From contig NZ_CP140772.1 in assembly GCF_037893185.1 (NCBI RefSeq), positions 6,750,001-6,814,000 of the forward strand: a stretch of DNA of 64,000 nucleotides. The letters run 5' to 3'. A model generated the notes under the pieces. That model saw only the letters and a program-made list of their open reading frames with translations, had not been told where the DNA came from and made no database searches. This document shows positions 1-64,000 of this stretch, one piece after another (the stretch's first letter is position 1; every line of letters starts with the position of its first letter). The DNA comes from Chitinophaga sp. 180180018-3. GTDB lineage: Bacteria; Bacteroidota; Bacteroidia; Chitinophagales; Chitinophagaceae. The position numbers were made by a program, and so were the translations under genes.

Positions 1-586
1 GGCCCCTCACCATCCCCCGCAAAAAACGATTGGCGGTAACGTTATAGGATATACGCTCTTCCCCGATTGTCCAGTAAGAAGTAGTTATATTACAGATATA
101 GGTCTTTACCTGTGTATTTCTCTTCGAAAAGGTAGTAAAATCACGATACTCCATAATGACAGCAGCAGCCTCCTGCAGCGCATCATGGTCCAGTTTATAA
201 GGAAAGAAATATCCGCGGTCTTTCATAAACGGATCCTTATGCCGGTATAACGTATATTCATAAGAACGGCCCAGCGCGGCAAAGCGGCTGTTGGCATCCG
301 GCGGCACCAGGTAGACACCTTTCAGCACCACATCTTCCGGTAAAATTGCATTGATCTTATATAAAAACTGAGGGTGTAAGGGCAATTCCGTGTCAAAGTG
401 CAGGAAGTTCTGTAATGCATTCACCCCCGCATCGGTACGGCTGGAACCAGTGCTCACAATAGTTTCCCTGAGTAATAAACTCAACGCACGATCTATCTCT
501 GCCTGCACGGTATGTGCATTTTCCTGTATCTGGAAACCACTGTACTGCGCTCCTTTGTATGCTACTTCTATAAAGTACCTGTTCAT
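1..586 (-). CDS. truA: tRNA pseudouridine synthase A (partial, 3' end off window)
   Basis: Would convert uridines 38-40 of the tRNA anticodon arm to pseudouridine. About 195 N-terminal codons are present, beginning MNRYFIEVAYKGAQYSGFQ, and the frame stays open to the left window edge. The catalytic-Asp loop reads SSRTDAGVNALQNFLHFD. The family usually has H where this protein has N (RTDAGVH). The final visible residues, FLRGMVRG, match the conserved R-x-MVR segment of the second domain. It lies downstream of the DUF4476 gene on the same strand, but a terminator hairpin separates them, so it probably has its own promoter. The missing part is the C-terminal quarter. Family assignment is firm. 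Confidence 0.92.
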   Translation of the reverse strand, partial: MNRYFIEVAYKGAQYSGFQIQENAHTVQAEIDRALSLLLRETIVSTGSSRTDAGVNALQNFLHFDTELPLHPQFLYKINAILPEDVVLKGVYLVPPDANSRFAALGRSYEYTLYRHKDPFMKDRGYFFPYKLDHDALQEAAAVIMEYRDFTTFSKRNTQVKTYICNITTSYWTIGEERISYNVTANRFLRGMVRG

Positions 587-625
587 ATCGGGAGCGAAAA
601 TAAAGAATTGCAGCTATTAAAAAGA

Positions 626-647
626 AAAGGGGGCTAAAGCCCCCTTT
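626..647 (-). terminator. Rho-independent terminator after the DUF4476 gene
   Basis: A GGGGGC/GCCCCC stem extended by A/T pairs on both sides has a 4-nt loop and is followed on the minus strand by TTTTCTTTTT. It starts a few bases past the stop codon of the DUF4476 gene and separates it from truA. Confidence 0.8.
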
Positions 648-651
648 CAAA

Positions 652-2181
652 TTACTTATGCAGCATCGCCTTAAAGCGTCCCTTGTAGTAGTCATCTATC
701 AACAGCGACTCCAGCGAACTATATTTCTCCGAATCGTAGGTCTTGGAGTAAGCCGCATCCAGCAGGCGATACCGGGTATCATCGCCGGTCAGCAACTGCA
801 CCAGTGTTTTTACCTGCGATGTTTCCAGACAATAATTACGGGTCTGTTTCTGGAATACATCTATCATACTGTTATCTGTACGGGCAGCTACAAACTTGCG
901 CAATACCTTACGGAAAGTACCTTCATCCATGATATTGCTGCAATCGGAGTTAACCAGGCGAGTGTCTGTTTTCTTCCGGGAAACGGCGGGCGCCTCTGCT
1001 GCTACTTCTGCGCCTACCGGTGCTCCTGCTGCATCCAGCGTAGTTTCATCACCGCCGTGTTTCTTTTTCTTCTTTGATGTTTTCACCGGTTCATCTGCTC
1101 CATATGCAGCAATACCATAACCGCTGGAATCGGTGATCACATTGGCAAAGCCCTTCTCTTCGCTATTTCTGTGTTTCTTCTTACGCGAACGGCCGGATGT
1201 TTCCTCTGTTGCAGGCAGATCAGGTATTACAGGTGCTGTAGCCGTCACCTGCGGAGCAGTGGCAGCAGCAGCCGGCGTTTTATCGTCCTGGAATTCTATA
1301 AAATCAGGCTCTCCTTCACGGGCCTTATGTTTTTTATGCTTTTTCACCGGTTGTTCTTCTGCCAGCGCTGGCGGAGTCACCTCTGTAGCAGCTGCTTCGC
1401 TGGCTGCAGTCTTACTTTCATCTGCCATCACCTGTGTCAACAAGGCCTGCTCTTCTTCCGTCAGTGGCTCTCTTTCGTTCCTACGCTTCTTGCGGGCGGG
1501 CTTACTGGGCTCTTCCACTCCGGCTCCTGCATCCACAGCCGCTACTGGTGTTTTCACAACCGGAGCAGGTGCAGGCACGGGTTCCGGCTCATTCCTGTCG
1601 TCGGCCGATACTACCACTTTATCAAGGGCAGATGAAAACGAATTTCCCTGTTTATTAGCCGAATTGGTTTTAGCGGGGCCGGTTACAATTGCCTTATCAG
1701 CAAATGTTGTTTCCAGTTCTTTCTGGAGATTGGTCATCATCTCTTTCTTGGCAGTATCCAGTTCTGCCTGCGGAGGCACATCTGCCGCGGGTGTTGCCGG
1801 AGCGGCGTCTGCTACGGCAGGGGCATCTGAATTCGCCTTCAGCTCCCGGAAGGTCTGCAGATTATAAAGCGAATATCCGTCGCCCGCTTTTTTCAGCAGG
1901 AAACCCTGATCATTCTTTGCTATTCTAACGCTGAATTGTGCTTCCGGGGAAGCATTTTTAGGGAATCCTACAGTGATGGGAGCGGTTCCGGTCTCCAGCT
2001 GCGGGATGATAATATATCCCCGCTCTGTGGAGCTTAGTACCTTACCGTTGTACTTTACATAGAATGGTTGCCCCTTCTCACTCTGGATATAAACATAATG
2101 ACGTTGTCCCTGCGCCATCCCACGGCTGAAAAGGAACATACACGCCAATACAGATATGGCTGTCCTGATTTTGCGATGCAT
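652..2181 (-). CDS. DUF4476 domain protein with long low-complexity linker
   Basis: Secreted or periplasmic protein of unknown function, 509 aa. Residues 1-24 form a signal peptide ending FSRGMAQG. Residues 25-115 look like a compact N-terminal domain. Residues 120-405 are Ala/Pro/Glu-rich and probably disordered, with repeated Lys/His/Arg clusters (KKHKKHK, SRKKKHR, KKKKKHGG). The last ~95 residues (from DCSNIMDEGTFRKVL) match DUF4476, a Bacteroidota domain of unknown role. The conserved C-terminal domain and signal peptide support a real gene. Its start is 37 nt from the 3' end of the upstream biotinyl-carrier gene, so the two may be co-transcribed. Nothing visible indicates a substrate. 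Confidence 0.8.
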   Translation of the reverse strand: MHRKIRTAISVLACMFLFSRGMAQGQRHYVYIQSEKGQPFYVKYNGKVLSSTERGYIIIPQLETGTAPITVGFPKNASPEAQFSVRIAKNDQGFLLKKAGDGYSLYNLQTFRELKANSDAPAVADAAPATPAADVPPQAELDTAKKEMMTNLQKELETTFADKAIVTGPAKTNSANKQGNSFSSALDKVVVSADDRNEPEPVPAPAPVVKTPVAAVDAGAGVEEPSKPARKKRRNEREPLTEEEQALLTQVMADESKTAASEAAATEVTPPALAEEQPVKKHKKHKAREGEPDFIEFQDDKTPAAAATAPQVTATAPVIPDLPATEETSGRSRKKKHRNSEEKGFANVITDSSGYGIAAYGADEPVKTSKKKKKHGGDETTLDAAGAPVGAEVAAEAPAVSRKKTDTRLVNSDCSNIMDEGTFRKVLRKFVAARTDNSMIDVFQKQTRNYCLETSQVKTLVQLLTGDDTRYRLLDAAYSKTYDSEKYSSLESLLIDDYYKGRFKAMLHK

Positions 2182-2218
2182 ACTATAAACTTGGTATAAA
2201 ACTGTCCTTATGCAAATA

Positions 2219-2716
2219 TTATTCCAGCACTACCAGCACTTCACCTTTTTCTACGGCGGTGCGTTCGGCAATCCTGATTTCCTTCACTACGGCATCCGAT
2301 GCCGCCTTGAACACATTTTCCATTTTCATGGCTTCCAGTATCAACACCGGATCACCTTTGCGGATGGCCTGCCCCGGACTTACCAATACTTTCAGTACCA
2401 GTCCTGGCATAGGCGCTTTTATGTCGTTCACTTTCCGGGCCATGGCATCTTTAATACCCATAGAGGCCAATAGCTGATCAATAGGCTCTTCCAACGCCAC
2501 TTCAAAGTGCTGCAGCCCGATTTGCAAGGTTACTGTTTTAGTGTCTCTGTCGATCCGTAAAACCTGGGCCTGGTAGCTATGACCATTCATGATAATACTG
2601 TAATCTCCTGTCGGTAACTGTACTGCCGACCAGTTTACTTCCTGATCGTTGCAGGTTAGTTTTTTATCATTATTAACGGCAAATACAGATTTACCGTTTA
2701 CTGTTGCTTTGATCAT
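2219..2716 (-). CDS. Biotin carboxyl carrier protein / biotin-lipoyl attachment protein
   Basis: Carries biotin for an acyl-CoA carboxylase. The protein is 165 aa. The C-terminal ~70 residues form the biotinyl domain with the EAMKM motif, so K131 is the predicted biotinylated lysine, and it is preceded by the usual MPGLV strand. The N-terminal ~90 residues resemble the spacer of the stand-alone carrier subunit that accompanies propionyl/methylcrotonyl-type carboxylases in Bacteroidota. No carboxylase or carboxyltransferase subunit lies nearby, so the partner enzyme must be encoded elsewhere. A possible -7 box (TATTTTTG, minus strand, 2745-2752) precedes it. AccB of acetyl-CoA carboxylase is less likely because the N-terminal region differs. 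Confidence 0.85.
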   Translation of the reverse strand: MIKATVNGKSVFAVNNDKKLTCNDQEVNWSAVQLPTGDYSIIMNGHSYQAQVLRIDRDTKTVTLQIGLQHFEVALEEPIDQLLASMGIKDAMARKVNDIKAPMPGLVLKVLVSPGQAIRKGDPVLILEAMKMENVFKAASDAVVKEIRIAERTAVEKGEVLVVLE

Positions 2717-2823
2717 ATGCTATTTTATTGGCCTGTAACTGTAACAAAAATAGCATTTTTAACCACTTAGCTCGTTTTTAGCCCATTTGTTTAAATTTGA
2801 TGCGTTTAAGTCGGCCAAGCCGA

Positions 2824-2831
2824 TACATTTG
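2824..2831 (+). promoter_or_regulatory. Possible -7 box for the M1 aminopeptidase gene
   Basis: TACATTTG fits the Bacteroidota TAnnTTTG element and lies 18 nt before the ATG. The best TTTG upstream is 24 nt away, which is too far, so the call is weak. Confidence 0.35.
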
Positions 2832-2849
2832 TTTTAAATCGTTTTTTCC

Positions 2850-5399
2850 ATGAATCAACATCTGAAGCAATCCCTGAAAGGAATGCTGGTCGGAGGAATG
2901 GCTATAATGGGGTTGAGTGCTTCGTTGCTTGCCCAATCAGACAAGTCTAACCTGGAAGACCCCGCATTAAACATCTACAGAGCAGCTGCCACCAAAGTAA
3001 ATGACCTGGTACATACGAAACTGGATGTACGTTTCGATTACGCCAAAAGATACCTTTATGGTAAGGCCTGGATCACCCTCAAACCCCATTTCTATGCTAC
3101 CGACTCCCTGACCCTCGATGCCAAAGGTATGGATATTAAGGAAGTAGCGCTGGTAAAAGGCAACAGGAATATTCCGTTGAAATACAGCTACGATAATATG
3201 CAGCTGCACATTGCACTCGACAAATCCTACAACGCTACCGAATCATACATTATACATATTAATTATACCTCCAAGCCCGATGAGCTGAAAGTCAAGGGCA
3301 GTGCGGCGATCACGGAGGCCAAAGGATTATACTTCATCAACCCCGACGGTAAAGATCCTAAAAAGCCTATCCAGATATGGACGCAGGGTGAAACAGAAAG
3401 TGCCTCAGCATGGTTTCCGACTATCGATAAAACCAACCAGAAATGTACTGAAGAGATCAGTATGACGGTAGAAAAGAAATACGTTACACTGTCGAACGGT
3501 AAACTGGTTAGCCAGAAGAATAACGCAGATGGTACCCGTACTGATACCTGGAAGATGGATCTGCCCCATTCCCCTTATCTCTTCATGATGGCGGTGGGTG
3601 AATATGCTATTGTAAAAGACAGCTGGCGTGGTAAGGAGGTAAATTATTATGTGGAAAAACCTTTCGAGAAATATGCGCGCAATATTTTCGGCAATACTCC
3701 GGAAATGCTCACCTTTTATTCTAAACTGCTGGGCTATGATTATCCCTGGGTAAAATACTCCCAGATCACCGGCCGCGACTATGTTTCAGGCGCAATGGAA
3801 AATACTACGGCCACATTGCACGGAGAGTTTCTTCAGAAAACAGACAGGGAACTGCTCGACAACAATAACTACAACGAATCTGTGATTGCGCACGAATTGT
3901 TTCACCACTGGTTCGGAGACCTGGCCACTGCTGAATCCTGGAGTAATCTCACGATGAACGAATCTTTCGCAGACTACAGTGAATACCTCTGGCTGGAGTA
4001 CAAATATGGAAGGGATGCCGCTGATGAGCATAGCCTGGAAGCCACCCAATCGTATATGTCGATGGTACAATATTCTGGTGATAAAGACCTGGTACGCTTT
4101 CACTATCGTGACCGGGAAGACATGTTTGACCAGGTGACTTATCAGAAAGGCGGCCGTATTCTGAATATGCTGCGTTATGCAGTAGGTGATTCTGCTTTCT
4201 TCAAATCACTGAACCTCTATCTGAAAACCTATGCATTTAAAGCCACAGAAGCGCATCAGCTCCGCCTTGCTTTTGAAGAAGTGACTGGCCGTGATATGAA
4301 CTGGTTCTTCAACGAATGGTACTTTGGTAAAGGCTTCCCACAACTGGATATCAGCTACAAATATGATGAAGCGGCGAAAAAAGTGACGGTTGTTATCCAG
4401 CAGATCCAGAAGGAGGATAAAATATGGCAGATCCCGATGGCAATAGATGTATATGAGGGTAGTAAGGCAACCCGGCATAATATATTTATGACCAACCGGG
4501 TAGATTCCTTTACGTTCTCCTATCATAACAAACCCGACCTGGTGAACGTGGATGCCGACAAGGTAGTATTGGCTAAAGTCGACGATCATCGTCCGTTCAG
4601 CACCTATGCTTTCCAATACCAGCATGCGCCTACGTACATGGATCGTCGTATAGCCATCGACGAGGCTGCTGAAGCGCAGGGCAGTAACCCGGAGGCAGCC
4701 CGGATACTCCAGCTTGCACTGAAAGACAAATACCACGGTTTGAGAACATATGCTCTTGGCAAACTGAATATGAGTAACAGCACCATCAAGGCGGCGGCAT
4801 TGCCGGTGATACTGGAGCTGGCTCAGAAAGATCCCAGTTCGCTGGTACGGGCGGCAGCGCTGCAACAGCTGGTTGAGCTGAAAGATCCGCAATATGCTGC
4901 GATGTTTGAAACAGCTACAAAAGATCCGTCGTACGGAGTAGAAGCTGCCGGCCTCGAAGGCCTCTCAGCACTGGACCAGGAAAAAGCTTATGCAGTGGCG
5001 CAGAAAATGTCGGCCGATGCGAAAGGTAAACTGGTAACGGCTATTGCCGGCATTTTTGCCAAGCAGGGCAATGCTGCTGATGTAGATTACGTAGCTGCTA
5101 AATTCGATGAAACCAGCGGCCAGGACAAGCTAAATGCTGCATTCGACTACCTGGGTTTCCTGGCGAAGATTAACAATACCACCGCTGTACTGAAAGGCAT
5201 CGACCAGGTAAAAGCCATGACAGCGCAGTTTAACAACTCACAGGTAAGCACTTACATCAGCAATTGGATGCAGGAAATCGCCGAGAAGAAAAGCCGGGAT
5301 ACTACTACTGTAAGCGGCACCAATCGCGATGAATTGCAGAAACAATCGGATTATTTCCGCAAGACAGCAGCGGAGATAAAGAAGACGATTAAGGATTAA
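2850..5399 (+). CDS. M1 family metallo-aminopeptidase, exported
   Basis: Zinc aminopeptidase that removes N-terminal residues from peptides, probably in the periplasm, 849 aa. A signal peptide ends near ASLLAQS. The exopeptidase motif GAMEN is at residues 314-318. The zinc site is H348-E-L-F-H352 with the third ligand E371 (HExxH-x18-E). After the catalytic and thermolysin-like domains, residues ~600-820 are helical and Ala/Leu-rich, resembling the HEAT-like C-terminal repeats of this family. All expected catalytic motifs are present. The gene is monocistronic: it is divergent from the biotinyl-carrier gene and followed immediately by a very long palindrome. Function as a general aminopeptidase is well supported; substrate preference is unknown. 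Confidence 0.93.
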   Translation: MNQHLKQSLKGMLVGGMAIMGLSASLLAQSDKSNLEDPALNIYRAAATKVNDLVHTKLDVRFDYAKRYLYGKAWITLKPHFYATDSLTLDAKGMDIKEVALVKGNRNIPLKYSYDNMQLHIALDKSYNATESYIIHINYTSKPDELKVKGSAAITEAKGLYFINPDGKDPKKPIQIWTQGETESASAWFPTIDKTNQKCTEEISMTVEKKYVTLSNGKLVSQKNNADGTRTDTWKMDLPHSPYLFMMAVGEYAIVKDSWRGKEVNYYVEKPFEKYARNIFGNTPEMLTFYSKLLGYDYPWVKYSQITGRDYVSGAMENTTATLHGEFLQKTDRELLDNNNYNESVIAHELFHHWFGDLATAESWSNLTMNESFADYSEYLWLEYKYGRDAADEHSLEATQSYMSMVQYSGDKDLVRFHYRDREDMFDQVTYQKGGRILNMLRYAVGDSAFFKSLNLYLKTYAFKATEAHQLRLAFEEVTGRDMNWFFNEWYFGKGFPQLDISYKYDEAAKKVTVVIQQIQKEDKIWQIPMAIDVYEGSKATRHNIFMTNRVDSFTFSYHNKPDLVNVDADKVVLAKVDDHRPFSTYAFQYQHAPTYMDRRIAIDEAAEAQGSNPEAARILQLALKDKYHGLRTYALGKLNMSNSTIKAAALPVILELAQKDPSSLVRAAALQQLVELKDPQYAAMFETATKDPSYGVEAAGLEGLSALDQEKAYAVAQKMSADAKGKLVTAIAGIFAKQGNAADVDYVAAKFDETSGQDKLNAAFDYLGFLAKINNTTAVLKGIDQVKAMTAQFNNSQVSTYISNWMQEIAEKKSRDTTTVSGTNRDELQKQSDYFRKTAAEIKKTIKD

Positions 5400-5495
5400 T
5401 TACGAATTACGAAATAAAGCGAAGACCTAAGCAGATAATAATCTAAATGAAAATATTATCTGCTTAGGTCTTCGCTTTATTTCGTAATTCGTAAT
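5399..5495. repeat. Extragenic palindrome with 42-bp perfect arms
   Basis: Arms 5399-5440 and 5454-5495 are exact reverse complements with a 13-nt spacer. The outer part of each arm is built from AATTACG/CGTAATT units; the inner part carries GCGAAGACCTAAGCAGATAA. It starts at the last base of the aminopeptidase stop codon and probably serves as its terminator. A relative lies at 21188-21265, and the inner core resembles the palindrome at 46671-46722. Confidence 0.9.
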
Positions 5496-5516
5496 TCCTA
5501 ATTACTGGTGTCCGGT

Positions 5517-5549
5517 AAAACTTAGGCTTGATCAAAAAGCCTAGGTTTT
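5517..5549 (-). terminator. Hairpin inside the left IS end
   Basis: Arms AAAACTTAGGCTT (5517-5529) and AAGCCTAGGTTTT (5537-5549) pair with a single G-T mismatch. It lies downstream of the transposase gene and probably ends its transcript. Confidence 0.6.
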
Positions 5550-5595
5550 ACGGGCATAAAAGGTTCAAAAAAGGGATATTTAAAGTTCCAGGCCC

Positions 5596-6813
5596 CTATG
5601 TGGCAAATAGCAAAAGCGGAGAATCTTTAGCTTTATACTGATTGAACCTGTCTAAAAGGCTTTTTTCGGCCGCCGTGATAAAGGCTTTAAGGTTCATATA
5701 AGTCATCATATGTAGCCTGACCATACTAACCAGATTAGAAAAGGACCATTTGCATTTGTAGTTAGAGCTGATTACTTTAAGAATAAGATCAGCAATCATT
5801 ACACACCAGATTTGTATTTTAATAGCATTGGGGCTATCTCCCAGAAAGTATCTAAGGGGATAATTTTGCTTTAGCCGCTTAAATAATAATTCAATCTGCC
5901 ACCTTTTATGATAACAATCAGCTATAGTAGCAGGTTTGAGATGAAAATCATTAGTTATAAATTCAAAGATATGGCCGCTTTTTTTGTCCTTATAAGTAAT
6001 AAGTCGGGCCTTTACCTTAGCATTTTTTTTATTATGATTATGTCCTAACTCAATTTCCCGGTCAGCTAAAACCCCCTTGTTTACCTGCGACTCACTGATG
6101 GGACGATCTTCGATAATTGTATGAATGGAACTATCGATGTTACGGGTTATCCATGTAATGGCTCCTTCATCCAAAGTGTTATAAGCACTATAGTCTCTGT
6201 ATCCTTTATCAAATACCAGGATTGACCCGGCAGGTAACACCACTTTTTTAAGAAAGGAAACATCAGCTTTGGCAGCAGCGCTGAATCTAACCATACAGGG
6301 TACATCCTGATCGCTTCTCATTAAAGTGTGTACTTTAATACCGCCTTTGCGTCTTCCATCCATATCAGATTTACCTGCCCCTTTTAATATCTGCTGAAAC
6401 AGGCTGATAGTGGTAGAATCAAACAGATAAAGTTTTGATGCCAGTTTTGCCGGCCGGCTGTCCGGTAAAAATTGTCCATACCGCTTTAATAGTTCCAGGT
6501 AGATGGCTTCAAAAACTTTTGTACCTCTACGTATACTGGCATCAGAAATAGTACTCCTTCTGGGCGGATGGGTGATGCCCAGATGGGCTAGTCGGTGCTC
6601 CCAGGCCAGCATGCCTGTAGTAACCTCCCGCAAGGAGCTACACTGATTAATTATACTGTAAAGTAGCGTCACCAGATGATCATAGGTCTTGAATCGCTTA
6701 CAGCAACGATCTGCCTGATAGTGAATGGCTAATTTGTTCACCAGCGGTCTGGGAATAAAAGAAAGTAACTGACTAAATATCGGCTGTCCGGTAAAATATA
6801 TACCTTTACTCAT
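5596..6813 (-). CDS. IS4-family DDE transposase
   Basis: Catalyses cut-and-paste movement of the surrounding insertion sequence, 405 aa. The C-terminal part carries the IS4 YREK signature, YHKRWQIELLFKRLKQN (Y-2-R-3-E-6-K). DDE acidic residues are expected in FDSTTISLF (first D) and VFDKGYRDY (second D). The N-terminal ~75 residues (GQPIFSQLLSFIP and following) match the domain commonly seen at the start of this transposase group. The ATG at 6813 is the only sensible start. The reading frame is open throughout, so the element may be active. Two copies of a 16-nt sequence related to the inverted repeat lie inside the gene (see findings). Confidence 0.93.
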   Translation of the reverse strand: MSKGIYFTGQPIFSQLLSFIPRPLVNKLAIHYQADRCCKRFKTYDHLVTLLYSIINQCSSLREVTTGMLAWEHRLAHLGITHPPRRSTISDASIRRGTKVFEAIYLELLKRYGQFLPDSRPAKLASKLYLFDSTTISLFQQILKGAGKSDMDGRRKGGIKVHTLMRSDQDVPCMVRFSAAAKADVSFLKKVVLPAGSILVFDKGYRDYSAYNTLDEGAITWITRNIDSSIHTIIEDRPISESQVNKGVLADREIELGHNHNKKNAKVKARLITYKDKKSGHIFEFITNDFHLKPATIADCYHKRWQIELLFKRLKQNYPLRYFLGDSPNAIKIQIWCVMIADLILKVISSNYKCKWSFSNLVSMVRLHMMTYMNLKAFITAAEKSLLDRFNQYKAKDSPLLLFAT

Positions 6814-6849
6814 GGTACTTTTTTTAAGTGTGGTAACTTGAAAATACCA

Positions 6850-6877
6850 AAAAACGGGGACGATTGTCCCCGTTTTT
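6850..6877. terminator. Hairpin upstream of the transposase gene
   Basis: Perfect 12-bp arms (AAAAACGGGGAC / GTCCCCGTTTTT) with a 4-nt loop and flanking A/T runs. Lying between the right IS end and the transposase ATG, it should block read-through from the neighbouring minus-strand gene into the transposase. Confidence 0.7.
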
Positions 6878-6916
6878 ATTCATTGACTTCTTTTTTTCCC
6901 CGGACACCAATGATTC

Positions 6917-7843
6917 CTAATTCCTAATTTCCACCAGCCCTTTCTCTTCCTCATCCCATCTCCACGGGGTATTAGAAAGGCGTACCCCGCCCAGCCAGCG
7001 GTGTTCCTGTGATATATAATCGAGGTAGTTTTCTTCTTCCTCAAGGATTTCCCGTCCAAGGCTGGTTATTTTCAGCATCTGATCTTCTTCGGTAACGACA
7101 CCTGCATGCACCATCTTGCGCACCAGCAGATCGAGTTGAAAATCACCGAAGCCATAAATTTCCAATTCGTTCCAGAAGAGCCGGTACAACTCGTACCAGC
7201 GGTAGCTGCCTAATACCAGGTGTAACAGGAAGTAATTTTCTATGATACTCAACCCGGTATTAACATCGGGGAATCTTTTCAGATGGGCGTTAATGGCAGC
7301 GGGCATGTATTTTAGTCTGCCCGTGCCGGATGGCAGCTTACTGATAACTTCCAGTGGTTGTGGCGTTTTCATACACCAGGCTTCCCATATCTCCGCGGCC
7401 CAACCCAGGTCTTTCTCATCCAGCCGGACGCGCTCTTCAAAAGCTGTTACCAGGTCGGCCGGAAGTGGCTTGTGTGTCAGATCTGCTATACTTATGGGAG
7501 GCAGATCTGATAATCTGTTGCTGAGGTAATAAAGCACAAATAACAGGTTCACCTGGCAGAAAAGGTCGTATTCAAACCAAAGGATGATCTCATCCGCAAC
7601 AGCGCCGGAGGTATATAATTTCTCCAGTTCCTGCACAACGTTTGTATAGTAAGATTGCTTATCGATCCCGTAGTGAAACTCCAGGTGCTTTGCCCTGCTT
7701 TCAAAAAATTCTGGCAGGTGTGTCGTATATTTTGCTTTGCCTTCGCACATCATTTCCCGGCATATGACAACTTCTCCCGGTATGCCGCTTTCGCGGAATA
7801 CGGTCAGTACTGCATCTCCGTTCAACACATTCAGATACGACAT
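6917..7843 (-). CDS. DUF1835 domain protein
   Basis: Conserved protein of unknown function, 308 aa, cytoplasmic (no signal peptide or membrane segment). The N-terminus (LNVLNGDAVLTVFRESGIPG, then VVICREMMCEGKA) matches the DUF1835 opening, and the C-terminal half (from about residue 180) resembles the partner domain that usually follows it. Its last codons and stop (EIRN*) are encoded by the AATTAGGAATTAG tail of the repeat sequence in which the insertion sequence sits, so the insertion abuts its 3' end without disrupting it. No functional partner lies next to it. Confidence 0.75.
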   Translation of the reverse strand: MSYLNVLNGDAVLTVFRESGIPGEVVICREMMCEGKAKYTTHLPEFFESRAKHLEFHYGIDKQSYYTNVVQELEKLYTSGAVADEIILWFEYDLFCQVNLLFVLYYLSNRLSDLPPISIADLTHKPLPADLVTAFEERVRLDEKDLGWAAEIWEAWCMKTPQPLEVISKLPSGTGRLKYMPAAINAHLKRFPDVNTGLSIIENYFLLHLVLGSYRWYELYRLFWNELEIYGFGDFQLDLLVRKMVHAGVVTEEDQMLKITSLGREILEEEENYLDYISQEHRWLGGVRLSNTPWRWDEEEKGLVEIRN

Positions 7844-7865
7844 AAAATAACTTTATGCGAGAAAA

Positions 7866-8645
7866 TTACCAGCTGCCACTGGCTCCACCACCGCCACCGG
7901 ATCCACCGCCAAAACCACCGAAGCCGCCGCCTCCACCGCCGCCGGACCAGCCACCACCGCTACTTCCACTGCCCCAGCCGCTCATGCCTCCGATCACCGG
8001 CCATATCCAGCCACCACGTCTGTTATAAGTGGTACCGCCACCACCACCGCCGCCGCCACCGCGACTAATAATGGAAACAATAATCACAATGACCATAATC
8101 ACCAGGAAGATAACTCCCGGGCTTATTCCAGGCTCACTCTGTTTGGGGTCTGCTTTGTATTCACCGGCAGCTGCTTTTTCAATAGCGTCCACCGCCCCGT
8201 TCAGGCCTTCATAATAACGGCCTTCGCGGAAAGCAGGCTTAATAATCTGGTTAATGATATCGTTGGCAATGGCATCAGGCACCGCCCCTTCCATACCATA
8301 TCCCGTCTCGATCCTGATCTTCCTGTCTTCAACTGAAACAAGAATTAGTATCCCATTGTTCTTGCCTTTGCTACCTATCCCCCAATCCCGCAGTATTTTT
8401 AATGATACCTGGGAAATGTCGTAATCGCCGACCGACTTCAGGGTAACAATGGCAATCTGGGTGGACGTGCTGTCGTTGTATGCCACCACCTTCTGTTCCA
8501 ATGCCTCATCTTCATTCTTCAGCAAAATACCTGCGAAATCATTTACCAGGGAAGGAGGATTAGGACGGGGCGGAATATTCTGGGCCTTAACCAGTAATCC
8601 GGCCATCAATAACAATCCCGGTAAAAACCAGCGTAATATTCTCAT
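7866..8645 (-). CDS. TPM-domain membrane protein (YgcG-like)
   Basis: Membrane-anchored protein of the TPM (TLP18.3/Psb32/MOLO-1) family, 259 aa. A signal peptide covers residues 1-21 (ending LVKAQ). The TPM domain spans about 30-155 (VNDFAGILLKNEDEALEQKV; NNGILILVSVEDRKIRIETG). A single transmembrane helix lies near 173-193. The rest is a Gly/Ser-rich tail with nine consecutive glycines and repeated GGGFGGF-type stretches. In the family the domain faces the periplasm; proposed roles include photosystem repair and phosphatase activity, but no bacterial substrate is established. It is the last gene of the lemA-TPM-TPM operon, 35 nt after its neighbour. Confidence 0.87.
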   Translation of the reverse strand: MRILRWFLPGLLLMAGLLVKAQNIPPRPNPPSLVNDFAGILLKNEDEALEQKVVAYNDSTSTQIAIVTLKSVGDYDISQVSLKILRDWGIGSKGKNNGILILVSVEDRKIRIETGYGMEGAVPDAIANDIINQIIKPAFREGRYYEGLNGAVDAIEKAAAGEYKADPKQSEPGISPGVIFLVIMVIVIIVSIISRGGGGGGGGGTTYNRRGGWIWPVIGGMSGWGSGSSGGGWSGGGGGGGFGGFGGGSGGGGGASGSW

Positions 8646-8680
8646 TGTATCAACCTATAATCGTTTAAAAAGAGTGGCGG

Positions 8681-9136
8681 TCATCTGCCGAAAACGATAT
8701 CGTCTGGCAGCTCATTTTCATCGCCGGCTTCATGCGGGAAGTAAGTACGGAGGGAGGTGCCGATTTCTTCAATACAGGCCTCTATGCCTCCGATAATGTC
8801 GTTACCCTGAAAATGACGGATCAGCAACTCCGCTTCCTTTGCCCAGAAATCGTCACCCACTTTATCGTGGATGCCCTGGTCGCCCAAAATGGCAAATTGC
8901 CGGTCTTTGATCGCCACGTATACCAGCACGCCATTGCGCAACCTGGTTTTTCCCATGTCCAGTGATACGAATGCTTCCTTCGCCCTGTCCATGGGATTCA
9001 CATAACTGCAATGACTTTCCACAAACAACCTGATCTCTCCGGATGTGAGCCGCTCAGCCACCCGGATAGCCTGCACTATTCTGTTCTTTTCCGATTCTGA
9101 AAAAATCTCTTTTCGCTTAAAGGGGAAAATGCGCAT
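8681..9136 (-). CDS. TPM-domain protein without signal peptide
   Basis: A second, shorter TPM-family protein, 151 aa. Characteristic segments are RIVQAIRVAERLTSGEIRLF, then RNGVLVYVAIKDRQFAILGD, and a C-terminal helix (IIGGIEACIEEIGTSLRTYF). There is no signal peptide or transmembrane segment, so unlike its neighbour it is predicted to stay in the cytoplasm or act through the membrane-bound one. It sits between lemA and the membrane TPM gene; this three-gene order is common in Bacteroidota. Exact function is unknown. Confidence 0.85.
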   Translation of the reverse strand: MRIFPFKRKEIFSESEKNRIVQAIRVAERLTSGEIRLFVESHCSYVNPMDRAKEAFVSLDMGKTRLRNGVLVYVAIKDRQFAILGDQGIHDKVGDDFWAKEAELLIRHFQGNDIIGGIEACIEEIGTSLRTYFPHEAGDENELPDDIVFGR

Positions 9137-9158
9137 GCTCTAATTTTTATAAAAGTCG

Positions 9159-9195
9159 CTCATGCCTGAATCCATTGCTGATATCCAGGCATGAG
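9159..9195. repeat. Inverted repeat between lemA and the TPM gene
   Basis: CTCATGCCTG (9159-9168) and CAGGCATGAG (9186-9195) are exact reverse complements, 17 nt apart, in the 78-nt gap inside the operon. There is no following T-run, so it may be a processing or attenuation site rather than a terminator. Confidence 0.55.
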
Positions 9196-9214
9196 TACCT
9201 AAGTAGGGGTTGTT

Positions 9215-9793
9215 TTAGAACTTCACTTCCGGAGCTTTGTCTGATCCGGCAGCAGCTTCGAAATAACCTTTCTGTTTGAACCCTGTAATACCAGCCACGA
9301 TGTTAGTCGGGAAAGTACGCATGGAGCTGTTATATTCGTTCACCGCATTGTTGAAATCGTTGCGGGATACATTGATCCTGTTTTCTGTTCCTTCCAGCTG
9401 CGCCTGCAGATTCTGGAAGTTGGCATTCGCTTTCAGGTCCGGATAATTCTCGGTTACCATCAGCAGCCGGCCTAAAGCGGAACTTAATTGTCCCTGAGCA
9501 GCCTGGTATTGCTGAATTTTTTCAGGACTGAGATCATTGGCGTCCACCTTGATCTGGGTAGCGCTGGCACGTGCCTGTACAACTTTTTCCAGGGTTCCTT
9601 GTTCAAAATTAGCGGCACCTTTTACAGTAGCCACGAGGTTAGGGATCAAATCAGCGCGGCGTTGATAGGCACTTTGTACCTGGCCCCACTTATTTTTTAC
9701 ATTCTCTTCCTTGCTCACAAGGCCGTTGTATTTGCCACAACCAAACATCACAAGCAGTGCAAGTACTACAATAACAATAATTCCTGTTCTCAT
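9215..9793 (-). CDS. lemA: LemA family membrane protein
   Basis: 192-aa protein with one N-terminal membrane segment (IIVIVVLALLVMFG) followed by the long helical LemA domain. Diagnostic stretches are VKNKWGQVQSAYQRRADLIP and NLVATVKGAANFEQ near the start, then YPDLKANANFQNLQAQLEGT. A Cys follows the membrane segment (MFGCGKYN), so lipidation is possible, although MFGC is a poor lipobox. LemA proteins are membrane-anchored with the helical domain facing outward or inward depending on species; molecular function is unclear. It is the first gene of the operon with the two TPM-domain genes, which suggests a shared envelope role. Confidence 0.92.
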   Translation of the reverse strand: MRTGIIVIVVLALLVMFGCGKYNGLVSKEENVKNKWGQVQSAYQRRADLIPNLVATVKGAANFEQGTLEKVVQARASATQIKVDANDLSPEKIQQYQAAQGQLSSALGRLLMVTENYPDLKANANFQNLQAQLEGTENRINVSRNDFNNAVNEYNSSMRTFPTNIVAGITGFKQKGYFEAAAGSDKAPEVKF

Positions 9794-10182
9794 CAGATTA
9801 AATATTTAAGAGTTAATGCCGGCCAATACGCAAAACCTGTTCCTGTTTTGGGGCGCTGCCGGCGTAAGCAGTTTTTTTGTAGGTAAAAGTTATGAAAAAA
9901 ACGGTGAATCTATATTTTTCACAGCAACACGAAAATAGATAAACTCAGCCACTAAAATTGCTATCGGATAAGGAAACCGCAAATTTTCAAAAAAGTTCAG
10001 CCTCCCTTGAAATATTCGTCTTAAAACAGTATGTTTATATGTACCTTTGCAATATGTAAAACGTTGAATGTTTTACCAAACAATCTGAGGGAATGCGGGG
10101 CAGGATGGACAGAAAACAGAATCAAAAATCTCATTGTTTTATAACTCATTTATTATCAATAACTTGGAATAAGTCTGCTTAA
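9794..10182. other. Intergenic region between lemA and a response regulator
   Basis: 389 nt between divergent genes with no convincing reading frame. It should hold the lemA promoter (not identified) and that of the regulator: TACCTTTG at 10042-10049. A weak dyad GTAAAAC-7-GTTTTAC (10056-10076) lies just after that box, in the ~130-nt untranslated leader. Nothing else is recognisable. Confidence 0.5.
10042..10049 (+). promoter_or_regulatory. -7 box for the response regulator gene
   Basis: TACCTTTG followed by CA is a good match to the Bacteroidota -7 element. No convincing -33 TTTG at the right spacing. Confidence 0.45.
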
Positions 10183-10647
10183 ATGAGTGCACCACACATC
10201 CATATACTCTATATTGATGATGAGATACATAATCTGAATGCCTTCAAGGCTTCGTTCAGGAGAATGTATACTGTAGTAACAGCCTCGTCTGCAGAAGAAG
10301 CAGAAAAACTGCTGGCAGAACAGGAGTTTCACATCATTATCTCTGATCAGCGGATGCCCAAAACAACAGGGATAGAGTTTTTTGAGTCAATACTCGAAAA
10401 GTATCCGGATCCGATTCGTATGCTGCTGACAGGCTATGCCGATATTAACGCAGTAGTAGATGCCATTAATAAAGGGCAGGTCTACAAATACTTCTCTAAA
10501 CCGTGGAATGAAGAGGAGTTGAAACACAACATTGATAAGGCTTACGAGGTATATGCCCTTCGTAAGGAAAACAAAGAACTTACTGCCAAACTGCTGGATG
10601 TAAACCAGAAGCTGGAGTTTCTGGTACGGCAAAAGCTGATTTCCTGA
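10183..10647 (+). CDS. Stand-alone response regulator (receiver plus helical tail)
   Basis: Two-component receiver protein, 154 aa, with no DNA-binding output domain. Key residues: acidic pocket D12-D13, phosphoacceptor D55 (IIISDQRMP), T83 (MLLTG) and K106 (YFSKPW). After residue ~120 a charged helix (ALRKENKELTAKLLDVNQKL) probably forms a coiled coil. Output must come from protein-protein contact. No histidine kinase is adjacent, but the first 103 residues align without gaps to the regulator at 63692, with about 58% identity counted by hand. That paralogue is linked to a 7TMR-DISM kinase, so the two may share a partner or pathway. Confidence 0.9.
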   Translation: MSAPHIHILYIDDEIHNLNAFKASFRRMYTVVTASSAEEAEKLLAEQEFHIIISDQRMPKTTGIEFFESILEKYPDPIRMLLTGYADINAVVDAINKGQVYKYFSKPWNEEELKHNIDKAYEVYALRKENKELTAKLLDVNQKLEFLVRQKLIS

Positions 10648-10815
10648 TCATTTAGTTCCGGTGCCGACAGTGAGTATAGCCCTGCCAAACGGGGCCGATA
10701 TTTCTTTTGCCTGATATTTCCGCCAAGGCCATTTATCAAAAAGCCGTTCCCTTCAACTGCTGAATATTGATTTTCCGTTAACTTGCACGACATTGTGAAC
10801 CTAATTTCATGAATC

Positions 10816-12186
10816 ATGCAAGTTTGGAAAGATTACCAGGCAAAGAATAAAGATCGTTTCCTGGATGAATTACTGGCATTGTTGCGCATTCCTTCTGTGA
10901 GTGCGGATTCCCGGTTTAATGAAGATACCCGGAAATGTGCTGAAGCAGTAAAAAAACACCTGGAAGAAGCTGGTGCTGAAAAGGTAGAAGTTTGTCAGAC
11001 AGCGGGGCACCCGATCGTTTATGGAGAAAAAATCATAGATCCATCCTTACCTACTGTACTCGTATACGGCCACTACGATGTGCAACCCGCAGATCCGCTG
11101 GAACTGTGGCACAGCGGGCCATTTGAACCAGTAATCAAAGATGGCAATATATATGCGCGCGGTAGTGCCGACGATAAAGGGCAGTTTTACATGCATGTAA
11201 AAGCCTTTGAAACCATGCACCAAACGAACACCCTTCCCTGCAATATCAAGTTTATGATAGAAGGAGAAGAAGAAGTGGGTTCTGCCAACCTCGGCATTTT
11301 CCTGAAAGAAAACAAAGAGCGGCTGAAAGCTGATGTAGTGCTGATTTCAGATACTTCTATGATCAGCCTGGAAAATCCTTCTATTGATACGGGCTTACGT
11401 GGACTGGCCTATATGGAAGTAGAGGTAACCGGCCCTAACCGCGACCTTCACAGTGGCGTTTATGGCGGTGCGGTTGCAAACCCGGCCACCATCCTTGCAA
11501 AGATGATTGCATCACTCCATGATGAAAACAATCATATCACCATCCCTGGTTTCTATGATAAAGTACAGGAGCTGAATGCAGAAGAAAGAGCTGCACTTAA
11601 CGCCGCTCCTTTCGATGAAGAGGAATACAAGAAAGACTTAGGTATAAGTGATGTATGGGGAGAGAAAGGATATACTACCATTGAAAGAACCGGCATCCGC
11701 CCAACACTGGAGGTAAACGGTATCTGGGGTGGTTATACCGGCGAAGGTTCCAAGACCGTGTTACCATCGAAAGCATTTGCCAAGATATCTATGCGGCTGG
11801 TGCCTAACCAGGACTGGCATGAGATCTCCGACCTCTTCACCAAACACTTTGAGGCGATTGCCCCTAAGAGCGTGAAAGTAAAGGTAACCAAACACCATGG
11901 TGGTAGTCCGTACGTAACGCCTACCGATTCGGTAGCATTCCAGGCAGCTCATAAAGCTATCCATACTACCTTTGGAAAGGCGCCTATTCCGGTTCGTGGA
12001 GGTGGAAGCATTCCCATTGTAGCGTTATTCGAAAAAGAACTGGGATTGAAAACAGTGTTGATGGGCTTCGGGCTGGACAGCGATAACCTCCATTCACCGA
12101 ATGAGAAATACGGTTTGGATAACTATTACAAAGGCATAGAGACCATACCTTATTTCCATAAATTCTTTGCAGAGTTAAGCCGGTAG
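10816..12186 (+). CDS. M20 family dipeptidase (CNDP-like)
   Basis: Zinc-dependent dipeptidase of the M20/ArgE family, 456 aa, cytoplasmic. Metal ligands sit in YGHYDVQPADP (H86, catalytic D88) and RGSADDKG (bridging D119/D120). The catalytic base and metal Glu are in EGEEEVGS (about E152/E153), and the DTSM motif follows. The central lid domain contains the substrate His in RDLHSGVYGG. The C-terminal ligand region includes LHSPNEKYGLDNY. Length and motif order fit carnosinase/CNDP-type dipeptidases acting on Xaa-Xaa or beta-Ala dipeptides; exact substrate cannot be read. Single gene, followed by a palindrome. Confidence 0.92.
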   Translation: MQVWKDYQAKNKDRFLDELLALLRIPSVSADSRFNEDTRKCAEAVKKHLEEAGAEKVEVCQTAGHPIVYGEKIIDPSLPTVLVYGHYDVQPADPLELWHSGPFEPVIKDGNIYARGSADDKGQFYMHVKAFETMHQTNTLPCNIKFMIEGEEEVGSANLGIFLKENKERLKADVVLISDTSMISLENPSIDTGLRGLAYMEVEVTGPNRDLHSGVYGGAVANPATILAKMIASLHDENNHITIPGFYDKVQELNAEERAALNAAPFDEEEYKKDLGISDVWGEKGYTTIERTGIRPTLEVNGIWGGYTGEGSKTVLPSKAFAKISMRLVPNQDWHEISDLFTKHFEAIAPKSVKVKVTKHHGGSPYVTPTDSVAFQAAHKAIHTTFGKAPIPVRGGGSIPIVALFEKELGLKTVLMGFGLDSDNLHSPNEKYGLDNYYKGIETIPYFHKFFAELSR

Positions 12187-12194
12187 GAGTTTTT

Positions 12195-12245
12195 AGTCTT
12201 TAGCGGTTAGTTAGCTGGTCAGCAGCAAACTAACCGCTAAAGGCT
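12195..12245. repeat. Extragenic palindrome with TAGTCTTTAGC-type ends
   Basis: Arms AGTCTTTAGCGGTTAGTT (12195-12212) and AACTAACCGCTAAAGGCT (12228-12245) pair over 18 bp with one G-T. The outer TAGTCTTTAGC/GCTAAAGGCTA vocabulary recurs at 16557-16613, 35777-35800 and 58364-58450. It follows the dipeptidase gene and probably acts as its terminator. Confidence 0.7.
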
Positions 12246-12269
12246 AAACGCCGGCTAAAAGCTATTTTT

Positions 12270-12668
12270 ATGTCTAACGAAAAAGTACGTGTCGATAAAT
12301 ATCTCTGGGCCATCAGAGTGTTCAAAACCCGTAGCCAGGCAGCCACAGCCTGCGACAGTGGCAAGGTGAAAATGAACGGTTCTTCCGTAAAAGCCGCCAA
12401 ACCTGTATCTGTAGGCGATAAATTTGATATCCGTGGCGAAGCCCGCAAATGGGTGATCGAGGTAGTAAGTGTGATTTCCAACCGGGTGGCCTACAGCGAG
12501 GCCATCAAGCATTATATTGACAGCACCCCTGATGAAGATAAACTGGCGGCAGCCTATGTTGCGTCTGTATTCCAGACCGGTAAACGCCAAAGTAAGATAG
12601 GCCGACCCACTAAGAAAGACAGAAGGCAAATCGATGGATTCATGGATGGGGACGCCGGCGAAGAGTAA
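12270..12668 (+). CDS. S4-domain RNA-binding protein (Hsp15/HslR-like)
   Basis: Small basic RNA-binding protein, 132 aa. The S4 fold opens with VRVDKYLWAIRVFKTRSQA and continues to DSGKVKMNGSSVKAA, the classic S4 signature. Hsp15 homologues recycle stalled large ribosomal subunits that carry peptidyl-tRNA. The C-terminal tail is charged (KIGRPTKKDRRQIDGF). It stands alone between the dipeptidase and lysA. Assignment to the S4 family is firm; Hsp15 function is inferred from length and architecture. Confidence 0.87.
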   Translation: MSNEKVRVDKYLWAIRVFKTRSQAATACDSGKVKMNGSSVKAAKPVSVGDKFDIRGEARKWVIEVVSVISNRVAYSEAIKHYIDSTPDEDKLAAAYVASVFQTGKRQSKIGRPTKKDRRQIDGFMDGDAGEE

Positions 12669-12729
12669 CGCCTGCCTGTCTGTCTTCCTCAGCTCTACCT
12701 TTTTTCTACATTTTCTCACTTTTGCGTAG

Positions 12730-12767
12730 TAATTTTGCCAACTCATTCTTTAAACTAAGGAGTTTCA
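12730..12767 (+). promoter_or_regulatory. Promoter -7 box and strong Shine-Dalgarno for lysA
   Basis: TAATTTTG (12730-12737) fits TAnnTTTG. AAGGAG (12757-12762) lies 5 nt before the ATG. A full Shine-Dalgarno is uncommon among the genes of this window and supports the start. Confidence 0.5.
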
Positions 12768-13994
12768 ATGCCTACTAAACAAAGTGACGTACTACCTGCC
12801 GATTTCCTTGTAAAAGTGGCAGAAGAATTTGGTACCCCGGTATACATATACCACGCGGAAAAGATCAAAACCCAGTATGAAAAGCTACAGAAGGCGTTTC
12901 ATAAGGCCGACACCCGCTTCTTTTACGCCTGTAAGGCATTGACCAACATCAATATCCTGAAGTACATCAATTCGCTGGGATGCGGACTGGATACCGTTTC
13001 CATACAGGAAGTACAACTGGGGCTGAAAGCCGGCTTTGATCCTAAGAACATTATCTTCACCCCTAACTGTGTAGATCTGCAGGAAATTATCGCAGCCAAG
13101 GATCTGGGTGTGATTATTAACATCGATAATCTCTCTATCCTGGAGCAGTTTGGTAATAAGTTCGGTGGCAGCTACCCGATCTGTATCCGGCTGAATCCAC
13201 ATATTATGGCCGGCGGTAATTTCAAGATATCTACCGGGCATATCGACAGCAAATTTGGCATTTCCATTCACCAGATGCGCCACATAGAACGCATCATCAA
13301 TTCTACTAAATTGAAAGTAACTGGTTTGCATATGCATACTGGCTCTGAAATTAAGGATGTAGATGTATTCCTGCGTGGTGTGGAAGTAATGCTGGAGATG
13401 GTACAACATTTCCCCGACCTGGAATCTATTGACCTGGGAAGCGGCTTCAAAGTGGCTTATCAACAAGGAGATCCGGAAACTGATATCGAATTACTTGGCC
13501 GAAAGCTGAGCGATGCGTTCAATAAATTTGCGAAGACTTATGTGCGTCCGCTGCAGCTTTGGTTTGAGCCGGGCAAGTTTCTCGTAAGCCAGAGCGGATA
13601 TTTTGTGGTGAAAGCCAATGTAATCAAACAAACTACTGCCAACGTATTTGTAGGCGTGAATTCAGGCTTCAACCATCTGATCAGGCCCATGTTCTACGAT
13701 GCCTTCCATCTGATCCGTAACATCTCCAATCCTAAGGGTACAGAACGGATATATACGGTTGTAGGAAATATCTGTGAAACTGATACCTTCGGCTGGGACA
13801 GGAAGATCAATGAAGTAAGGGAAGGCGACTACCTGGTATTTTATAATGCCGGTGCCTATGGGTTTGAAATGTCGTCTAACTTCAATTCCCGTCTGAAACC
13901 GGCAGAAGTGCTTATCAAAGATGGTAAGCCGCAGCTGATCCGCAGGCGCGATACATTGGAAGACCTGCTAAAAAACCAGATCGAATTGCAATAA
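12768..13994 (+). CDS. lysA: Diaminopimelate decarboxylase
   Basis: PLP enzyme that decarboxylates meso-diaminopimelate to L-lysine, the last step of lysine synthesis. The protein is 408 aa. The PLP lysine is K56 in FFYACKALTN. Other family motifs in order: GLHMHTGSEI, the phosphate-binding DLGSGFKV, FEPGKFLV, the CETDTFG active-site Cys loop from the neighbouring subunit, and GAYGFEMSSNFNSR near the end. YACKAL and GSG differ slightly from the E. coli-type YAxKAN and GGG, as often seen in Bacteroidota. Another group-IV decarboxylase such as carboxynorspermidine decarboxylase is possible but the CExxD motif and length favour LysA. Confidence 0.9.
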   Translation: MPTKQSDVLPADFLVKVAEEFGTPVYIYHAEKIKTQYEKLQKAFHKADTRFFYACKALTNINILKYINSLGCGLDTVSIQEVQLGLKAGFDPKNIIFTPNCVDLQEIIAAKDLGVIINIDNLSILEQFGNKFGGSYPICIRLNPHIMAGGNFKISTGHIDSKFGISIHQMRHIERIINSTKLKVTGLHMHTGSEIKDVDVFLRGVEVMLEMVQHFPDLESIDLGSGFKVAYQQGDPETDIELLGRKLSDAFNKFAKTYVRPLQLWFEPGKFLVSQSGYFVVKANVIKQTTANVFVGVNSGFNHLIRPMFYDAFHLIRNISNPKGTERIYTVVGNICETDTFGWDRKINEVREGDYLVFYNAGAYGFEMSSNFNSRLKPAEVLIKDGKPQLIRRRDTLEDLLKNQIELQ

Positions 13995-14096
13995 ATTTCC
14001 GTTTTTCACCCGGATTCAGGTATTTGATTTACAATCTCTTAGTTAAGAGGCAAATCCCTGGATCCGGGAAATCCGGATTTCATACAATATTTCCCC

Positions 14097-14104
14097 TACC
14101 TTTG
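14097..14104 (+). promoter_or_regulatory. -7 box for the GAF-type protein gene
   Basis: TACCTTTG followed by CG, 123 nt before the ATG; implies a leader of about 110 nt. Confidence 0.4.
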
Positions 14105-14227
14105 CGTCTACATTAATATCCTTCCCTGCTACTCCTGCACTGTTTATTGCTGTAAATTGAAAGATGTTTTATTTCCTGACATACTTAAAGGAAACGCTTT
14201 TGATTATAATTATACTTATAAGGTTTT

Positions 14228-16552
14228 ATGAAAGTATTAACTGCACACCCCGGTATTTTTAACGACGACGAAGTAATTGATACATATATCTCATTCGTTC
14301 CATTTCTGAACTACCTGAAAGAGAAAGTAGCCTCAGATGGCGATTCACGCGCAGCGCTTTACCAGCTGATCATTGATAAATTTGAAAGTAATCCGGATAT
14401 ACTTAGGCCGATCAGAACAGATGCAGATCTTAGCATTTACAAAGAGTATCTGGACATGGTGACGGCGGCCATTTTCCCGGTTACAGCAGACACCGATAAG
14501 GATATCTATGGCATCGGTGTTCCCTTCAGATTCGCGTTGTTTTACTACTCCAACCTCTTTAAGCAGCTTTTCACTGCGGGCGGAGAAGAGCTGGCAGCCG
14601 TTCCCCAGGGGATCTCCATTTCCCAGGTGAAGAAAGATAAAATGACCTGGCTCTATAAGCTTATCCTGGAGAAGGTATACCACTTCCCCATGGATTATAA
14701 GAATGAGCTGATTCACACCCTGGACACTCCTGACGGAGGCAAACGCTTTGTGAAAGTGAATATAGATCCCAGGTTTGTGGAGGTAAAGGTAAATGGGGTG
14801 CTGCCCGACTTCAACTACGATCAGTTCTGCAGCCGGCAAATGACTCCGGAATCGCTGATAACAACCCTTCCGCCAAAGATGTTTTCTTTGGAAGGCTTCG
14901 TGATATGGACCGTTAAAGACGTTACCCAATCTGAAACCCTCAACAACATCAAGAACCTGGTGATGAACATGCAGCCCAGCAATGAGCAGGATAGCTACCG
15001 GGCACTCGAAAAAATGATACCGGTTATCATGGGTATCCCCGATATAACTGCACACCTGGTACCATTTCCGAAAGTGAATGGTAAAAACGTGCTGGAAGAA
15101 CAATTCTCCAATAATGATCCAATTCTCGGTATTGGCAATAAAAAGCAACAGCAGCATTTCTTCCAGCTATTGCTGGATCATCTGAAGTTGCATCCAACTC
15201 CGTTGGTAATCCCGGATGTAAACGACAATACCATTGCTGGGCACCCGTTCCTTAAGTACCTCCCTGTCAAAAATATCCGGAGTTTCCTTGTGTTTCCGAT
15301 CACGCATAAAAAAGAGATCCTGGGTGTATTGCAGCTGGCTTCCTCTGTTCCCGACCGGCTTTCCGCCGATCCTCTCTGGAAATTCCAGAACACTTACCCT
15401 CTGCTGGGATTGATGCTGAGTCGCAGCAGGAACATCCTGGAAAACCGGCTCAATGAAGTCATCAAAGATCAGTTCACCGCTCTGCAACCAGCCGTTGAAT
15501 GGAAATTTGTGGATGCTGCCTGGAATTACCTGCTTACACCGGAAGAAGAAAGGAAAGATATCGAGAATATCAGCTTCGATGAGGTGTTCCCGTTATATGG
15601 CGCTGTTGATATCCGCAATTCATCTGTACAACAGGGCAACGCGATACGGGAAGATCTGCAGGAGCAGCTGGAATTGATCCGTGATACACTCACCACAATA
15701 AGCAATACCATTCACCTGCCCCTGCTGGAAGAGATGCAGTTCAAAACCAACGACCTCCTGGAAAACCTCAGCCACACGCTGCAGGCAGGGGAAGACCTGA
15801 AGGTGAACGAATTCATGGAGCAGGAAATACATCCCATACTCACTCACCTGAGTGAAGAGCATGAGGCGCTGCAACCCGTGCTGGCCGATTATTTCACAGA
15901 AATGGATAAACAAAGCGGACACGTATACCACCACCGCAGGGAATACGAAGAAAGCCTTTCAGCCATCAACACGGTGATCAGCCAGTACCTGGAAAAAGAG
16001 CGGCAATATATACAGCAATCGTTCCCGTGCTACTTCGAAAAGTACCGCACAGACGGGGTGGAATACACCATCTACATTGGGCAGTCGATTGCTGAGGGCA
16101 AGAAATTCGACCATTTATATCTGCGAAACCTTCGCCTGTGGCAGCTTTCGTCGATGGCACAGATTGCGCGGGTTACTCACCGCCTTTCTCCCAAACTGAA
16201 AGTGCCCCTGCAAACGACGCAGATGATACTGATGCACAGCTCCCCCATTACCATCAGTTTCCGTAGCGACGAACGCCGCTTCGATGTGGAAGGCGCCTAT
16301 AATGTACGGTACGAGATCATTAAAAAACGTATCGACAAAGTGCATATTAAAGATACCGGTGAACGCCTTACCCAGCCTGGTACTATCGCCATGGTATATT
16401 CCTATATGAGGGAGATGGAAGAGCTAAAAAAATACATCTCCTTCCTCCAGAGCAAAAACATCCTGCTACCTGGCATCGAAATGCTGGATCTGGAAGAGTT
16501 GCAGGGAGTAAGTGGGTTGAAAGCGTTGAGGGTGAAGGTAAACCTGGAATAG
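14228..16552 (+). CDS. Large cytoplasmic protein with central GAF-like region
   Basis: 774-aa protein of unknown function, no signal peptide or membrane helix. Residues ~320-415 resemble a GAF sensor fold: the segment NIRSFLVFPITHKKEILGVL followed by LQLAS is the typical GAF strand pair. The N-terminal ~300 residues match no domain I know. Residues ~470-620 are long charged helices (EQLELIRDTLTTISNTIH and following), probably a coiled coil. The C-terminus contains KLKVPLQTTQMILMHSSP and a final helical stretch. No enzymatic motif, kinase box or DNA-binding domain can be seen. Similar large GAF proteins occur in Bacteroidota as hypothetical genes. It is transcribed alone from a TACCTTTG promoter and ends in a palindrome shared with its convergent neighbour. 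Confidence 0.7.
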   Translation: MKVLTAHPGIFNDDEVIDTYISFVPFLNYLKEKVASDGDSRAALYQLIIDKFESNPDILRPIRTDADLSIYKEYLDMVTAAIFPVTADTDKDIYGIGVPFRFALFYYSNLFKQLFTAGGEELAAVPQGISISQVKKDKMTWLYKLILEKVYHFPMDYKNELIHTLDTPDGGKRFVKVNIDPRFVEVKVNGVLPDFNYDQFCSRQMTPESLITTLPPKMFSLEGFVIWTVKDVTQSETLNNIKNLVMNMQPSNEQDSYRALEKMIPVIMGIPDITAHLVPFPKVNGKNVLEEQFSNNDPILGIGNKKQQQHFFQLLLDHLKLHPTPLVIPDVNDNTIAGHPFLKYLPVKNIRSFLVFPITHKKEILGVLQLASSVPDRLSADPLWKFQNTYPLLGLMLSRSRNILENRLNEVIKDQFTALQPAVEWKFVDAAWNYLLTPEEERKDIENISFDEVFPLYGAVDIRNSSVQQGNAIREDLQEQLELIRDTLTTISNTIHLPLLEEMQFKTNDLLENLSHTLQAGEDLKVNEFMEQEIHPILTHLSEEHEALQPVLADYFTEMDKQSGHVYHHRREYEESLSAINTVISQYLEKERQYIQQSFPCYFEKYRTDGVEYTIYIGQSIAEGKKFDHLYLRNLRLWQLSSMAQIARVTHRLSPKLKVPLQTTQMILMHSSPITISFRSDERRFDVEGAYNVRYEIIKKRIDKVHIKDTGERLTQPGTIAMVYSYMREMEELKKYISFLQSKNILLPGIEMLDLEELQGVSGLKALRVKVNLE

Positions 16553-16556
16553 TCTT

Positions 16557-16613
16557 TAGTCTTTAGTAAAAATGCAGCGGAGATAATCTCCGCTGCATTT
16601 TTACTAAAGACTA
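16557..16613. repeat. Extragenic palindrome, GCAGCGGAGAT core, 28-bp perfect arms
   Basis: Arms 16557-16584 and 16586-16613 are exact reverse complements around one central base. The core AATGCAGCGGAGAT/ATCTCCGCTGCATT recurs at 35723-35777 and, with one change, at 58364-58438. TAGTCTTTAG and CTAAAGACTA units continue outside the arms. It lies between convergent genes and can act as a bidirectional terminator. Confidence 0.9.
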
Positions 16614-16635
16614 ATAGCTAAAGACTAAAGACTGT

Positions 16636-19600
16636 TTAAAACTTGAATCCCAGCGTCACATACGGTACTGTTTCCTCCTTCGAATGTCCTATCACCGCTG
16701 TAATGATCATGGCGTTGATAGGGGCTACGAAAATACCGCCGCCAAAACCATCGTGCCAGACGTGAGATGTTTCGTTTTCCCTCCAGACACGGCCTACGTC
16801 GTTAAATCCGATAAGGCCAACGCCGGCAGGGAGTATATATGTTTTAAGGTCGAATAATTTGACACGGATCTCTGTATTGTTGTAGACATTGGCATCGCCG
16901 GCAAAGCGGTAGTTCCGGTAACCCCGAAGATTTTGCACACCACCTATTGTCAGTGCCTGGAAATATTCATAATTGCCCCACAGCTTGCCACCGCCGAAGC
17001 GGCTTACAATAACAAAGTTTGCAGGAATGCGGAAGCTCATGTATAAACTCAGGTCCGTCTGTAACTGGGTAGTATTATAGCTGTTGCCATTCAGGCCTAA
17101 ATTACCGGAATACGTGGTAGTCCAGAATATGCCGCGGGTGGGAATTATTTTGTTATTGCGGGTATCGATAGTTGCTACTATCTTACCACCAGCGTACATC
17201 TTATTGGCATAAATATTCGCTGAATCGAGGCCATTGTTTTTGAAATCGGTGATAAAGCGATTGTTGTTTTCATCCCTGTCGAAATGATAATTATTCAACG
17301 TGGGGCCATAAGCGATAGTAATATGATCGCTCAGGCTGGTTCTGAGAAGTACTTCCGCCGTATAGAAGTTATAACGGGCACGATAGTACGGAATTTTCTT
17401 TCCACCGGATTTATCGAATACGGATTCGTTGCCGAAACCGAAGAAGTTAATGGTATTGTTTGGCGCTTTGGCCCTGGCCATTACCAGGAGATCAGATTTG
17501 CCAATCACATCTGTGTATTCTCCCTCATACCGGAAGTTCCACGCTCTTGTCGCGAGCGAGTGGGTAGCGGTGAACAGGTGTTTAGCAGAGAAAGGCTCCT
17601 TGCGGAAAGAATGCCGGGTAATGGATAAACCAAGCCCCAGCAGTACACCATCATCACGGTTGTATGCGCCCGCAAGCATAGGTACTGTTTTCCCGTACTG
17701 GAATGCACTCCGGTTATAGCTTATATTTTCAGGATTGTCAGATAAGCGACGTTGTTCATTAGCCGACAGGGCGAAGCTGTCTTTCCCGGAACGCTGATCG
17801 TATATGCGTATACGTTTGCCTGCTTTCACGGTAGTACTGTCGATATAGGTATCTGCATCCTTGCCGCCGATAAGCCGTATACGTATAGGCGTTGCATGAT
17901 CACCTTTTATTTCGAAGCGGTCGTTTCCTCCCATTCCGTATACATTCAGTTCCTTGGTCACAGCAGGATCAAACGTCCGTGAATAGATGTTCTGTTGTAC
18001 TGCGCCTTTTTTGCTGATCTTGAAAATATTCAATGCTACTGCTCCTCCGGCCTGCTTCTCCACGGTGATCAGTTCATTTTTTTCTGTAGCCGGCACATCC
18101 ACTCCTTTGGCAAGGAAACGATAATACTTCATGGTGTTTTTCTCCAGGATGTCTCTGCGTGCTTTCAGTCGTTCCAGCATCATGGGGCCTACCTGCGCTT
18201 TGATGGTGTCGGGGAAAGTGTTTACAGCAGCTTCAATCACACTGTCGGTCATTTTCCTTAAAAACTTATCCGTTTGTTTCTTCCAATCGCTTTCATCCAG
18301 TTCATTCAAAAAAGAGCGATCGAAGTAACGGGAGGCAAAGTTAAAGCCGTTAATATCGGGGATATGATTCCTGAATCCCTGTATACCCGGCAGCAGCCAG
18401 GGTCGCGATGCCAGGCCGGGGAAAAGTCCTTCGTTGATGAAAAATGCCTGATCCCGATCGCGCGGCACCGGCAGGTAATAATCCTGGCCCTTATGTTTCT
18501 CTTTATACCAGCGCCACTGATCATCGTGCCGGTCGAAGTCCATAATGTACATATCCAGAATACGTGCGCGCAGCACCGGTTTCTGATCTACATGTACATC
18601 ATTGTCGCCCTGGATCTTTGCCAATACTTTAGGAGTATTATACGTTTTATCATTCTTACCTGTTACAGGTTCTCTTTCTTCAAACAGGTATATTTCATTG
18701 CCGAAGTCGTTGGCATAAATGCCGAGCGACGTATCCCGCGGCAGGTATACGAAAGTCGGGTGTGTATGTGGTACTCCGGCCGCTTCAGCCAGCACACTTA
18801 CTGCCAGCGGAGCGTACGGATTGGAAGCCGAAATCTGGTCCTGTACAATGTCTCTCGCTACTGTTTCCCGGAGCATTTCCGGAATGGCTGCCAACGGGAA
18901 TTTCTTCAGGGAACGCAGGTTATATTCCGTTCCCGTGCTATCTTCCAGACGCAGGGAATGGGTTTGCTTTCCTCCGCCTCTTTGCAGGATATTAAGGCCG
19001 CCCTTTGCCGTTTTAAGGTTCAGTACCGGGAATTTCAGCGGGGTAGCCCATACTTTCCGGTAGTTTTCTCCCAACAGAAACCGGTGTAGTTTGTTTACAT
19101 GATTGTATCGGGTATCTGCCGCCATTGTTACGAAAGATGGAAGTTCGGCAGGGACTTCATAGGTAATCGCCTTACGGGGGATGTCCTGCAAACGGAACAG
19201 GGTATTAGTGAAAACAGCCTGCTGACCTTTGTCAGCTACATAATACTGTACCCGTACTGTACTGTCGGCCAGGAGCTCCAGCACGCTGAACCCGTTTTCT
19301 GTAGATGCAAACAGTGATTTGGCGCCCTGTTTCACGCGATTGTTCTTGGCGCCACTGCCACTTACCACATAGGCGTTCCCGTTATCTTTTATCAATTGCA
19401 ACGTATGATCATGACCGGATACAAATACCACCGGCCCATGAGGTTTCAGGGCCTCTTCCACGCTCTTAACCATCTGCCGGTACCGGGGATTTGGCAGGTC
19501 TTCCGCGGTGCCAAACACTCCCCTCGCCAATGGGTAAACAGACCCAATAACCAGTAAGGGGATGTACAATGATGGCTTCAGATCGGTAAGCGGAAATATA

Positions 19601-20289
19601 TGCTGCTTAATCGTATAATATCCTCCATGTATCCCATAGCTTCTGAAAGGATGATGGGTAGCGAAAATGATCAGCTTATTCCGGTTGAGTGCTACGATCT
19701 CAGACAGCCGCGTCAGGATCTCTTCGTTATCTTTACAATCGCACGACGACTCTGCGCCAGGTTTCTGGTATGGGAACACCCACCATTCGCTGTCCATGAT
19801 AATCAGCGTTACCTTATCGGAGATCTTTACTTCTACCGGGCCGGGGCATCCTTCCTTAGGTTCAAACTGTACATTGTCCAGGTTCAGGGAGTCTACATAA
19901 CGTTGCTGGTTGCGGATTACCTGCCAGCCATCGGGCTTGCTTTTGTCCCAGTCGTGGTTACCCGGAATAATAAATCCCTTTGCCCTTGTTCCTTTCACCA
20001 GGTTAATCTGATAGTCCAGGATCTCTTTAGCTGCCGGGAAACGGGCACTGGCAGAGTCTGGCAACCCTTTCGGATACACGTTATCTCCGAGGAACAACAC
20101 GGTGTTCCGGCTGTCTTGCAGGTCGAACGTTTGTCTGACAGCATCGATGACGGGATTCTTTCCATTGCTGTGAAGCTCACCGGCATCCCCGATGAGAATG
20201 ATGCGTTGCAGCACCTGTGGGGATTGTGCGCAGACAGTGCTGCAGAAAAAAACAGCAAGTATGATATTGATAATGACAGATCTGATCAT
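16636..20289 (-). CDS. Calcineurin-like phosphoesterase fused to a kinase-like region and an Omp85-type barrel
   Basis: 1217-aa envelope protein. A signal peptide ends at about residue 21. Residues 30-330 form a metallophosphoesterase with complete motifs: GDAGE (D35), GDN (68-70), GNHDW (110-114), ATHHPF and GHDHT. Residues ~455-690 hold kinase-like landmarks: LRSLKKFP (K462/K463), DFDRHDDQW (584-592) and PRDRDQAFF (D611, D613), reminiscent of HipA/CotH-type atypical kinases; this part is inference. From ~860 to the end is a bacterial surface-antigen (Omp85/BamA-like) barrel with the conserved LRGYRNYRFAGD motif and a terminal aromatic residue (TLGFKF). So a phosphatase is tethered to an outer-membrane barrel. 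The start overlaps the upstream lipoprotein stop (ATGA), indicating translational coupling. Substrates are unknown. Confidence 0.85.
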   Translation of the reverse strand: MIRSVIINIILAVFFCSTVCAQSPQVLQRIILIGDAGELHSNGKNPVIDAVRQTFDLQDSRNTVLFLGDNVYPKGLPDSASARFPAAKEILDYQINLVKGTRAKGFIIPGNHDWDKSKPDGWQVIRNQQRYVDSLNLDNVQFEPKEGCPGPVEVKISDKVTLIIMDSEWWVFPYQKPGAESSCDCKDNEEILTRLSEIVALNRNKLIIFATHHPFRSYGIHGGYYTIKQHIFPLTDLKPSLYIPLLVIGSVYPLARGVFGTAEDLPNPRYRQMVKSVEEALKPHGPVVFVSGHDHTLQLIKDNGNAYVVSGSGAKNNRVKQGAKSLFASTENGFSVLELLADSTVRVQYYVADKGQQAVFTNTLFRLQDIPRKAITYEVPAELPSFVTMAADTRYNHVNKLHRFLLGENYRKVWATPLKFPVLNLKTAKGGLNILQRGGGKQTHSLRLEDSTGTEYNLRSLKKFPLAAIPEMLRETVARDIVQDQISASNPYAPLAVSVLAEAAGVPHTHPTFVYLPRDTSLGIYANDFGNEIYLFEEREPVTGKNDKTYNTPKVLAKIQGDNDVHVDQKPVLRARILDMYIMDFDRHDDQWRWYKEKHKGQDYYLPVPRDRDQAFFINEGLFPGLASRPWLLPGIQGFRNHIPDINGFNFASRYFDRSFLNELDESDWKKQTDKFLRKMTDSVIEAAVNTFPDTIKAQVGPMMLERLKARRDILEKNTMKYYRFLAKGVDVPATEKNELITVEKQAGGAVALNIFKISKKGAVQQNIYSRTFDPAVTKELNVYGMGGNDRFEIKGDHATPIRIRLIGGKDADTYIDSTTVKAGKRIRIYDQRSGKDSFALSANEQRRLSDNPENISYNRSAFQYGKTVPMLAGAYNRDDGVLLGLGLSITRHSFRKEPFSAKHLFTATHSLATRAWNFRYEGEYTDVIGKSDLLVMARAKAPNNTINFFGFGNESVFDKSGGKKIPYYRARYNFYTAEVLLRTSLSDHITIAYGPTLNNYHFDRDENNNRFITDFKNNGLDSANIYANKMYAGGKIVATIDTRNNKIIPTRGIFWTTTYSGNLGLNGNSYNTTQLQTDLSLYMSFRIPANFVIVSRFGGGKLWGNYEYFQALTIGGVQNLRGYRNYRFAGDANVYNNTEIRVKLFDLKTYILPAGVGLIGFNDVGRVWRENETSHVWHDGFGGGIFVAPINAMIITAVIGHSKEETVPYVTLGFKF

Positions 20290-21137
20290 TTGGGCTTGTA
20301 AGTAAATTTAAGAATATTAGCCATCCCATCGCGCCCCCCTTCATTGGAAATATACATATCCCCGTTAGGAGCAAAAGTTATCCCTTCTGGTTGCTGGAAG
20401 AGTCTTCGTTTCAGGTTATATGCCTCCTGCACATTCCCTTTGAGATCAGCAATCACCAGCAGGCCGTTGACTGACGCCACTATATACAGCCGTTTTTCGA
20501 TGGGATGTATAGCAGCAGCTGAAGGCTTGAAGTTACGCACATCTGTTCCGGCAAGATTGGCAATTTCATTTGCATTAAAATGGTAAATAGCAGCAGTATC
20601 AAAGGTTTTAGTGGCCAGGTGGAAGCGGTAGGCACTGGTGATACCCTGGCGTTTATCATCGGCACAATTCTTACAGATCATAACGATACTGTTCAGCGCA
20701 GTATCGTTATAAACTGTTTCAAACTCCTGCTTCACATCCCTCTCCAGCTTATAGTGGTCGCTATATACACTATCCGTAAAAAGCCCATGTACATGGTACA
20801 GAGATCCGCTGCTTTTCAGCACAAACCACCCGCTATCTGTGTGGCAAATATCCTCATAGTCCCCATCCCTGGCGAATTTATAATAACGGTAAGGCCTGGT
20901 GGCTGCCACATCTACCTCATAGATGCGCCCTTGTTCATCATTAATGGCCATAATACGATGCTCATCGGGGTATAATACAATACCGGATATTTCCTGCATA
21001 GACTCTCTCATCCGGTAGCGTACAGGGGATTTAAGGTCGTACCCGGCAGGAGAAGCGTAGATTTTTTGTTCCCGGTCACTGAAAGCGTTGCACGACAACA
21101 GGAAGAAGAGTGAGAATAGCCAGATACGGACAGTCAT
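20286..21137 (-). CDS. SdiA-regulated domain lipoprotein
   Basis: 283-aa probable lipoprotein: the N-terminus has a hydrophobic stretch ending FLLSCN, a lipobox-like LLSC. The rest resembles the SdiA-regulated/YjiK beta-propeller family: ESMQEISGIVLYPDEHRIMA near the start, DGDYEDI, and LFQQPEGITFAPNGDMYISN near the end. Such propellers resemble esterase or phytase-like folds; no function is established. Its stop codon overlaps the start of the phosphoesterase/barrel gene by 4 nt, so the pair is one operon and probably one envelope complex. Confidence 0.83.
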   Translation of the reverse strand: MTVRIWLFSLFFLLSCNAFSDREQKIYASPAGYDLKSPVRYRMRESMQEISGIVLYPDEHRIMAINDEQGRIYEVDVAATRPYRYYKFARDGDYEDICHTDSGWFVLKSSGSLYHVHGLFTDSVYSDHYKLERDVKQEFETVYNDTALNSIVMICKNCADDKRQGITSAYRFHLATKTFDTAAIYHFNANEIANLAGTDVRNFKPSAAAIHPIEKRLYIVASVNGLLVIADLKGNVQEAYNLKRRLFQQPEGITFAPNGDMYISNEGGRDGMANILKFTYKPK

Positions 21138-21187
21138 GGTGTAACATTATAACCTAAAATTAAGTTAAATTATGAATTACGAATTAT

Positions 21188-21265
21188 GAATTACGAAATC
21201 GCGCGAAGATCTTTGCGAATAACACATATCTTGTCCGTTAAGATCTTCGCGCGATTTCGTAATTC
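21188..21265. repeat. Extragenic palindrome with AATTACG tails between divergent genes
   Basis: Arms 21188-21213 and 21240-21265 are exact reverse complements (26 bp; core ACGAAATCGCGCGAAGATCTT), spacer 26 nt. Further AATTACG/AATTATG and CGTAATT units extend outwards to about 21171 and 21285. The tails match the palindrome at 5399-5495. Here it lies between divergent gene starts, where a terminator would not be expected. Confidence 0.85.
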
Positions 21266-21305
21266 GTAATTTTTAATTCGTAATTTCAATCAATAAATTT
21301 CGATC

Positions 21306-22544
21306 ATGCAAAACAGCTCCTTAATCGATGCAGCGCGCGATTTTGTACTAGCCCAATATGAGCAGCATCCCAAGCCTAATCTGGTATATCATAACCTGGT
21401 ACATACACAGCAGGTAGTTCAGGCAGCTGCCCAGATTGCCGCCCATTACCGTTTACAGGACGACGAACTGGTGGCGGTATATGTAGCCGCCTGGTTCCAT
21501 GACGCCGGGTATTTGCTGGGCGATGCGAAGGTCCATGAGGAAAACGGCGCACAGGAAGCTATCGAATTCCTCCGGCAACAACAGGCCCCGGAAAACATAC
21601 AGACGATGGTACAGGGGGCTATTCTTGCTACCAAAATGCCCCAGTCGCCACATACACTTGTAGAACAAATCGTTTGTGATGCAGATCTTTCTCACCTGGG
21701 CTCCAAAATCTTTAACGACAGGAACAAACTATTACGGCAGGAAGTAGAGATGACGCTGCAAAAAGAAGTGCCCGCCGTGCAATGGCTTTCTTCTTCCATT
21801 CATTTTCTCACGGAGCATCATTATTGGACAGACTACGCACAAACACTGTACAAGCAACAGAAGGAAGAGAACATTGCCAAACTAACGAAGAAGCTGGAAA
21901 AGAAAGCAGGAGATACCGCAGAAACTGACGAAACCATTGCAACTCCCAGCGATACTACCGCTACTGCAACAGCAGCAGCAATAAAGATTAAAAAAAATAA
22001 AAGAAAGAAACCGGAACGCGGCGTGGAAACCATGTTCCGCACCACCTCCACCAATCACATCAGGCTTAGCTCCATGGCCGATAGCAAGGCGCACATCATG
22101 ATATCGGTCAACTCTATCATCATCTCTGTAATACTGAGCGTATTGATAAGACGACTGGAAGACTATCCGAATATGATCATACCGTCTGTTATCTTTCTTA
22201 CTACATCGGTGCTGACTGTTATCTTTTCTGTGCTGGCGACCCGCCCCAATGTCACCAGCGGCGTGTTCACCAAAGCTGATATTGAAAAGAAAAATGCCAA
22301 TCTGCTTTTCTTCGGGAATTTTTATAAAATGCACCTGGAAGAGTATGAATGGGGTATGAAACAGATGATGAACGATGCAGATTTCCTATATAGCAGTATG
22401 ACTAAAGATATTTACTTCCTGGGGGCCGTACTGGGACATAAATACAAGCTGCTCCGTATCTCTTACAACATCTTTATGTTCGGCCTGATTATATCAGTGT
22501 TGTCATTTCTAGTAGCTGCTATTTTTTTCCCGGTTAAAGTGTAG
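21306..22544 (+). CDS. HD phosphohydrolase fused to a PycTM (Pycsar effector-type) membrane domain
   Basis: 412 aa. Residues ~20-130 are an HD domain: H31 (YHNLVH region), H65-D66 (AAWFHDAGY) and a later Asp in CDADLSHLG, so a metal-dependent phosphohydrolase is likely. Residues 190-240 are a charged linker ending in KKNKRKKPERG. Residues ~245-412 match the PycTM/DUF5706 domain: FRTTSTNHIRLSSMADSKAH, then three transmembrane helices (~262-280, ~290-312, ~386-408). In Pycsar defence this domain is the membrane-damaging effector activated by cCMP/cUMP. No nucleotidyl cyclase is nearby. The next gene, ppk1, begins 6 nt after the stop, so they are co-transcribed. A housekeeping role in nucleotide or polyphosphate signalling is as plausible as defence. 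Confidence 0.85.
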   Translation: MQNSSLIDAARDFVLAQYEQHPKPNLVYHNLVHTQQVVQAAAQIAAHYRLQDDELVAVYVAAWFHDAGYLLGDAKVHEENGAQEAIEFLRQQQAPENIQTMVQGAILATKMPQSPHTLVEQIVCDADLSHLGSKIFNDRNKLLRQEVEMTLQKEVPAVQWLSSSIHFLTEHHYWTDYAQTLYKQQKEENIAKLTKKLEKKAGDTAETDETIATPSDTTATATAAAIKIKKNKRKKPERGVETMFRTTSTNHIRLSSMADSKAHIMISVNSIIISVILSVLIRRLEDYPNMIIPSVIFLTTSVLTVIFSVLATRPNVTSGVFTKADIEKKNANLLFFGNFYKMHLEEYEWGMKQMMNDADFLYSSMTKDIYFLGAVLGHKYKLLRISYNIFMFGLIISVLSFLVAAIFFPVKV

Positions 22545-22550
22545 TGATTC

Positions 22551-24542
22551 ATGAGTGTTCCTTTATATAACCGCGATCTCAGCTGGTTATCTTTCAACTA
22601 CCGGGTATTGCAGATGGCCACAGACCCGCAGGTACCTTTGTACGAACGTATCAAATTCCTGTCCATCTTCTCCTCTAACCTGGACGAGTTCTTCCGGGTG
22701 AGGATGCCGGCCATACTTACCATCAACAAGGTTCTGGAGCAGGATCCTGCCGCCGGAGAAAATGAATCCATCAGCCCGGAAACGCTGCAACAGGTGCTAC
22801 AGGAAATCAACCGGCAGCAACAGGAATACGGGCAGATATTCCGCAACGATGTGCTTCCTGCATTATCTGCACACGGCGTGCAGTTGTACTACAACGCACC
22901 ATTCCTGCCAGCGCATGTGGCGTTCACTAAACATTATTTTCTGACCACTGTGCTCGCATACCTTCAGCCAGTGTGGCTGAGCGGCCATCAGCGGAAATTT
23001 TTTCCGGAAAATAATGCGCTATATCTGGTTGTAACGCTCACGCCTATACGCAATGAACAAGTCAGGGAATACGTGATAGTGAACATACCGTCCGGACTTC
23101 CCCGCTTCCTGCCATTACCTGATCAGGAAGGGCGTCATTACTTTGCGATTCTCGATGATATCATCCGTACACATATCGGTTACCTGTTCCCTGCGTATAC
23201 GGTGGAAAACTGCCATAGTATCAAGCTCACCCGGAATGCGGAGATGGACATGGATGAAATGAAAACAGACATCCTGGAAGAAGTAGAAACGTTGATCCGT
23301 AAACGTGAGTTGGGAGTGCCTACAAGATTTCTCTATGATGCTACCATGCCGCTGCCGTTACTACATTTCCTGGCGCAGCAGTTTGATGCACACGACGATG
23401 AACTGGTAGCTGGCGGGCGTTATCACAATCTGAAAGATCTTGCCTCACTGCCGGTACCAGTGGGCCTTCAGCAGGTAGAATATCCTAAGGCGACGCCGGC
23501 AGATAACAAGATTATATCAGACACTGATCATCTGCTCGATCTTGTACTGCAACAAGACCTGCTGGTGCATTTGCCTTATCAGCGATACGACTGCATCCTT
23601 CGTTTTTTTAATGAAGCTGCAGCTGACCCCGACGTAGCGGAGATATACGTAACCCTCTACCGCATTGCCTCCGGTTCTCAAATAGCACAGGCCTTAATCA
23701 GCGCCGCGCAAAACGGAAAGAAAGTAACTGTTTTTGTGGAGTTGAAAGCCCGCTTCGATGAAGCCAACAATGTACGCTGGGCCAGGAAAATGAAAGAAGC
23801 CGGCGTAAAGCTGATATATAGTATCCCCGGCATGAAGGTACACGCCAAAACCGCATTGGTAAAGCGTAACAGGGGTTATCAATGGGATTACTGCGGGTTG
23901 ATAGCTACGGGAAATTTCAATGAAAGTACTGCCAGATTTTATACAGATCATGTGCTGTTCACGGGCCATACCGGCATCACCCGGGAAATGGAACTTTTAT
24001 TTCTCTACCTTCAAAGCAGGGAACAACCGGGGCAATATCAGTTTCTCCACTTTGAGCACCTGCTGGTAGCGCAGTTCAATATGACGGAAAGGTTCTCCCA
24101 ACTGATAAACCGGGAGATCGGGCACGCCCGGGAAGGGAAACCAGCGCATATTATCATCAAGATAAATAACCTGCAGGAAAAAGGAATGGTCAACAAACTG
24201 TACGAGGCCAGTGAAGCCGGGGTGCAGGTAGATCTGATCGTGCGGAGTATCAACTGCCTGGTACCGGATATCCCGGAAAGCAGTAACATCAGGATCATCC
24301 GTATAGTAGACCGTTACCTGGAACATGCACGCGTATTCATCTTCCATAATAATAACCAGGAAGAAGTATACATGGGCTCGGCCGACTGGATGAACAGGAA
24401 CCTTCACCGCCGCATTGAAGTATGTATACCCGTATACGCGCCCGCCCTCCAGCAACAGCTGAAAGACATCGTACAGCTCCAGCTGGAAAATACCGGTACT
24501 GCCCAACAGGCTATACAGGCGTATGTGCAAAATATAATGTAA
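22551..24542 (+). CDS. ppk1: Polyphosphate kinase 1
   Basis: Makes polyphosphate from ATP and can run in reverse. The protein is 663 aa, near the family norm. The N-terminus reads NRDLSWLSFNYRVL and the next motif is FLSIFSSNLDEFFRVRM, both hallmarks of PPK1. The autophosphorylated histidine is H431 (GMKVHAKTALV); the second conserved histidine is H592 (YLEHARVF), matching the spacing of the two catalytic histidines in E. coli PPK. The conserved SADWMNRNLHRRIEV strand follows. It is 6 nt downstream of the HD-PycTM gene and 29 nt upstream of a thioredoxin-like gene. No ppx exopolyphosphatase is adjacent; the HD domain protein might fill a related role (inference). Confidence 0.96.
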   Translation: MSVPLYNRDLSWLSFNYRVLQMATDPQVPLYERIKFLSIFSSNLDEFFRVRMPAILTINKVLEQDPAAGENESISPETLQQVLQEINRQQQEYGQIFRNDVLPALSAHGVQLYYNAPFLPAHVAFTKHYFLTTVLAYLQPVWLSGHQRKFFPENNALYLVVTLTPIRNEQVREYVIVNIPSGLPRFLPLPDQEGRHYFAILDDIIRTHIGYLFPAYTVENCHSIKLTRNAEMDMDEMKTDILEEVETLIRKRELGVPTRFLYDATMPLPLLHFLAQQFDAHDDELVAGGRYHNLKDLASLPVPVGLQQVEYPKATPADNKIISDTDHLLDLVLQQDLLVHLPYQRYDCILRFFNEAAADPDVAEIYVTLYRIASGSQIAQALISAAQNGKKVTVFVELKARFDEANNVRWARKMKEAGVKLIYSIPGMKVHAKTALVKRNRGYQWDYCGLIATGNFNESTARFYTDHVLFTGHTGITREMELLFLYLQSREQPGQYQFLHFEHLLVAQFNMTERFSQLINREIGHAREGKPAHIIIKINNLQEKGMVNKLYEASEAGVQVDLIVRSINCLVPDIPESSNIRIIRIVDRYLEHARVFIFHNNNQEEVYMGSADWMNRNLHRRIEVCIPVYAPALQQQLKDIVQLQLENTGTAQQAIQAYVQNIM

Positions 24543-24571
24543 ATTAGATATCCTGATATAAGTGCATTTTT

Positions 24572-25075
24572 ATGAAGAAGTATATTTGGACGTTGTTACT
24601 GAGTATCGTCTTTGCCATTCCCACTTCGCAGGCACAGACTTTCGACCTTGAGCACATTTATAATCCTGTTGCCAATGCAAAGGCGGATATTGCGGCAGCT
24701 CAGCAGCAGGCTGCCCGGGAAAAGAAACATGTATTGTTACAGATTGGCGGCAACTGGTGTATCTGGTGCAAGAGACTGTATAAATTCATCGAGGATGATC
24801 CTGAGCTAAAAGCTGATATGAACAACAGCTATGTGGTGTATCATCTCAATTACAGCAAGGAAAACAAGAACCTGCCCATCCTGAAGGAGCTGGGCTATCC
24901 GCAGCGATTTGGTTTCCCGGTGCTGATAGTATTGGATGCGCAGGGTAACCGGCTCAATACCCAGAATACCGGTTTACTGGAATCCGCAGATACCTATGAC
25001 AAGAAAAAAGTACAGGAATTCCTGAAACAATGGTCGCCGGCGGCATTGCTGCCCTCCCATTATATCAACGAATAG
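24572..25075 (+). CDS. Exported thioredoxin-like protein
   Basis: Periplasmic thiol-disulfide protein, 167 aa. A signal peptide ends at SQAQT. The redox motif is C63-I-W-C66 in GGNWCIWCKRLYKF. The fold continues through SKENKNLPILKELGYPQRFG, containing the cis-Pro-like FPVLIVLD. This resembles the thioredoxin_7/DsbD-gamma type found in Bacteroidota. It is 29 nt after ppk1 and 7 nt before the DUF4442 gene, so it is in an operon with no obvious functional link. Confidence 0.87.
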   Translation: MKKYIWTLLLSIVFAIPTSQAQTFDLEHIYNPVANAKADIAAAQQQAAREKKHVLLQIGGNWCIWCKRLYKFIEDDPELKADMNNSYVVYHLNYSKENKNLPILKELGYPQRFGFPVLIVLDAQGNRLNTQNTGLLESADTYDKKKVQEFLKQWSPAALLPSHYINE

Positions 25076-25082
25076 CAACGTT

Positions 25083-25592
25083 ATGAATAACAGCGTTACC
25101 ATTTTTAACACGGATGCTGTGCAATCTTTTCAAAAGTTTGCACGGCATCCGTTTAAATTTTCTGCCTACCTTTTCTGGAAGATACCAGCCGCCTGGCTGG
25201 CCGGTGTAAGGATACAGTCGCTCGATGCAGATACCTGCACCACCTCTGTTCCCTTCCGCTGGCTGTCTCAGAATCCTTTCCATTCTACTTATTTCGCCTG
25301 CCTGTCGATGGCCGCTGAAATGAGTACCGGTCTTCCTGCAATGATGTATGTGCGTAGCGCCCCAAAACGTGTATCCATGCTCGTTGTAAACATGGAATCT
25401 GTTTTTGTGAAGAAAGCTACCGGCATTACTTTTTTCACCTGTTCCGAGCTCCCTCTGTTAAGATCAGCCATTGAAAGAGCACTCAGCAACGGTACACCGG
25501 AAACTGTTGTATTACATAGTGAAGGCAGAGATAAAGACGGCATACTAATTGCCTCTTTCGCCATCACGTGGTCTTTTAAAAGTAAATCGTAA
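25083..25592 (+). CDS. DUF4442 hotdog-fold thioesterase-like protein
   Basis: 169-aa cytoplasmic protein. The segment NPFHSTYFACLSMAAEMSTG is the central hot-dog helix with the typical N/H...A..E pattern of DUF4442/YiiD-C proteins, followed by the strands SMLVVNMESVFVKKA and GILIASFAITWSFK. Family members are likely acyl-CoA thioesterases, but the substrate is not known. It starts 7 nt after the thioredoxin-like gene. Confidence 0.75.
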   Translation: MNNSVTIFNTDAVQSFQKFARHPFKFSAYLFWKIPAAWLAGVRIQSLDADTCTTSVPFRWLSQNPFHSTYFACLSMAAEMSTGLPAMMYVRSAPKRVSMLVVNMESVFVKKATGITFFTCSELPLLRSAIERALSNGTPETVVLHSEGRDKDGILIASFAITWSFKSKS

Positions 25593-25625
25593 AATTGGTG
25601 ACCCAATTCACCCTAAAACAATGAT

Positions 25626-27029
25626 ATGAAAATTGCATTTCATGGCGCCGCGCGCACCGTTACAGGATCAAAGCATCTGATCACACTTAAGAATGGTAAA
25701 AAGATTTTAATGGACTGCGGCATGTTCCAGGGTATGGGACACGACACGGATTCCCTTAACAGGGATTTCGGGTTTAATCCGGAGGAGATCACCTATATGG
25801 TGCTTTCTCACGCCCACATCGACCATTCCGGCCTCATTCCACGACTGGTAAAAATGGGCTACAACGGACCAATCTATTGTACCCCTGCCACCAGGGATAT
25901 GACGGAGATCCTGCTCCTTGATTCTGCAGAGATCCAGCAGGATGATGTGAAATTCACCAATAAAAAAATGGCGCAACAGGGCCTCCCTTATGTACAGCCA
26001 CTGTACAGTGTGGAGGACGCCAAAAATGCGATCCATTCACTTAAACCAATTGGATATAATACCTGGACGAATATAGATCCGGATGTTCAGCTGATGTTTA
26101 CAGATGCCGGACATATTGTAGGAGCTGCTTCTATGCATTTACGCATCACAGAAAACGGCAAAACAGAACAAATCACCTTCAGCGGGGATATAGGCCGGTA
26201 TAACGATGCGATCCTGAAATCGCCGGCTACCTTTTCGCAGGCGGATTATATCCTGATTGAATCTACCTATGGCAGTACATTACACGCGGATGCCAAACCA
26301 TCCGATGATGAATTGCTGCGGTACATACAGGAAACCTGTGTTGAAAAGAAAGGTAAACTAATCATCCCTGCCTTCAGCGTGGGCAGAACACAAGAGCTCC
26401 TTTACACCCTGAATAATGCACAGTTGAAAGGTACCTTACCTAAGGTGGATATTTTTGTAGACAGTCCTCTTTCTACAGAAGCTACAGAGGTTACCAAAGC
26501 GCACCCTGAAGTGTTTAATAAAGAAGTTTCCAACCTGCTGAAAACAGACGATGATCCTTTCGATTTTCCGGGCCTGCACTACATTAAATCAGTGGATGAA
26601 TCCAAATCACTGAACTTCCGCAAAGAGCCCTGTGTGATCATATCTGCTTCAGGAATGGCGGAAGCCGGGCGTGTAAAACATCATATCGCCAACAATATCG
26701 ATGAGCCGCAAAATACCATCCTGATAGTAGGATACTGCGAGCCTGAATCATTAGGTGGGCGCCTGATGCGCGGGGCTAAAGAAGTTTCCATTTACGGTAC
26801 AAAATATGAAGTGAAGGCAGAAGTAGGCGTTATCCGCTCTATGAGTGCGCATGGCGACTATGAAGATCTGAGCCAGTGGCTGGCCTGCCAGGATCCACGG
26901 GAAGTAAAAAAATTGTTCCTCGTACATGGAGAATACGAAGTACAACAAATTTTCCGCAACTGGTTACTCAAGAAAGGATTCCTGGATATTGAAATTCCGG
27001 AACGCCATTATGAGATCGGGTTGGCCTGA
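25626..27029 (+). CDS. MBL-fold beta-CASP hydrolase (CPSF-type)
   Basis: Metallo-beta-lactamase fold protein of the beta-CASP group, 467 aa. Metal motif 2 is H62-A-H-I-D-H67 (D66), and further ligands lie in TFSGDIGRYND and the C-terminal SAHGDYEDLS. The beta-CASP segment contains IIPAFSVGRTQELLY and the SGMAEAGRVKHH stretch. In archaea and eukaryotes such proteins are RNA nucleases (CPSF73-like); bacterial single-gene versions are presumed RNA-processing or general phosphodiesterases. No KH or other RNA-binding domain is fused. It lies 33 nt after the DUF4442 gene and converges on the propeller kinase gene only 6 nt away. Confidence 0.9.
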   Translation: MKIAFHGAARTVTGSKHLITLKNGKKILMDCGMFQGMGHDTDSLNRDFGFNPEEITYMVLSHAHIDHSGLIPRLVKMGYNGPIYCTPATRDMTEILLLDSAEIQQDDVKFTNKKMAQQGLPYVQPLYSVEDAKNAIHSLKPIGYNTWTNIDPDVQLMFTDAGHIVGAASMHLRITENGKTEQITFSGDIGRYNDAILKSPATFSQADYILIESTYGSTLHADAKPSDDELLRYIQETCVEKKGKLIIPAFSVGRTQELLYTLNNAQLKGTLPKVDIFVDSPLSTEATEVTKAHPEVFNKEVSNLLKTDDDPFDFPGLHYIKSVDESKSLNFRKEPCVIISASGMAEAGRVKHHIANNIDEPQNTILIVGYCEPESLGGRLMRGAKEVSIYGTKYEVKAEVGVIRSMSAHGDYEDLSQWLACQDPREVKKLFLVHGEYEVQQIFRNWLLKKGFLDIEIPERHYEIGLA

Positions 27030-27035
27030 TAACTA

Positions 27036-30000
27036 TCAACCTTCCACCAGTGGGAACCAGAGGTTAGCCCTGGTTCCCCTGGCTTTTCCTTCTTCATCCA
27101 CTAAATCTTCTATATCAAAACTGGCATCTACATTAAACCGGTTGTTGTAAATGGAAAGCCGGTCGCGGGTAATCTGGAGGCCGCGCGACTGATGTCCCGG
27201 TTTATTCGCTTTCTTTATAGCAGTGGCCTTTTCGCGGCCTACCCCATTATCTTCGATCGTGCAAAGTATACGATCGCCTACTATTCTGAAAGTAATGGTT
27301 ACCTTCCCTTTGCTTTTATCATGTACTAACCCATGCCAGATGGCATTTTCCACGAAAGGCTGAACAACCATCGTGGGCACTTCCACCATATTGGCATCCA
27401 GCTCAGGATCTACAATGATCTCATATTCGAACTCATCTGTAAACCTTAATTTTTCCAGTTCCAGGTAGTTCTCCAGTACGCTTACTTCCTGTGCTACGGT
27501 AGTATGATTCAGCTGCGAATTATCCAGCACATTACGGATCAGTTTTGCAAAGCGACTCAGGTAGGATAATGCCTGCTCAGTTTCACTTTTCATCATGAAT
27601 GTTTGAATGGAGTTCAGCGCATTGAAAATGAAATGCGGATTCATCTGTGCACGCAGCGCTTTCATCTCCAGCTGTGCTATCTGTTGCTGAATGGCTTCCC
27701 GCTGTTTTACTTCTTTCCTGACACTGGCAATACGCATCTTATAATACATATATGCCAGCGTCAGTACAATCAACAAACATAATACCCTGAACCAGCCTGT
27801 TTGCCAGAAAGCCGGCTGTATGAAAATATTCAGGGTGGTAACGTGATCCGAAAAAGTACCCACGCTGTTTACTGCCTTCACTTTAAACTTATAGTGCCCT
27901 GGCGGCAGATTGGTATACTTAGCCATCAGCAGGTTATCAGCAGGCACCCAGCTTTCATCTACACCTTCCATCTGGTAGTAATACAACGTTCGCTCGTGGT
28001 GGTATTGCAGGCTCTTAAACTCAATGGTGACGAAGTTTTGCTTATAGCTGAGTACCACCGGTACACTGTCCTGCAGCGCTGCCTGTATCAGCACTACGCT
28101 ATCCATTGCCTTCAGATTCAGAATAGCCACATCAGGCGGAGGCGGTGCTACCAGCAGGCTTTGCGGGTCAAGTACCACAATATGCTCCGATGCACCAATA
28201 AGTAATTTCCCGTTTTTGAGCTTCAGGATGCGGCGCCTCACCTTGCGGGCATTATCAATAATATCGTCTGTTTGTACAAAAGTTTCCAATTTATCTGCTA
28301 CAACGTCGTACCTGTAAAATCCATACTGTGCTGTAAACCAGATCTTCCCTGGTTCATCTTCTTCCATGCTCAGTACCCATTGATCAAACAGCATATCGTT
28401 AATCACTACGGGCCTGCTGGTATGACGAAGGGTGTTACAAATCCAGAGCCCGTGGTCTGTTCCGGCCAACAGGATGCTGTCATTGTAACGTTGCAAACAG
28501 GTGATATTACTATAGCCATGATCTTTCCACTCAAATATCTGCCGCGACGTTATCCTGCGTTGCCGGATGTCGAAGCGCATCAGCCCGGCGCTGCTGGAGC
28601 CTAGCCACAATATGGAATCCCCCTCAGGGATGATGTCCATCAAAGAAACCTGGTGTTTTATTGAATCGGTGATCTCATGATACAAACGGAAAGTGTTTGC
28701 CTGAGGATTCCAGCTTGCGAGCCCTCGTTTATACAAACCAATCCATACCAGCGTGTCGCTCTGTGGCTCCAGGTGCAGGATCGTTTGCTCAAACAATAAG
28801 GGAGAAGTGAGATGTTTGTCGAATTTACCAGTATGCGGATTGAAAACAGACAGATTACCATTCTCCTGCCCCACCAGTATTGCTCCATTCGTTAATTCAG
28901 CGAAGGTCCATACCTGGCTTCTTTCTTCGGGAAGACTTTCCGCCGGCTGCCCGTTGCTCGTATGCATGTAGCTCCTGAGCAGGTTCTGAGCTGAGTCCAG
29001 CCGGCTGAATCCTTTTCCCCAGTACCCCACATATATGTCGCCGTTAGTTGCCTGATAGATACCGGTTACTTCGGCTGCAGGCAGGTGTTCACGAGTATTA
29101 TTAAAGACAGTATAGCTATTGAGCACCCGGAAGGAGTTGTTGTGCAGACTGAGGATATTCACACCATGGTCTGTTCCTATCCACAGATGCCCTTCCCGGT
29201 CGCTCATAAAGCAGTTGGTTTCATAGTCATAATGCAAGCCTTTCTCCGCAGTATTATCAGCTATGATATTAATATCAATAAGACCAGTACGCCTATTCAT
29301 CCTGAAAATGCCGCTCCTTTCGGTAGCTACCCACAAATTTTTCTCATGGTCTGTTACCAGGTCGAAAATAGCATCCATCGCCGGCACATTCTTTCCGGCT
29401 ATGGCAGGCGGTGTTTGAAAGGGATAACTCTTCATTTCCCGCGAAACGGGGTTGTAGCAGTACAGGCACCCATTGCGGGCAGCCAGCCAGATCTGATGTT
29501 GCGGGTCGGTAAATATTTTCTTAAACGTATCATCAATACCGAATACCGGTAGCTGCTGCGGATTATTCCCCGCACTGAAGAGTTGTTTCCGTTCCCTGTC
29601 GAGTATATAGAGGCCGTGCTTTCCACTCAGCCAAAGATTACCGGCTTCGTCTTCCATAATGGCATCCATCATTTGAATCCGCTCTGCTTCCGGGATCACA
29701 GTGGCGGGGTGGAAGGATTGAGTTTTCTCGTCCAGCTTCAGCAGTCCGTTGTGTGTGGTAGCCCAAATTACTCCTTTGTGGTCCTCTACAATCTGACTGC
29801 ATTGCAATCCCTCCGGGCGTACATCACGGTCTATTACTGCGAGTATGCGTACCCGCTCTGTAACCGGATCGTATACACGAATATTATCAGGGGTGCCCAT
29901 CCAGATGCGTCCTTTCCTGTCTTCACACAGGCAGATATCATCATAATAAATAGACCCCGGTACTTTATCGAAACTGGCTACCGTTACCAGGTTGGCACCA

Positions 30001-30242
30001 TCATAGCGTTGCAGGGCTGTACTGGCAATCCAGACAAAGCCTTTACTGTCCTGCATGATAGCAGATACATGATTGCTGGCGAGTCCGTTGCTGATATCAA
30101 GATGAACAAAATTATAAGCGATTCTTCCGGGATGTTGTGCGGTGGCAACAGACAGGCATACAGTTCCCTGCAACAGGATCAAGAAAAACCTGATTGCAAG
30201 CCATTGTGCTGCGATATATGCCTTTGCGGAATGCCGGATCAT
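27036..30242 (-). CDS. Regulator-propeller sensor with LytS-type histidine kinase
   Basis: Membrane sensor kinase, 1068 aa. A hydrophobic N-terminus leads to periplasmic two-component-regulator propeller repeats (residues ~40-700; recurrent GFVWIAS, GRIWMGT, GNLWLSG, GHLWIGT units), then a Y_Y_Y domain (~715-790; LPPGHYKFKVKAVN), one transmembrane helix (~808-828), a short coiled coil and a His_kinase domain (H870 in AQMNPHFIFNALNSI) with an ATPase N box (ENAIWHGL) and G box (IEDNGVGREKA). This architecture normally pairs with a LytTR response regulator encoded next to it. None is present: upstream is a MerR gene and downstream a convergent hydrolase gene. Ligands of such propellers are usually glycans; here none is indicated. 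Confidence 0.93.
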   Translation of the reverse strand: MIRHSAKAYIAAQWLAIRFFLILLQGTVCLSVATAQHPGRIAYNFVHLDISNGLASNHVSAIMQDSKGFVWIASTALQRYDGANLVTVASFDKVPGSIYYDDICLCEDRKGRIWMGTPDNIRVYDPVTERVRILAVIDRDVRPEGLQCSQIVEDHKGVIWATTHNGLLKLDEKTQSFHPATVIPEAERIQMMDAIMEDEAGNLWLSGKHGLYILDRERKQLFSAGNNPQQLPVFGIDDTFKKIFTDPQHQIWLAARNGCLYCYNPVSREMKSYPFQTPPAIAGKNVPAMDAIFDLVTDHEKNLWVATERSGIFRMNRRTGLIDINIIADNTAEKGLHYDYETNCFMSDREGHLWIGTDHGVNILSLHNNSFRVLNSYTVFNNTREHLPAAEVTGIYQATNGDIYVGYWGKGFSRLDSAQNLLRSYMHTSNGQPAESLPEERSQVWTFAELTNGAILVGQENGNLSVFNPHTGKFDKHLTSPLLFEQTILHLEPQSDTLVWIGLYKRGLASWNPQANTFRLYHEITDSIKHQVSLMDIIPEGDSILWLGSSSAGLMRFDIRQRRITSRQIFEWKDHGYSNITCLQRYNDSILLAGTDHGLWICNTLRHTSRPVVINDMLFDQWVLSMEEDEPGKIWFTAQYGFYRYDVVADKLETFVQTDDIIDNARKVRRRILKLKNGKLLIGASEHIVVLDPQSLLVAPPPPDVAILNLKAMDSVVLIQAALQDSVPVVLSYKQNFVTIEFKSLQYHHERTLYYYQMEGVDESWVPADNLLMAKYTNLPPGHYKFKVKAVNSVGTFSDHVTTLNIFIQPAFWQTGWFRVLCLLIVLTLAYMYYKMRIASVRKEVKQREAIQQQIAQLEMKALRAQMNPHFIFNALNSIQTFMMKSETEQALSYLSRFAKLIRNVLDNSQLNHTTVAQEVSVLENYLELEKLRFTDEFEYEIIVDPELDANMVEVPTMVVQPFVENAIWHGLVHDKSKGKVTITFRIVGDRILCTIEDNGVGREKATAIKKANKPGHQSRGLQITRDRLSIYNNRFNVDASFDIEDLVDEEGKARGTRANLWFPLVEG

Positions 30243-30385
30243 TGGTAATCATAATAAATTTACTAAATGTTGCTGTTAAGTCGTTACATGGGGGAAAGAA
30301 TGATAGTACAGGACAGTTCCCCCCGTTAATTTTTATTATGTTTAGGCAAAGTCGATATGAACATTACTGCGAGTTGGCGTACAAA

Positions 30386-30745
30386 CTAGCGTTTACTGAT
30401 ATTCTGCATACATATAGCTATTTGTCGTTTCATGGCATTTAGCTCCTGAATCTTTTCGTCAATCTGCAACAGCTTCCTGCTCAAAACCTCTATCTGGGCT
30501 TTCTTACTAATAGTTTTCAGATACCATGCATCAATGACCTCCTTAATCTCATTTAAAGTAAATCCCACGGCTTTTGCCATCTGAATAAATCTCAATTTAT
30601 CTATAACATCATCTCCATAATACAAATAGTTGTTCGTTTTTACTTCTGGCTTTTTCTCCCCTTTTATAAGACCGGATTTTTCATAGAAACGGATGGTACC
30701 TATTGGAATGCCTGTTTCTTTGGAAAGTTGATTAATCAGTTTCAT
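30386..30745 (-). CDS. MerR-family transcriptional regulator
   Basis: 119-aa DNA-binding regulator. The winged-helix region reads LINQLSKETGIPIGTIRFYE, continuing to KSGLIKGEKKPEVKTNNYLYYG; the recognition helix and RFYEK...GLI are classic MerR. The C-terminal half is a coiled coil (DEKIQELNAMKRQI) with one Cys near the end, so there is no obvious metal-binding Cys set. It is divergent from the epoxide-hydrolase-like gene and probably controls both through the dyad at 30769-30783. The inducer is unknown. Confidence 0.9.
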   Translation of the reverse strand: MKLINQLSKETGIPIGTIRFYEKSGLIKGEKKPEVKTNNYLYYGDDVIDKLRFIQMAKAVGFTLNEIKEVIDAWYLKTISKKAQIEVLSRKLLQIDEKIQELNAMKRQIAICMQNISKR

Positions 30746-30768
30746 TCTTAAAAATAATTAAACTATAT

Positions 30769-30813
30769 AGTATACTGCATACTTTTTGGTATCAAAAGTA
30801 TTATCTAAGTTTG
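30769..30813 (+). promoter_or_regulatory. Operator dyad and promoter of the divergent hydrolase gene
   Basis: AGTAT-5-ATACT (30769-30783) is a perfect dyad in the MerR/hydrolase intergenic region. TTTG (30785-30788), 17 nt, then TAAGTTTG (30806-30813) form a good Bacteroidota promoter. Its position supports translation starting at ATG 30848 rather than the upstream TTG. Confidence 0.5.
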
Positions 30814-30847
30814 GTAAAACAAATTGCGCGATATAAAAATCACTAAG

Positions 30848-31723
30848 ATGTATTCAGATCAGGAATTGTTAAAAATGCTCCCCGGTTATACTAACCAGTA
30901 TGCAGAGGCAAACGGCATCAGATTGCACTACGTGGAAGGCGGCGTGGGCGAGGCATTAGTTTTGATTCCGGGCTGGCCGGAAAACTGGTGGGCGTACCAT
31001 AAGATAATGCCTTTACTCTCTTTAAAATATAGCGTACTTGTCGTGGAACCAAGGGGTATGGGCAGCTCCGAAAAGCCATTAGCCGGTTATGATAAGAAAA
31101 ACATGGCAAAGGATATATATGAATTGGCTCAAAAATCGGGTCATCGTAAAATTCATATCTGTGGGCACGATATTGGTGCTCATGTAGCATTCAGTTTTGC
31201 TGCCAATTACCAGGAAGCAACCGGTAAGTTAATAATGTTGGATACACCACATCCCGATGAAACAATGTATCAGCTGCCAATGTTACCCATTACCGGAATG
31301 AACTATACTTATCCGTGGTGGCTTGCTTTTAACCAGGTAAAAGAGCTTCCGGAAGTACTTTTAGCAGGAAGAATGAGAGTTGTAATCGACTGGATTTTTA
31401 AGTCGTTACTAAATAATCAAAACAGTTTAAGTGATTTCGATAAAGGCGTCTATAGCCATGCTTACGACAGCACTGAAGATATCCGCGCTTCTAACGCATG
31501 GTATCAGGCATTCGCACAGGATATTCAGGACAGTAAAGCTTACCCAAAGATTAAAACTCCGGTACTCGGTATAGCCTGTAGTAACAGTTATGAAATGTTA
31601 AGCGCTTCGCTCACTAAATTCGCTACGGATATAAGTATGAAAAAAATTGAAGATAGCGGGCATTTTTTGCTTGCTGAAAAGCCGGAAGAAGTAGCAGCGC
31701 AGATAATGGAATTTTTAGGATAA
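30848..31723 (+). CDS. Alpha/beta hydrolase, epoxide-hydrolase-like
   Basis: 291-aa cytoplasmic hydrolase. The nucleophile elbow is GHDIGAH with Asp (D108) instead of Ser, as in epoxide hydrolases and haloalkane dehalogenases. The oxyanion-hole segment is PGWPENWWAYH, DxRG-like VEPRGMGSS follows, and the catalytic His lies in DSGHFLLAEKP. An upstream TTG at 30824 could extend the frame by eight residues, but the promoter at 30785-30813 argues for ATG 30848. It is divergently paired with a MerR regulator, which suggests inducible expression by a toxic or aromatic compound. Whether it acts on epoxides or haloalkanes cannot be read from sequence. Confidence 0.9.
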   Translation: MYSDQELLKMLPGYTNQYAEANGIRLHYVEGGVGEALVLIPGWPENWWAYHKIMPLLSLKYSVLVVEPRGMGSSEKPLAGYDKKNMAKDIYELAQKSGHRKIHICGHDIGAHVAFSFAANYQEATGKLIMLDTPHPDETMYQLPMLPITGMNYTYPWWLAFNQVKELPEVLLAGRMRVVIDWIFKSLLNNQNSLSDFDKGVYSHAYDSTEDIRASNAWYQAFAQDIQDSKAYPKIKTPVLGIACSNSYEMLSASLTKFATDISMKKIEDSGHFLLAEKPEEVAAQIMEFLG

Positions 31724-31761
31724 GGGTAAGCACATTCCTGAAACATAAATATAAGAATGCT

Positions 31762-31800
31762 CAAAAAAAAGAACGCATCGAAAGTAAATTCGATGCGTTC
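31762..31800 (-). terminator. Terminator of tRNA-Glu copy 1
   Basis: Perfect stem GAACGCATCGAA/TTCGATGCGTTC with a 6-nt loop, followed on the minus strand by eight T residues. It lies 11 nt after the tRNA 3' end. Confidence 0.85.
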
Positions 31801-31811
31801 AACATTTCTTG

Positions 31812-31883
31812 TACCACGTACGGGAATCGAACCCGTGATTCCTCCGTGAAAGGGAGGCGTCTTAACCCCTTGACCAACGCGGC
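31812..31883 (-). tRNA. tRNA-Glu (UUC), copy 1
   Basis: 72 nt including the discriminator base. The anticodon stem CCTCC/GGAGG encloses the loop CTTTCAC, giving anticodon UUC. The T-arm reads ACGGGTTCGAATCCCGT and the 7-bp acceptor stem GCCGCGT/ACGTGGT contains G-U pairs. CCA is not encoded. Identical to the copy at 42508-42579. Confidence 0.95.
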
Positions 31884-31910
31884 GTTTTCGTTTGGGATTG
31901 CAAAGATAGG

Positions 31911-31918
31911 AAAACATT
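31911..31918 (-). promoter_or_regulatory. -7 box of tRNA-Glu copy 1
   Basis: TATCTTTG on the minus strand, 27 nt upstream of the tRNA. The following CAATCCCAAA is shared with copy 2. Confidence 0.5.
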
Positions 31919-31968
31919 TTACAATCCAAAATTTTTTTTCACTTCTTCAGCCAAAGAAAACCATCCTG

Positions 31969-32652
31969 CTATTTAAGTCCTGCTATGAGGTTAACGGTCA
32001 GTGCCACCACAAAGGTATTCAGGATAAAAGACAATAACCCGTGCGCCAGTGCTGTACGCCTGATCACTCTCCCGCTGATTTCCACATCAGATACCTGGAA
32101 AGTCATCCCGATCACGAAAGCGAAATAGGCAAAGTCGAGGTAATCCGGCTTCTTTTCTCTCGGGAATTCCAGTCCGCCCGCATGTCTTGTTTGATCCTCT
32201 TTATCGTTATCATAATAAAGGTTCGCATAATGAAAAGTCAACGTGGTATGCACCATCGTCCACGATGCCAGTATCCCGGTGATCGCTACCGGCAGGTACA
32301 GGATTTTCGACAAACCTGTTACCTCATTTGTGAGCACCAGCAATAGCACAATTACAAGACTGGCTACTGCGGCACCGATCACCGAAAAGGAAACGAAGAT
32401 CCTGCTTCCATCGTCGATCGTTGCCCAGGTCCGGATATGCTCGGCTGAACGATTGTAAAAAATAATCCAGCCGGTAGTGATATGTGCCAATGCAAATACA
32501 TCCCATAGTAATGCATACAGTACCAGCGGATGCAGATTCAGCTGCAACAACCAGCATAGCAGCCATACTCCCAGGGTAACCCCCAGACTTATCATTACCC
32601 GGTTCATTGGACGCATGTCCAGCAATACCTTAACAGCTTTTTTTTTCCCCAT
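31969..32652 (-). CDS. DUF1345 membrane protein
   Basis: 227-aa integral membrane protein with about five hydrophobic helices. The family hallmark is near the C-terminus: GLEFPREKKPDYLDFAYFAF, then VIGMTFQVSDVEISG. DUF1345 proteins are small inner-membrane proteins of unknown function, resembling the channel-like region of potassium channels. The N-terminus is basic (MGKKKAVK), consistent with cytoplasmic orientation. Its 3' end lies about 85 nt from the tRNA-Glu gene; no operon partner. Confidence 0.85.
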   Translation of the reverse strand: MGKKKAVKVLLDMRPMNRVMISLGVTLGVWLLCWLLQLNLHPLVLYALLWDVFALAHITTGWIIFYNRSAEHIRTWATIDDGSRIFVSFSVIGAAVASLVIVLLLVLTNEVTGLSKILYLPVAITGILASWTMVHTTLTFHYANLYYDNDKEDQTRHAGGLEFPREKKPDYLDFAYFAFVIGMTFQVSDVEISGRVIRRTALAHGLLSFILNTFVVALTVNLIAGLK

Positions 32653-32729
32653 TGTTTTATTCTGACTTGTAACCTTAAAGATAAATATATCAGCGTTCTG
32701 AATTATATTCCTACAAATTTAGTGGACTA

Positions 32730-32760
32730 TTGTTCAGATCATACTATTTAAGTACCTTAG
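32730..32760 (+). promoter_or_regulatory. Promoter of the TonB-receptor gene
   Basis: TTG (32730-32732), 20 nt, then TACCTTAG (32753-32760), one mismatch to TAnnTTTG. It implies a leader of about 180 nt before the receptor ATG. Confidence 0.4.
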
Positions 32761-32782
32761 CAAGATAATAATCATCAACCAA

Positions 32783-32857
32783 ATGAATACTACGATCCGG
32801 CCTGTTTTCCGGTATTGTGCCGGATATTATCAGCAATGCCTTCGGGCTATGAAATAA
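32783..32857 (+). other. Possible leader ORF, 24 codons
   Basis: ATG to TAA frame encoding MNTTIRPVFRYCAGYYQQCL plus four residues, within the receptor leader and downstream of its promoter. No Shine-Dalgarno and no recognisable homology; it may be chance. Confidence 0.2.
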
Positions 32858-32943
32858 TTTTAAATCAACCAAACAAACGTCTTTATCCCCTGTTTACTAT
32901 TTGATCCTCTGTAGAAGATCATCTCACCATTAAAAACTATAGT

Positions 32944-35721
32944 ATGAAAGCAAAACTGTACATTCTGGCATGGCTATTCTTATTGCCTGTTTCACTATAC
33001 GCACAAACACTGGAGGGAACGATATCAGACAGCAAACAACCTTTGGTAGGCGCTTCTGTAAGGATCGTAGGCCGGAATACGGGTATGATCACCGACGCGG
33101 CCGGCCATTACAAATTATCCCTGCAACCCGGCAGCTATAAGGTAAACGTCAGCTACATCGGATATCAGCCCCTGGAAAAGGAAGTGACGTTAACAGCAGG
33201 GCAGCGTCTCATACTCGACTTCCAGCTCAAAACTACCGACGACCTGAGTGAAGTAGTGGTACTCGGCTCCAGAAGCGCACCGCGAAGCCAGCTTAGTACA
33301 GCTGTTCCGGTAGATGTTGTAGACGTGAAACAAATCGCCCAGTTTTCACCACAGGTAAGCATTAACCAGATACTCAACTATGTGGCACCTTCTTTTTCTT
33401 CCAACACACAAGCACTGGCCGATGGAACAGACCATATTGATCCGGCCTCTCTGCGTGGCCTGGGGCCCGACCAGGTATTGGTGCTGATTAACGGCAAAAG
33501 ACGACATACCACCTCATTGGTGAACATCAACGGCAGCTTCGGTAAAGGTTCCGTTGGTACCGATATGAACGCTATTCCCACCGCCGCTATCAAACGCATT
33601 GAAATACTGCGCGACGGGGCTTCTGCGCAATACGGCTCCGATGCCATTGCTGGTGTAATCAACATCGTACTGAATGATGAAGTCAATAAGGTGAACGTTA
33701 ATGTGACTACCGGCGCCTATGTTTCCAAACATTCTGAAAATAACTTCGACGGACAAAACGTTCAGGCTAATATCAGTTACGGCCTGCCACTTGGAAACAA
33801 AGGCGGGTTTATCAATCTCGCCGGTTCTTATGATTACCGGAACTATACCAACCGCTCCGGTACGTTTACCGGCACTATTTTCACAGATTACAATGATCCT
33901 TCTTTTGCTACCGTACCCGGCACCCCTACCGGCAAGGATGTTACGGATCAGGTGCTGGCCAAACGCGGACTTAGCCGCAGCGATTTCAATTCTCGGGTCG
34001 GCCAGTCGGCCAACCGCGGCGGTAGCCTCTTTTTCAACGCCTCTCTGCCAGTAAGCGATAAAGCAGAAGTGTATGCTTTCGGAGGCCTGAATTACCGCCA
34101 CGGCGAAGCGGCAGCTTTCTACAGAACACCTGCCCAGCTCACCCAAACCAACGACACGATCTATCCCAACGGATTCCTGCCGCTGATCGTAACAGATAAC
34201 CGCGATAAATCACTCGCCGCCGGCATCAGAGGTACGCTCGGGGAATGGAAGGTCGACTTCAGCAATACGTTCGGTGAAAACGGCGTCGATTTCACTGTTA
34301 GCAATACCCTCAACGCCTCCATGCTGAAGGCTTCGCCTACCAGCTTCGAAGCAGGCGGGTACCGCTTTCAGCAGAATACCACCAACCTCGATTTCAGCCG
34401 CCTGTTCAAGGATGCCCTGAGTGGCATCAACGTGGCATTCGGCGCTGAGCATCGTTACGAGAACTACCGCATTCTGCCCGGCGAAGCTTCCTCTTATACC
34501 AACTTCGGCAACGCCCTTAAAATTGGTACGGACGCACAGGGAAACCCCATCCTCGTTCCTGATCCAAGAGGCAATGTATCTACCCGCTTTGCACGGAATG
34601 GTAGTCCGTTTGCCGGTGGGGCGCAAAGCTTTCCCGGCTTTAGCCCCGATAATGCCACCAATGCATCCCGTACTTCTATTGCTGCATATGGCGATGTAGA
34701 AGTAAATTTTACGGAGAAACTGCTTGTAGATGGTGCCTTGCGTTTTGAGAACTATTCCGACTTCGGCTCCACACTCAACTGGAAACTCGCCGGCCGGTAT
34801 CAGTTCAGCCCCAAGTTTCTTTTGAGAGCCGCTGCCAGTACAGGGTTCAGGGCCCCCTCCCTTCACCAGCGCTATTTCAATGCTACTTCCAGCATATATA
34901 CAGATGGTATCTTTGTTGAATCCGGTACTTTCACTAACGACAGTCGTGTGGCCGCATTGCTGGGAATTCCGAAACTGAAACAGGAAACTTCCTATAGCTA
35001 CAGTGCAGGCGCCACCAGCAATCTGGGTGCTGTGAAAATAACCGTCGATGGTTACTTCATCCGTATCAACGATCGCGTCGTTTATACCGGGCAATTCTCC
35101 GGTAATAAAAACGGTACGCCACAAGAACAGGAGATATACAATATCCTTCGTTCCGCCAACGCGCAAACAGCCCGCTTCTTCGCCAATGCCATCAATACCG
35201 AAACAAAAGGTATAGATGCGGTGATCACCTATTCCGCACATCCCGGCAAAGGCCATTTCCGGGCCGATCTGTCCGGTACAATAGCTGTTACTTCCCTCGT
35301 TGGTCCCGTACATGCGTCACCGTTACTCGTGGGTAAAGAAAGCACCTATTTTGATGACGCCAGCCGCATCTACCTGGAAAATTCCGTACCCCAAACCAAA
35401 GCCAATCTCTCGCTGAATTATACCATTCAAAAGTGGGGATTCTTCTTACGTAACGTATACTTCGGAAAAGTAAAAGAAGCTACCAACACTGTAGCTAACC
35501 AGGATACCTACCGCGGTAAAGTGGTCACCGATCTCAGTGTAGGCTACCGCTTCTTCCCTGGCCTGCAACTCACCATCGGTGCCAACAACCTCCTGGATAT
35601 ATATCCGGATCAATTATCAGTAGCCAATTCCAGCTCCGGTCGATTCGTTTATTCCCGCGCCTCCCAACAGTTCGGGTATAACGGAAGATTCCTGTTTGCA
35701 AGAGCAACACTGAGCTTTTAA
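32944..35721 (+). CDS. TonB-dependent outer-membrane receptor with CarboxypepD_reg-like domain
   Basis: 925-aa outer-membrane transporter. The signal peptide ends SLYAQT. Residues ~22-100 are the carboxypeptidase-regulatory-like domain (GTISDSKQPLVGASVRIVG). The plug (~112-235) includes LRGLGPDQVLVLINGKRRHT and IKRIEILRDGASAQYGSDAI, both typical. The 22-strand barrel fills the rest and ends RFLFARATLSF with the terminal aromatic. No SusD-like gene follows and the length is below that of SusC, so import of a small ligand such as a chelate or cofactor is more likely than a polysaccharide. It is a single gene with its own promoter and ends at a GCAGCGGAGAT palindrome. Confidence 0.93.
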   Translation: MKAKLYILAWLFLLPVSLYAQTLEGTISDSKQPLVGASVRIVGRNTGMITDAAGHYKLSLQPGSYKVNVSYIGYQPLEKEVTLTAGQRLILDFQLKTTDDLSEVVVLGSRSAPRSQLSTAVPVDVVDVKQIAQFSPQVSINQILNYVAPSFSSNTQALADGTDHIDPASLRGLGPDQVLVLINGKRRHTTSLVNINGSFGKGSVGTDMNAIPTAAIKRIEILRDGASAQYGSDAIAGVINIVLNDEVNKVNVNVTTGAYVSKHSENNFDGQNVQANISYGLPLGNKGGFINLAGSYDYRNYTNRSGTFTGTIFTDYNDPSFATVPGTPTGKDVTDQVLAKRGLSRSDFNSRVGQSANRGGSLFFNASLPVSDKAEVYAFGGLNYRHGEAAAFYRTPAQLTQTNDTIYPNGFLPLIVTDNRDKSLAAGIRGTLGEWKVDFSNTFGENGVDFTVSNTLNASMLKASPTSFEAGGYRFQQNTTNLDFSRLFKDALSGINVAFGAEHRYENYRILPGEASSYTNFGNALKIGTDAQGNPILVPDPRGNVSTRFARNGSPFAGGAQSFPGFSPDNATNASRTSIAAYGDVEVNFTEKLLVDGALRFENYSDFGSTLNWKLAGRYQFSPKFLLRAAASTGFRAPSLHQRYFNATSSIYTDGIFVESGTFTNDSRVAALLGIPKLKQETSYSYSAGATSNLGAVKITVDGYFIRINDRVVYTGQFSGNKNGTPQEQEIYNILRSANAQTARFFANAINTETKGIDAVITYSAHPGKGHFRADLSGTIAVTSLVGPVHASPLLVGKESTYFDDASRIYLENSVPQTKANLSLNYTIQKWGFFLRNVYFGKVKEATNTVANQDTYRGKVVTDLSVGYRFFPGLQLTIGANNLLDIYPDQLSVANSSSGRFVYSRASQQFGYNGRFLFARATLSF

Positions 35722-35722
35722 T

Positions 35723-35777
35723 AAAATGCAGCGGAGATTATAAAGTATTAAATACAATATAATCTCCGCTGCATTTT
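35723..35777. repeat. Extragenic palindrome, GCAGCGGAGAT core, 20-bp perfect arms
   Basis: Arms 35723-35742 and 35758-35777 are exact reverse complements with a 15-nt spacer. Same core as 16557-16613. The TACTAAAGGCTAACAGC extension continues on one side only. Between convergent genes; likely terminator. Confidence 0.88.
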
Positions 35778-35793
35778 TACTAAAGGCTAACAG

Positions 35794-36786
35794 CTAGAAA
35801 TAGCTACACCTCACCTGGCGTAATGAATTCCGTTTTGCATTATCCATTCTCCTGAAATAATACCCCACAGAAATTTCGTGCGTACCATTGTTATAGTTGC
35901 GATACTTATTCAATGAATAATCAAAAGCATATCCTATTCTCAACTCAGGCAATACAAACACTTCGGCCATAGCCACCACTGCACTGGATTTGGCAAGCCC
36001 CGGCTGCAGGGCAGGTTTGTTGTAAATATTCACAGCAGTACGGTAACCTGCTCCCAGCCATACAGTTTCTTTTAGCAGCACAAACATATTCAGATCCAGG
36101 CTGGTAGGCCCGGCCCGATCATCTTTCAGTAAGAATGAAGGCTTCAGGTATACATCGTCATTCATACGTAACATAGCACCAGCAGTCAGGTAATAGTGAG
36201 GCTTGGGAGAAGGAATAAAATGCCCCAGCGGCTTGTTCCTGGCCTGATACTGGGCAGTCAGGTTATCTGCCGAAAAGCCGGCAAACCAGGTGGGTGTGGT
36301 GTAATAAACCCCCGCTCTCGTATCAAACAACATCATACGTTGCGTAACACCTCCCAGGTTTGGTTCGTTCGGATTATTAAAATCCAGTTCATTCGGATTC
36401 AAACCCTGCTGTACAATGCCTGCACCTATCCCAAATGCAAGACGGCCTTCCTCTCCTACCGGTATACGGTACGCATAATTACCATATGCTGTCAGCTGGC
36501 TCTGGGCACCGATTTTATCATGCGACACCAGTAAGGCAAGTCCCACCCGGTCGTTATTAACACTTCCATCGATGGCCAGCGACATCGTCACCGGCGCACC
36601 TGGTACTCCTATCCACTGGTTCCTGTAAAAAGCATGCGCATTCAATTCCTGCCGGTAACCGGCATAGGCGGGATTAATATAGATCCCATTGAAGATATAT
36701 TGGCTGAACTGCGCATCCTGCTGGGCATTTGCGCTGTACCAGCAATTGCAGCATAACAGGAACGCTAAATATCTCATGACACGCAT
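35794..36786 (-). CDS. Type IX secretion PorP/SprF family membrane protein
   Basis: 330-aa outer-membrane protein. The signal peptide ends SANAQQ. The start of the mature protein, DAQFSQYIFNGIYINPAYAG, is the PorP/SprF signature, and the body is beta-barrel-like with many alternating strands. In gliding Bacteroidota, SprF-type proteins help a specific adhesin, encoded next to them, pass through the type IX secretion system. Here it is the last gene of a four-gene operon whose preceding gene carries the gliding-motility C-terminal domain. Assignment to the family is firm; its cargo is inferred from position. Confidence 0.92.
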   Translation of the reverse strand: MRVMRYLAFLLCCNCWYSANAQQDAQFSQYIFNGIYINPAYAGYRQELNAHAFYRNQWIGVPGAPVTMSLAIDGSVNNDRVGLALLVSHDKIGAQSQLTAYGNYAYRIPVGEEGRLAFGIGAGIVQQGLNPNELDFNNPNEPNLGGVTQRMMLFDTRAGVYYTTPTWFAGFSADNLTAQYQARNKPLGHFIPSPKPHYYLTAGAMLRMNDDVYLKPSFLLKDDRAGPTSLDLNMFVLLKETVWLGAGYRTAVNIYNKPALQPGLAKSSAVVAMAEVFVLPELRIGYAFDYSLNKYRNYNNGTHEISVGYYFRRMDNAKRNSLRQVRCSYF

Positions 36787-36795
36787 AGTAAATGG

Positions 36796-37731
36796 TTATG
36801 GCTTCAGCAATGTGATATATCCTTTGAAATCCTGCCAGCGCCCACTTCCATCTTTTACCCGTAACAGGTAGAAATAGGTACCCGCATTCAATCCTTTTCC
36901 ACTCCAGTTTTGTGTATATCCTTTTTGCTCAAATACATGGTTGCCCCAGCGATTCAGGATGGTCAGTTCATTCTCAGGATACTGTTCCAGACCTGTTATC
37001 ACAAATACATCATTCACACCGTCGCCATTGGGTGTGATGGCATTAGGAATATGTAATGCCAGCACCTGCAGCTGATGTGAGCTGGTATTATTCTGTGGCA
37101 CATTATCCTGTTCCGTTGCAGTAACAGTAGCGGTATTACTAATCAGCCCGGGCTCAACTACCTTCACCCTGATGGCAAGTGAAGCAGCAGCTCCTGCATC
37201 AAGATTTCCAATCTTCCATAACACCGTATGATCAGCTACCTGGTAAACAGCTGTACCCACAGCGGGTACCTGCAACAGATCCATGGTTACTTGTCGGGGT
37301 AGTTTATCCGTTACCGTTATATTGCTTGCATTTCCCGGCCCGTTATTAGTTACTGAAAGATGGTAATTGAAAGTACCTGCCAGTTTGAAACTACCGTTGT
37401 CAGCTGTTTTGACAATCTGCATGTCTGCATCCGGCCCCCGCGCCGGCAACAATGCGATGATCACCGGCCGCGACAGATCGGAAACACATCCTTCGCCGTT
37501 ATAGGCCTCTACGGTGTATTTCCCCGGAGCGGTAGTAGTGAATTCCTCCTGCGTGGCGCCGGTAATAGCTACCCCGTCGCGGAACCACTGATACTGCGTA
37601 GCCTGTGTTTCCGTGGCTGTGAGCTTTACCTGTTGTCCGGGTATGATGTACCTGATGGGCACAGTCTGCGCAAATGCGCCGGCTATGCCCCATGCAAGAA
37701 AAAATAATATAGCGGTCAGCTTCTTCAGCAT
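36796..37731 (-). CDS. Secreted protein with Ig-like, DUF11 and type B sorting domains
   Basis: 311 aa when started at the ATG at 37731, which gives a clean signal peptide ([20 protein letters not shown], then AQT); an upstream start at 37839 would overlap the neighbouring gene. Residues ~25-95 are Ig/PKD-like ([14 protein letters not shown]). Residues ~105-210 are a DUF11-type repeat ([20 protein letters not shown]). The last ~85 residues, from [20 protein letters not shown] to [10 protein letters not shown], are the gliding-motility C-terminal (type IX, type B) sorting domain. Predicted to be exported by the type IX system and left on the cell surface or released. The PorP/SprF gene 9 nt downstream is its likely helper. 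Confidence 0.9.
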
Positions 37732-37738
37732 ACAAAGC

Positions 37739-38653
37739 TTACTGAACAGTAATGCTGATTTTCGGAGCGCTTGGTTTCGGCGTAACGTTAACCTGAGCTG
37801 CGGTACCTTTATACTGGGTTGTAGCGGTATAATCAGCACACGCTTTCATGGTATAAGCCACCTTTACTGAGTAATTATATTTCTTCTCGGTGGTTGCAGA
37901 ATTGTCCGCGGCATCTGCAATCGTGTAGGAACTGGTTGTTACCGAAGGTATCTGAACAGGAGCACCAGTGGAACCCACTTCCTGCTTATACCAGGTATAG
38001 GTCAGGTCGAAATCTGTTACTGCATAGTCTTTCAGACCCTGGATCTTATTGGGTGTTGTCGCAAAACTCACGGAAGTGTTAAGTATAATCTTCTTACCTG
38101 CATCAGTAGGCGCTCCACTGGCCGCGCAATAAGAAAGAGATGGTGTGTTGTCGTCTATGCTGGAAGTAATGCTAAGATCTGGTAAAACATACACTGTATA
38201 CAGCACCGGATCAGCCGGACAGCCTGCTGTACCTGCAGATGCTATTACCCGGTAAGTATGCCATCCCGGAACAGCATTGATGACACTAAGTTTCTCGTTA
38301 TTGGGAGTTGCATTGGAAGACAGCGTAGTGGGGTTCCCGTTAGCATCCACCTCATCCCAGGTCCAGGAAGTATAAGATACTGTTCCATCATCTGTTTTCG
38401 TAGATGCATTCAGGGTAAAGCTGGATTTTTCCTTACAGAGTACAGCACTTCCATCGCTGGATGAAATTCCTTTCGAAGGATCTGCATTGTACAGATCAGT
38501 AGTGTTTTTTAGTGGCAGCGTCTGGGCCTGCGCACTGGCGGCAAATACCAGCATCATCACTGCCAGCAGCCATTTGCAAACATGCATACGTACAGTAGAG
38601 ATCTGCGAAACAGGTTGGAAAGGCCAGCTCATTTCAGGAGTAGCAATCTTCAT
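37739..38653 (-). CDS. Secreted Ig-like surface protein, no recognised sorting domain
   Basis: 304-aa protein of unknown function. A signal peptide ends at AASAQAQT; the ATG at 38587 (MHVCKWLL) gives a shorter, more usual signal peptide, but 38653 lies 3 nt from the upstream stop and is also possible. The mature part has two or three Ig/PKD-like beta domains ([29 protein letters not shown]) with paired cysteines. The C-terminus, [16 protein letters not shown], resembles that of the upstream protein (EPKPGKPSLTIQLNP). No C-terminal type IX signal is visible, so export may use the shared tail or the downstream partner. It lies in the surface operon. Confidence 0.75.
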
Positions 38654-38656
38654 ATG

Positions 38657-40054
38657 TTAAGGGTTTAGTTGAATTGTTAAAGATGGTTTACCAGGTTTAG
38701 GTTCCGCAGTAACGGTAACGGGCACACGATTTTTTATATTTCCGTTGCATCCGTTCCTCACTGCTTCCACATAAAAGGTATAAGAACCTGCTACAGTGAT
38801 ACTGGGTTTAAACACCTGGCCGGTAGTCAGCAGTGTGCCGTTATCAGCCGCATACCAATTGTAATTGGCACAAGGATCTGTATTGCTGATATTGAAACTC
38901 AGTTTATCTGCATCGGTGATACATACCGGACCAGGGGTAAGTTGCCCGTTTATTTTCAGGTCATATGTCGGTACCGGGCGCACCGTTTTTACATCATAAA
39001 TCCGCAATGCCGACAACAAATCCGCCACTCCGCCTTTCTGGATATCTATCCGGTCGAACGAACCGGGAATGGCAGCAGATAATACATACTTTGGATCTGC
39101 ACCTGCCAGCAACCGAAGGGCCAGTAAAGAACTATTGCTGGTGATCGGGCTGCCCACCGGCGTATTGCCAAGATATGGCTGCACGGTAAAACCATTCAGC
39201 AGCCCAAGATTGAGCAATCCTCCATTGGGATTCTGTAAAACGATATAAACTGAATCGTTTGGCGCGGAGGGTGTATTGAACACCACCGTTTCATATACCT
39301 GGCTCAATACCTGCGCTCCGCTGTTCATCAGGGCGTAGGTTTGCAGGTTAGGATCATTGTCAATCGCATTCCACGGATTGTCTACACCACCGGTTGCATT
39401 AAGCAGCTGAAGCGTTCCTGCACGCGCTCCTTCCAGCACATCAATTGCCTGATTACAATTAGCGCCGGGTGGGGCGTTCTGCGTAATCCAGGCGTCATAT
39501 ATATTCATGCTCACTCCCACGGCCAATACGCCGGCAATATTCACCCATACCCCATCATATGCCACCGGTGTTCCTGCATTATCCTTCGGCACCATCATCA
39601 CCTCCACGTCGCCGGCGCCGCCAAGTGCCGCCAGCAAATCGCCTGTAACAGTAGACGCACCCACTGCCTGCTCTATTCCGTTCTTGTAAACAAATGGCTG
39701 CATAGTTACCACTACCCCCACTCCTACAGCACTTTTCGGATATCTTACTTTGATGCTTACCTGAGTACCTGCCGGTATTGTATTATCAAATCCCAGATAC
39801 TGGGTAGTAGCGCCCAACAATAAGCCCAAATTCAATGTGGAGGAGGTTTTCGGATCACCATCCACGGCATTTCCCGGGTTATCAACACCATTAGTAGATC
39901 GCTGACGCGACGCATACTTCCGCACCTTGCTGACCGGACATCCCGTTTGTGCAATTGTAATTACCGGTAAGATGAATAAAACCAACAGTAGCCCCCCTCC
40001 TCCGATACTACGCAGCATTCCCCCGACCGTATTACGGCATGTTCCGCTTTTCAT
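38657..40054 (-). CDS. Secreted protein with two tandem NGVDNP modules and an Ig-like domain
   Basis: First gene of the surface operon, 465 aa from the ATG at 40054; an extension to 40108 would give a poorer N-terminus. Signal peptide: the hydrophobic stretch RSIGGGGLLLVLFILPVITI. Two related ~150-residue modules follow, each beginning with NGVDNPGNAVDGDP or GGVDNPWNAIDNDP and later containing VTMQPFVYKNG or FTVQPYLGNT. A C-terminal Ig/PKD-like domain (NYNWYAADNGTLLTTGQVFK) ends with EPKPGKPSLTIQLNP. I do not recognise the modules; they look like a lectin- or discoidin-like fold. Probably surface exposed and part of an adhesion or matrix function. Confidence 0.72.
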   Translation of the reverse strand: MKSGTCRNTVGGMLRSIGGGGLLLVLFILPVITIAQTGCPVSKVRKYASRQRSTNGVDNPGNAVDGDPKTSSTLNLGLLLGATTQYLGFDNTIPAGTQVSIKVRYPKSAVGVGVVVTMQPFVYKNGIEQAVGASTVTGDLLAALGGAGDVEVMMVPKDNAGTPVAYDGVWVNIAGVLAVGVSMNIYDAWITQNAPPGANCNQAIDVLEGARAGTLQLLNATGGVDNPWNAIDNDPNLQTYALMNSGAQVLSQVYETVVFNTPSAPNDSVYIVLQNPNGGLLNLGLLNGFTVQPYLGNTPVGSPITSNSSLLALRLLAGADPKYVLSAAIPGSFDRIDIQKGGVADLLSALRIYDVKTVRPVPTYDLKINGQLTPGPVCITDADKLSFNISNTDPCANYNWYAADNGTLLTTGQVFKPSITVAGSYTFYVEAVRNGCNGNIKNRVPVTVTAEPKPGKPSLTIQLNP

Positions 40055-40487
40055 TTCTGGTACAAGGAAATGGGTCAATATTTTCAAGGCACACCAAGGG
40101 CTTCGCATAAGGATACTTACTCGTGATATCTACCGGGATTTTAATTAGGTACGTCGCTAATGTAGGCGAATAATCAACCCTATAGCCCCTTCCAGCGCCC
40201 AATGAACAAAATGGATAAAGGTGAAAGATGGATAAAAATGAACAACCGGTCGGGTGTACATTAAATATTTTAAATAAAATAAAATATATATTAATTAAAT
40301 TAATTATTTAACAATAATTATAATTAATAAAGTAGATGGATTAATTCTGGCATACTTATCTAACTGCCATCTTGCTAAAAAAATTCCCGTGTCGCGGTAA
40401 TTACTCTTTCAGGCATCCTGCTGATCGGTATATTTGTTTATCATTATCATATTAATGGCAATATGATAGTCTATAAAATAAACTAAC
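40055..40487. other. AT-rich intergenic region between divergent genes
   Basis: 433 nt with no convincing gene. It should contain the promoter of the surface operon (minus strand), which I could not identify. About 80 nt at 40255-40335 is nearly pure A/T (AATATTTTAAATAAAATAAA and similar). A plus-strand promoter for the methyltransferase gene lies at 40407-40436. Confidence 0.5.
40407..40436 (+). promoter_or_regulatory. Promoter of the methyltransferase gene
   Basis: TTTC (40407-40410), 18 nt, TATATTTG (40429-40436), 51 nt before the ATG. Confidence 0.45.
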
Positions 40488-41315
40488 ATGGATAAAGAGG
40501 CTATCATCGATTATTATCGCCGCTTCAACGAAGATGAAAGATTGAAAACCGCCTATGGCATACTGGAAGAAGCTCATACACGCAAACTGATCCTGAAAAA
40601 TATTGCCGGACCGGCAGCTTCCATTTTTGATATCGGTGGTGGAACAGGCCCCTATTCCCTGTGGCTCGGCAGCCTGGGGTATTCCGTTCACTATTCGGAT
40701 ATTGTTCCCGGCCATGTGCAGCTATTCAGGGAACGACTTGGTACATCCGAAAAAAATGTAAGCTGTTCTGTTCAGGATGCCCGGCAACTATCGTACAATG
40801 ATAACTGCGCAGATCTCATTATTCTTAATGGTCCTCTTTATCATTTATACGAAAGAACAGAAAGACTGCAGGTATTACAGGAATGCAAACGCATACTGAA
40901 ACCCAGTGGCAAACTGCTGGCTTTTACAATAGGACGGCTTGCAGGCCTGCTATATGCACTGAGCTCAGGTAAAGTATTTGATGAAGAATACTATGAAATG
41001 ACGGTAAGAGAAGTGACGACCGGCGTCAGAAGAAACCAGTCGTCCAGCCATCTGACATTCGATATCGCATATTTTCATACCCAGCAGGAAATAGAAGCCG
41101 AAATGCTTGATGCCGGTTTTGATGCGGTATCAACAGCCGGAGTATTAGGCCCCGCCTGGAATACGCCCGATCTGGAATCTGTGATAACAGATGAAAAGAA
41201 ACGAGAACGGCTGCTGGATGTTGCTGAAATGATGGAAATGTATCCTTTGTTAGGCCCCAAAATGATGAGTACGGGAGTGAAATCCATTTATCCTGTCACT
41301 GAAAATCCGGCATAA
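40488..41315 (+). CDS. Class I SAM-dependent methyltransferase
   Basis: 275-aa cytoplasmic enzyme. The SAM-binding motif I is SIFDIGGGTGPYSLWLGSLG, followed by an acidic end of strand 2 (YSDIVPG) and motif III (ADLIILNGPLYHLYE). The C-terminal ~100 residues are helical and probably form the substrate lid. The acceptor is unknown; the fold resembles ubiquinone/methyltransferase-11-type small-molecule methyltransferases. It has its own promoter and no operon partner. Confidence 0.88.
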   Translation: MDKEAIIDYYRRFNEDERLKTAYGILEEAHTRKLILKNIAGPAASIFDIGGGTGPYSLWLGSLGYSVHYSDIVPGHVQLFRERLGTSEKNVSCSVQDARQLSYNDNCADLIILNGPLYHLYERTERLQVLQECKRILKPSGKLLAFTIGRLAGLLYALSSGKVFDEEYYEMTVREVTTGVRRNQSSSHLTFDIAYFHTQQEIEAEMLDAGFDAVSTAGVLGPAWNTPDLESVITDEKKRERLLDVAEMMEMYPLLGPKMMSTGVKSIYPVTENPA

Positions 41316-41440
41316 AATATCAGATGAAAGGGATCAGGATGCTGTGAAGGTTTGCAGGCCGAACCAATTTGCAGAAAGAAGTATTTCCTGACTATTATCA
41401 GAAACACTCATCCCCCTAATTAATCGGCCCACAGTGTGCG

Positions 41441-42013
41441 TCAACTGATTGGCTCAAACTCAAGGATAAGAACACCGTTATCCGTCGCACGCGAGTGTTT
41501 AAGCCCGAACTTCTTTAACTCCCTGTTGTCGTCGAATAGCCTTAACCCACCACCAATCGAGACGGGATATACCATCAGCCGCAACTCATCAATAAGATCG
41601 TGGTGAAGCAGTGCCCTGGCGAGTGTGGCGCTCCCATAAACAAGGATGTCGCCACCATCGGTCTTCTTCAATGCAGCAACATCTTTGGCCACGTCGCGAA
41701 GGATGTGACTATTGTTCCACTGCGCCTTTTGCAGACTCCGGGATACGACATATTTCGGCAACTGGTTCATACGATCCGCAAACCCGCTGCCGGTCTGGCC
41801 AGGCCAGTACCCTGCAAACAATTCATATGTATTTTTGCCCAACAACAAGGCATCCACACTGGCAAGCTCATCAACCTTATACTTCCCGGTTTCCGGAGTA
41901 CCGCCATGTTTAAACTGCCAGCCGCCATGAGGATGAGGCGTTTCATTGCCGCCAGGCGCCTCAATAACACCATCGAGGGTGATGAATTCGGTAACGATAA
42001 TTTTTCGCATCAT
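41441..42013 (-). CDS. Dihydrofolate reductase family protein (RibD C-terminal-like)
   Basis: 190 aa. The start MMRKIIVTEFITLDGVIEAP is diagnostic of the YwjB/RibD-C type DHFR-like family; the second Met is an equally good start. NADPH-binding segments are KYVVSRSLQKA and DILVYGSATLARALL, and the C-terminal YPVSIGGGLRLF completes the fold. Members are uncharacterised reductases rather than true DHFR. No partner gene is adjacent. Family is firm, reaction unknown. Confidence 0.9.
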   Translation of the reverse strand: MMRKIIVTEFITLDGVIEAPGGNETPHPHGGWQFKHGGTPETGKYKVDELASVDALLLGKNTYELFAGYWPGQTGSGFADRMNQLPKYVVSRSLQKAQWNNSHILRDVAKDVAALKKTDGGDILVYGSATLARALLHHDLIDELRLMVYPVSIGGGLRLFDDNRELKKFGLKHSRATDNGVLILEFEPIS

Positions 42014-42174
42014 TCTTTTTTTATAAAGCTACCGGATGTTGTTTGCTCAGGCAGGGGGAGAAAGTGACTTTTTGTGGGTCAAATGCGTCGCGAATTGGAA
42101 TAAAATGAACATTGTTTGGATAGCTTGGAAGGACTGAAGAATTTGGCTATTTTCAATGAACAAAATGCTATCAG

Positions 42175-42400
42175 ATGCTACCAAAGGGAGTACATATTGA
42201 AGGGGTACCAGCAGAACTCGAAACGCTGCTGGCTACCGACGCGAAAGCCAGGGCCTTTTTCGAGTCATTGTCGAAGTCTTATAAGCAGGGATATTGTGAC
42301 TGGGTGGGTGGGATCAGCTAGGCAGGAAGCCACCCGGAAAACACGGGCGGAGAAAGCGCTGGTCATGTTGCAAAAGGAACAAAAAACCCTGAAAACATGA
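42175..42400 (+). pseudogene. YdeI/OmdA-type protein, frameshifted remnant
   Basis: From ATG 42175 the frame reads MLPKGVHIEGVPAELETLLA and on to KAYKQ-like SLSKSYKQGYCDWVGG before a stop at 42319. The match to the family resumes in another frame with SARQEATRKTRAEKALVMLQ to the stop at 42400. Together these give the C-terminal YdeI/OmdA domain (W-V-x-x-A-R...TR..R.EKAL.ML). Removing one TGGG from the triple TGGGTGGGTGGG (42301-42312) restores a continuous frame, so a 4-bp slippage duplication is the likely cause. Only the C-terminal ~75 residues remain; full-length relatives are longer. Confidence 0.72.
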
Positions 42401-42465
42401 TGTAAACAAAAAGGAGATATACACTCGCCTGCAGTAATATATTGGGGAATTATAAAATATAACAA

Positions 42466-42495
42466 AAAGGGTCATCATATAAAATGATGACCCTT
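42466..42495 (-). terminator. Terminator of tRNA-Glu copy 2
   Basis: Stem AAAGGGTCATCAT/ATGATGACCCTTT with a short AT loop, followed on the minus strand by TTTTTGTTAT. Confidence 0.85.
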
Positions 42496-42507
42496 TAAAC
42501 TTGCCTG

Positions 42508-42579
42508 TACCACGTACGGGAATCGAACCCGTGATTCCTCCGTGAAAGGGAGGCGTCTTAACCCCTTGACCAACGCGGC
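42508..42579 (-). tRNA. tRNA-Glu (UUC), copy 2
   Basis: Identical over all 72 nt to the gene at 31812-31883: anticodon UUC, no encoded CCA. Confidence 0.95.
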
Positions 42580-42597
42580 ATGTCCGTTTTGGGATTG

Positions 42598-42628
42598 CAA
42601 ATGTAGAACCTTATTCTAAAATTCCAAA
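42598..42628 (-). promoter_or_regulatory. Promoter of tRNA-Glu copy 2
   Basis: Minus strand TTTG (42625-42628), 19 nt, TACATTTG (42598-42605): full Bacteroidota consensus. CAATCCCAAAA follows, as in copy 1. Confidence 0.7.
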
Positions 42629-42642
42629 AAAAAATTTCGTAA

Positions 42643-43737
<1,095 letters not shown>

Positions 43738-43745
43738 TATTACAG

Positions 43746-43778
43746 AAAATGCTCCCGGTCCGTCCGGGGGCATTTTTT
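43746..43778 (+). terminator. Terminator of gap
   Basis: Stem AATGCTCCCGG/TCCGGGGGCATT with a TCCG-type loop, followed by TTTTTT. Confidence 0.85.
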
Positions 43779-43904
43779 AAATTCCGCGGAACTACACCAC
43801 AGCAGCTATAGACCAGAGGATTTTTTTGGTTGTATACTTGCTTTGCGTTGTTGGTACCGCGGTTTTCATTTCACCCCTTCTTCCGTTACTTTAAATTGAT
43901 CGCT

Positions 43905-45098
43905 ATGAGTAAATTTTCTGACTATAACTTCAACGGCCGCAAAGCCCTTGTTCGTGTGGATTTCAACGTACCGTTGAACGATAAATTTGAAATTACTGAC
44001 GACACCCGTATGCGCGCTGCTGTACCTACCATCAAAAAGATCCTGAGTGATGGTGGCGCAGTGATCCTTATGTCTCACCTGGGCCGCCCAAAAGATGGTC
44101 CTACTGATAAATATTCTTTAAGACATCTTGTTTTTCACCTGATTTCACTGCTCGGCGGCACTACGGTAAAATTTGCGGACGACTGTGTAGGTCCTGTTGC
44201 TGAAAAAGCAGCGGCCGACCTGCAAATGGGCGAAGTACTACTGCTGGAAAACCTCCGTTTCCACAAAGCGGAAGAAAAGGGTGATCCCGCTTTTGCTGAA
44301 CAGCTTTCCAAATTGGGTAACGTATACGTAAATGATGCTTTTGGTACTGCTCACCGCGCACACGCGTCTACTGCAGTGATTGCACAATTTTTTGCTCCCG
44401 AAAACCGTATGTTCGGACTACTGATGGAAGCTGAAGTAATCAGCGCCCGTAAAGTAATGGACAGCGCTGCAGCTCCTTTCACCGCTATTCTCGGCGGCGC
44501 GAAAGTAAGCGACAAAATCCTCATCATAGAAACACTCATGGAACGGGCTAATAACCTGATCATCGGTGGTGGTATGGCTTATACCTTCCTGAAAGCACAG
44601 GGCAAGGAAATAGGCAGCTCTCTCTGTGAAGATGATAAACTCGACCTCGCTAATGAACTCGTTGCCAAGGCTAAAGCCAAAGGCGTGCAACTGCTGCTCC
44701 CCGTTGATTCCGTGGCGGCCGACAAATTCGCTGCTGATGCCAATACACAGGTAGTTTCTAACGATAATATTCCTTCCGGCTGGATGGGTCTCGACATAGG
44801 ACCGAAGTCTGTAGCGCTTTTCGGCGAAACAATCTCCGCTTCTAAAACCATTTTATGGAATGGTCCGATGGGTGTTTTTGAAATGACTCCATTTCAGGGT
44901 GGTACTAAAGGCGTGGCAGAAGCTATCGTAAAGGCTACTGCAAACGGCGCCTTCTCCCTCGTGGGCGGCGGCGACTCAGTAGCTGCTGTAAACCAGTTTG
45001 GTATCGCTGATAAAGTGAGTTATGTTTCCACCGGCGGTGGCGCATTACTGGAGTTCTTTGAAGGTAAAGAACTGCCAGGTATTGCCGCAATCGGATAA
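43905..45098 (+). CDS. pgk: Phosphoglycerate kinase
   Basis: Transfers phosphate from 1,3-bisphosphoglycerate to ADP in glycolysis, 397 aa. The ATG at 43905 gives the usual N-terminus ([20 protein letters not shown], then NVP). Substrate-binding LMSHLGRPK and [12 protein letters not shown], the [11 protein letters not shown] hinge region, and the C-terminal [14 protein letters not shown] are all present. It follows gap by 167 nt, separated by a terminator, so it likely has its own promoter. A hairpin follows it. Confidence 0.97.
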
Positions 45099-45113
45099 AC
45101 CAGTAACTGAAGA

Positions 45114-45184
45114 AAAAAGCCGTTGAAGTGAATGAACGGGAATTGCTCCTGTCGTAATAAATCATTTACTTCAATGGCTTTTTA
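45114..45184 (+). terminator. Long hairpin after pgk
   Basis: Arms AAAAAGCCGTTGAAGTGAATGA and TCATTTACTTCAATGGCTTTTT pair with two mismatches around a ~28-nt loop and end in a T-run. Confidence 0.7.
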
Positions 45185-45230
45185 TTTTCTGCCTTTTACA
45201 ATGAATGATCACTAACTAAATTTCCGGTAT

Positions 45231-46643
45231 ATGAATAAACGCCTGCTCTGGTATCCCGCTATTATCGGCATTTTTGCAACACTGATCTGGATTATTCTTC
45301 ATAAAGGACAGTCCCTCCCCATTAATGTACATCCCGTACTGCCCGCTGTACCAGCCGCTGCAACTACGCATCCGGATAGCTGGTGGCGTTATCTCGATAA
45401 TCTGAAACACCCGCTGGGCCTGCTGTTGCTGCAGATCATCATCATCATGCTGGCTGCACGTGCCTTCGGCATACTGGCTAATAAAGTAAAACAACCCGCA
45501 GTAGTAGGTGAAATCATTGCCGGCGTTTTGCTGGGGCCCTCTTTACTGGGTTGGCTTAGCCCCGGTTTTTCCGCCTTCCTTTTCCCGGTAGATTCACTAA
45601 AGAACCTCCAGTTCCTCAGCCAGATTGGATTGGCGTTCTTCATGTTTATTGTGGGAATGGAGCTGGATATCCAGAAGATCCGGCACAAAGCTCACGACGC
45701 TGTAATGATCAGTCATGCCAGTATCATCGTGCCCTTCTTTCTGGGGGTGTGGCTTGCCTATTTTCTTTTCACCCGCTTTGCCCCGGCTGGCGTAAGCTTC
45801 CTGTCTTTTGCACTGTTTATGGGCATCGCAATGAGCATCACCGCTTTCCCGGTGCTGGCCCGCATCGTTCAGGAAAGAAAACTCACACAAACGCCGCTCG
45901 GGGTTATGGCAATCACCTGCGCTGCTGCCGATGATATTACAGCCTGGTGTATACTGGCTGTGGTAGTAGCTATCGTCAATGCTGGCGGCCTGTTGAGTGC
46001 GGCATTTACCATCCTGCTGGCAGTGCTGTTTGTTGCTGCCATGTTGCTGGTGATACGACCCTGGCTGAACAAAACAATTAAAGCCCAAATGGCGAAGGGC
46101 CGGCAGAAAGCTGCTGTATCGCTGGTTTTCTTTGTACTGCTGATATCTGCCTGGCTGGCGGAAGTGATAGGAATACATGCGCTCTTCGGTGCCTTCCTCG
46201 CTGGCGTAATTATGCCTGTTGATACCAATATCAAACAGGTGTTAACAGATAAACTGGAAGATGTAAGTGTGATACTGCTGCTGCCGATCTTCTTTGTATT
46301 TACCGGTTTGAGGACACATATCGGGCTGCTGAACCAGGGCGACTTATGGGTAGTCTGCGCTATGATCATGTTGGTAGCGGTATCAGGTAAATTTGGAGGA
46401 AGCACTGTTACTGCACGCTTAATGGGTCAAAGCTGGAGGCAATCTGTTGCCATCGGCGCCCTGATGAACACCCGCGGCCTTATGGAACTGGTGGTACTGA
46501 ATATTGGTTTCGACCTGGGTATCCTTTCTCCGGAGATCTTTGCAATGATGGTACTCATGGCATTGGCCACCACCTTTATGACCGGCCCCTTGCTCGATCT
46601 GGTGGCCCTCAGTGATAAACGCAAAGGCCTCGCGATTAATTAA
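45231..46643 (+). CDS. CPA2-type cation/proton antiporter
   Basis: 470-aa inner-membrane transporter with about 12-13 hydrophobic helices. The first helix and a periplasmic loop precede the Na_H_Exchanger domain, which starts near residue 80 (KQPAVVGEIIAGVLLGPSLL). The transport-core motif ITCAAADDITAWCI carries the Asp pair typical of electrogenic CPA2 exchangers, and GALMNTRGLMELVVLNIG is the conserved late motif. It exchanges Na+ or K+ for H+; ion choice cannot be assigned. No TrkA-N regulatory domain is fused. It follows pgk after the hairpin. Confidence 0.92.
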   Translation: MNKRLLWYPAIIGIFATLIWIILHKGQSLPINVHPVLPAVPAAATTHPDSWWRYLDNLKHPLGLLLLQIIIIMLAARAFGILANKVKQPAVVGEIIAGVLLGPSLLGWLSPGFSAFLFPVDSLKNLQFLSQIGLAFFMFIVGMELDIQKIRHKAHDAVMISHASIIVPFFLGVWLAYFLFTRFAPAGVSFLSFALFMGIAMSITAFPVLARIVQERKLTQTPLGVMAITCAAADDITAWCILAVVVAIVNAGGLLSAAFTILLAVLFVAAMLLVIRPWLNKTIKAQMAKGRQKAAVSLVFFVLLISAWLAEVIGIHALFGAFLAGVIMPVDTNIKQVLTDKLEDVSVILLLPIFFVFTGLRTHIGLLNQGDLWVVCAMIMLVAVSGKFGGSTVTARLMGQSWRQSVAIGALMNTRGLMELVVLNIGFDLGILSPEIFAMMVLMALATTFMTGPLLDLVALSDKRKGLAIN

Positions 46644-46670
46644 GAACCGGGAACATAACATTAAGAAACA

Positions 46671-46722
46671 GAGCGAGGCCCTAAGCGGATAATGTTGATA
46701 TTATCTGCTTAGGGCCTCGCTC
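46671..46722. repeat. Extragenic palindrome, CTAAGCGGATAAT core
   Basis: Arms 46671-46693 and 46700-46722 pair over 23 bp with one G-T, loop 6 nt. The inner core (CTAAGC[G/A]GATAAT) resembles that of 5399-5495. Between the convergent antiporter and transglycosylase genes. Confidence 0.8.
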
Positions 46723-46735
46723 TATCTCTTAATAC

Positions 46736-48022
46736 TTATTTTCTTTTCTTTCCTCCTTTCCTCTTAGCTCCTGTATGCTTTTTAGCACCATGGTGTTTTT
46801 TTACACTGTGATGTTTACGGGAAGAAGAAGTAGTAGTAGTTTTTTTCTCTGCCGTATGCTTGTCAGCCATTTTCACCGGAGCGGGGAATTTAGATCTGTC
46901 GAAACCAACAGCTTTATCATCCAGGGTCATCTGTACAGACTCTTTCAGCATCTCATCTTTCTCTGCCATGAACTGCTTCATCTTCTCTTTAGGAACGCGC
47001 AGATCATAGTTATTCTCAACACTGGACATTGCTTTGGTAAAACCCGGATTTAAACGGTCCAGTTCAGCCAGCGGCATTTCCAGTTTCTTTGCAATAGCTT
47101 CCAGACGATATTTCCCGGTGATATTGAATTCTACAGTATTATAGATTTCCTCTTCAGTCAGTGGCCCTCTGGCTACTGCTGCCGAAAGATGTTCTTCAGC
47201 AGGCATATTCACAGTGATTGTGTTGGCGGTATTGTCGTCACTCACACCGAAGAAGTTGTTGAACCTGTCGAGGATATAACCGGTTGCCACGAATTTATAA
47301 ACATGATTCCGTGTTTCTGCCGGCAGGAAATACTGCATGCCCCAGAAATCAGTACGGCCGCTGGCATTGATCGCACGCTGTACACCACCGGGACCGCAGT
47401 TATAAGCTGCTACCACCAGGATCCAGTCGTTAAACTGTGAATACAGCTGATTCAGATACTGAGCTGCTGCAAGGGTAGATTTATAGAAATCTTTCCTTTC
47501 ATCCACTCTCTTACCTACGCTCAGACCAAAGATCCTTGCAGTACCTGCCATAAACTGCCAGGCGCCTACTGCTCCTACACGTGAACGGGCATTGGTATTA
47601 AAGCTGGATTCTATTACCGCCAGGTATTTCATTTCCTCAGGAATACCATTATCGCGGAATACTTTTTCGATCATGTTGAAATAAGGTTGTCCCTTATCAA
47701 TCATGATCTGCAGGTGTTGACTGTACCGGGAAGCATAGTTATTCACATAACCAGCTACCAGATTGTTGTTGATCTGTTCATACACCTTGGCACTGCGGAT
47801 AGCATTAGGAAGACTTTGAGCAGCCTTCTTAACCGCCACAGTTGTCGGAGATGCCGGTACTGAATCCTTAGGTAAATGCACCCTGTGATTCAATTTAACT
47901 ACCGAAGTATCTGGCCCTTTCACCGGATACACCATCTCTTTAGGATTGCTATTGCCTCCCATTGCACTCGCACTCAATAAACTTGCCGCTGGCAAAAGCA
48001 TTAGTAAAAAGACTTTTCTCAT
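46736..48022 (-). CDS. Membrane-exported lytic transglycosylase with LysM-like repeat (MltD-like)
   Basis: Cleaves peptidoglycan glycan strands. 428 aa from the ATG at 48022; the longer frame would need a TTG and adds nothing. A signal peptide is followed by a ~70-residue linker. The SLT domain is around residues 110-240, with catalytic Glu E138 in AVIESSFNTNARSRVGA and then AWQFMAGTARIFGL. A LysM-like wall-binding repeat follows (EIYNTVEFNITGKYRLEAIA). The C-terminus is Lys/His-rich (KKHHGAKKHTGAKRKGGKK). It starts 11 nt from the gatA stop codon, so it may be co-transcribed with gatA. Confidence 0.92.
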   Translation of the reverse strand: MRKVFLLMLLPAASLLSASAMGGNSNPKEMVYPVKGPDTSVVKLNHRVHLPKDSVPASPTTVAVKKAAQSLPNAIRSAKVYEQINNNLVAGYVNNYASRYSQHLQIMIDKGQPYFNMIEKVFRDNGIPEEMKYLAVIESSFNTNARSRVGAVGAWQFMAGTARIFGLSVGKRVDERKDFYKSTLAAAQYLNQLYSQFNDWILVVAAYNCGPGGVQRAINASGRTDFWGMQYFLPAETRNHVYKFVATGYILDRFNNFFGVSDDNTANTITVNMPAEEHLSAAVARGPLTEEEIYNTVEFNITGKYRLEAIAKKLEMPLAELDRLNPGFTKAMSSVENNYDLRVPKEKMKQFMAEKDEMLKESVQMTLDDKAVGFDRSKFPAPVKMADKHTAEKKTTTTSSSRKHHSVKKHHGAKKHTGAKRKGGKKRK

Positions 48023-48032
48023 ACAATTTATT

Positions 48033-49478
48033 TTAAACAACAGTAACCTGTTCCTTAGCCATCAATTGATGGGCTATCTGCAACAAGTTTGCTTCGCTAA
48101 ACTTCTTTGTGATGATCTGTACACCGTATGGCATTCCATTTGAATGCCTGCGCAGAGGGACGGATATCGCCGGAACCCCTGCCAGATTTGCCAGTACCGT
48201 ATAAATATCTGCCAGGTACATGGCTATAGGATCATTTATTTTTTCCCCCAGTTTAAAAGCCGTTGATGGCACAGTTGGCATTAAAATGGCGTCGTATTCG
48301 TCCAGTATATCGTTGAGTTTTTCTGTCACAAGACGCCTTACTTGTTGTGCCTTAGTATAATATGCGTCATAGTAGCCAGCACTCAGCACAAAAGTTCCCA
48401 GTAAGATACGACGTTTTACTTCTTTACCAAAACCTTCAGATCTACTTTTTTTGTAAAATTCTGTCAGATCCAGGTTCTTCTCAGCAGTTCTGTGCCCGAA
48501 TTTCACCCCATCGTAACGGGATAAATTAGAAGAAGCCTCTGCCGTAGTAAGTACATAATAAGCAGGAACTACATGATCAAGGTATTCAAAACTCTTTCCT
48601 GAAACCGAATGACCCTGCGATTGCAGGGCTTCAAAGAAATCAATATAGCTATCCTTCATTTCCGCATCCAGCCCGTCGTGGTACTGAGCGTCCCTTAAAT
48701 ACGCAAATCTGAAGGATTTATTGCCCTCCAGGTGTACTTTATAATCAGGAACTTCTCTTTGAGAAGCCGTACTATCGAACTCATCCGGCCCGGCGATCAC
48801 CTGCAAAACAGCGGCCACATCAGCAATATTCCTGCCAAAAATGCCAATCTGATCGAAGGAAGAAGCATATGCAATAAGACCGAAACGGGAAATACGGCCA
48901 TAAGTAGGTTTCAACCCTACTATACCGCAAAAATCCGCCGGTTGCCGTACGGAGCCTCCAGTATCACTGCCGAGGCTTACCTGGCACAGGTCTGCCTGCA
49001 CTGCTACAGCCGAACCTCCTGATGATCCGCCCGGAACACGGGAATGATCCAGGGCATTCAGAGTGGGCCCAAAAACCGAATTTTCATTGGTAGATCCCAT
49101 GGCGAATTCATCGCAGTTCAGATTACCAATGATAATGGCATCTTCCGCCAACAGACGTTCAACAGCCGTTGCGGAAAATAATGAAGTAAACCCTTCCAGT
49201 ATACGGGAAGCGGCATGTACATTATGGCCTTTATAGCAGATTACATCCTTAATACCTATCACCACACCTGCCAGTGCACCCAGCTTTTCGCCGTTTTTAA
49301 TCCGGCTGTCCAGCAAACGGGCTCTTTCCAGCGCCTCTTCCTCAAACACCTCCACAAAGGCATTCAGATGTTTTAACTGTGCTATACGGTCGAGATAATA
49401 GCGTACCCTTTCCGTACAGCTTGTACTGCCGGCGTATAATGCTTTATGAAAAGTAGTTATACAGCTGAATTCAGACAA
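48033..49478 (-). CDS. gatA: Glutamyl-tRNA(Gln)/aspartyl-tRNA(Asn) amidotransferase subunit A
   Basis: Amidase subunit of GatCAB, which releases ammonia from glutamine to amidate Glu-tRNA(Gln) or Asp-tRNA(Asn). The protein is 481 aa. The Ser-cisSer-Lys triad falls at K77 (GIKDVI), S152 (PGGSSGGSA) and S176 (SDTGGSVRQP) by spacing. No ATG lies upstream before an in-frame stop at 49500; the only plausible start is TTG at 49478 (N-terminus SEFSCITTF). gatB and gatC are not in the window. Downstream is the transglycosylase gene, upstream tatA. Confidence 0.94.
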   Translation of the reverse strand: MSEFSCITTFHKALYAGSTSCTERVRYYLDRIAQLKHLNAFVEVFEEEALERARLLDSRIKNGEKLGALAGVVIGIKDVICYKGHNVHAASRILEGFTSLFSATAVERLLAEDAIIIGNLNCDEFAMGSTNENSVFGPTLNALDHSRVPGGSSGGSAVAVQADLCQVSLGSDTGGSVRQPADFCGIVGLKPTYGRISRFGLIAYASSFDQIGIFGRNIADVAAVLQVIAGPDEFDSTASQREVPDYKVHLEGNKSFRFAYLRDAQYHDGLDAEMKDSYIDFFEALQSQGHSVSGKSFEYLDHVVPAYYVLTTAEASSNLSRYDGVKFGHRTAEKNLDLTEFYKKSRSEGFGKEVKRRILLGTFVLSAGYYDAYYTKAQQVRRLVTEKLNDILDEYDAILMPTVPSTAFKLGEKINDPIAMYLADIYTVLANLAGVPAISVPLRRHSNGMPYGVQIITKKFSEANLLQIAHQLMAKEQVTVV

Positions 49479-49540
49479 GGCTAAATCAGTTAAAAAGAAT
49501 TAAGTTAATCAGAAATTACTCCTGTTGGAGTTGGCTACAG

Positions 49541-49813
49541 TTACGCCTTAGTTGCGTCAGACGCATGCGGAGTATCTGTTGTTGCCGGAGCAGAAGGCTG
49601 TGCCGGCTTTTCTCTCATGCCTTCTTCAATTTCCTGGCGCACATTGTTTTTGGCGTCGTTAAATTCGCGGATACCTTTACCGAGACCGCGCATCAGTTCA
49701 GGAATCTTCTTCCCCCCGAAAAGCAGCAAAACTACAACTGCTATCAACAGCAGCTCGGACATGCCTATATCCTGCAGAATTAAAAACGGTGATTTAACAA
49801 AAACAGCAGTCAT
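49541..49813 (-). CDS. tatA: Twin-arginine translocase TatA/TatE subunit
   Basis: 90-aa single-helix component of the Tat export pore. The transmembrane helix ([13 protein letters not shown]) is followed by the hinge [20 protein letters not shown], the TatA hallmark, and an acidic/Pro-rich tail. The start at 49813 gives the LQDIG leader seen in relatives; an internal Met (49762) is possible but would leave a short N-terminus. tatC is not in the window. A -7 box (TATCTTTG, minus strand) lies at 49843-49850. Confidence 0.93.
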
Positions 49814-49918
49814 CTTCTCAAATATTTATAGTGTTCAGCCCACAAAGATAGATCATAAAATCCGCTTTTTCACCCCTCCTTCCTGCCCTGCCACAGATTT
49901 AATTCCATTTTAAGACAC

Positions 49919-49950
49919 GAAAAAAGCGGCACCTGAACGGTCCCGCTTTT
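49919..49950 (-). terminator. Terminator of rplS
   Basis: Minus strand stem AAAAGCGGGACC/GGTGCCGCTTTT with a short loop followed by a T-run, 26 nt past the rplS stop. Confidence 0.8.
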
Positions 49951-49975
49951 AACAAATTTCCCTGTATTTTTTATA

Positions 49976-50323
49976 CTAAACCCTTTTTTCCTTAATACGG
50001 GCTTTCTTACCAGCACGTTCGCGCAGGTAGTAAAGTCTTGCTCTTCTAACTTTACCCACTTTGTTCAACACGATACCATCGATGTTAGGAGAGTAAAGCG
50101 GAAACAGCCTTTCAACACCAATACCGTCAGATATTTTTCTAACAGTGAAAGAAGTCGTGAATCCTGTACCCTGGATTTTTACAACATCACCTTTAAAGGA
50201 CTGAATCCTTTCTTTATTACCTTCCACGATTTTATAATTGACAGTGACGTTGTCGCCTGCTTTAAACTTCGGGTACTGTTTGTTAGCTGTCAGTTGTTCG
50301 TGAACAAACGAAATTGCGTTCAT
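49976..50323 (-). CDS. rplS: 50S ribosomal protein L19
   Basis: 115-aa ribosomal protein at the 30S-50S interface. The family core reads FKAGDNVTVNYKIVEGNKER, IQSFKGDVVKIQG, then ISDGIGVERLFPLYSPNIDG and RARLYYLRERAGKKARIKEK. It closes the ffh-rpsP-rimM-trmD-rplS ribosome cluster. A strong promoter (50346-50377) sits directly before it and a terminator after it, so it can be expressed on its own. Confidence 0.98.
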   Translation of the reverse strand: MNAISFVHEQLTANKQYPKFKAGDNVTVNYKIVEGNKERIQSFKGDVVKIQGTGFTTSFTVRKISDGIGVERLFPLYSPNIDGIVLNKVGKVRRARLYYLRERAGKKARIKEKRV

Positions 50324-50345
50324 CTTTCAAATATTTATGGGAGTG

Positions 50346-50377
50346 CAAAAGTAAGTCAAGAAATAGCATTTACCAAA
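50346..50377 (-). promoter_or_regulatory. Promoter of rplS
   Basis: Minus strand TTTG (50374-50377), 20 nt, TACTTTTG (50346-50353), both consensus. Confidence 0.65.
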
Positions 50378-50443
50378 TTAAAAAACAAGAAATTCTGTCG
50401 ATCAAATGATAATACTACTATATATGACCTATAAATCATTATG

Positions 50444-51115
50444 TTATAGCAGATCTGGTCTGCGTTGTTTTGTTCTTTCAACCGACTCATGGTGTCGCCA
50501 CTCATCGATTTTCTTGTGATCACCGCTTAACAACACCTCGGGCACCTTCCAGCCCCTGAACTCTTCAGGGCGGGTATATACCGGCGGCGCCAGCAGATTG
50601 TCCTGGAATGAGTCTGTAAGTGCACTGGTTTCGTTATTCAGTACGCCTGGCAATAGTCTTCCTATCGCATCCACGAGTACTGCTGCCCCCAGCTCGCCAC
50701 CACTCAGTACATAGTCACCAATAGATATCTCCTTTGTCACGAAATGATCCCGTATGCGCTGATCAATGCCTTTATAGTGACCGCAAAGCAGCAGCAAATT
50801 CCCTTTGAGCGACAGCTGATTAGCCATTTTCTGGTTCAGCGTCTCCCCATCGGGAGTCAGGTAAATAACCTCATCATACGTCACCTTTGCCTGCAGGGTT
50901 TCGATCGCATTCACAATCGGCTCCAGCATCATCACCATACCGGCCCCGCCACCAAACTGGTAATCATCGACCTGTTGGTGCTTCAGATTGGAGTATTGCC
51001 TGAGTGGATGCACATGCACTTCCAGCAAGCCTTTAGCCTGTGCTCTCTTCATGATGGAATGCGACAACGGGCTTTCCAGCAACTCCGGTAATACAGTGAT
51101 TATATCTATTCGCAT
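50444..51115 (-). CDS. trmD: tRNA (guanine-37-N1)-methyltransferase
   Basis: Methylates G37 next to the anticodon, preventing frameshifting. The protein is 223 aa. The N-terminus is [46 protein letters not shown] and [20 protein letters not shown] form the SPOUT trefoil-knot SAM site. The C-terminal domain ends with [12 protein letters not shown]. It lies 17 nt after rimM in the usual order. Confidence 0.97.
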
Positions 51116-51132
51116 AATTATCTGTCGGGCTT

Positions 51133-51651
51133 TCAGCTTGTATATAATTCAATCAGGCCATCAGGCAGGTTCAGGTGCACCACCTGGCGTTTTTTATCCA
51201 CTTTCACCAACGATTGCTCATTGACGGGTAAAAGCGCCTCTTTTCCGTTAATTAACACCTTTACCAGCACCTGCATGGGCATTTCTATGACTTCCTCGAT
51301 GGTGCCCAGCACGCCGTGCTGCTCGTCTTCCACAACAAATCCCAATAACGCCAGCGGAGCTGAAGAGGCCGTCTGCTGCTTAAAGTCTTCCTCCTGCAGG
51401 TATACCTGGCCAGGCATCAGCTTATGAGCAGCTTCTTTCGTATCAATCCCCTCCAGTTTTATGTACAGGCTTTCCACATCCCTTACTTTTACCTGCTGTA
51501 CAAAGTAAGGAATGAAGCTGTTTTTACGCTCTTCCAGGAATACAACGGTCACTCCTTTCAGAGCCGACCGCTTACCCAGGCTATGCCTTAAAAGCAATTC
51601 CCCCTGCAAACCGTGCGCAGAAACCAGTTTTCCTATGCTAAAGTAGTTCAT
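51133..51651 (-). CDS. rimM: Ribosome maturation factor RimM
   Basis: Helps 30S subunit maturation by binding S19. 172 aa from the ATG at 51651 ([20 protein letters not shown]); a GTG at 51672 would add seven residues. The N-terminal RimM barrel is followed by a PRC-barrel domain ([20 protein letters not shown], then [16 protein letters not shown]). It sits between rpsP and trmD. Confidence 0.95.
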
Positions 51652-51697
51652 CGAAAGATTTTGACCAGCCACTCGTTGTTAGCTGCTGATAGCTAAA

Positions 51698-51735
51698 AAA
51701 AAGGAAATATTTGCGGCTGCAAATATTTCCTTTTT
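51698..51735 (-). terminator. Hairpin between rpsP and rimM
   Basis: Perfect 17-bp arms (AAAAAGGAAATATTTGC / GCAAATATTTCCTTTTT) with a GGCT loop and a T-run on the minus strand. It probably ends or attenuates transcription after rpsP, so rimM-trmD may be partly uncoupled. Confidence 0.75.
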
Positions 51736-51760
51736 CAGGTATTGTTAAAACGTTGCCGTT

Positions 51761-52222
51761 TTATGCTTCTGTACCTTCACCTTCTGCCTGAGCGTCGGCG
51801 GACGGAGCAGGAGTGTCTTCAACCTTTCTTACGATCGGAGCAGCCATTCTTGCTTTTTTGTGACCATCGCGGCGGGCAGAAACTTTCTGTTCGTGCTCAG
51901 CCTGCCACTGTGCAAACTTTTGGTAAGCAGTAGGCTCGTCGAACAGGTTTAAACTTACACCTCTTAACAGGTGCTTCAAATACAATACACCTTTGAAAGA
52001 CAAGATTCTTCTCACAGTATCGGTAGGCTGTGCACCTTTCTGTAACCAGCGTAATGCTTTTTCAGTATCAATATTGATAGAAGCTGGAACAGTTAAAGGA
52101 TTGTAAGTACCGATTTTCTGGATGAATTTACCATCTCTTGGTGCGCGCGCATCGGCTACTACGATAAAATAGAAAGGCCTTTTTTTCGCGCCATGTCTCT
52201 GCAGTCTGATTTTTACTGGCAT
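51761..52222 (-). CDS. rpsP: 30S ribosomal protein S16
   Basis: 153-aa small-subunit protein. The canonical part reads [20 protein letters not shown], then [22 protein letters not shown] split over two motifs, and [20 protein letters not shown]. The C-terminal ~60 residues form an Ala/Glu-rich extension ([17 protein letters not shown] end), as often in Bacteroidota, longer than the ~85-residue E. coli protein. A strong promoter precedes it. Confidence 0.97.
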
Positions 52223-52277
52223 AAATAAGTCGAGTTATTTTTTGCGAGTTAGGAAATATTGTTTAGAATAAGGGATG

Positions 52278-52308
52278 CAAATGTAAACAGATAGTTTTTA
52301 ATTGCAAA
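52278..52308 (-). promoter_or_regulatory. Promoter of rpsP
   Basis: Minus strand TTTG (52305-52308), 19 nt, TACATTTG (52278-52285): exact Bacteroidota consensus. Confidence 0.75.
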
Positions 52309-52332
52309 ATAATTTTATACGGATCAGCCTGA

Positions 52333-53658
52333 TTATCTCACCAGCCCTTTAAACCCTTTGCCTCCGCCGCCAAATTTATTCATCATTTTCATCATCTGGC
52401 GCATCTGTTCAAATTGTTTCATGAACTGATTCACTTCCTGGATATCCTTACCTGCCCCTTTGGCGATACGTTTACGGCGGCTGCCGTCTATCATATCAGG
52501 ATCGGCACGTTCGGCCTGAGTCATGGAATTAATCATCGCCTCAATGCCTTTGAAGGCATCATCGCTGATATCGATATCCTTGATGGCTTTACCCACTCCC
52601 GGGATCATTCCCATCAGATCTTTCAGGTTACCCATTTTCTTGATCTGCTGCAGCTGTTCGCGGAAATCTTCGAAATCGAATTTATTCTGACGGATCTTCT
52701 TCTCCAGTTTTTTTGCCTGTTCTTCGTCGAACTGGGCCTGTGCACGCTCTACCAGGGTGGTGATATCTCCCATGCCCAGGATACGCTGCGCCATACGCTC
52801 AGGGTAGAAAACATCGAGTGTATCGAGCTTTTCGCCCATGCTCACGAACTTGATCGGCTTTTCTACCGTGTACCTGATCGTCAGCGCCGCACCACCGCGG
52901 GTATCACCATCCAGCTTGGTAAGTACCACCCCGCTGAAATCGAGTCGCTCATTGAACGCTTTTGCAGTGTTTACCGCATCCTGACCTGTCATGGAATCCA
53001 CGACAAACAGGATTTCCTGCGGTTTTACTGCGGCCTTCACTGCAGCCACCTCGTTCATCATCACCTCATCAACGGCCAAACGACCGGCGGTATCGATGAT
53101 GATCACATTGAAGTTATTGGCTTTGGCATGTTTGATGGCGTTTTCCGCAATCTGTACTGCATTCTTGTTCTCCGGCTCACTATATACTTCCACGCCGATC
53201 TGCTCTCCCAGTACTTTCAACTGGTCGATCGCCGCCGGACGATAAATATCTGCTGCTACCAGCAAAGGTTTTTTATTCTTCTTTGTTTTAAGGAAATTAC
53301 CCAGTTTGCCGGTAAATGTGGTTTTACCGGAACCTTGCAATCCCGCAATCAATATCACGGAGGGATTGGGTTTCAGATCGATCTCCGATTCGGTACCGCC
53401 CATCAGCTCTGCCAGCTCATCTTTCACGATCTTCACCATCAGCTGGCCCGGGGAAATGGAAGTCAATACCTTCTCCCCCAGTGCTTTATCCTTTACTTTA
53501 TCTGTAAATTCCTTGGCTATTTTATAGTTTACATCCGCATCCACCAATGCACGACGGATCTCTTTAACGGTGGCGGCAATATTTATTTCGGAAATCCGGC
53601 CTTCACCCTTAAGCTGTTTAAACGCGGAGTCTAGTCTCTCTGATAATGATTCAAACAT
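52333..53658 (-). CDS. ffh: Signal recognition particle protein Ffh
   Basis: GTPase that targets nascent membrane and secretory proteins, 441 aa. N domain (~1-95), G domain with P-loop GLQGSGKT (106-113), DTAGR and TKLDGD motifs, and a Met-rich M domain at the C-terminus (MGNLKDLMGMIPG; FMKQFEQMRQMMKMMNKFGG) that binds 4.5S RNA and signal sequences. Length and order are canonical. Nearby 4.5S RNA was not seen. A -7 box (TACTTTTG, minus strand) lies at 53681-53688. Confidence 0.98.
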   Translation of the reverse strand: MFESLSERLDSAFKQLKGEGRISEINIAATVKEIRRALVDADVNYKIAKEFTDKVKDKALGEKVLTSISPGQLMVKIVKDELAELMGGTESEIDLKPNPSVILIAGLQGSGKTTFTGKLGNFLKTKKNKKPLLVAADIYRPAAIDQLKVLGEQIGVEVYSEPENKNAVQIAENAIKHAKANNFNVIIIDTAGRLAVDEVMMNEVAAVKAAVKPQEILFVVDSMTGQDAVNTAKAFNERLDFSGVVLTKLDGDTRGGAALTIRYTVEKPIKFVSMGEKLDTLDVFYPERMAQRILGMGDITTLVERAQAQFDEEQAKKLEKKIRQNKFDFEDFREQLQQIKKMGNLKDLMGMIPGVGKAIKDIDISDDAFKGIEAMINSMTQAERADPDMIDGSRRKRIAKGAGKDIQEVNQFMKQFEQMRQMMKMMNKFGGGGKGFKGLVR

Positions 53659-53743
53659 TGTTGGTATTTTAAACGGACTGCAAAAGTATATTTTTTTTGG
53701 AATAACCGCTGGTTGTTCTCATCTTCCATTAACGCAAAAAAAG

Positions 53744-53785
53744 TAGCGAAGGCTGTTGCGGCTTTAAGCGCATCAGCCTTCGCTA
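53744..53785 (-). terminator. Terminator of sigA
   Basis: Stem TAGCGAAGGCTG/CAGCCTTCGCTA extended by a few pairs (one mismatch), loop about 8 nt, followed on the minus strand by ACTTTTTTTGCG. About 65 nt past the sigA stop. Confidence 0.8.
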
Positions 53786-53848
53786 AACTTAAAATCTTTT
53801 ACAACAACAACTAAAAATGATCAGGATCTCTGTCCTGTAGCTAAATTA

Positions 53849-54715
53849 TTAACCCAGGTAGTTGCGCAGCAACTTACTTCTGGAAGTAGTTCTCAGTTTG
53901 GTAATGGCCTTGTCTTTGATCTGACGTACCCTTTCGCGGGTCAGGCCAAATTTTTCGCCGATGTCTTCGAGCGACATGGGATGTTCCACAGCAATACCGA
54001 AATACAGCATGATCACATCTTTCTGGCGGTCGGTCAGTGTAGACAGTGAACGCTCAATTTCACGGCGAAGTGAATCATGATGATCCAGTTCTTCATCTGC
54101 ACTTACGGCATTTGGATTTTCCAGCACGTCCAGCAGGGAGTTGTCTTCACCATCGATGAAAGGCGCGTCCATGGAAACGTGACGGGCAGCAACACCGAGT
54201 GTAGCTTCTACTTCTTCCGTATTAATTTCCAGAATAGTAGCCAGTTCGTCGGGAGAAGGCTCTCTTTCATATTCCTGCTCGAGCTGAGAATACGCCTTGC
54301 TTATCTTGTTACTCAGGCCCACTTTGTTAAGTGGTAAGCGAACAATCCTAGATTGTTCAGCCAGTGCCTGCAGGATAGACTGACGAATCCACCATACGGC
54401 ATAAGAAATGAATTTAAAACCGCGCGTTTCATCAAAACGTTGAGCAGCTTTAATTAACCCGAGGTTCCCCTCGTTGATCAGGTCACTGAGCGACAGCCCC
54501 TGGTTCTGATACTGTTTCGCAACGGATACCACAAAGCGAAGGTTGGCTTTAGTAAGCTTCTCCAACGCTCTCTGATCGCCCTGCTTGATCCGGATAGCGA
54601 GGTTTACCTCTTCTTCCGGCGTAATTAAATCCACTTTCCCAATCTCCTGCAGATACTTCTCCAGGGACTGAGATTCCCTGTTGGTAATGGATTTAGTGAT
54701 TTTGAGTTGGCGCAT
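53849..54715 (-). CDS. rpoD: Primary RNA polymerase sigma-70 factor
   Basis: Housekeeping sigma factor, 288 aa from the ATG at 54715 ([20 protein letters not shown]); an ATG two codons upstream (54721) is also possible. Lacks the long region 1.1 and non-conserved insert of E. coli RpoD, as is normal in Bacteroidota. Region 2 reads [20 protein letters not shown], then [17 protein letters not shown] and [17 protein letters not shown] (-7 binding). Region 4 ends with [20 protein letters not shown]. Its own promoter (54776-54806) is a near-perfect match to the box it should recognise. Confidence 0.97.
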
Positions 54716-54775
54716 TGACATAAGAGTCGGAACAGTTACAGGTTAATAAAAAGTTAAGATTTGATGAATGCCTGA

Positions 54776-54806
54776 CAAAAATAACTTTTTTTAGATAGCC
54801 GCCAAA
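54776..54806 (-). promoter_or_regulatory. Promoter of sigA
   Basis: Minus strand TTTG (54803-54806), 19 nt, TATTTTTG (54776-54783): consensus spacing and elements. Confidence 0.7.
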
Positions 54807-55013
54807 AAATTTCTGTTGTTTTTAAATCATTTCCAAATAAAATCGATTGATCATTAAGTGCTTGCAATTGTCGCGGAAAATCGCCACTATAGGGGCAATG
54901 CAGGTGGTCGCTCCATATATAACAATTTAATATTTATATAATATATAATATATATAGTTTTACTAAGCTGAATAAAGCTATTGGGGTCTTCTTAAAAAAA
55001 AATTGCAAATTAT

Positions 55014-55043
55014 TTTGACAGAGTAAAATATTTTCTATAATTG
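55014..55043 (+). promoter_or_regulatory. Promoter of the START-like gene
   Basis: TTTG (55014-55017), 18 nt, TATAATTG (55036-55043), 36 nt before the ATG. Confidence 0.55.
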
Positions 55044-55079
55044 CAACTGGATGATATTGATTTACTAATTATTTGAGAG

Positions 55080-55460
55080 ATGTCTAAGAAAGTGCTTTAT
55101 GAGTTAGAATTCCCGGTACGGTGCTCCCCTGGTATCCTGTACGAATTCCTGTCTACACCAGCTGGTCTTCAGGAATGGTTTGCCGACAGGGTGGATTTCA
55201 GGGACAATGTTTTTTCATTCTCGTGGAATGGTACCTCCGAGGAAGCTGAAGTACTTGAACAGGAAGAAGACGAGTTTATCCGCCTGCACTGGACGCATGC
55301 ACCCAAAGACGAATATTTTGAGTTCCGCATACAAATTTCGGAAGTAACGAATGAAACTATCCTGGTAGTAAAAGATTTCGCTGAAAAGAAAGAAGTAAAG
55401 GATCAAAGTCAGCTCTGGGAATACCAGGTGAAAGACCTTTTCCATCGCATAGGCAGTTAA
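55080..55460 (+). CDS. START-like/AHSA1-fold protein
   Basis: 126-aa cytoplasmic protein with the SRPBCC-type fold: opening strand YELEFPVRCSPGILYEFLST, WFADRVDFRDNVFSFSWNGT, and a long C-terminal helix (LWEYQVKDLFHRIGS). The Bacteroidota version has no known ligand; related Aha1-C domains regulate Hsp90. The last 4 nt overlap the convergent hypothetical gene. Confidence 0.85.
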   Translation: MSKKVLYELEFPVRCSPGILYEFLSTPAGLQEWFADRVDFRDNVFSFSWNGTSEEAEVLEQEEDEFIRLHWTHAPKDEYFEFRIQISEVTNETILVVKDFAEKKEVKDQSQLWEYQVKDLFHRIGS

Positions 55461-56074
55461 GCCCCTTTTTTGTTGTCAAGTATATTGAGTAGCGTTGCAT
55501 ACGACTTCACTACACCGGTAACTATTTCGCCCCAATCACCGATTACGAAAGGTTTTGCCAGCTTAATAAAGTCGTGACGGCTCACCAGCGCCCTCCATTC
55601 ATCCAGACTCAGTTTATCCACATTGCAATAGTTTCCCTCTTCAAAATCATGCTCCCATGGATCTTCGCGGGTATAGACCCGGAATCCGGCAGCAGCCAGT
55701 TGCGGGTAACTATTTTCCAGGACTGTCCTGAAATGTTTTTTTACGTCCCCCGCCAAATGCAGGGTACCACTGAAGTAATGCCCCCACCAGAACATGGTTC
55801 TGAAGGCAAATACGTCTGTCCGGCTGAAGTAACGCGGATAGTCCAGCATTACCCATGGCAGCCCCTTGTATTGTTCTCCTTTGGAAATCTTCCCTCCCTG
55901 TAATAGCCATTCGGGCCGGAACGGGAATCCGGATAACCTGTCGTGCTCCGCCAGGGCCTCCTGTACCTTCCCCATCAGTCCCATTACTTTACCAATAACA
56001 CTATTTTTCAACATTATAAAGTGCGGACTTTCAGCGATAGCTGCTTCTTCAGGTGTTAATTCAAAATTTTCCAT
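55457..56074 (-). CDS. Conserved hypothetical protein
   Basis: 205-aa soluble protein that I do not recognise. No signal peptide, transmembrane helix or known motif. It is rich in aromatic residues (DYPRYFSRTDVFAFRTMFWW; YTREDPWEHDFEEGNY), suggesting a compact alpha/beta fold. Codon use resembles its neighbours. It overlaps the convergent START-like gene by 4 nt at the stop and is divergent from the LptF/LptG gene. Likely a Bacteroidota family of unknown role. Confidence 0.6.
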   Translation of the reverse strand: MENFELTPEEAAIAESPHFIMLKNSVIGKVMGLMGKVQEALAEHDRLSGFPFRPEWLLQGGKISKGEQYKGLPWVMLDYPRYFSRTDVFAFRTMFWWGHYFSGTLHLAGDVKKHFRTVLENSYPQLAAAGFRVYTREDPWEHDFEEGNYCNVDKLSLDEWRALVSRHDFIKLAKPFVIGDWGEIVTGVVKSYATLLNILDNKKGA

Positions 56075-56202
56075 ATAATTTTAACGGGATTTTCAGGTTT
56101 GCCTTAGGGCACCTTGCCGATTTCGTGCTAACTTTACCGTTTGGGAGTACCCCGGCCAGTCACGAAGATCGGGATTCCAATTTTTTTAATACCGCATAAT
56201 CA

Positions 56203-57672
56203 GTGAAAAAACTCGATAAACTAATTATAAAAACCTTTCTGGGTCCCTTTGTAGCCACTTTTTTTGTTACTTTATTTGTACTGGTCATGCAGTTCCTTTG
56301 GAAGTATGTGGATGACCTGGTGGGAAAGGGATTAGATACTATCGTAATTGTTCAGCTGATTGCTTATACCAGTGCTACCCTCGTAACGCTGGCACTCCCA
56401 CTGGCAGTATTGTTGTCGTCGATCATGACCTTTGGTAACCTGGGTGAAAGCTTCGAGCTGGTGGCCCTGAAATCATCCGGTATTTCACTGCTGCGCTTCA
56501 TCCGCCCGTTACTGGTGGTTTGTACTTTCATAGGAATACTGGCTTTCCTGTTTGCCAACTATGTTATTCCGGTGGCTAACCTTCAGGCCAAATCCCTGTT
56601 GTACGACATCACCAATTCCAAACCGGCATTCAATATCAAAGCAGGCGTATTCTACAAAGATATTCCCGGGTATACAATTAAGGTAGCCCTGAAAGATAAA
56701 GACAATCAGACCATTCACCAGGTAATGATCTTCGACCACCAGAGTGGCGGCGGAGATAAAATGATCCTGGCCGAAAAAGGCCAGATGGTACTGACTGCCA
56801 ACAAACGTTTCCTGTATTTTATACTGGAAAATGGCTGGAGATATGAAGAGCGGGGCAACCGCGGCTACACCGTTCCCGGCGATATGATCAGGCTGGGCTT
56901 TAAAACCTACAGCAAGGCTTTTGACCTCAGCACCTTTGCCTTCAGCCGTCTGAATATGGACCTGTTTGCATCTAACCAGCAAATGCTCAATATCCGGCAG
57001 CTCGACATGGCGATCGATTCCATGCAAAAAGCAGAAAATCAATACGGCAAAACAATTAATGCGTATGTAACTGTACGGTATCCATTCTTCAAATGGAAGG
57101 ATACCGGCTGGGTGGCCAGCGCTCCGCCGCTGAAAGTAAAGGACTTCGAAGACGTGGTTCCTGAGAAAAGTCGCCGCAGTGCACTCGACAGGGCCGAACA
57201 ATATGTACGGGAGCTCAGCAGTTCTATTGATCAGCCCGCACAGGAGTATGAAGATAAACATGGGCTTATCCTGATGCACAAAGTGGAGTGGCAGCGCAAA
57301 TTCACGCTTGCGGCCGCCTGTATCGTGATGTTTCTGATCGGCGCCCCCCTCGGATCCATTATACGAAAAGGCGGATTAGGCACGCCATTGGTATTCGCTG
57401 TGATTTTCTTTGTGATATTTAACGTATTTTTCATGATAGGTGAAAAGATGGCCCGAAGTGGGGTCATGTTTACCTGGTCCGGAATGTGGCTTTCAAATTT
57501 CGTGTTGTTGCCGATCGCGGGTTTCCTTATTGTTAAAGCGATGAACGATTCTCAGCTTTTTAATAAAGAATACTATTTTCGCGTTATTCAGAAAGTCAAA
57601 AAGTTTCTGGCAAGATTCCAGCGGAAAAAAGTTCCTGTTGGAAGTGATATTTATACAAAACCTACAATTTAA
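56203..57672 (+). CDS. LptF/LptG family permease
   Basis: Membrane component of the lipopolysaccharide export ABC system, 489 aa. The N-terminus KLDKLIIKTFLGPFVATFFV is the YjgP/YjgQ opening; six transmembrane helices in two groups flank a ~190-residue periplasmic beta-jellyroll (residues ~120-320). The start is GTG at 56203. LptF and LptG are paralogues and sequence alone does not say which this is; the other one and lptB are not in the window. The PAP2 gene follows 12 nt later. Confidence 0.9.
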   Translation: MKKLDKLIIKTFLGPFVATFFVTLFVLVMQFLWKYVDDLVGKGLDTIVIVQLIAYTSATLVTLALPLAVLLSSIMTFGNLGESFELVALKSSGISLLRFIRPLLVVCTFIGILAFLFANYVIPVANLQAKSLLYDITNSKPAFNIKAGVFYKDIPGYTIKVALKDKDNQTIHQVMIFDHQSGGGDKMILAEKGQMVLTANKRFLYFILENGWRYEERGNRGYTVPGDMIRLGFKTYSKAFDLSTFAFSRLNMDLFASNQQMLNIRQLDMAIDSMQKAENQYGKTINAYVTVRYPFFKWKDTGWVASAPPLKVKDFEDVVPEKSRRSALDRAEQYVRELSSSIDQPAQEYEDKHGLILMHKVEWQRKFTLAAACIVMFLIGAPLGSIIRKGGLGTPLVFAVIFFVIFNVFFMIGEKMARSGVMFTWSGMWLSNFVLLPIAGFLIVKAMNDSQLFNKEYYFRVIQKVKKFLARFQRKKVPVGSDIYTKPTI

Positions 57673-57684
57673 AACCTACAGAAA

Positions 57685-58359
57685 TTGAAAACGCTGTTGA
57701 CACTGTTCAGAAAGAACATTTATTTCTTTCTCCCCTTCCTGCTATGGGTGGTAGTTGGGGGAATAATGCTGGCAACGTATAGCCAACGGGAGCTGTTTCT
57801 CAGTATAAACGGAGAACATTCCGCGTGGGGGGATGTTGTTGTGACCGGGCTAACCTATCTTGGCGATGGGATCATGTTCGGACTGGTGCTGTTCCTGATG
57901 CTGATTACGCAAAGGTTCAGACTATTTTTCATCGGACTTGCTGTATTACTGTTGGTAACGGTGGTAGTGCAGGTGGCTAAGCATTATTTCAACGCTCCGC
58001 GCCCGATCAGCTACTTTGGTGATGAAACCGCCACGCTGGTACATACCGTTAAATGGGTGAATGTACATAGCAGCTGTAGTTTCCCTTCCGGGCACTCGGC
58101 CGCTGCTTTTGGTTTATTCAGTTTCCTGGCGGTTATTTCCCGCAATAAAAAGTTAGGGCTGTTGTTAATAGGAATGGGACTGTGTGCCGCCTATTCACGT
58201 ATCTACCTGGCTCAACACTTCTTTGCCGATGTATATGTAGGCAGCATTGTAGGCACACTCTGTACCATCATTGTATATGGCTTCTTTAAATTCAGGGATA
58301 CCTCAGCTTCCCCCGAAGTATGTGCGGAAACGTTACTCCAGGCAAAAACAACGACCTGA
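57685..58359 (+). CDS. PAP2 family phosphatase, membrane
   Basis: 224-aa integral membrane phosphatase with six helices. The three PAP2 motifs are complete: KHYFNAPRP (K-x6-RP), SFPSGHSAAAFG (PSGH) and SRIYLAQHFFADV (SR-x5-H). Candidate substrates are undecaprenyl pyrophosphate or lipid phosphates such as lipid A; co-location with an LptF/LptG gene hints at lipid A or O-chain carriers, but this is inference. The start is TTG at 57685, 12 nt after its neighbour. Confidence 0.88.
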   Translation: MKTLLTLFRKNIYFFLPFLLWVVVGGIMLATYSQRELFLSINGEHSAWGDVVVTGLTYLGDGIMFGLVLFLMLITQRFRLFFIGLAVLLLVTVVVQVAKHYFNAPRPISYFGDETATLVHTVKWVNVHSSCSFPSGHSAAAFGLFSFLAVISRNKKLGLLLIGMGLCAAYSRIYLAQHFFADVYVGSIVGTLCTIIVYGFFKFRDTSASPEVCAETLLQAKTTT

Positions 58360-58363
58360 AACA

Positions 58364-58438
58364 GCTAATAGCTTTAAATAAAAATGCAACGGAGATCACA
58401 ATGTGATCTCCGTTGCATTTTTATTTAAAGCTATTAGC
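58364..58438. repeat. Extragenic palindrome, GCAACGGAGAT core, 37-bp perfect arms
   Basis: Arms 58364-58400 and 58402-58438 are exact reverse complements around one base. The core differs by one base from the GCAGCGGAGAT core at 16557 and 35723, and the change is mirrored in both arms. The ends are GCTAATAGC. Between the PAP2 and superoxide dismutase genes. Confidence 0.9.
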
Positions 58439-58444
58439 GAAAGG

Positions 58445-59167
58445 CTATACAGCTGCGTTGTAGCGCTTTTCCACTTCATCCCAATTCACTACATTCCAGA
58501 AAGCATCAATGTATTCAGGCCGCTTGTTCTGATGTTTCAGATAGTAAGCGTGTTCCCATACATCCAATGCCAGGATAGGCGCTCCCTTATCTTTCACAAT
58601 ATTATGCATAAGCGGATTGTCCTGGTTGGGCGTATTTATGATAGCCAGCTTTTTCTCCGGAGTTACAATCAGCCATGCCCATCCGGAACCGAATACAGTT
58701 TTTGCGGCATCATTGAACTTTGTCTGAAAAGCTTCCCAGCTTCCAAAATTCTTATTGATCGCCGCTTTCAGTTTGTCGGAAGGCGTTTTTTTGGCAGGCG
58801 ACAACAATGTCCAGAACAATGAGTGGTTGTAGTGGCCACCTCCATTATTGCGAACGGCCTTGTCTTTATCAGTAACCTTACGCATGATCTCCTCCAGGGT
58901 AAGTCCGGCGAAGCTGCCGATATTATCATTCAGATTTTTGACATAAGCTGCGTGGTGCTTATCGTGGTGGATTTCCATTGTGAGTTTGTCGATATGAGGT
59001 TCCAGCGCCTCATATCCATAGGGCAGTGGGGGTAATACAAAGGGAGCCTTAGGATCTGCAAATAAAGGCTCTCCGGATACGGAAGATGCAGCAAGGCCGC
59101 TTAATGGTCCGCTCAAAATGGCGGCACCGGCCAAACTGGTAAGCTTGAGAAATTCTCTCTTATCCAT
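58445..59167 (-). CDS. Superoxide dismutase (Fe/Mn family), probably Mn-type and exported
   Basis: Converts superoxide to H2O2 and O2. The protein is 240 aa, about 35 longer than cytoplasmic enzymes because of an N-terminal leader (KREFLKLTSLAGAAILSGPL) resembling a Tat signal in which the first Arg is Lys. Metal ligands are in the MEIHHDKHHAAYV helix, GGGHYNHSLFW (His), and ALDVWEHAYY (Asp and His). GGHxNHSLFW and PNQDNPLM are the Mn-type versions of segments that differ in Fe-SOD. An exported location is inferred; the tatA gene is in the same window. Confidence 0.93.
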   Translation of the reverse strand: MDKREFLKLTSLAGAAILSGPLSGLAASSVSGEPLFADPKAPFVLPPLPYGYEALEPHIDKLTMEIHHDKHHAAYVKNLNDNIGSFAGLTLEEIMRKVTDKDKAVRNNGGGHYNHSLFWTLLSPAKKTPSDKLKAAINKNFGSWEAFQTKFNDAAKTVFGSGWAWLIVTPEKKLAIINTPNQDNPLMHNIVKDKGAPILALDVWEHAYYLKHQNKRPEYIDAFWNVVNWDEVEKRYNAAV

Positions 59168-59589
59168 ATTGATATTTTTTAAATGTATTATAGCGTAATA
59201 AAGATCGCAGTTAGGAAGAAAAGGGCCTCAAATATTAAACCAATCTCACTGGTGGGAAGAGACGAAAAGTAATATTAAAAGTAAGATAAAAGTATAAAAT
59301 CGGGAATTTAATATCAAAATAAAGGAAAACTTTTAGGATGTTTTCATATTAAATTACTATTTTACCTTACATTCATATCATGATTACAATTTCATTGTAA
59401 TTAACAATGTGATTACCATACATATTTATCCCGGGCCGGCAGGCTTAGCCTGTTCCTTAACCTGCCAAGTTCGCCAACATTAACTGAGTACATTTAAATT
59501 TTTATATAAGCAAAGAGTTTAGGAGCAACGGGGATTGCTTTACATAACGAGCATACATTCCCTGTAACAATTCTGATAAAGCAGGACAC
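59168..59589. other. Intergenic region between sod and the ThiF operon
   Basis: 422 nt between divergent genes, rich in A/T runs and small repeats of AATTACTATTTT type. No gene. Near-consensus TACATTTA boxes occur on both strands (plus: about 59489-59496; minus: upstream of sod at 59179-59186), which could drive the two flanking transcripts. Confidence 0.45.
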
Positions 59590-60687
59590 ATGATACAAGA
59601 GTACCTCAGGAAACAACAGGATGGGAGCAATGACTACAGACCTGTTTTCTATGATTTGAAAAAAGAGAATGAACACCAGGCTTTTGAAGCCCTTCTGAAG
59701 ACCCATCCGCACATTCGCATTAATGATCATTTGTTTTCCCAGTTGAGAGAGCTGATGAAAATCAGGAATCCTTCTAAGCGCCTGACTCCGGAAGAATATG
59801 AGGAGCAGGTAAAGGCTTATCTGGGCAACACTCCTATGGAGCAATTCGGTGTATGGGTATATTATCCCTGGAACCAGCAGGTTGTTCACCTGGTGGATGA
59901 AGCTGAATTTATCGAACTGCGCACCAGCCGGAACCAGCTAAAACTCACAGCAGATGAAATAGCGGTGCTATCGAAGAAAAAAATAGGTATCGTTGGCTTA
60001 TCTGTTGGCCAGGCCATCGCATTAACGATCGTTATGGAGCGGCTGTGCGGAGAAATCAGACTGGCTGATTTCGACAAACTGGAGCTTACCAATATGAACC
60101 GCATCCGGGCCGGTCTGCATTACATACAGGTCCCCAAAGTTGTTATTGCTGCCCGTGAAATAGCGGAACTCGATCCTTTCATTAAAGTGAAGATCTTCCT
60201 CGATGGCATGACTGAAGCCAACATGGATGAATTTTTTATTGATGGAGGCAACCTCGACATTTTCATTGAAGAATGTGATGGAGTGGACATTAAGATATTA
60301 AGCCGTATCAAGGCCAAAGAATTGAAAATACCAGTCATTATGGAAATGAACGACCGGGGCATGCTGGATATTGAGCGGTTCGATCTCGAACCAAACCGGC
60401 CTTTGCTGCACGGATTAATACCGGAGGTTGATATCTCTACCCTGAAAGGACTGACAGATGCAGAGAAGCTCCCTATCTTCGGTCCGATGCTTTCATTGGA
60501 GAATGCATCTCCCAGATTTAAGCTATCAATGGGGCAAATCGGCAAAACCATTACTACCTGGCCTCAGCTGGCATCATCTGTGGCGCTGGGAGGTGCTATG
60601 GTTGCCGATACTTGTCGCCGTATCGCCCTGGGACAGCTAAAAAGCTCCGGCAGGTATTATGTTGATTTTGAGCAGTTGATTGTTTAA
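59590..60687 (+). CDS. ThiF/E1-like adenylyltransferase family protein
   Basis: 365 aa. Residues ~125-300 match the ThiF/UBA Rossmann fold: nucleotide-binding GIVGLSVGQ (133-141), LADFDKLELTNMNRIRAG (the D-x-D..N..R motif of E1 enzymes that activate a C-terminal carboxylate as an adenylate) and IEECDGVDIKILSRI. No CxxC zinc sites and no clear catalytic cysteine after the fold, so it may adenylate without forming a thioester, as in some peptide- or amino-acid-modifying E1-like enzymes. The N-terminal ~120 residues are family-specific. First gene of an operon with a GNAT-like enzyme, a 7TMR-DISM kinase and a response regulator. Substrate unknown. Confidence 0.87.
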   Translation: MIQEYLRKQQDGSNDYRPVFYDLKKENEHQAFEALLKTHPHIRINDHLFSQLRELMKIRNPSKRLTPEEYEEQVKAYLGNTPMEQFGVWVYYPWNQQVVHLVDEAEFIELRTSRNQLKLTADEIAVLSKKKIGIVGLSVGQAIALTIVMERLCGEIRLADFDKLELTNMNRIRAGLHYIQVPKVVIAAREIAELDPFIKVKIFLDGMTEANMDEFFIDGGNLDIFIEECDGVDIKILSRIKAKELKIPVIMEMNDRGMLDIERFDLEPNRPLLHGLIPEVDISTLKGLTDAEKLPIFGPMLSLENASPRFKLSMGQIGKTITTWPQLASSVALGGAMVADTCRRIALGQLKSSGRYYVDFEQLIV

Positions 60688-60725
60688 CGTACTTATGCCT
60701 AATATAAGCGCTATTCCGCAATGTC

Positions 60726-61427
60726 ATGATTAATGTAAGGGTATTTAGGGCTCCGGATGACCCTGAGGCTTGTTTGAGATTCTATAACGGACATCTCAGG
60801 TTGCTGGAAATTTATTTCGGTATAGCACAGGTTACGTCAGGTAACGCAGACTGGATGCAACATGAAAACACGGTGGTGATCATTGTGGAGGACGATACCC
60901 GTACCAAAACATATGGAGGCGCACGTGTACAATTGGCAGACGGCAAATTGCCCCTGCCAATTGAGACGGCTATTGGTAAATACGATCCAAAAATATATGA
61001 CGTAGTGAAGCCGGGCAGCAGTGCAGAGCTGTGTGCAATGTGGAACTCAAAAGAAGTAGCCGGAATGGGAATAGGCAGCCAGGTACTCGCCCGCGTAGGT
61101 GTTGTACTGGCCAGTCAGCTCCCGATACAGAATTATCACGTGCTGTGCGCACCAATAACTACCCGGGTAGGAAAACGCGTTGGCTATGTTATCGATGAAT
61201 CACTGGGCAACAAAGGAACCTTCTTTTATCCTAAAGACGACTTCCTGGCTACTGCCATGATTATCACTGACTGCAATAACCTGGAACATGCCGATCCCGC
61301 GGAAAAGCTGCTGATAGCTGACCTGCGCGCCAATCCCGAGCAGACCAAAATCGAAGTAGGTCCGAAAGGAAGTTATGAAGTAACATACAGCCTGAAGATC
61401 CCCACACGCACACCAACTATCCTGTAG
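60726..61427 (+). CDS. GNAT/acyl-transferase-like protein
   Basis: 233-aa cytoplasmic protein, 38 nt after the ThiF gene. The segment EVAGMGIGSQVLARVGVVLA resembles acetyl-CoA-binding motif A of the GNAT superfamily, preceded by the strand SSAELCAMWNSK and followed by YHVLCAPITTRVGKRVGYVI. The layout also resembles acyl-homoserine-lactone or N-acyl-amino-acid synthases, which share this fold. I infer an acyltransferase; neither acyl donor nor acceptor can be read. No signal peptide. It stands between the ThiF and kinase genes in the same operon. Confidence 0.68.
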   Translation: MINVRVFRAPDDPEACLRFYNGHLRLLEIYFGIAQVTSGNADWMQHENTVVIIVEDDTRTKTYGGARVQLADGKLPLPIETAIGKYDPKIYDVVKPGSSAELCAMWNSKEVAGMGIGSQVLARVGVVLASQLPIQNYHVLCAPITTRVGKRVGYVIDESLGNKGTFFYPKDDFLATAMIITDCNNLEHADPAEKLLIADLRANPEQTKIEVGPKGSYEVTYSLKIPTRTPTIL

Positions 61428-61512
61428 CCCGGAAACCACCTTCGATGATTATAAAAAATAATCATAAATTCAGGCCTTATAACTAATCTTGTCCAGAACT
61501 AATCTAGTCCAA

Positions 61513-63672
61513 ATGTTGTCGAAGACTATTGTTTTATGGTCGATCCTTACCTGCCTATTCTTGCTGCCTTTAACAGCCATAACAGCCCAACCTGTTATTT
61601 ATAAGAACAGCGGGAACCTGATGCAGATTGGCAGCCATCTTGAACTTTATACCGACAAAGACAATAAACTGAGTATTGACTCCGTGATGCACAAGCCTTT
61701 TGTGCATTCCACCCAGGATGTTCCGAACCTGCAGATCACTCCTTACACCCAGTGGGCCAGGTTTCAGATCAATAATCAATCGGCCACCCACCTCTTACGG
61801 CTGGAAGTAGAATACCCTATCATCGACGATATTACGCTATACGAAATCTTGCCCGATGGAAAAATAAAGAGTACCCGTCTGGGTGAATTCACCGCTTACC
61901 GCAACCGGGGTTATGATCATCAGAACTATCAGTTTGCCCTGGATATCCCTATAGGGGAAACGAGGCTGTTCTATCTGCGGGTTAAAGCCGGCGAACAGCT
62001 ACAGCTGCCGGTTTATCTTGGTACACCGGAAACTATCTACGAAAAAAATAATAAGCGGGAACTAATGTTTGGGATATACGTTGGCGTTATCCTGGCCATG
62101 GCCTGTTATAATCTGTTTATTTCTATCTCTACCCGTGATAACAGTTACCTGATATACGTTAGTTACATCATTTGCGTAGGTATGACTCAGATAACGCTGC
62201 AGGGATACTCGTTCCGTTTTCTCTATCCCAACAGTCCCTGGCTCGCCATGCATGCCACCGTACTGGTACCGATATTAAATGGGCTGACGGCCGTCACCTT
62301 TATTCAGTATTTCCTTTCCACCAAAGTGAATTTTCCACTGGGTCATAAACTGCTGAATATAGTACTGGCGCTTTATATATTATGCTTTATTCCTACGTTC
62401 CTCGATAAATATGATTATGCACAGATCCTGGTGCAGATAGATGCCTTCCTCGCTTCTGTCATGGCCTTTGTGGTAGCCTGGCGTATCAGTATGAAGGGCA
62501 TAAGTGCCGCCCGCTTTTTCCTGCTGGCCTGGTCTATCTTTCTGATCAGCATCTTCATATTTGTGTTGCGCAACTTCAACGTACTGCCGTACAATAACTT
62601 TACCTACTATGCTCTCCAGATAGGCTCGGGAATAGAAGTACTGCTCCTGTCGTTTGCGCTGGCTCATAAGATCAACGTATTCAAGGCGGAGAAAGAGGAA
62701 TCCCAGCGCATGGCACTGGCAGCGTCGCAGGAAAATGAACGGTTGGTACGCGAACAGAATATCATATTGGAAGCCAAGGTAAAAGACCGCACGGAAGACC
62801 TCCAGGCAACAAACCTCGAACTGAATAATGCGCTCCACAATTTGAAAGAAGCACAGTCGCAGCTGGTGGAAAAAGAGAAAATGGCGTCACTCGGTCAGCT
62901 CACGGCCGGTATCGCGCATGAAATCAACAACCCGATCAACTTCGTTACATCTAATATCAAACCACTTAAGCTGGATATTGCCGATCTGCAGGAGCTGCTG
63001 AACCGGTACGATGGCCTGCAAACCAGCCAGGATATCCCGAAAGCGCTGACAGAAATCCAGCAGTTCAAACGAGAGATCGATATCCACTATATTCATGAAG
63101 AAATCAGCTCCCTGATCAAAGGGATCGAGGATGGAGCTACCCGTACCGCCGAGATTGTAAAAGGTTTACGCACCTTCAGCCGCCTCGACGAAAGTGAAGC
63201 CAAGTCGATAGATATCCACGAAGGCCTGGACTCCACGCTGGTGCTGCTCCGGAACAGCATCCCATCCTATGTAAATATCTCCAAAGAGTATGGCAGTTTG
63301 CCGAAGATAGAATGCTACGCCGGAAAGATCAACCAGGTATTCATGAATATCTTCTCCAACGCCCTCAATGCGATCAAATCAAAGAAGGAACATCACAACG
63401 AATTCATCTCCATAAAAACTGAATTACAATCCCAATTCGCAGTGATTACTATCAAAGACAGCGGGATCGGGATGTCGGAGTCCGTGAAAGAAAAGATCTT
63501 TGATCCGTTCTTTACTACCAAGGATGTAGGCGAAGGAACCGGGTTGGGGTTATCTATCGTATTCAGTATCATAGAGAAGCATAAAGGTAAAATTATAGTG
63601 AATTCAGCCCCGGGAGAAGGAGCAGAATTTATTATATATTTACCGCTCGATATATCTAATCATTTATCGTAA
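61513..63672 (+). CDS. 7TMR-DISM sensor histidine kinase
   Basis: 719 aa from the ATG at 61513 (MLSKTIVLWSILTCLFLLPL), which opens a signal peptide; a TTG at 61489 would add eight residues. Residues ~30-170 are the periplasmic DISMED2-type ligand-binding domain, a jellyroll related to carbohydrate-binding modules. Seven transmembrane helices span ~176-385, then a coiled coil (~385-455), HisKA with H469 (MASLGQLTAGIAHEINNP), and an ATPase domain with N box (NIFSNALNAIKSK), G1 (DSGIGM), F box (FDPFFTTK) and G2 (GEGTGLGLSIV). The response regulator begins 19 nt later. Likely senses a small extracellular molecule; which one is unknown. Confidence 0.93.
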   Translation: MLSKTIVLWSILTCLFLLPLTAITAQPVIYKNSGNLMQIGSHLELYTDKDNKLSIDSVMHKPFVHSTQDVPNLQITPYTQWARFQINNQSATHLLRLEVEYPIIDDITLYEILPDGKIKSTRLGEFTAYRNRGYDHQNYQFALDIPIGETRLFYLRVKAGEQLQLPVYLGTPETIYEKNNKRELMFGIYVGVILAMACYNLFISISTRDNSYLIYVSYIICVGMTQITLQGYSFRFLYPNSPWLAMHATVLVPILNGLTAVTFIQYFLSTKVNFPLGHKLLNIVLALYILCFIPTFLDKYDYAQILVQIDAFLASVMAFVVAWRISMKGISAARFFLLAWSIFLISIFIFVLRNFNVLPYNNFTYYALQIGSGIEVLLLSFALAHKINVFKAEKEESQRMALAASQENERLVREQNIILEAKVKDRTEDLQATNLELNNALHNLKEAQSQLVEKEKMASLGQLTAGIAHEINNPINFVTSNIKPLKLDIADLQELLNRYDGLQTSQDIPKALTEIQQFKREIDIHYIHEEISSLIKGIEDGATRTAEIVKGLRTFSRLDESEAKSIDIHEGLDSTLVLLRNSIPSYVNISKEYGSLPKIECYAGKINQVFMNIFSNALNAIKSKKEHHNEFISIKTELQSQFAVITIKDSGIGMSESVKEKIFDPFFTTKDVGEGTGLGLSIVFSIIEKHKGKIIVNSAPGEGAEFIIYLPLDISNHLS

Positions 63673-63691
63673 ATACCTATCAGGCCTTTCA

Positions 63692-64000
63692 ATGAAAGAA
63701 AACCGTATCAGAATATTATACATAGATGATGAAGTTCATAACCTGAACGCGTTCCGGGCCGGGTTCCGCAGAAGTTATGAAATCTACACCGCCAATTCAG
63801 CACAGGAAGGAAAACAGCTGCTGAAAGAGATATCGGTGCATATCATTATTGCAGACCAAAAAATGCCGGTATCGACCGGCGTGGAGTTCTTTAACGAAAT
63901 TAAAGACGTACTCCCGGATCCTGTCAGAATCCTCCTCACCGGCTATACAGATGTAGAAGATATCATAGATGCCATCAACAAAGGGCATATCTACTCCTAT
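63692..64000 (+). CDS. Response regulator, receiver domain (partial, runs off window)
   Basis: 103 codons are visible. The receiver domain has D12-D13, phosphoacceptor D55 (IIIADQKMP) and T83 (ILLTG); the frame is still open at the window end, inside the last receiver helix region. It lies 19 nt after the 7TMR-DISM kinase gene and is its obvious partner. About 58% identical by hand count to the stand-alone regulator at 10183, without gaps. Whether an output domain follows is not visible. Confidence 0.9.
   Translation, partial: MKENRIRILYIDDEVHNLNAFRAGFRRSYEIYTANSAQEGKQLLKEISVHIIIADQKMPVSTGVEFFNEIKDVLPDPVRILLTGYTDVEDIIDAINKGHIYSY

Follow-up and report, generated by a model that had tools for sequence, protein, structure and literature searches.

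Genes and features of the operon

The window, by which we mean the whole stretch of 64,000 nucleotides of Chitinophaga DNA that was analysed, is part of an 8.13-Mb single-contig genome. Its end cuts the fourth gene of an operon that in its entirety encodes an E1/ThiF-type protein (E1), a GNAT-like acyltransferase (GNAT), a membrane sensor kinase, a receiver-kinase, and a lone receiver (Table 1). The four genes listed in the initial annotation were all confirmed in position and strand, with gaps of 38 nt between E1 and GNAT, 85 nt between GNAT and the kinase, and 19 nt between the kinase and the receiver-kinase, all on the plus strand. The suggestion that they form one operon and are likely co-transcribed agrees with gene order, by which the set is a conserved operon across Bacteroidota. 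The kinase gene could start at TTG 61489 (a 727-aa reading) or at ATG 61513, of which the ATG is more likely.

Table 1. Coding features of the operon and of the related receiver elsewhere in the window
Feature	Position	Strand	Description
E1/ThiF-type adenylating cyclase (predicted)	59590..60687	+	365 aa; corresponds to the ThiF part of Rv1355c/TrzS proteins, the flavin-oxidase part being absent
FeeM/LuxI-fold GNAT, predicted N-acyl amino acid synthase	60726..61427	+	233 aa
7TMR-DISM sensor histidine kinase	61513..63672	+	DISMED2 extracellular domain, 7TM, HisKA, HATPase
Receiver + histidine-kinase protein	63692..64000, on to window-equivalent 64789	+	365 aa whole
Lone receiver, fifth operon gene	beyond window end		147 aa; overlaps the 3' end of the receiver-kinase gene
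Second lone receiver, away from the operon	10183..10647	+	154 aa; 49 kb from the operon

An 11-pair stem-loop lies 150 nt past the stop of the fifth gene (positions 7344-7368 of locus L002, window-equivalent 65343-65367), and it is suggestive only, the scan having found 10 sites in total against 6.8 ± 3.2 in shuffled sequences. The Bacteroidota-type −7 box, TAnnTTTG, was absent in the window and present in the 420 nt upstream of only 10 of 77 loci, and sigma-70-like sites were rarer than expected (9 versus 14.5 in shuffled sequences). A perfect palindrome at window position 59383 was rejected as a conserved site, a looser form of it occurring in only 1 of 77 loci. In the genus, 69 of 72 loci have a superoxide dismutase gene in the vicinity of the operon.

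The E1 protein gave a Pfam match to ThiF (9e-13) and matched the NCBIfam profile of the Rv1355c family (NF005901) with 465.9 bits over profile positions 4-339 of 722, which is under the curated cut-off of 476 bits and leaves the second half of the profile uncovered. A fused relative (P0003, from genome G116) reaches 812 bits with the same profile and carries a nitroreductase-type domain behind the ThiF part, and in G116, G081, and G083, which represent three further families of the order, the gene encodes 772-797 aa. Residues N168, N170, R171, K183, and D230 (window numbering) are invariant in 170 aligned E1 rows, so that the ATP site is intact; D230, the Asp of the ECD motif, probably corresponds to D217 of TrzS, whose change to Ala abolished cyclisation. 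The closest solved chains by sequence are TcdA, UBA5, and MoeB. In the structure model (pLDDT 89.5), residues 104-365 match the folds of AclA, ThiF, MoeB, and MccB, the last being the comparison proposed initially. By its sequence, the E1 protein represents the cyclase half of an Rv1355c/TrzS-family enzyme, with an intact ATP site, and its catalysis is predicted. The earlier view of a carboxylate-activating enzyme is thus supported and can be narrowed, as the protein groups with TrzS, OxzB, and TyzB, cyclases that form oxazolones, and not with MccB.

For the GNAT protein, no Pfam family was found above the cut-off, and Acetyltransf_1 was matched at E ≤ 0.01 by 9 of 68 aligned relatives. A sequence search of the relatives against solved structures gave nothing useful. 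In Foldseek, the structure model (pLDDT 94.2) found FeeM and acyl-homoserine lactone (AHL) synthases as its best fold matches, with FeeM, MesI, RpaI, and BjaI among the top; the fold is common over most of the protein, at identities of 8-15%. The consensus of the 68 relatives contains AGxGIGS, a loop which we take to be the acyl-CoA-binding loop. The model thus suggests a FeeM/LuxI-type fold with such a loop, from which N-acyl amino acid synthase activity is predicted. This is consistent with the resemblance to AHL or N-acyl amino acid synthases noticed in the initial annotation, as the modelled fold is that of FeeM and of CoA-dependent AHL synthases, and it argues against the possibility, raised at the same time, that a model of the protein would have no acyl-CoA site. 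A LuxI-type AHL synthase proper was rejected, there being no match to the autoinducer-synthase Pfam family (window protein at E ≤ 1, 68 members at E ≤ 0.01). The similarity in sequence to TrzA-like proteins is weak, with 16.8 and 11.3 bits by profile and, in hhalign, an E value of 4e-4 and a probability of 35% over 174 columns. A Streptomyces GNAT adjoining a ThiF gene was rejected as a member of the family, as hhalign covered 27 columns, which is no real match.

The sensor kinase matched 7TMR-DISM_7TM (2e-48), DISMED2 (2e-27), and HATPase_c in Pfam, HisKA being below the cut-off. Its phospho-acceptor His is residue 477 of the 727-aa reading, and all 76 order-level kinases that are 650 aa or longer contain the H box. 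The DISMED2 extracellular domain is better known for sugar-like ligands. The window genome holds no full-length paralogue of the kinase, the next match having 67.8 bits over the kinase part only. The fourth gene matched Response_reg, and the whole protein consists of a receiver followed by HisKA/HATPase. The motifs sought were present in 69 of 69 clustered receiver-kinases and 70 of 70 clustered receivers.

Two proteins of the receiver subfamily are encoded in the window genome, one in the operon and the other the lone 154-aa receiver; in the receiver search of this genome the latter scored 203.9 bits, the operon receiver-kinase 160, and the next protein 47. The 154-aa receiver is present in 72 of 72 genomes of the genus examined. 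Its counterpart in other lineages is a short divergent receiver on the opposite strand, which lies close to the operon in 64 of the 80 named loci (the best 80 of 126). A match to the short receiver was found in all 77 operon carriers of the order, where it can be the operon's own receiver-kinase, and in 3 of 42 non-carriers. It is therefore a good but not exclusive companion of the operon. Neither receiver of the window's lineage has a DNA-binding domain, and the same holds for the receivers adjoining the kinase in most lineages seen. The receiver-kinase gene of L125 and L176 is followed by one for a receiver with a LuxR-type DNA-binding domain, which suggests that the relay there likely ends in transcription.

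Conservation of the gene set and variation of the oxidase

Among 119 genomes of the order, including that of the window, GNAT was found in 77, and the same 77 contained a strong E1 match (>350 bits); six further genomes gave a weak ThiF match (<29 bits) and had no GNAT. Open reading frames had been called by a simple script, and GNAT was masked by a longer antisense frame in L054, L107, and L115; all 77 loci were therefore recounted by tblastn. In this recount all 77 loci had GNAT next to E1 on the same strand, 76 had the kinase, 76 had a receiver-kinase match, and 74 had the lone receiver; misses coincided with contig ends (in L041 the contig stops within the kinase gene). Within the genus, the operon was present in 72 of 72 genomes examined (of 79). 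In a draw of 395 genomes across the phylum, two candidates were scored per genome and 11 genomes had an E1 match above 130 bits, by which a carrier was defined; GNAT, kinase, and receiver-kinase match were present in 11 of 11. The other matches in this draw, of at most 58 bits, were collectively assigned to oxidase-like proteins or to ThiF proteins of other kinds.

An E1-oxidase query retrieved 126 loci, of which the best 80 make up the named set; since that query was taken from operon-bearing genomes, the set is no random sample, and there is less bias in the 395-genome draw. All of these 80 loci are from Bacteroidota except one from Blastocatellia, which has no kinase module. GNAT lies on the strand of E1 in 74 of them, and the six others comprise three contig ends, one fusion (L132, in which GNAT and E1-oxidase form a single 1006-aa protein), and two true absences, L134 and L140. 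The last two encode the fused enzyme without a kinase module; L134 has a PlsC-type acyltransferase upstream, and L140, the Blastocatellia locus, has a different GNAT overlapping the E1-oxidase gene. The kinase follows in 72 of the 80, the misses being six contig ends (two with a partial kinase), L134, and L140. After the kinase, a receiver-kinase match was found in 66 of 72 loci, 54 of these matches being 340-400 aa long, 5 shorter, and 7 longer; three misses are contig ends, and L129, L166, and L189 have no same-strand receiver-kinase although about 5 kb of sequence is available there.

The order of E1 and GNAT is one way in 46 and the other way in 27 of the 74 loci, with GNAT on both sides in one. 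Distance correlations between the operon genes range from r 0.63 to 0.82 (67 loci). A control count of neighbour families, covering frames of at least 80 aa, found the next commonest in only 8 of the best 80 loci. The gene set is thus conserved well beyond its flanking genes, and the check for co-occurrence across Bacteroidota proposed with the initial annotation, which had considered that the four genes might rarely be neighbours in relatives, found them to be habitual neighbours.

An alternative is that enzymes and kinase module are neighbours by descent alone, without a common function, as nearly all of the 80 loci come from one phylum whose members inherit neighbours and correlations of the above size are expected from common descent too; this is scarcely credible when flanking genes turn over almost completely while the set stays, E1 and GNAT change order without separating, and the set is found in unrelated genomic settings and persists where the oxidase is lost.

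The oxidase is the variable part of the system. The E1 protein of the window ends after the ThiF part and has no C-terminal flavin-dependent oxidase domain. A search of the 79 genomes of the genus with one oxidase-domain query gave only three weak matches of 21-25 bits, none of them in the window genome; a separate oxidase replacing the lost half was rejected on this basis as far as close relatives of that domain are concerned, the search having no bearing on an unrelated oxidase. On a tree of 100 E1 domains the oxidase state changes at least six times, a figure that counts changes and not losses, as the tree was a quick one with neither bootstrap nor outgroup root. The oxidase-free L229 is nested in a well-supported oxidase-bearing group of this tree. 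In one neighbouring family the enzyme occurs in 69 of 151 genomes (E ≤ 1e-30), and by a reading of the list 36 are whole, 1 is split, 31 are without the oxidase, and 1 is truncated at a contig end. GNAT and the kinase module are kept in all six whole loci of other genera that have no oxidase (L229-L234). Since the oxidase varies while GNAT and the kinase module stay, it looks dispensable, unlike the other parts of the set.

TrzS is described as stopping at the saturated oxazolone under low oxygen or as the R540A variant (PMC12856293). With the oxidase half absent from the genus, the product here should be a saturated oxazolone or its N-acyl amino acid. Saturated azlactones lose configuration readily and hydrolyse. 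Olivibacter sp. FHG000416 makes saturated N-acyl Tyr/Phe with D:L ratios of 1:16, 1:1.7, and 1.6:1 (PMC8433624), a mixture that could fit a saturated azlactone route, racemisation during work-up being also possible. Saturated N-acyl amino acids are also reported from a Massilia strain that has neither ThiF nor nitroreductase genes (PMC12479983), from which it follows that such compounds alone do not require E1.

A possible signalling circuit and its alternatives

We suggest, with about even confidence, that the operon is a self-contained, Phc-like signalling circuit whose signal would be an N-acyl amino acid or a saturated oxazolone. By its fold and family, GNAT would join an acyl-CoA to an amino acid, probably an aromatic one, giving an N-acyl amino acid. 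E1, judged by the TrzS/TyzB family and the ATP site, would then adenylate the carboxylate of this product and close the oxazolone (azlactone) ring. In many Bacteroidota the flavin oxidase half would desaturate the oxazolone, a step that should not be possible in that way in the window's genus, where the pathway would end with the saturated oxazolone, or with the N-acyl amino acid arising from its hydrolysis. As gene order suggests, the 7TM kinase would sense the product outside the cell and relay phosphate to the receiver-kinase as well as to the lone receivers, and in at least two related loci the relay would continue to a LuxR/NarL-type DNA-binding regulator. Substrates, product, export, and sensing are all inferred here. 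In a wider and tentative form, Bacteroidota may possess a widespread quorum-like circuit in which an oxazolone-pathway molecule is the signal, the 7TMR-DISM kinase is its dedicated receptor, and the oxidase sets the dialect of a lineage. In oxidase-free lineages, including this genus, the signal would be a saturated, racemising, and mildly acylating azlactone or its D/L N-acyl amino acid.

Several points stand against the circuit. The similarity of GNAT to TrzA-like proteins is weak, the sensor carries a DISMED2 domain, and tryptazolones of actinobacteria are mostly cell-associated while the N-acyl tryptophans are found in the supernatant (PMC12856293). Two of the best 80 of 126 loci have no kinase module and three more have no receiver-kinase, and in the window's lineage neither receiver offers a DNA-binding output. 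All 72 genus genomes examined have the operon, but for 25 Chitinophaga strains a core metabolome of seven metabolites is reported (PMC8433624); four of these were identified, all of them other lipids, with no N-acyl tyrosine or oxazolone among them. Those extracts were methanolic (PMC8433624), and methanol is reported to break oxazolones, acetonitrile or butanol-methanol being advised for their extraction (PMC12856293).

The main rival is that the product acts elsewhere, as an antimicrobial or as an envelope or stress lipid, and that its synthesis is timed by the 7TM kinase in response to an external cue, for instance a glycan or a stress. The DISMED2 extracellular domain would suit such a kinase, Stieleria N-acyl tyrosines have community effects (PMC12479983), stress-linked oxazolone production is discussed in PMC12856293, and the superoxide dismutase gene near the operon in the genus points the same way. 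However, the rarity of any further neighbour family of at least 80 aa around the best 80 loci implies that no exporter or protection gene travels with the set, the receivers mostly have no DNA-binding domain, unlike a simple biosynthesis switch, and the layout equals that of phcBSRQ, a proven synthase-receptor operon. We therefore consider this explanation rather unlikely.

It is improbable that E1 instead uses a peptide, a carrier protein, or a nucleobase, as do MccB, PaaA, and TcdA, and that GNAT acylates a target other than a free amino acid. The fold is common to all E1-like enzymes, the nearest solved chains are those named above, and GNAT stays below every Pfam cut-off, all of which would allow such substrates. 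Against this stand the similarity of E1 to the Rv1355c family over profile positions 4-339, the natural fusions of E1 to the oxidase and to GNAT, the FeeM and AHL synthases as best Foldseek matches of GNAT, and the lack of a conserved small peptide gene nearby among frames of at least 80 aa.

The physiological role of oxazolones has been called a major unresolved question by the authors of the work on tryptazolone synthesis (PMC12856293). The presence of TrzS-family enzymes together with a private sensor kinase and relay in one operon of many Bacteroidota makes this role testable, and the circuit could explain the purpose of poorly understood acyl-amino-acid ring molecules. Chitinophaga is a culturable soil genus and the genes form one operon, so that the signalling role can be tested directly by gene removal and add-back. 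If it is true, the kinase would be the first receptor for oxazolone-class molecules, and the product would be a candidate cell-cell signal for Bacteroidota, from which we know of no LuxI-type quorum-sensing operon. The variation of the oxidase also explains those genomes in which only the cyclase half is present of a protein annotated after the mycobacterial one.

Comparison with known systems

Those members of the Rv1355c/TrzS family that have been studied make N-acyl oxazolones together with an N-acyltransferase (PMC12856293), and tyrosine and phenylalanine analogues are made by TyzACB and OxzAB (PMC12856293, PMC10404671); these sources describe the chemistry from Proteobacteria and mycolic-acid bacteria. 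As in the TrzAS, TyzACB, and OxzAB systems of Mycobacterium, Rhodococcus, and Pseudoalteromonas, a TrzS-family ThiF-like cyclase adjoins an acyltransferase here, and the adjacent gene encodes a predicted N-acyltransferase (GNAT), as the N-acyl oxazolone pathway requires. The oxidase is fused to the cyclase in many Bacteroidota relatives, as in TrzS, but is absent in the window's genus. The GNAT is only distantly similar to the TrzA-like proteins. Oxazolones have been likened to signals and trzAS adjoins cyclic-di-GMP genes (PMC12856293), and we found a GGDEF gene adjoining two Rhodococcus plasmid copies, whereas the operon studied here has a dedicated two-component module.

The GNAT has a predicted fold like that of FeeM, BjaI, RpaI, and MesI, although it does not match the autoinducer-synthase Pfam family. 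TcdA resembles E1 in its E1-like domain and is among the nearest solved chains by sequence. It catalyzes an ATP-dependent intramolecular ring closure. It differs in that its substrate is a tRNA, whose threonylcarbamoyl adenosine is cyclised, and the match has 39.7 bits over 135 profile positions only. The diffusible-signal-factor system RpfF/RpfC/RpfG likewise has the genes for synthase, sensor kinase, and regulator side by side, with other enzyme chemistry, a hybrid kinase, and an HD-GYP output.

The closest likeness in layout is to phcBSRQ of Ralstonia, whose order is signal synthase, membrane sensor kinase, receiver/kinase, and receiver, the last two proteins being without DNA-binding domains (PMC8578825, PMC11960443). 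By gene order and domains the operon described here has the same order, also without DNA-binding domains; the place of the synthase is taken by GNAT and E1 rather than by the methyltransferase PhcB, and no counterpart of Ralstonia PhcA was identified here. The initial annotation knew of no described system with this gene set. This does not hold for the parts, since publications describe the chemistry (PMC12856293, PMC10404671) and phcBSRQ has the layout (PMC8578825), but it stands for the combination: among the matches listed in the open-access literature, no report joining oxazolone chemistry with a Phc-like layout was found. Each half is known already, and their combination appears new.

Natural fusion and possible splitting of the enzyme

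In one of the extracted loci (L132), the whole pathway is naturally fused in a single protein of 1006 aa with the order E1-oxidase-GNAT, the GNAT end of which was assigned by eye and by length, not by Pfam. In the genome G523, the E1 part and the oxidase part of one enzyme appear in two separate frames, which possibly reflects oxidase loss under way or an assembly error. The coordinates of these and the other features are collected in the table.

Coordinates of the features discussed
Feature	Source	Position
E1-oxidase-GNAT protein	L132	4025-7042
Separate E1 and oxidase frames	G523, C1	4143387-4145653
E1-oxidase and overlapping GNAT	L140	1720-5153
E1-oxidase with two GNAT genes	L136	7088-11062
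ThiF gene without oxidase	L242	4917-6715
Iron/manganese superoxide dismutase	window	58445-59167
Short lone receiver	L117	7350-7820
Short lone receiver	window	10183-10647
405-aa frame	window	5596-6813

E1 genes beside other GNATs

The E1-oxidase of locus L140, whose record title gives Blastocatellia, another phylum, is overlapped by a GNAT which is longer than that of the operon and different from it, and the two-component module is absent at this locus. At locus L136, the E1-oxidase gene has one GNAT gene on each side, and the two differ from each other. The ThiF gene on a Streptomyces plasmid (L242), which belongs to the same family as the operon E1, has a MerR regulator on one side and an unrelated GNAT on the other; none of its annotated neighbors is a kinase.

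Superoxide dismutase and lone receivers

The superoxide dismutase gene adjoins the operon divergently, and the start of its product is signal-peptide-like. Of the 72 loci of the genus, 69 have a member of the superoxide dismutase cluster, whereas all five loci belonging to other families lack one. The 405-aa frame lying 3.4 kb before the lone receiver of the window resembles a transposase. The C-terminal tail of the short lone receivers, of which those of L117 and the window are examples, is strongly conserved and resembles NxQLEFMLRQKLLS.
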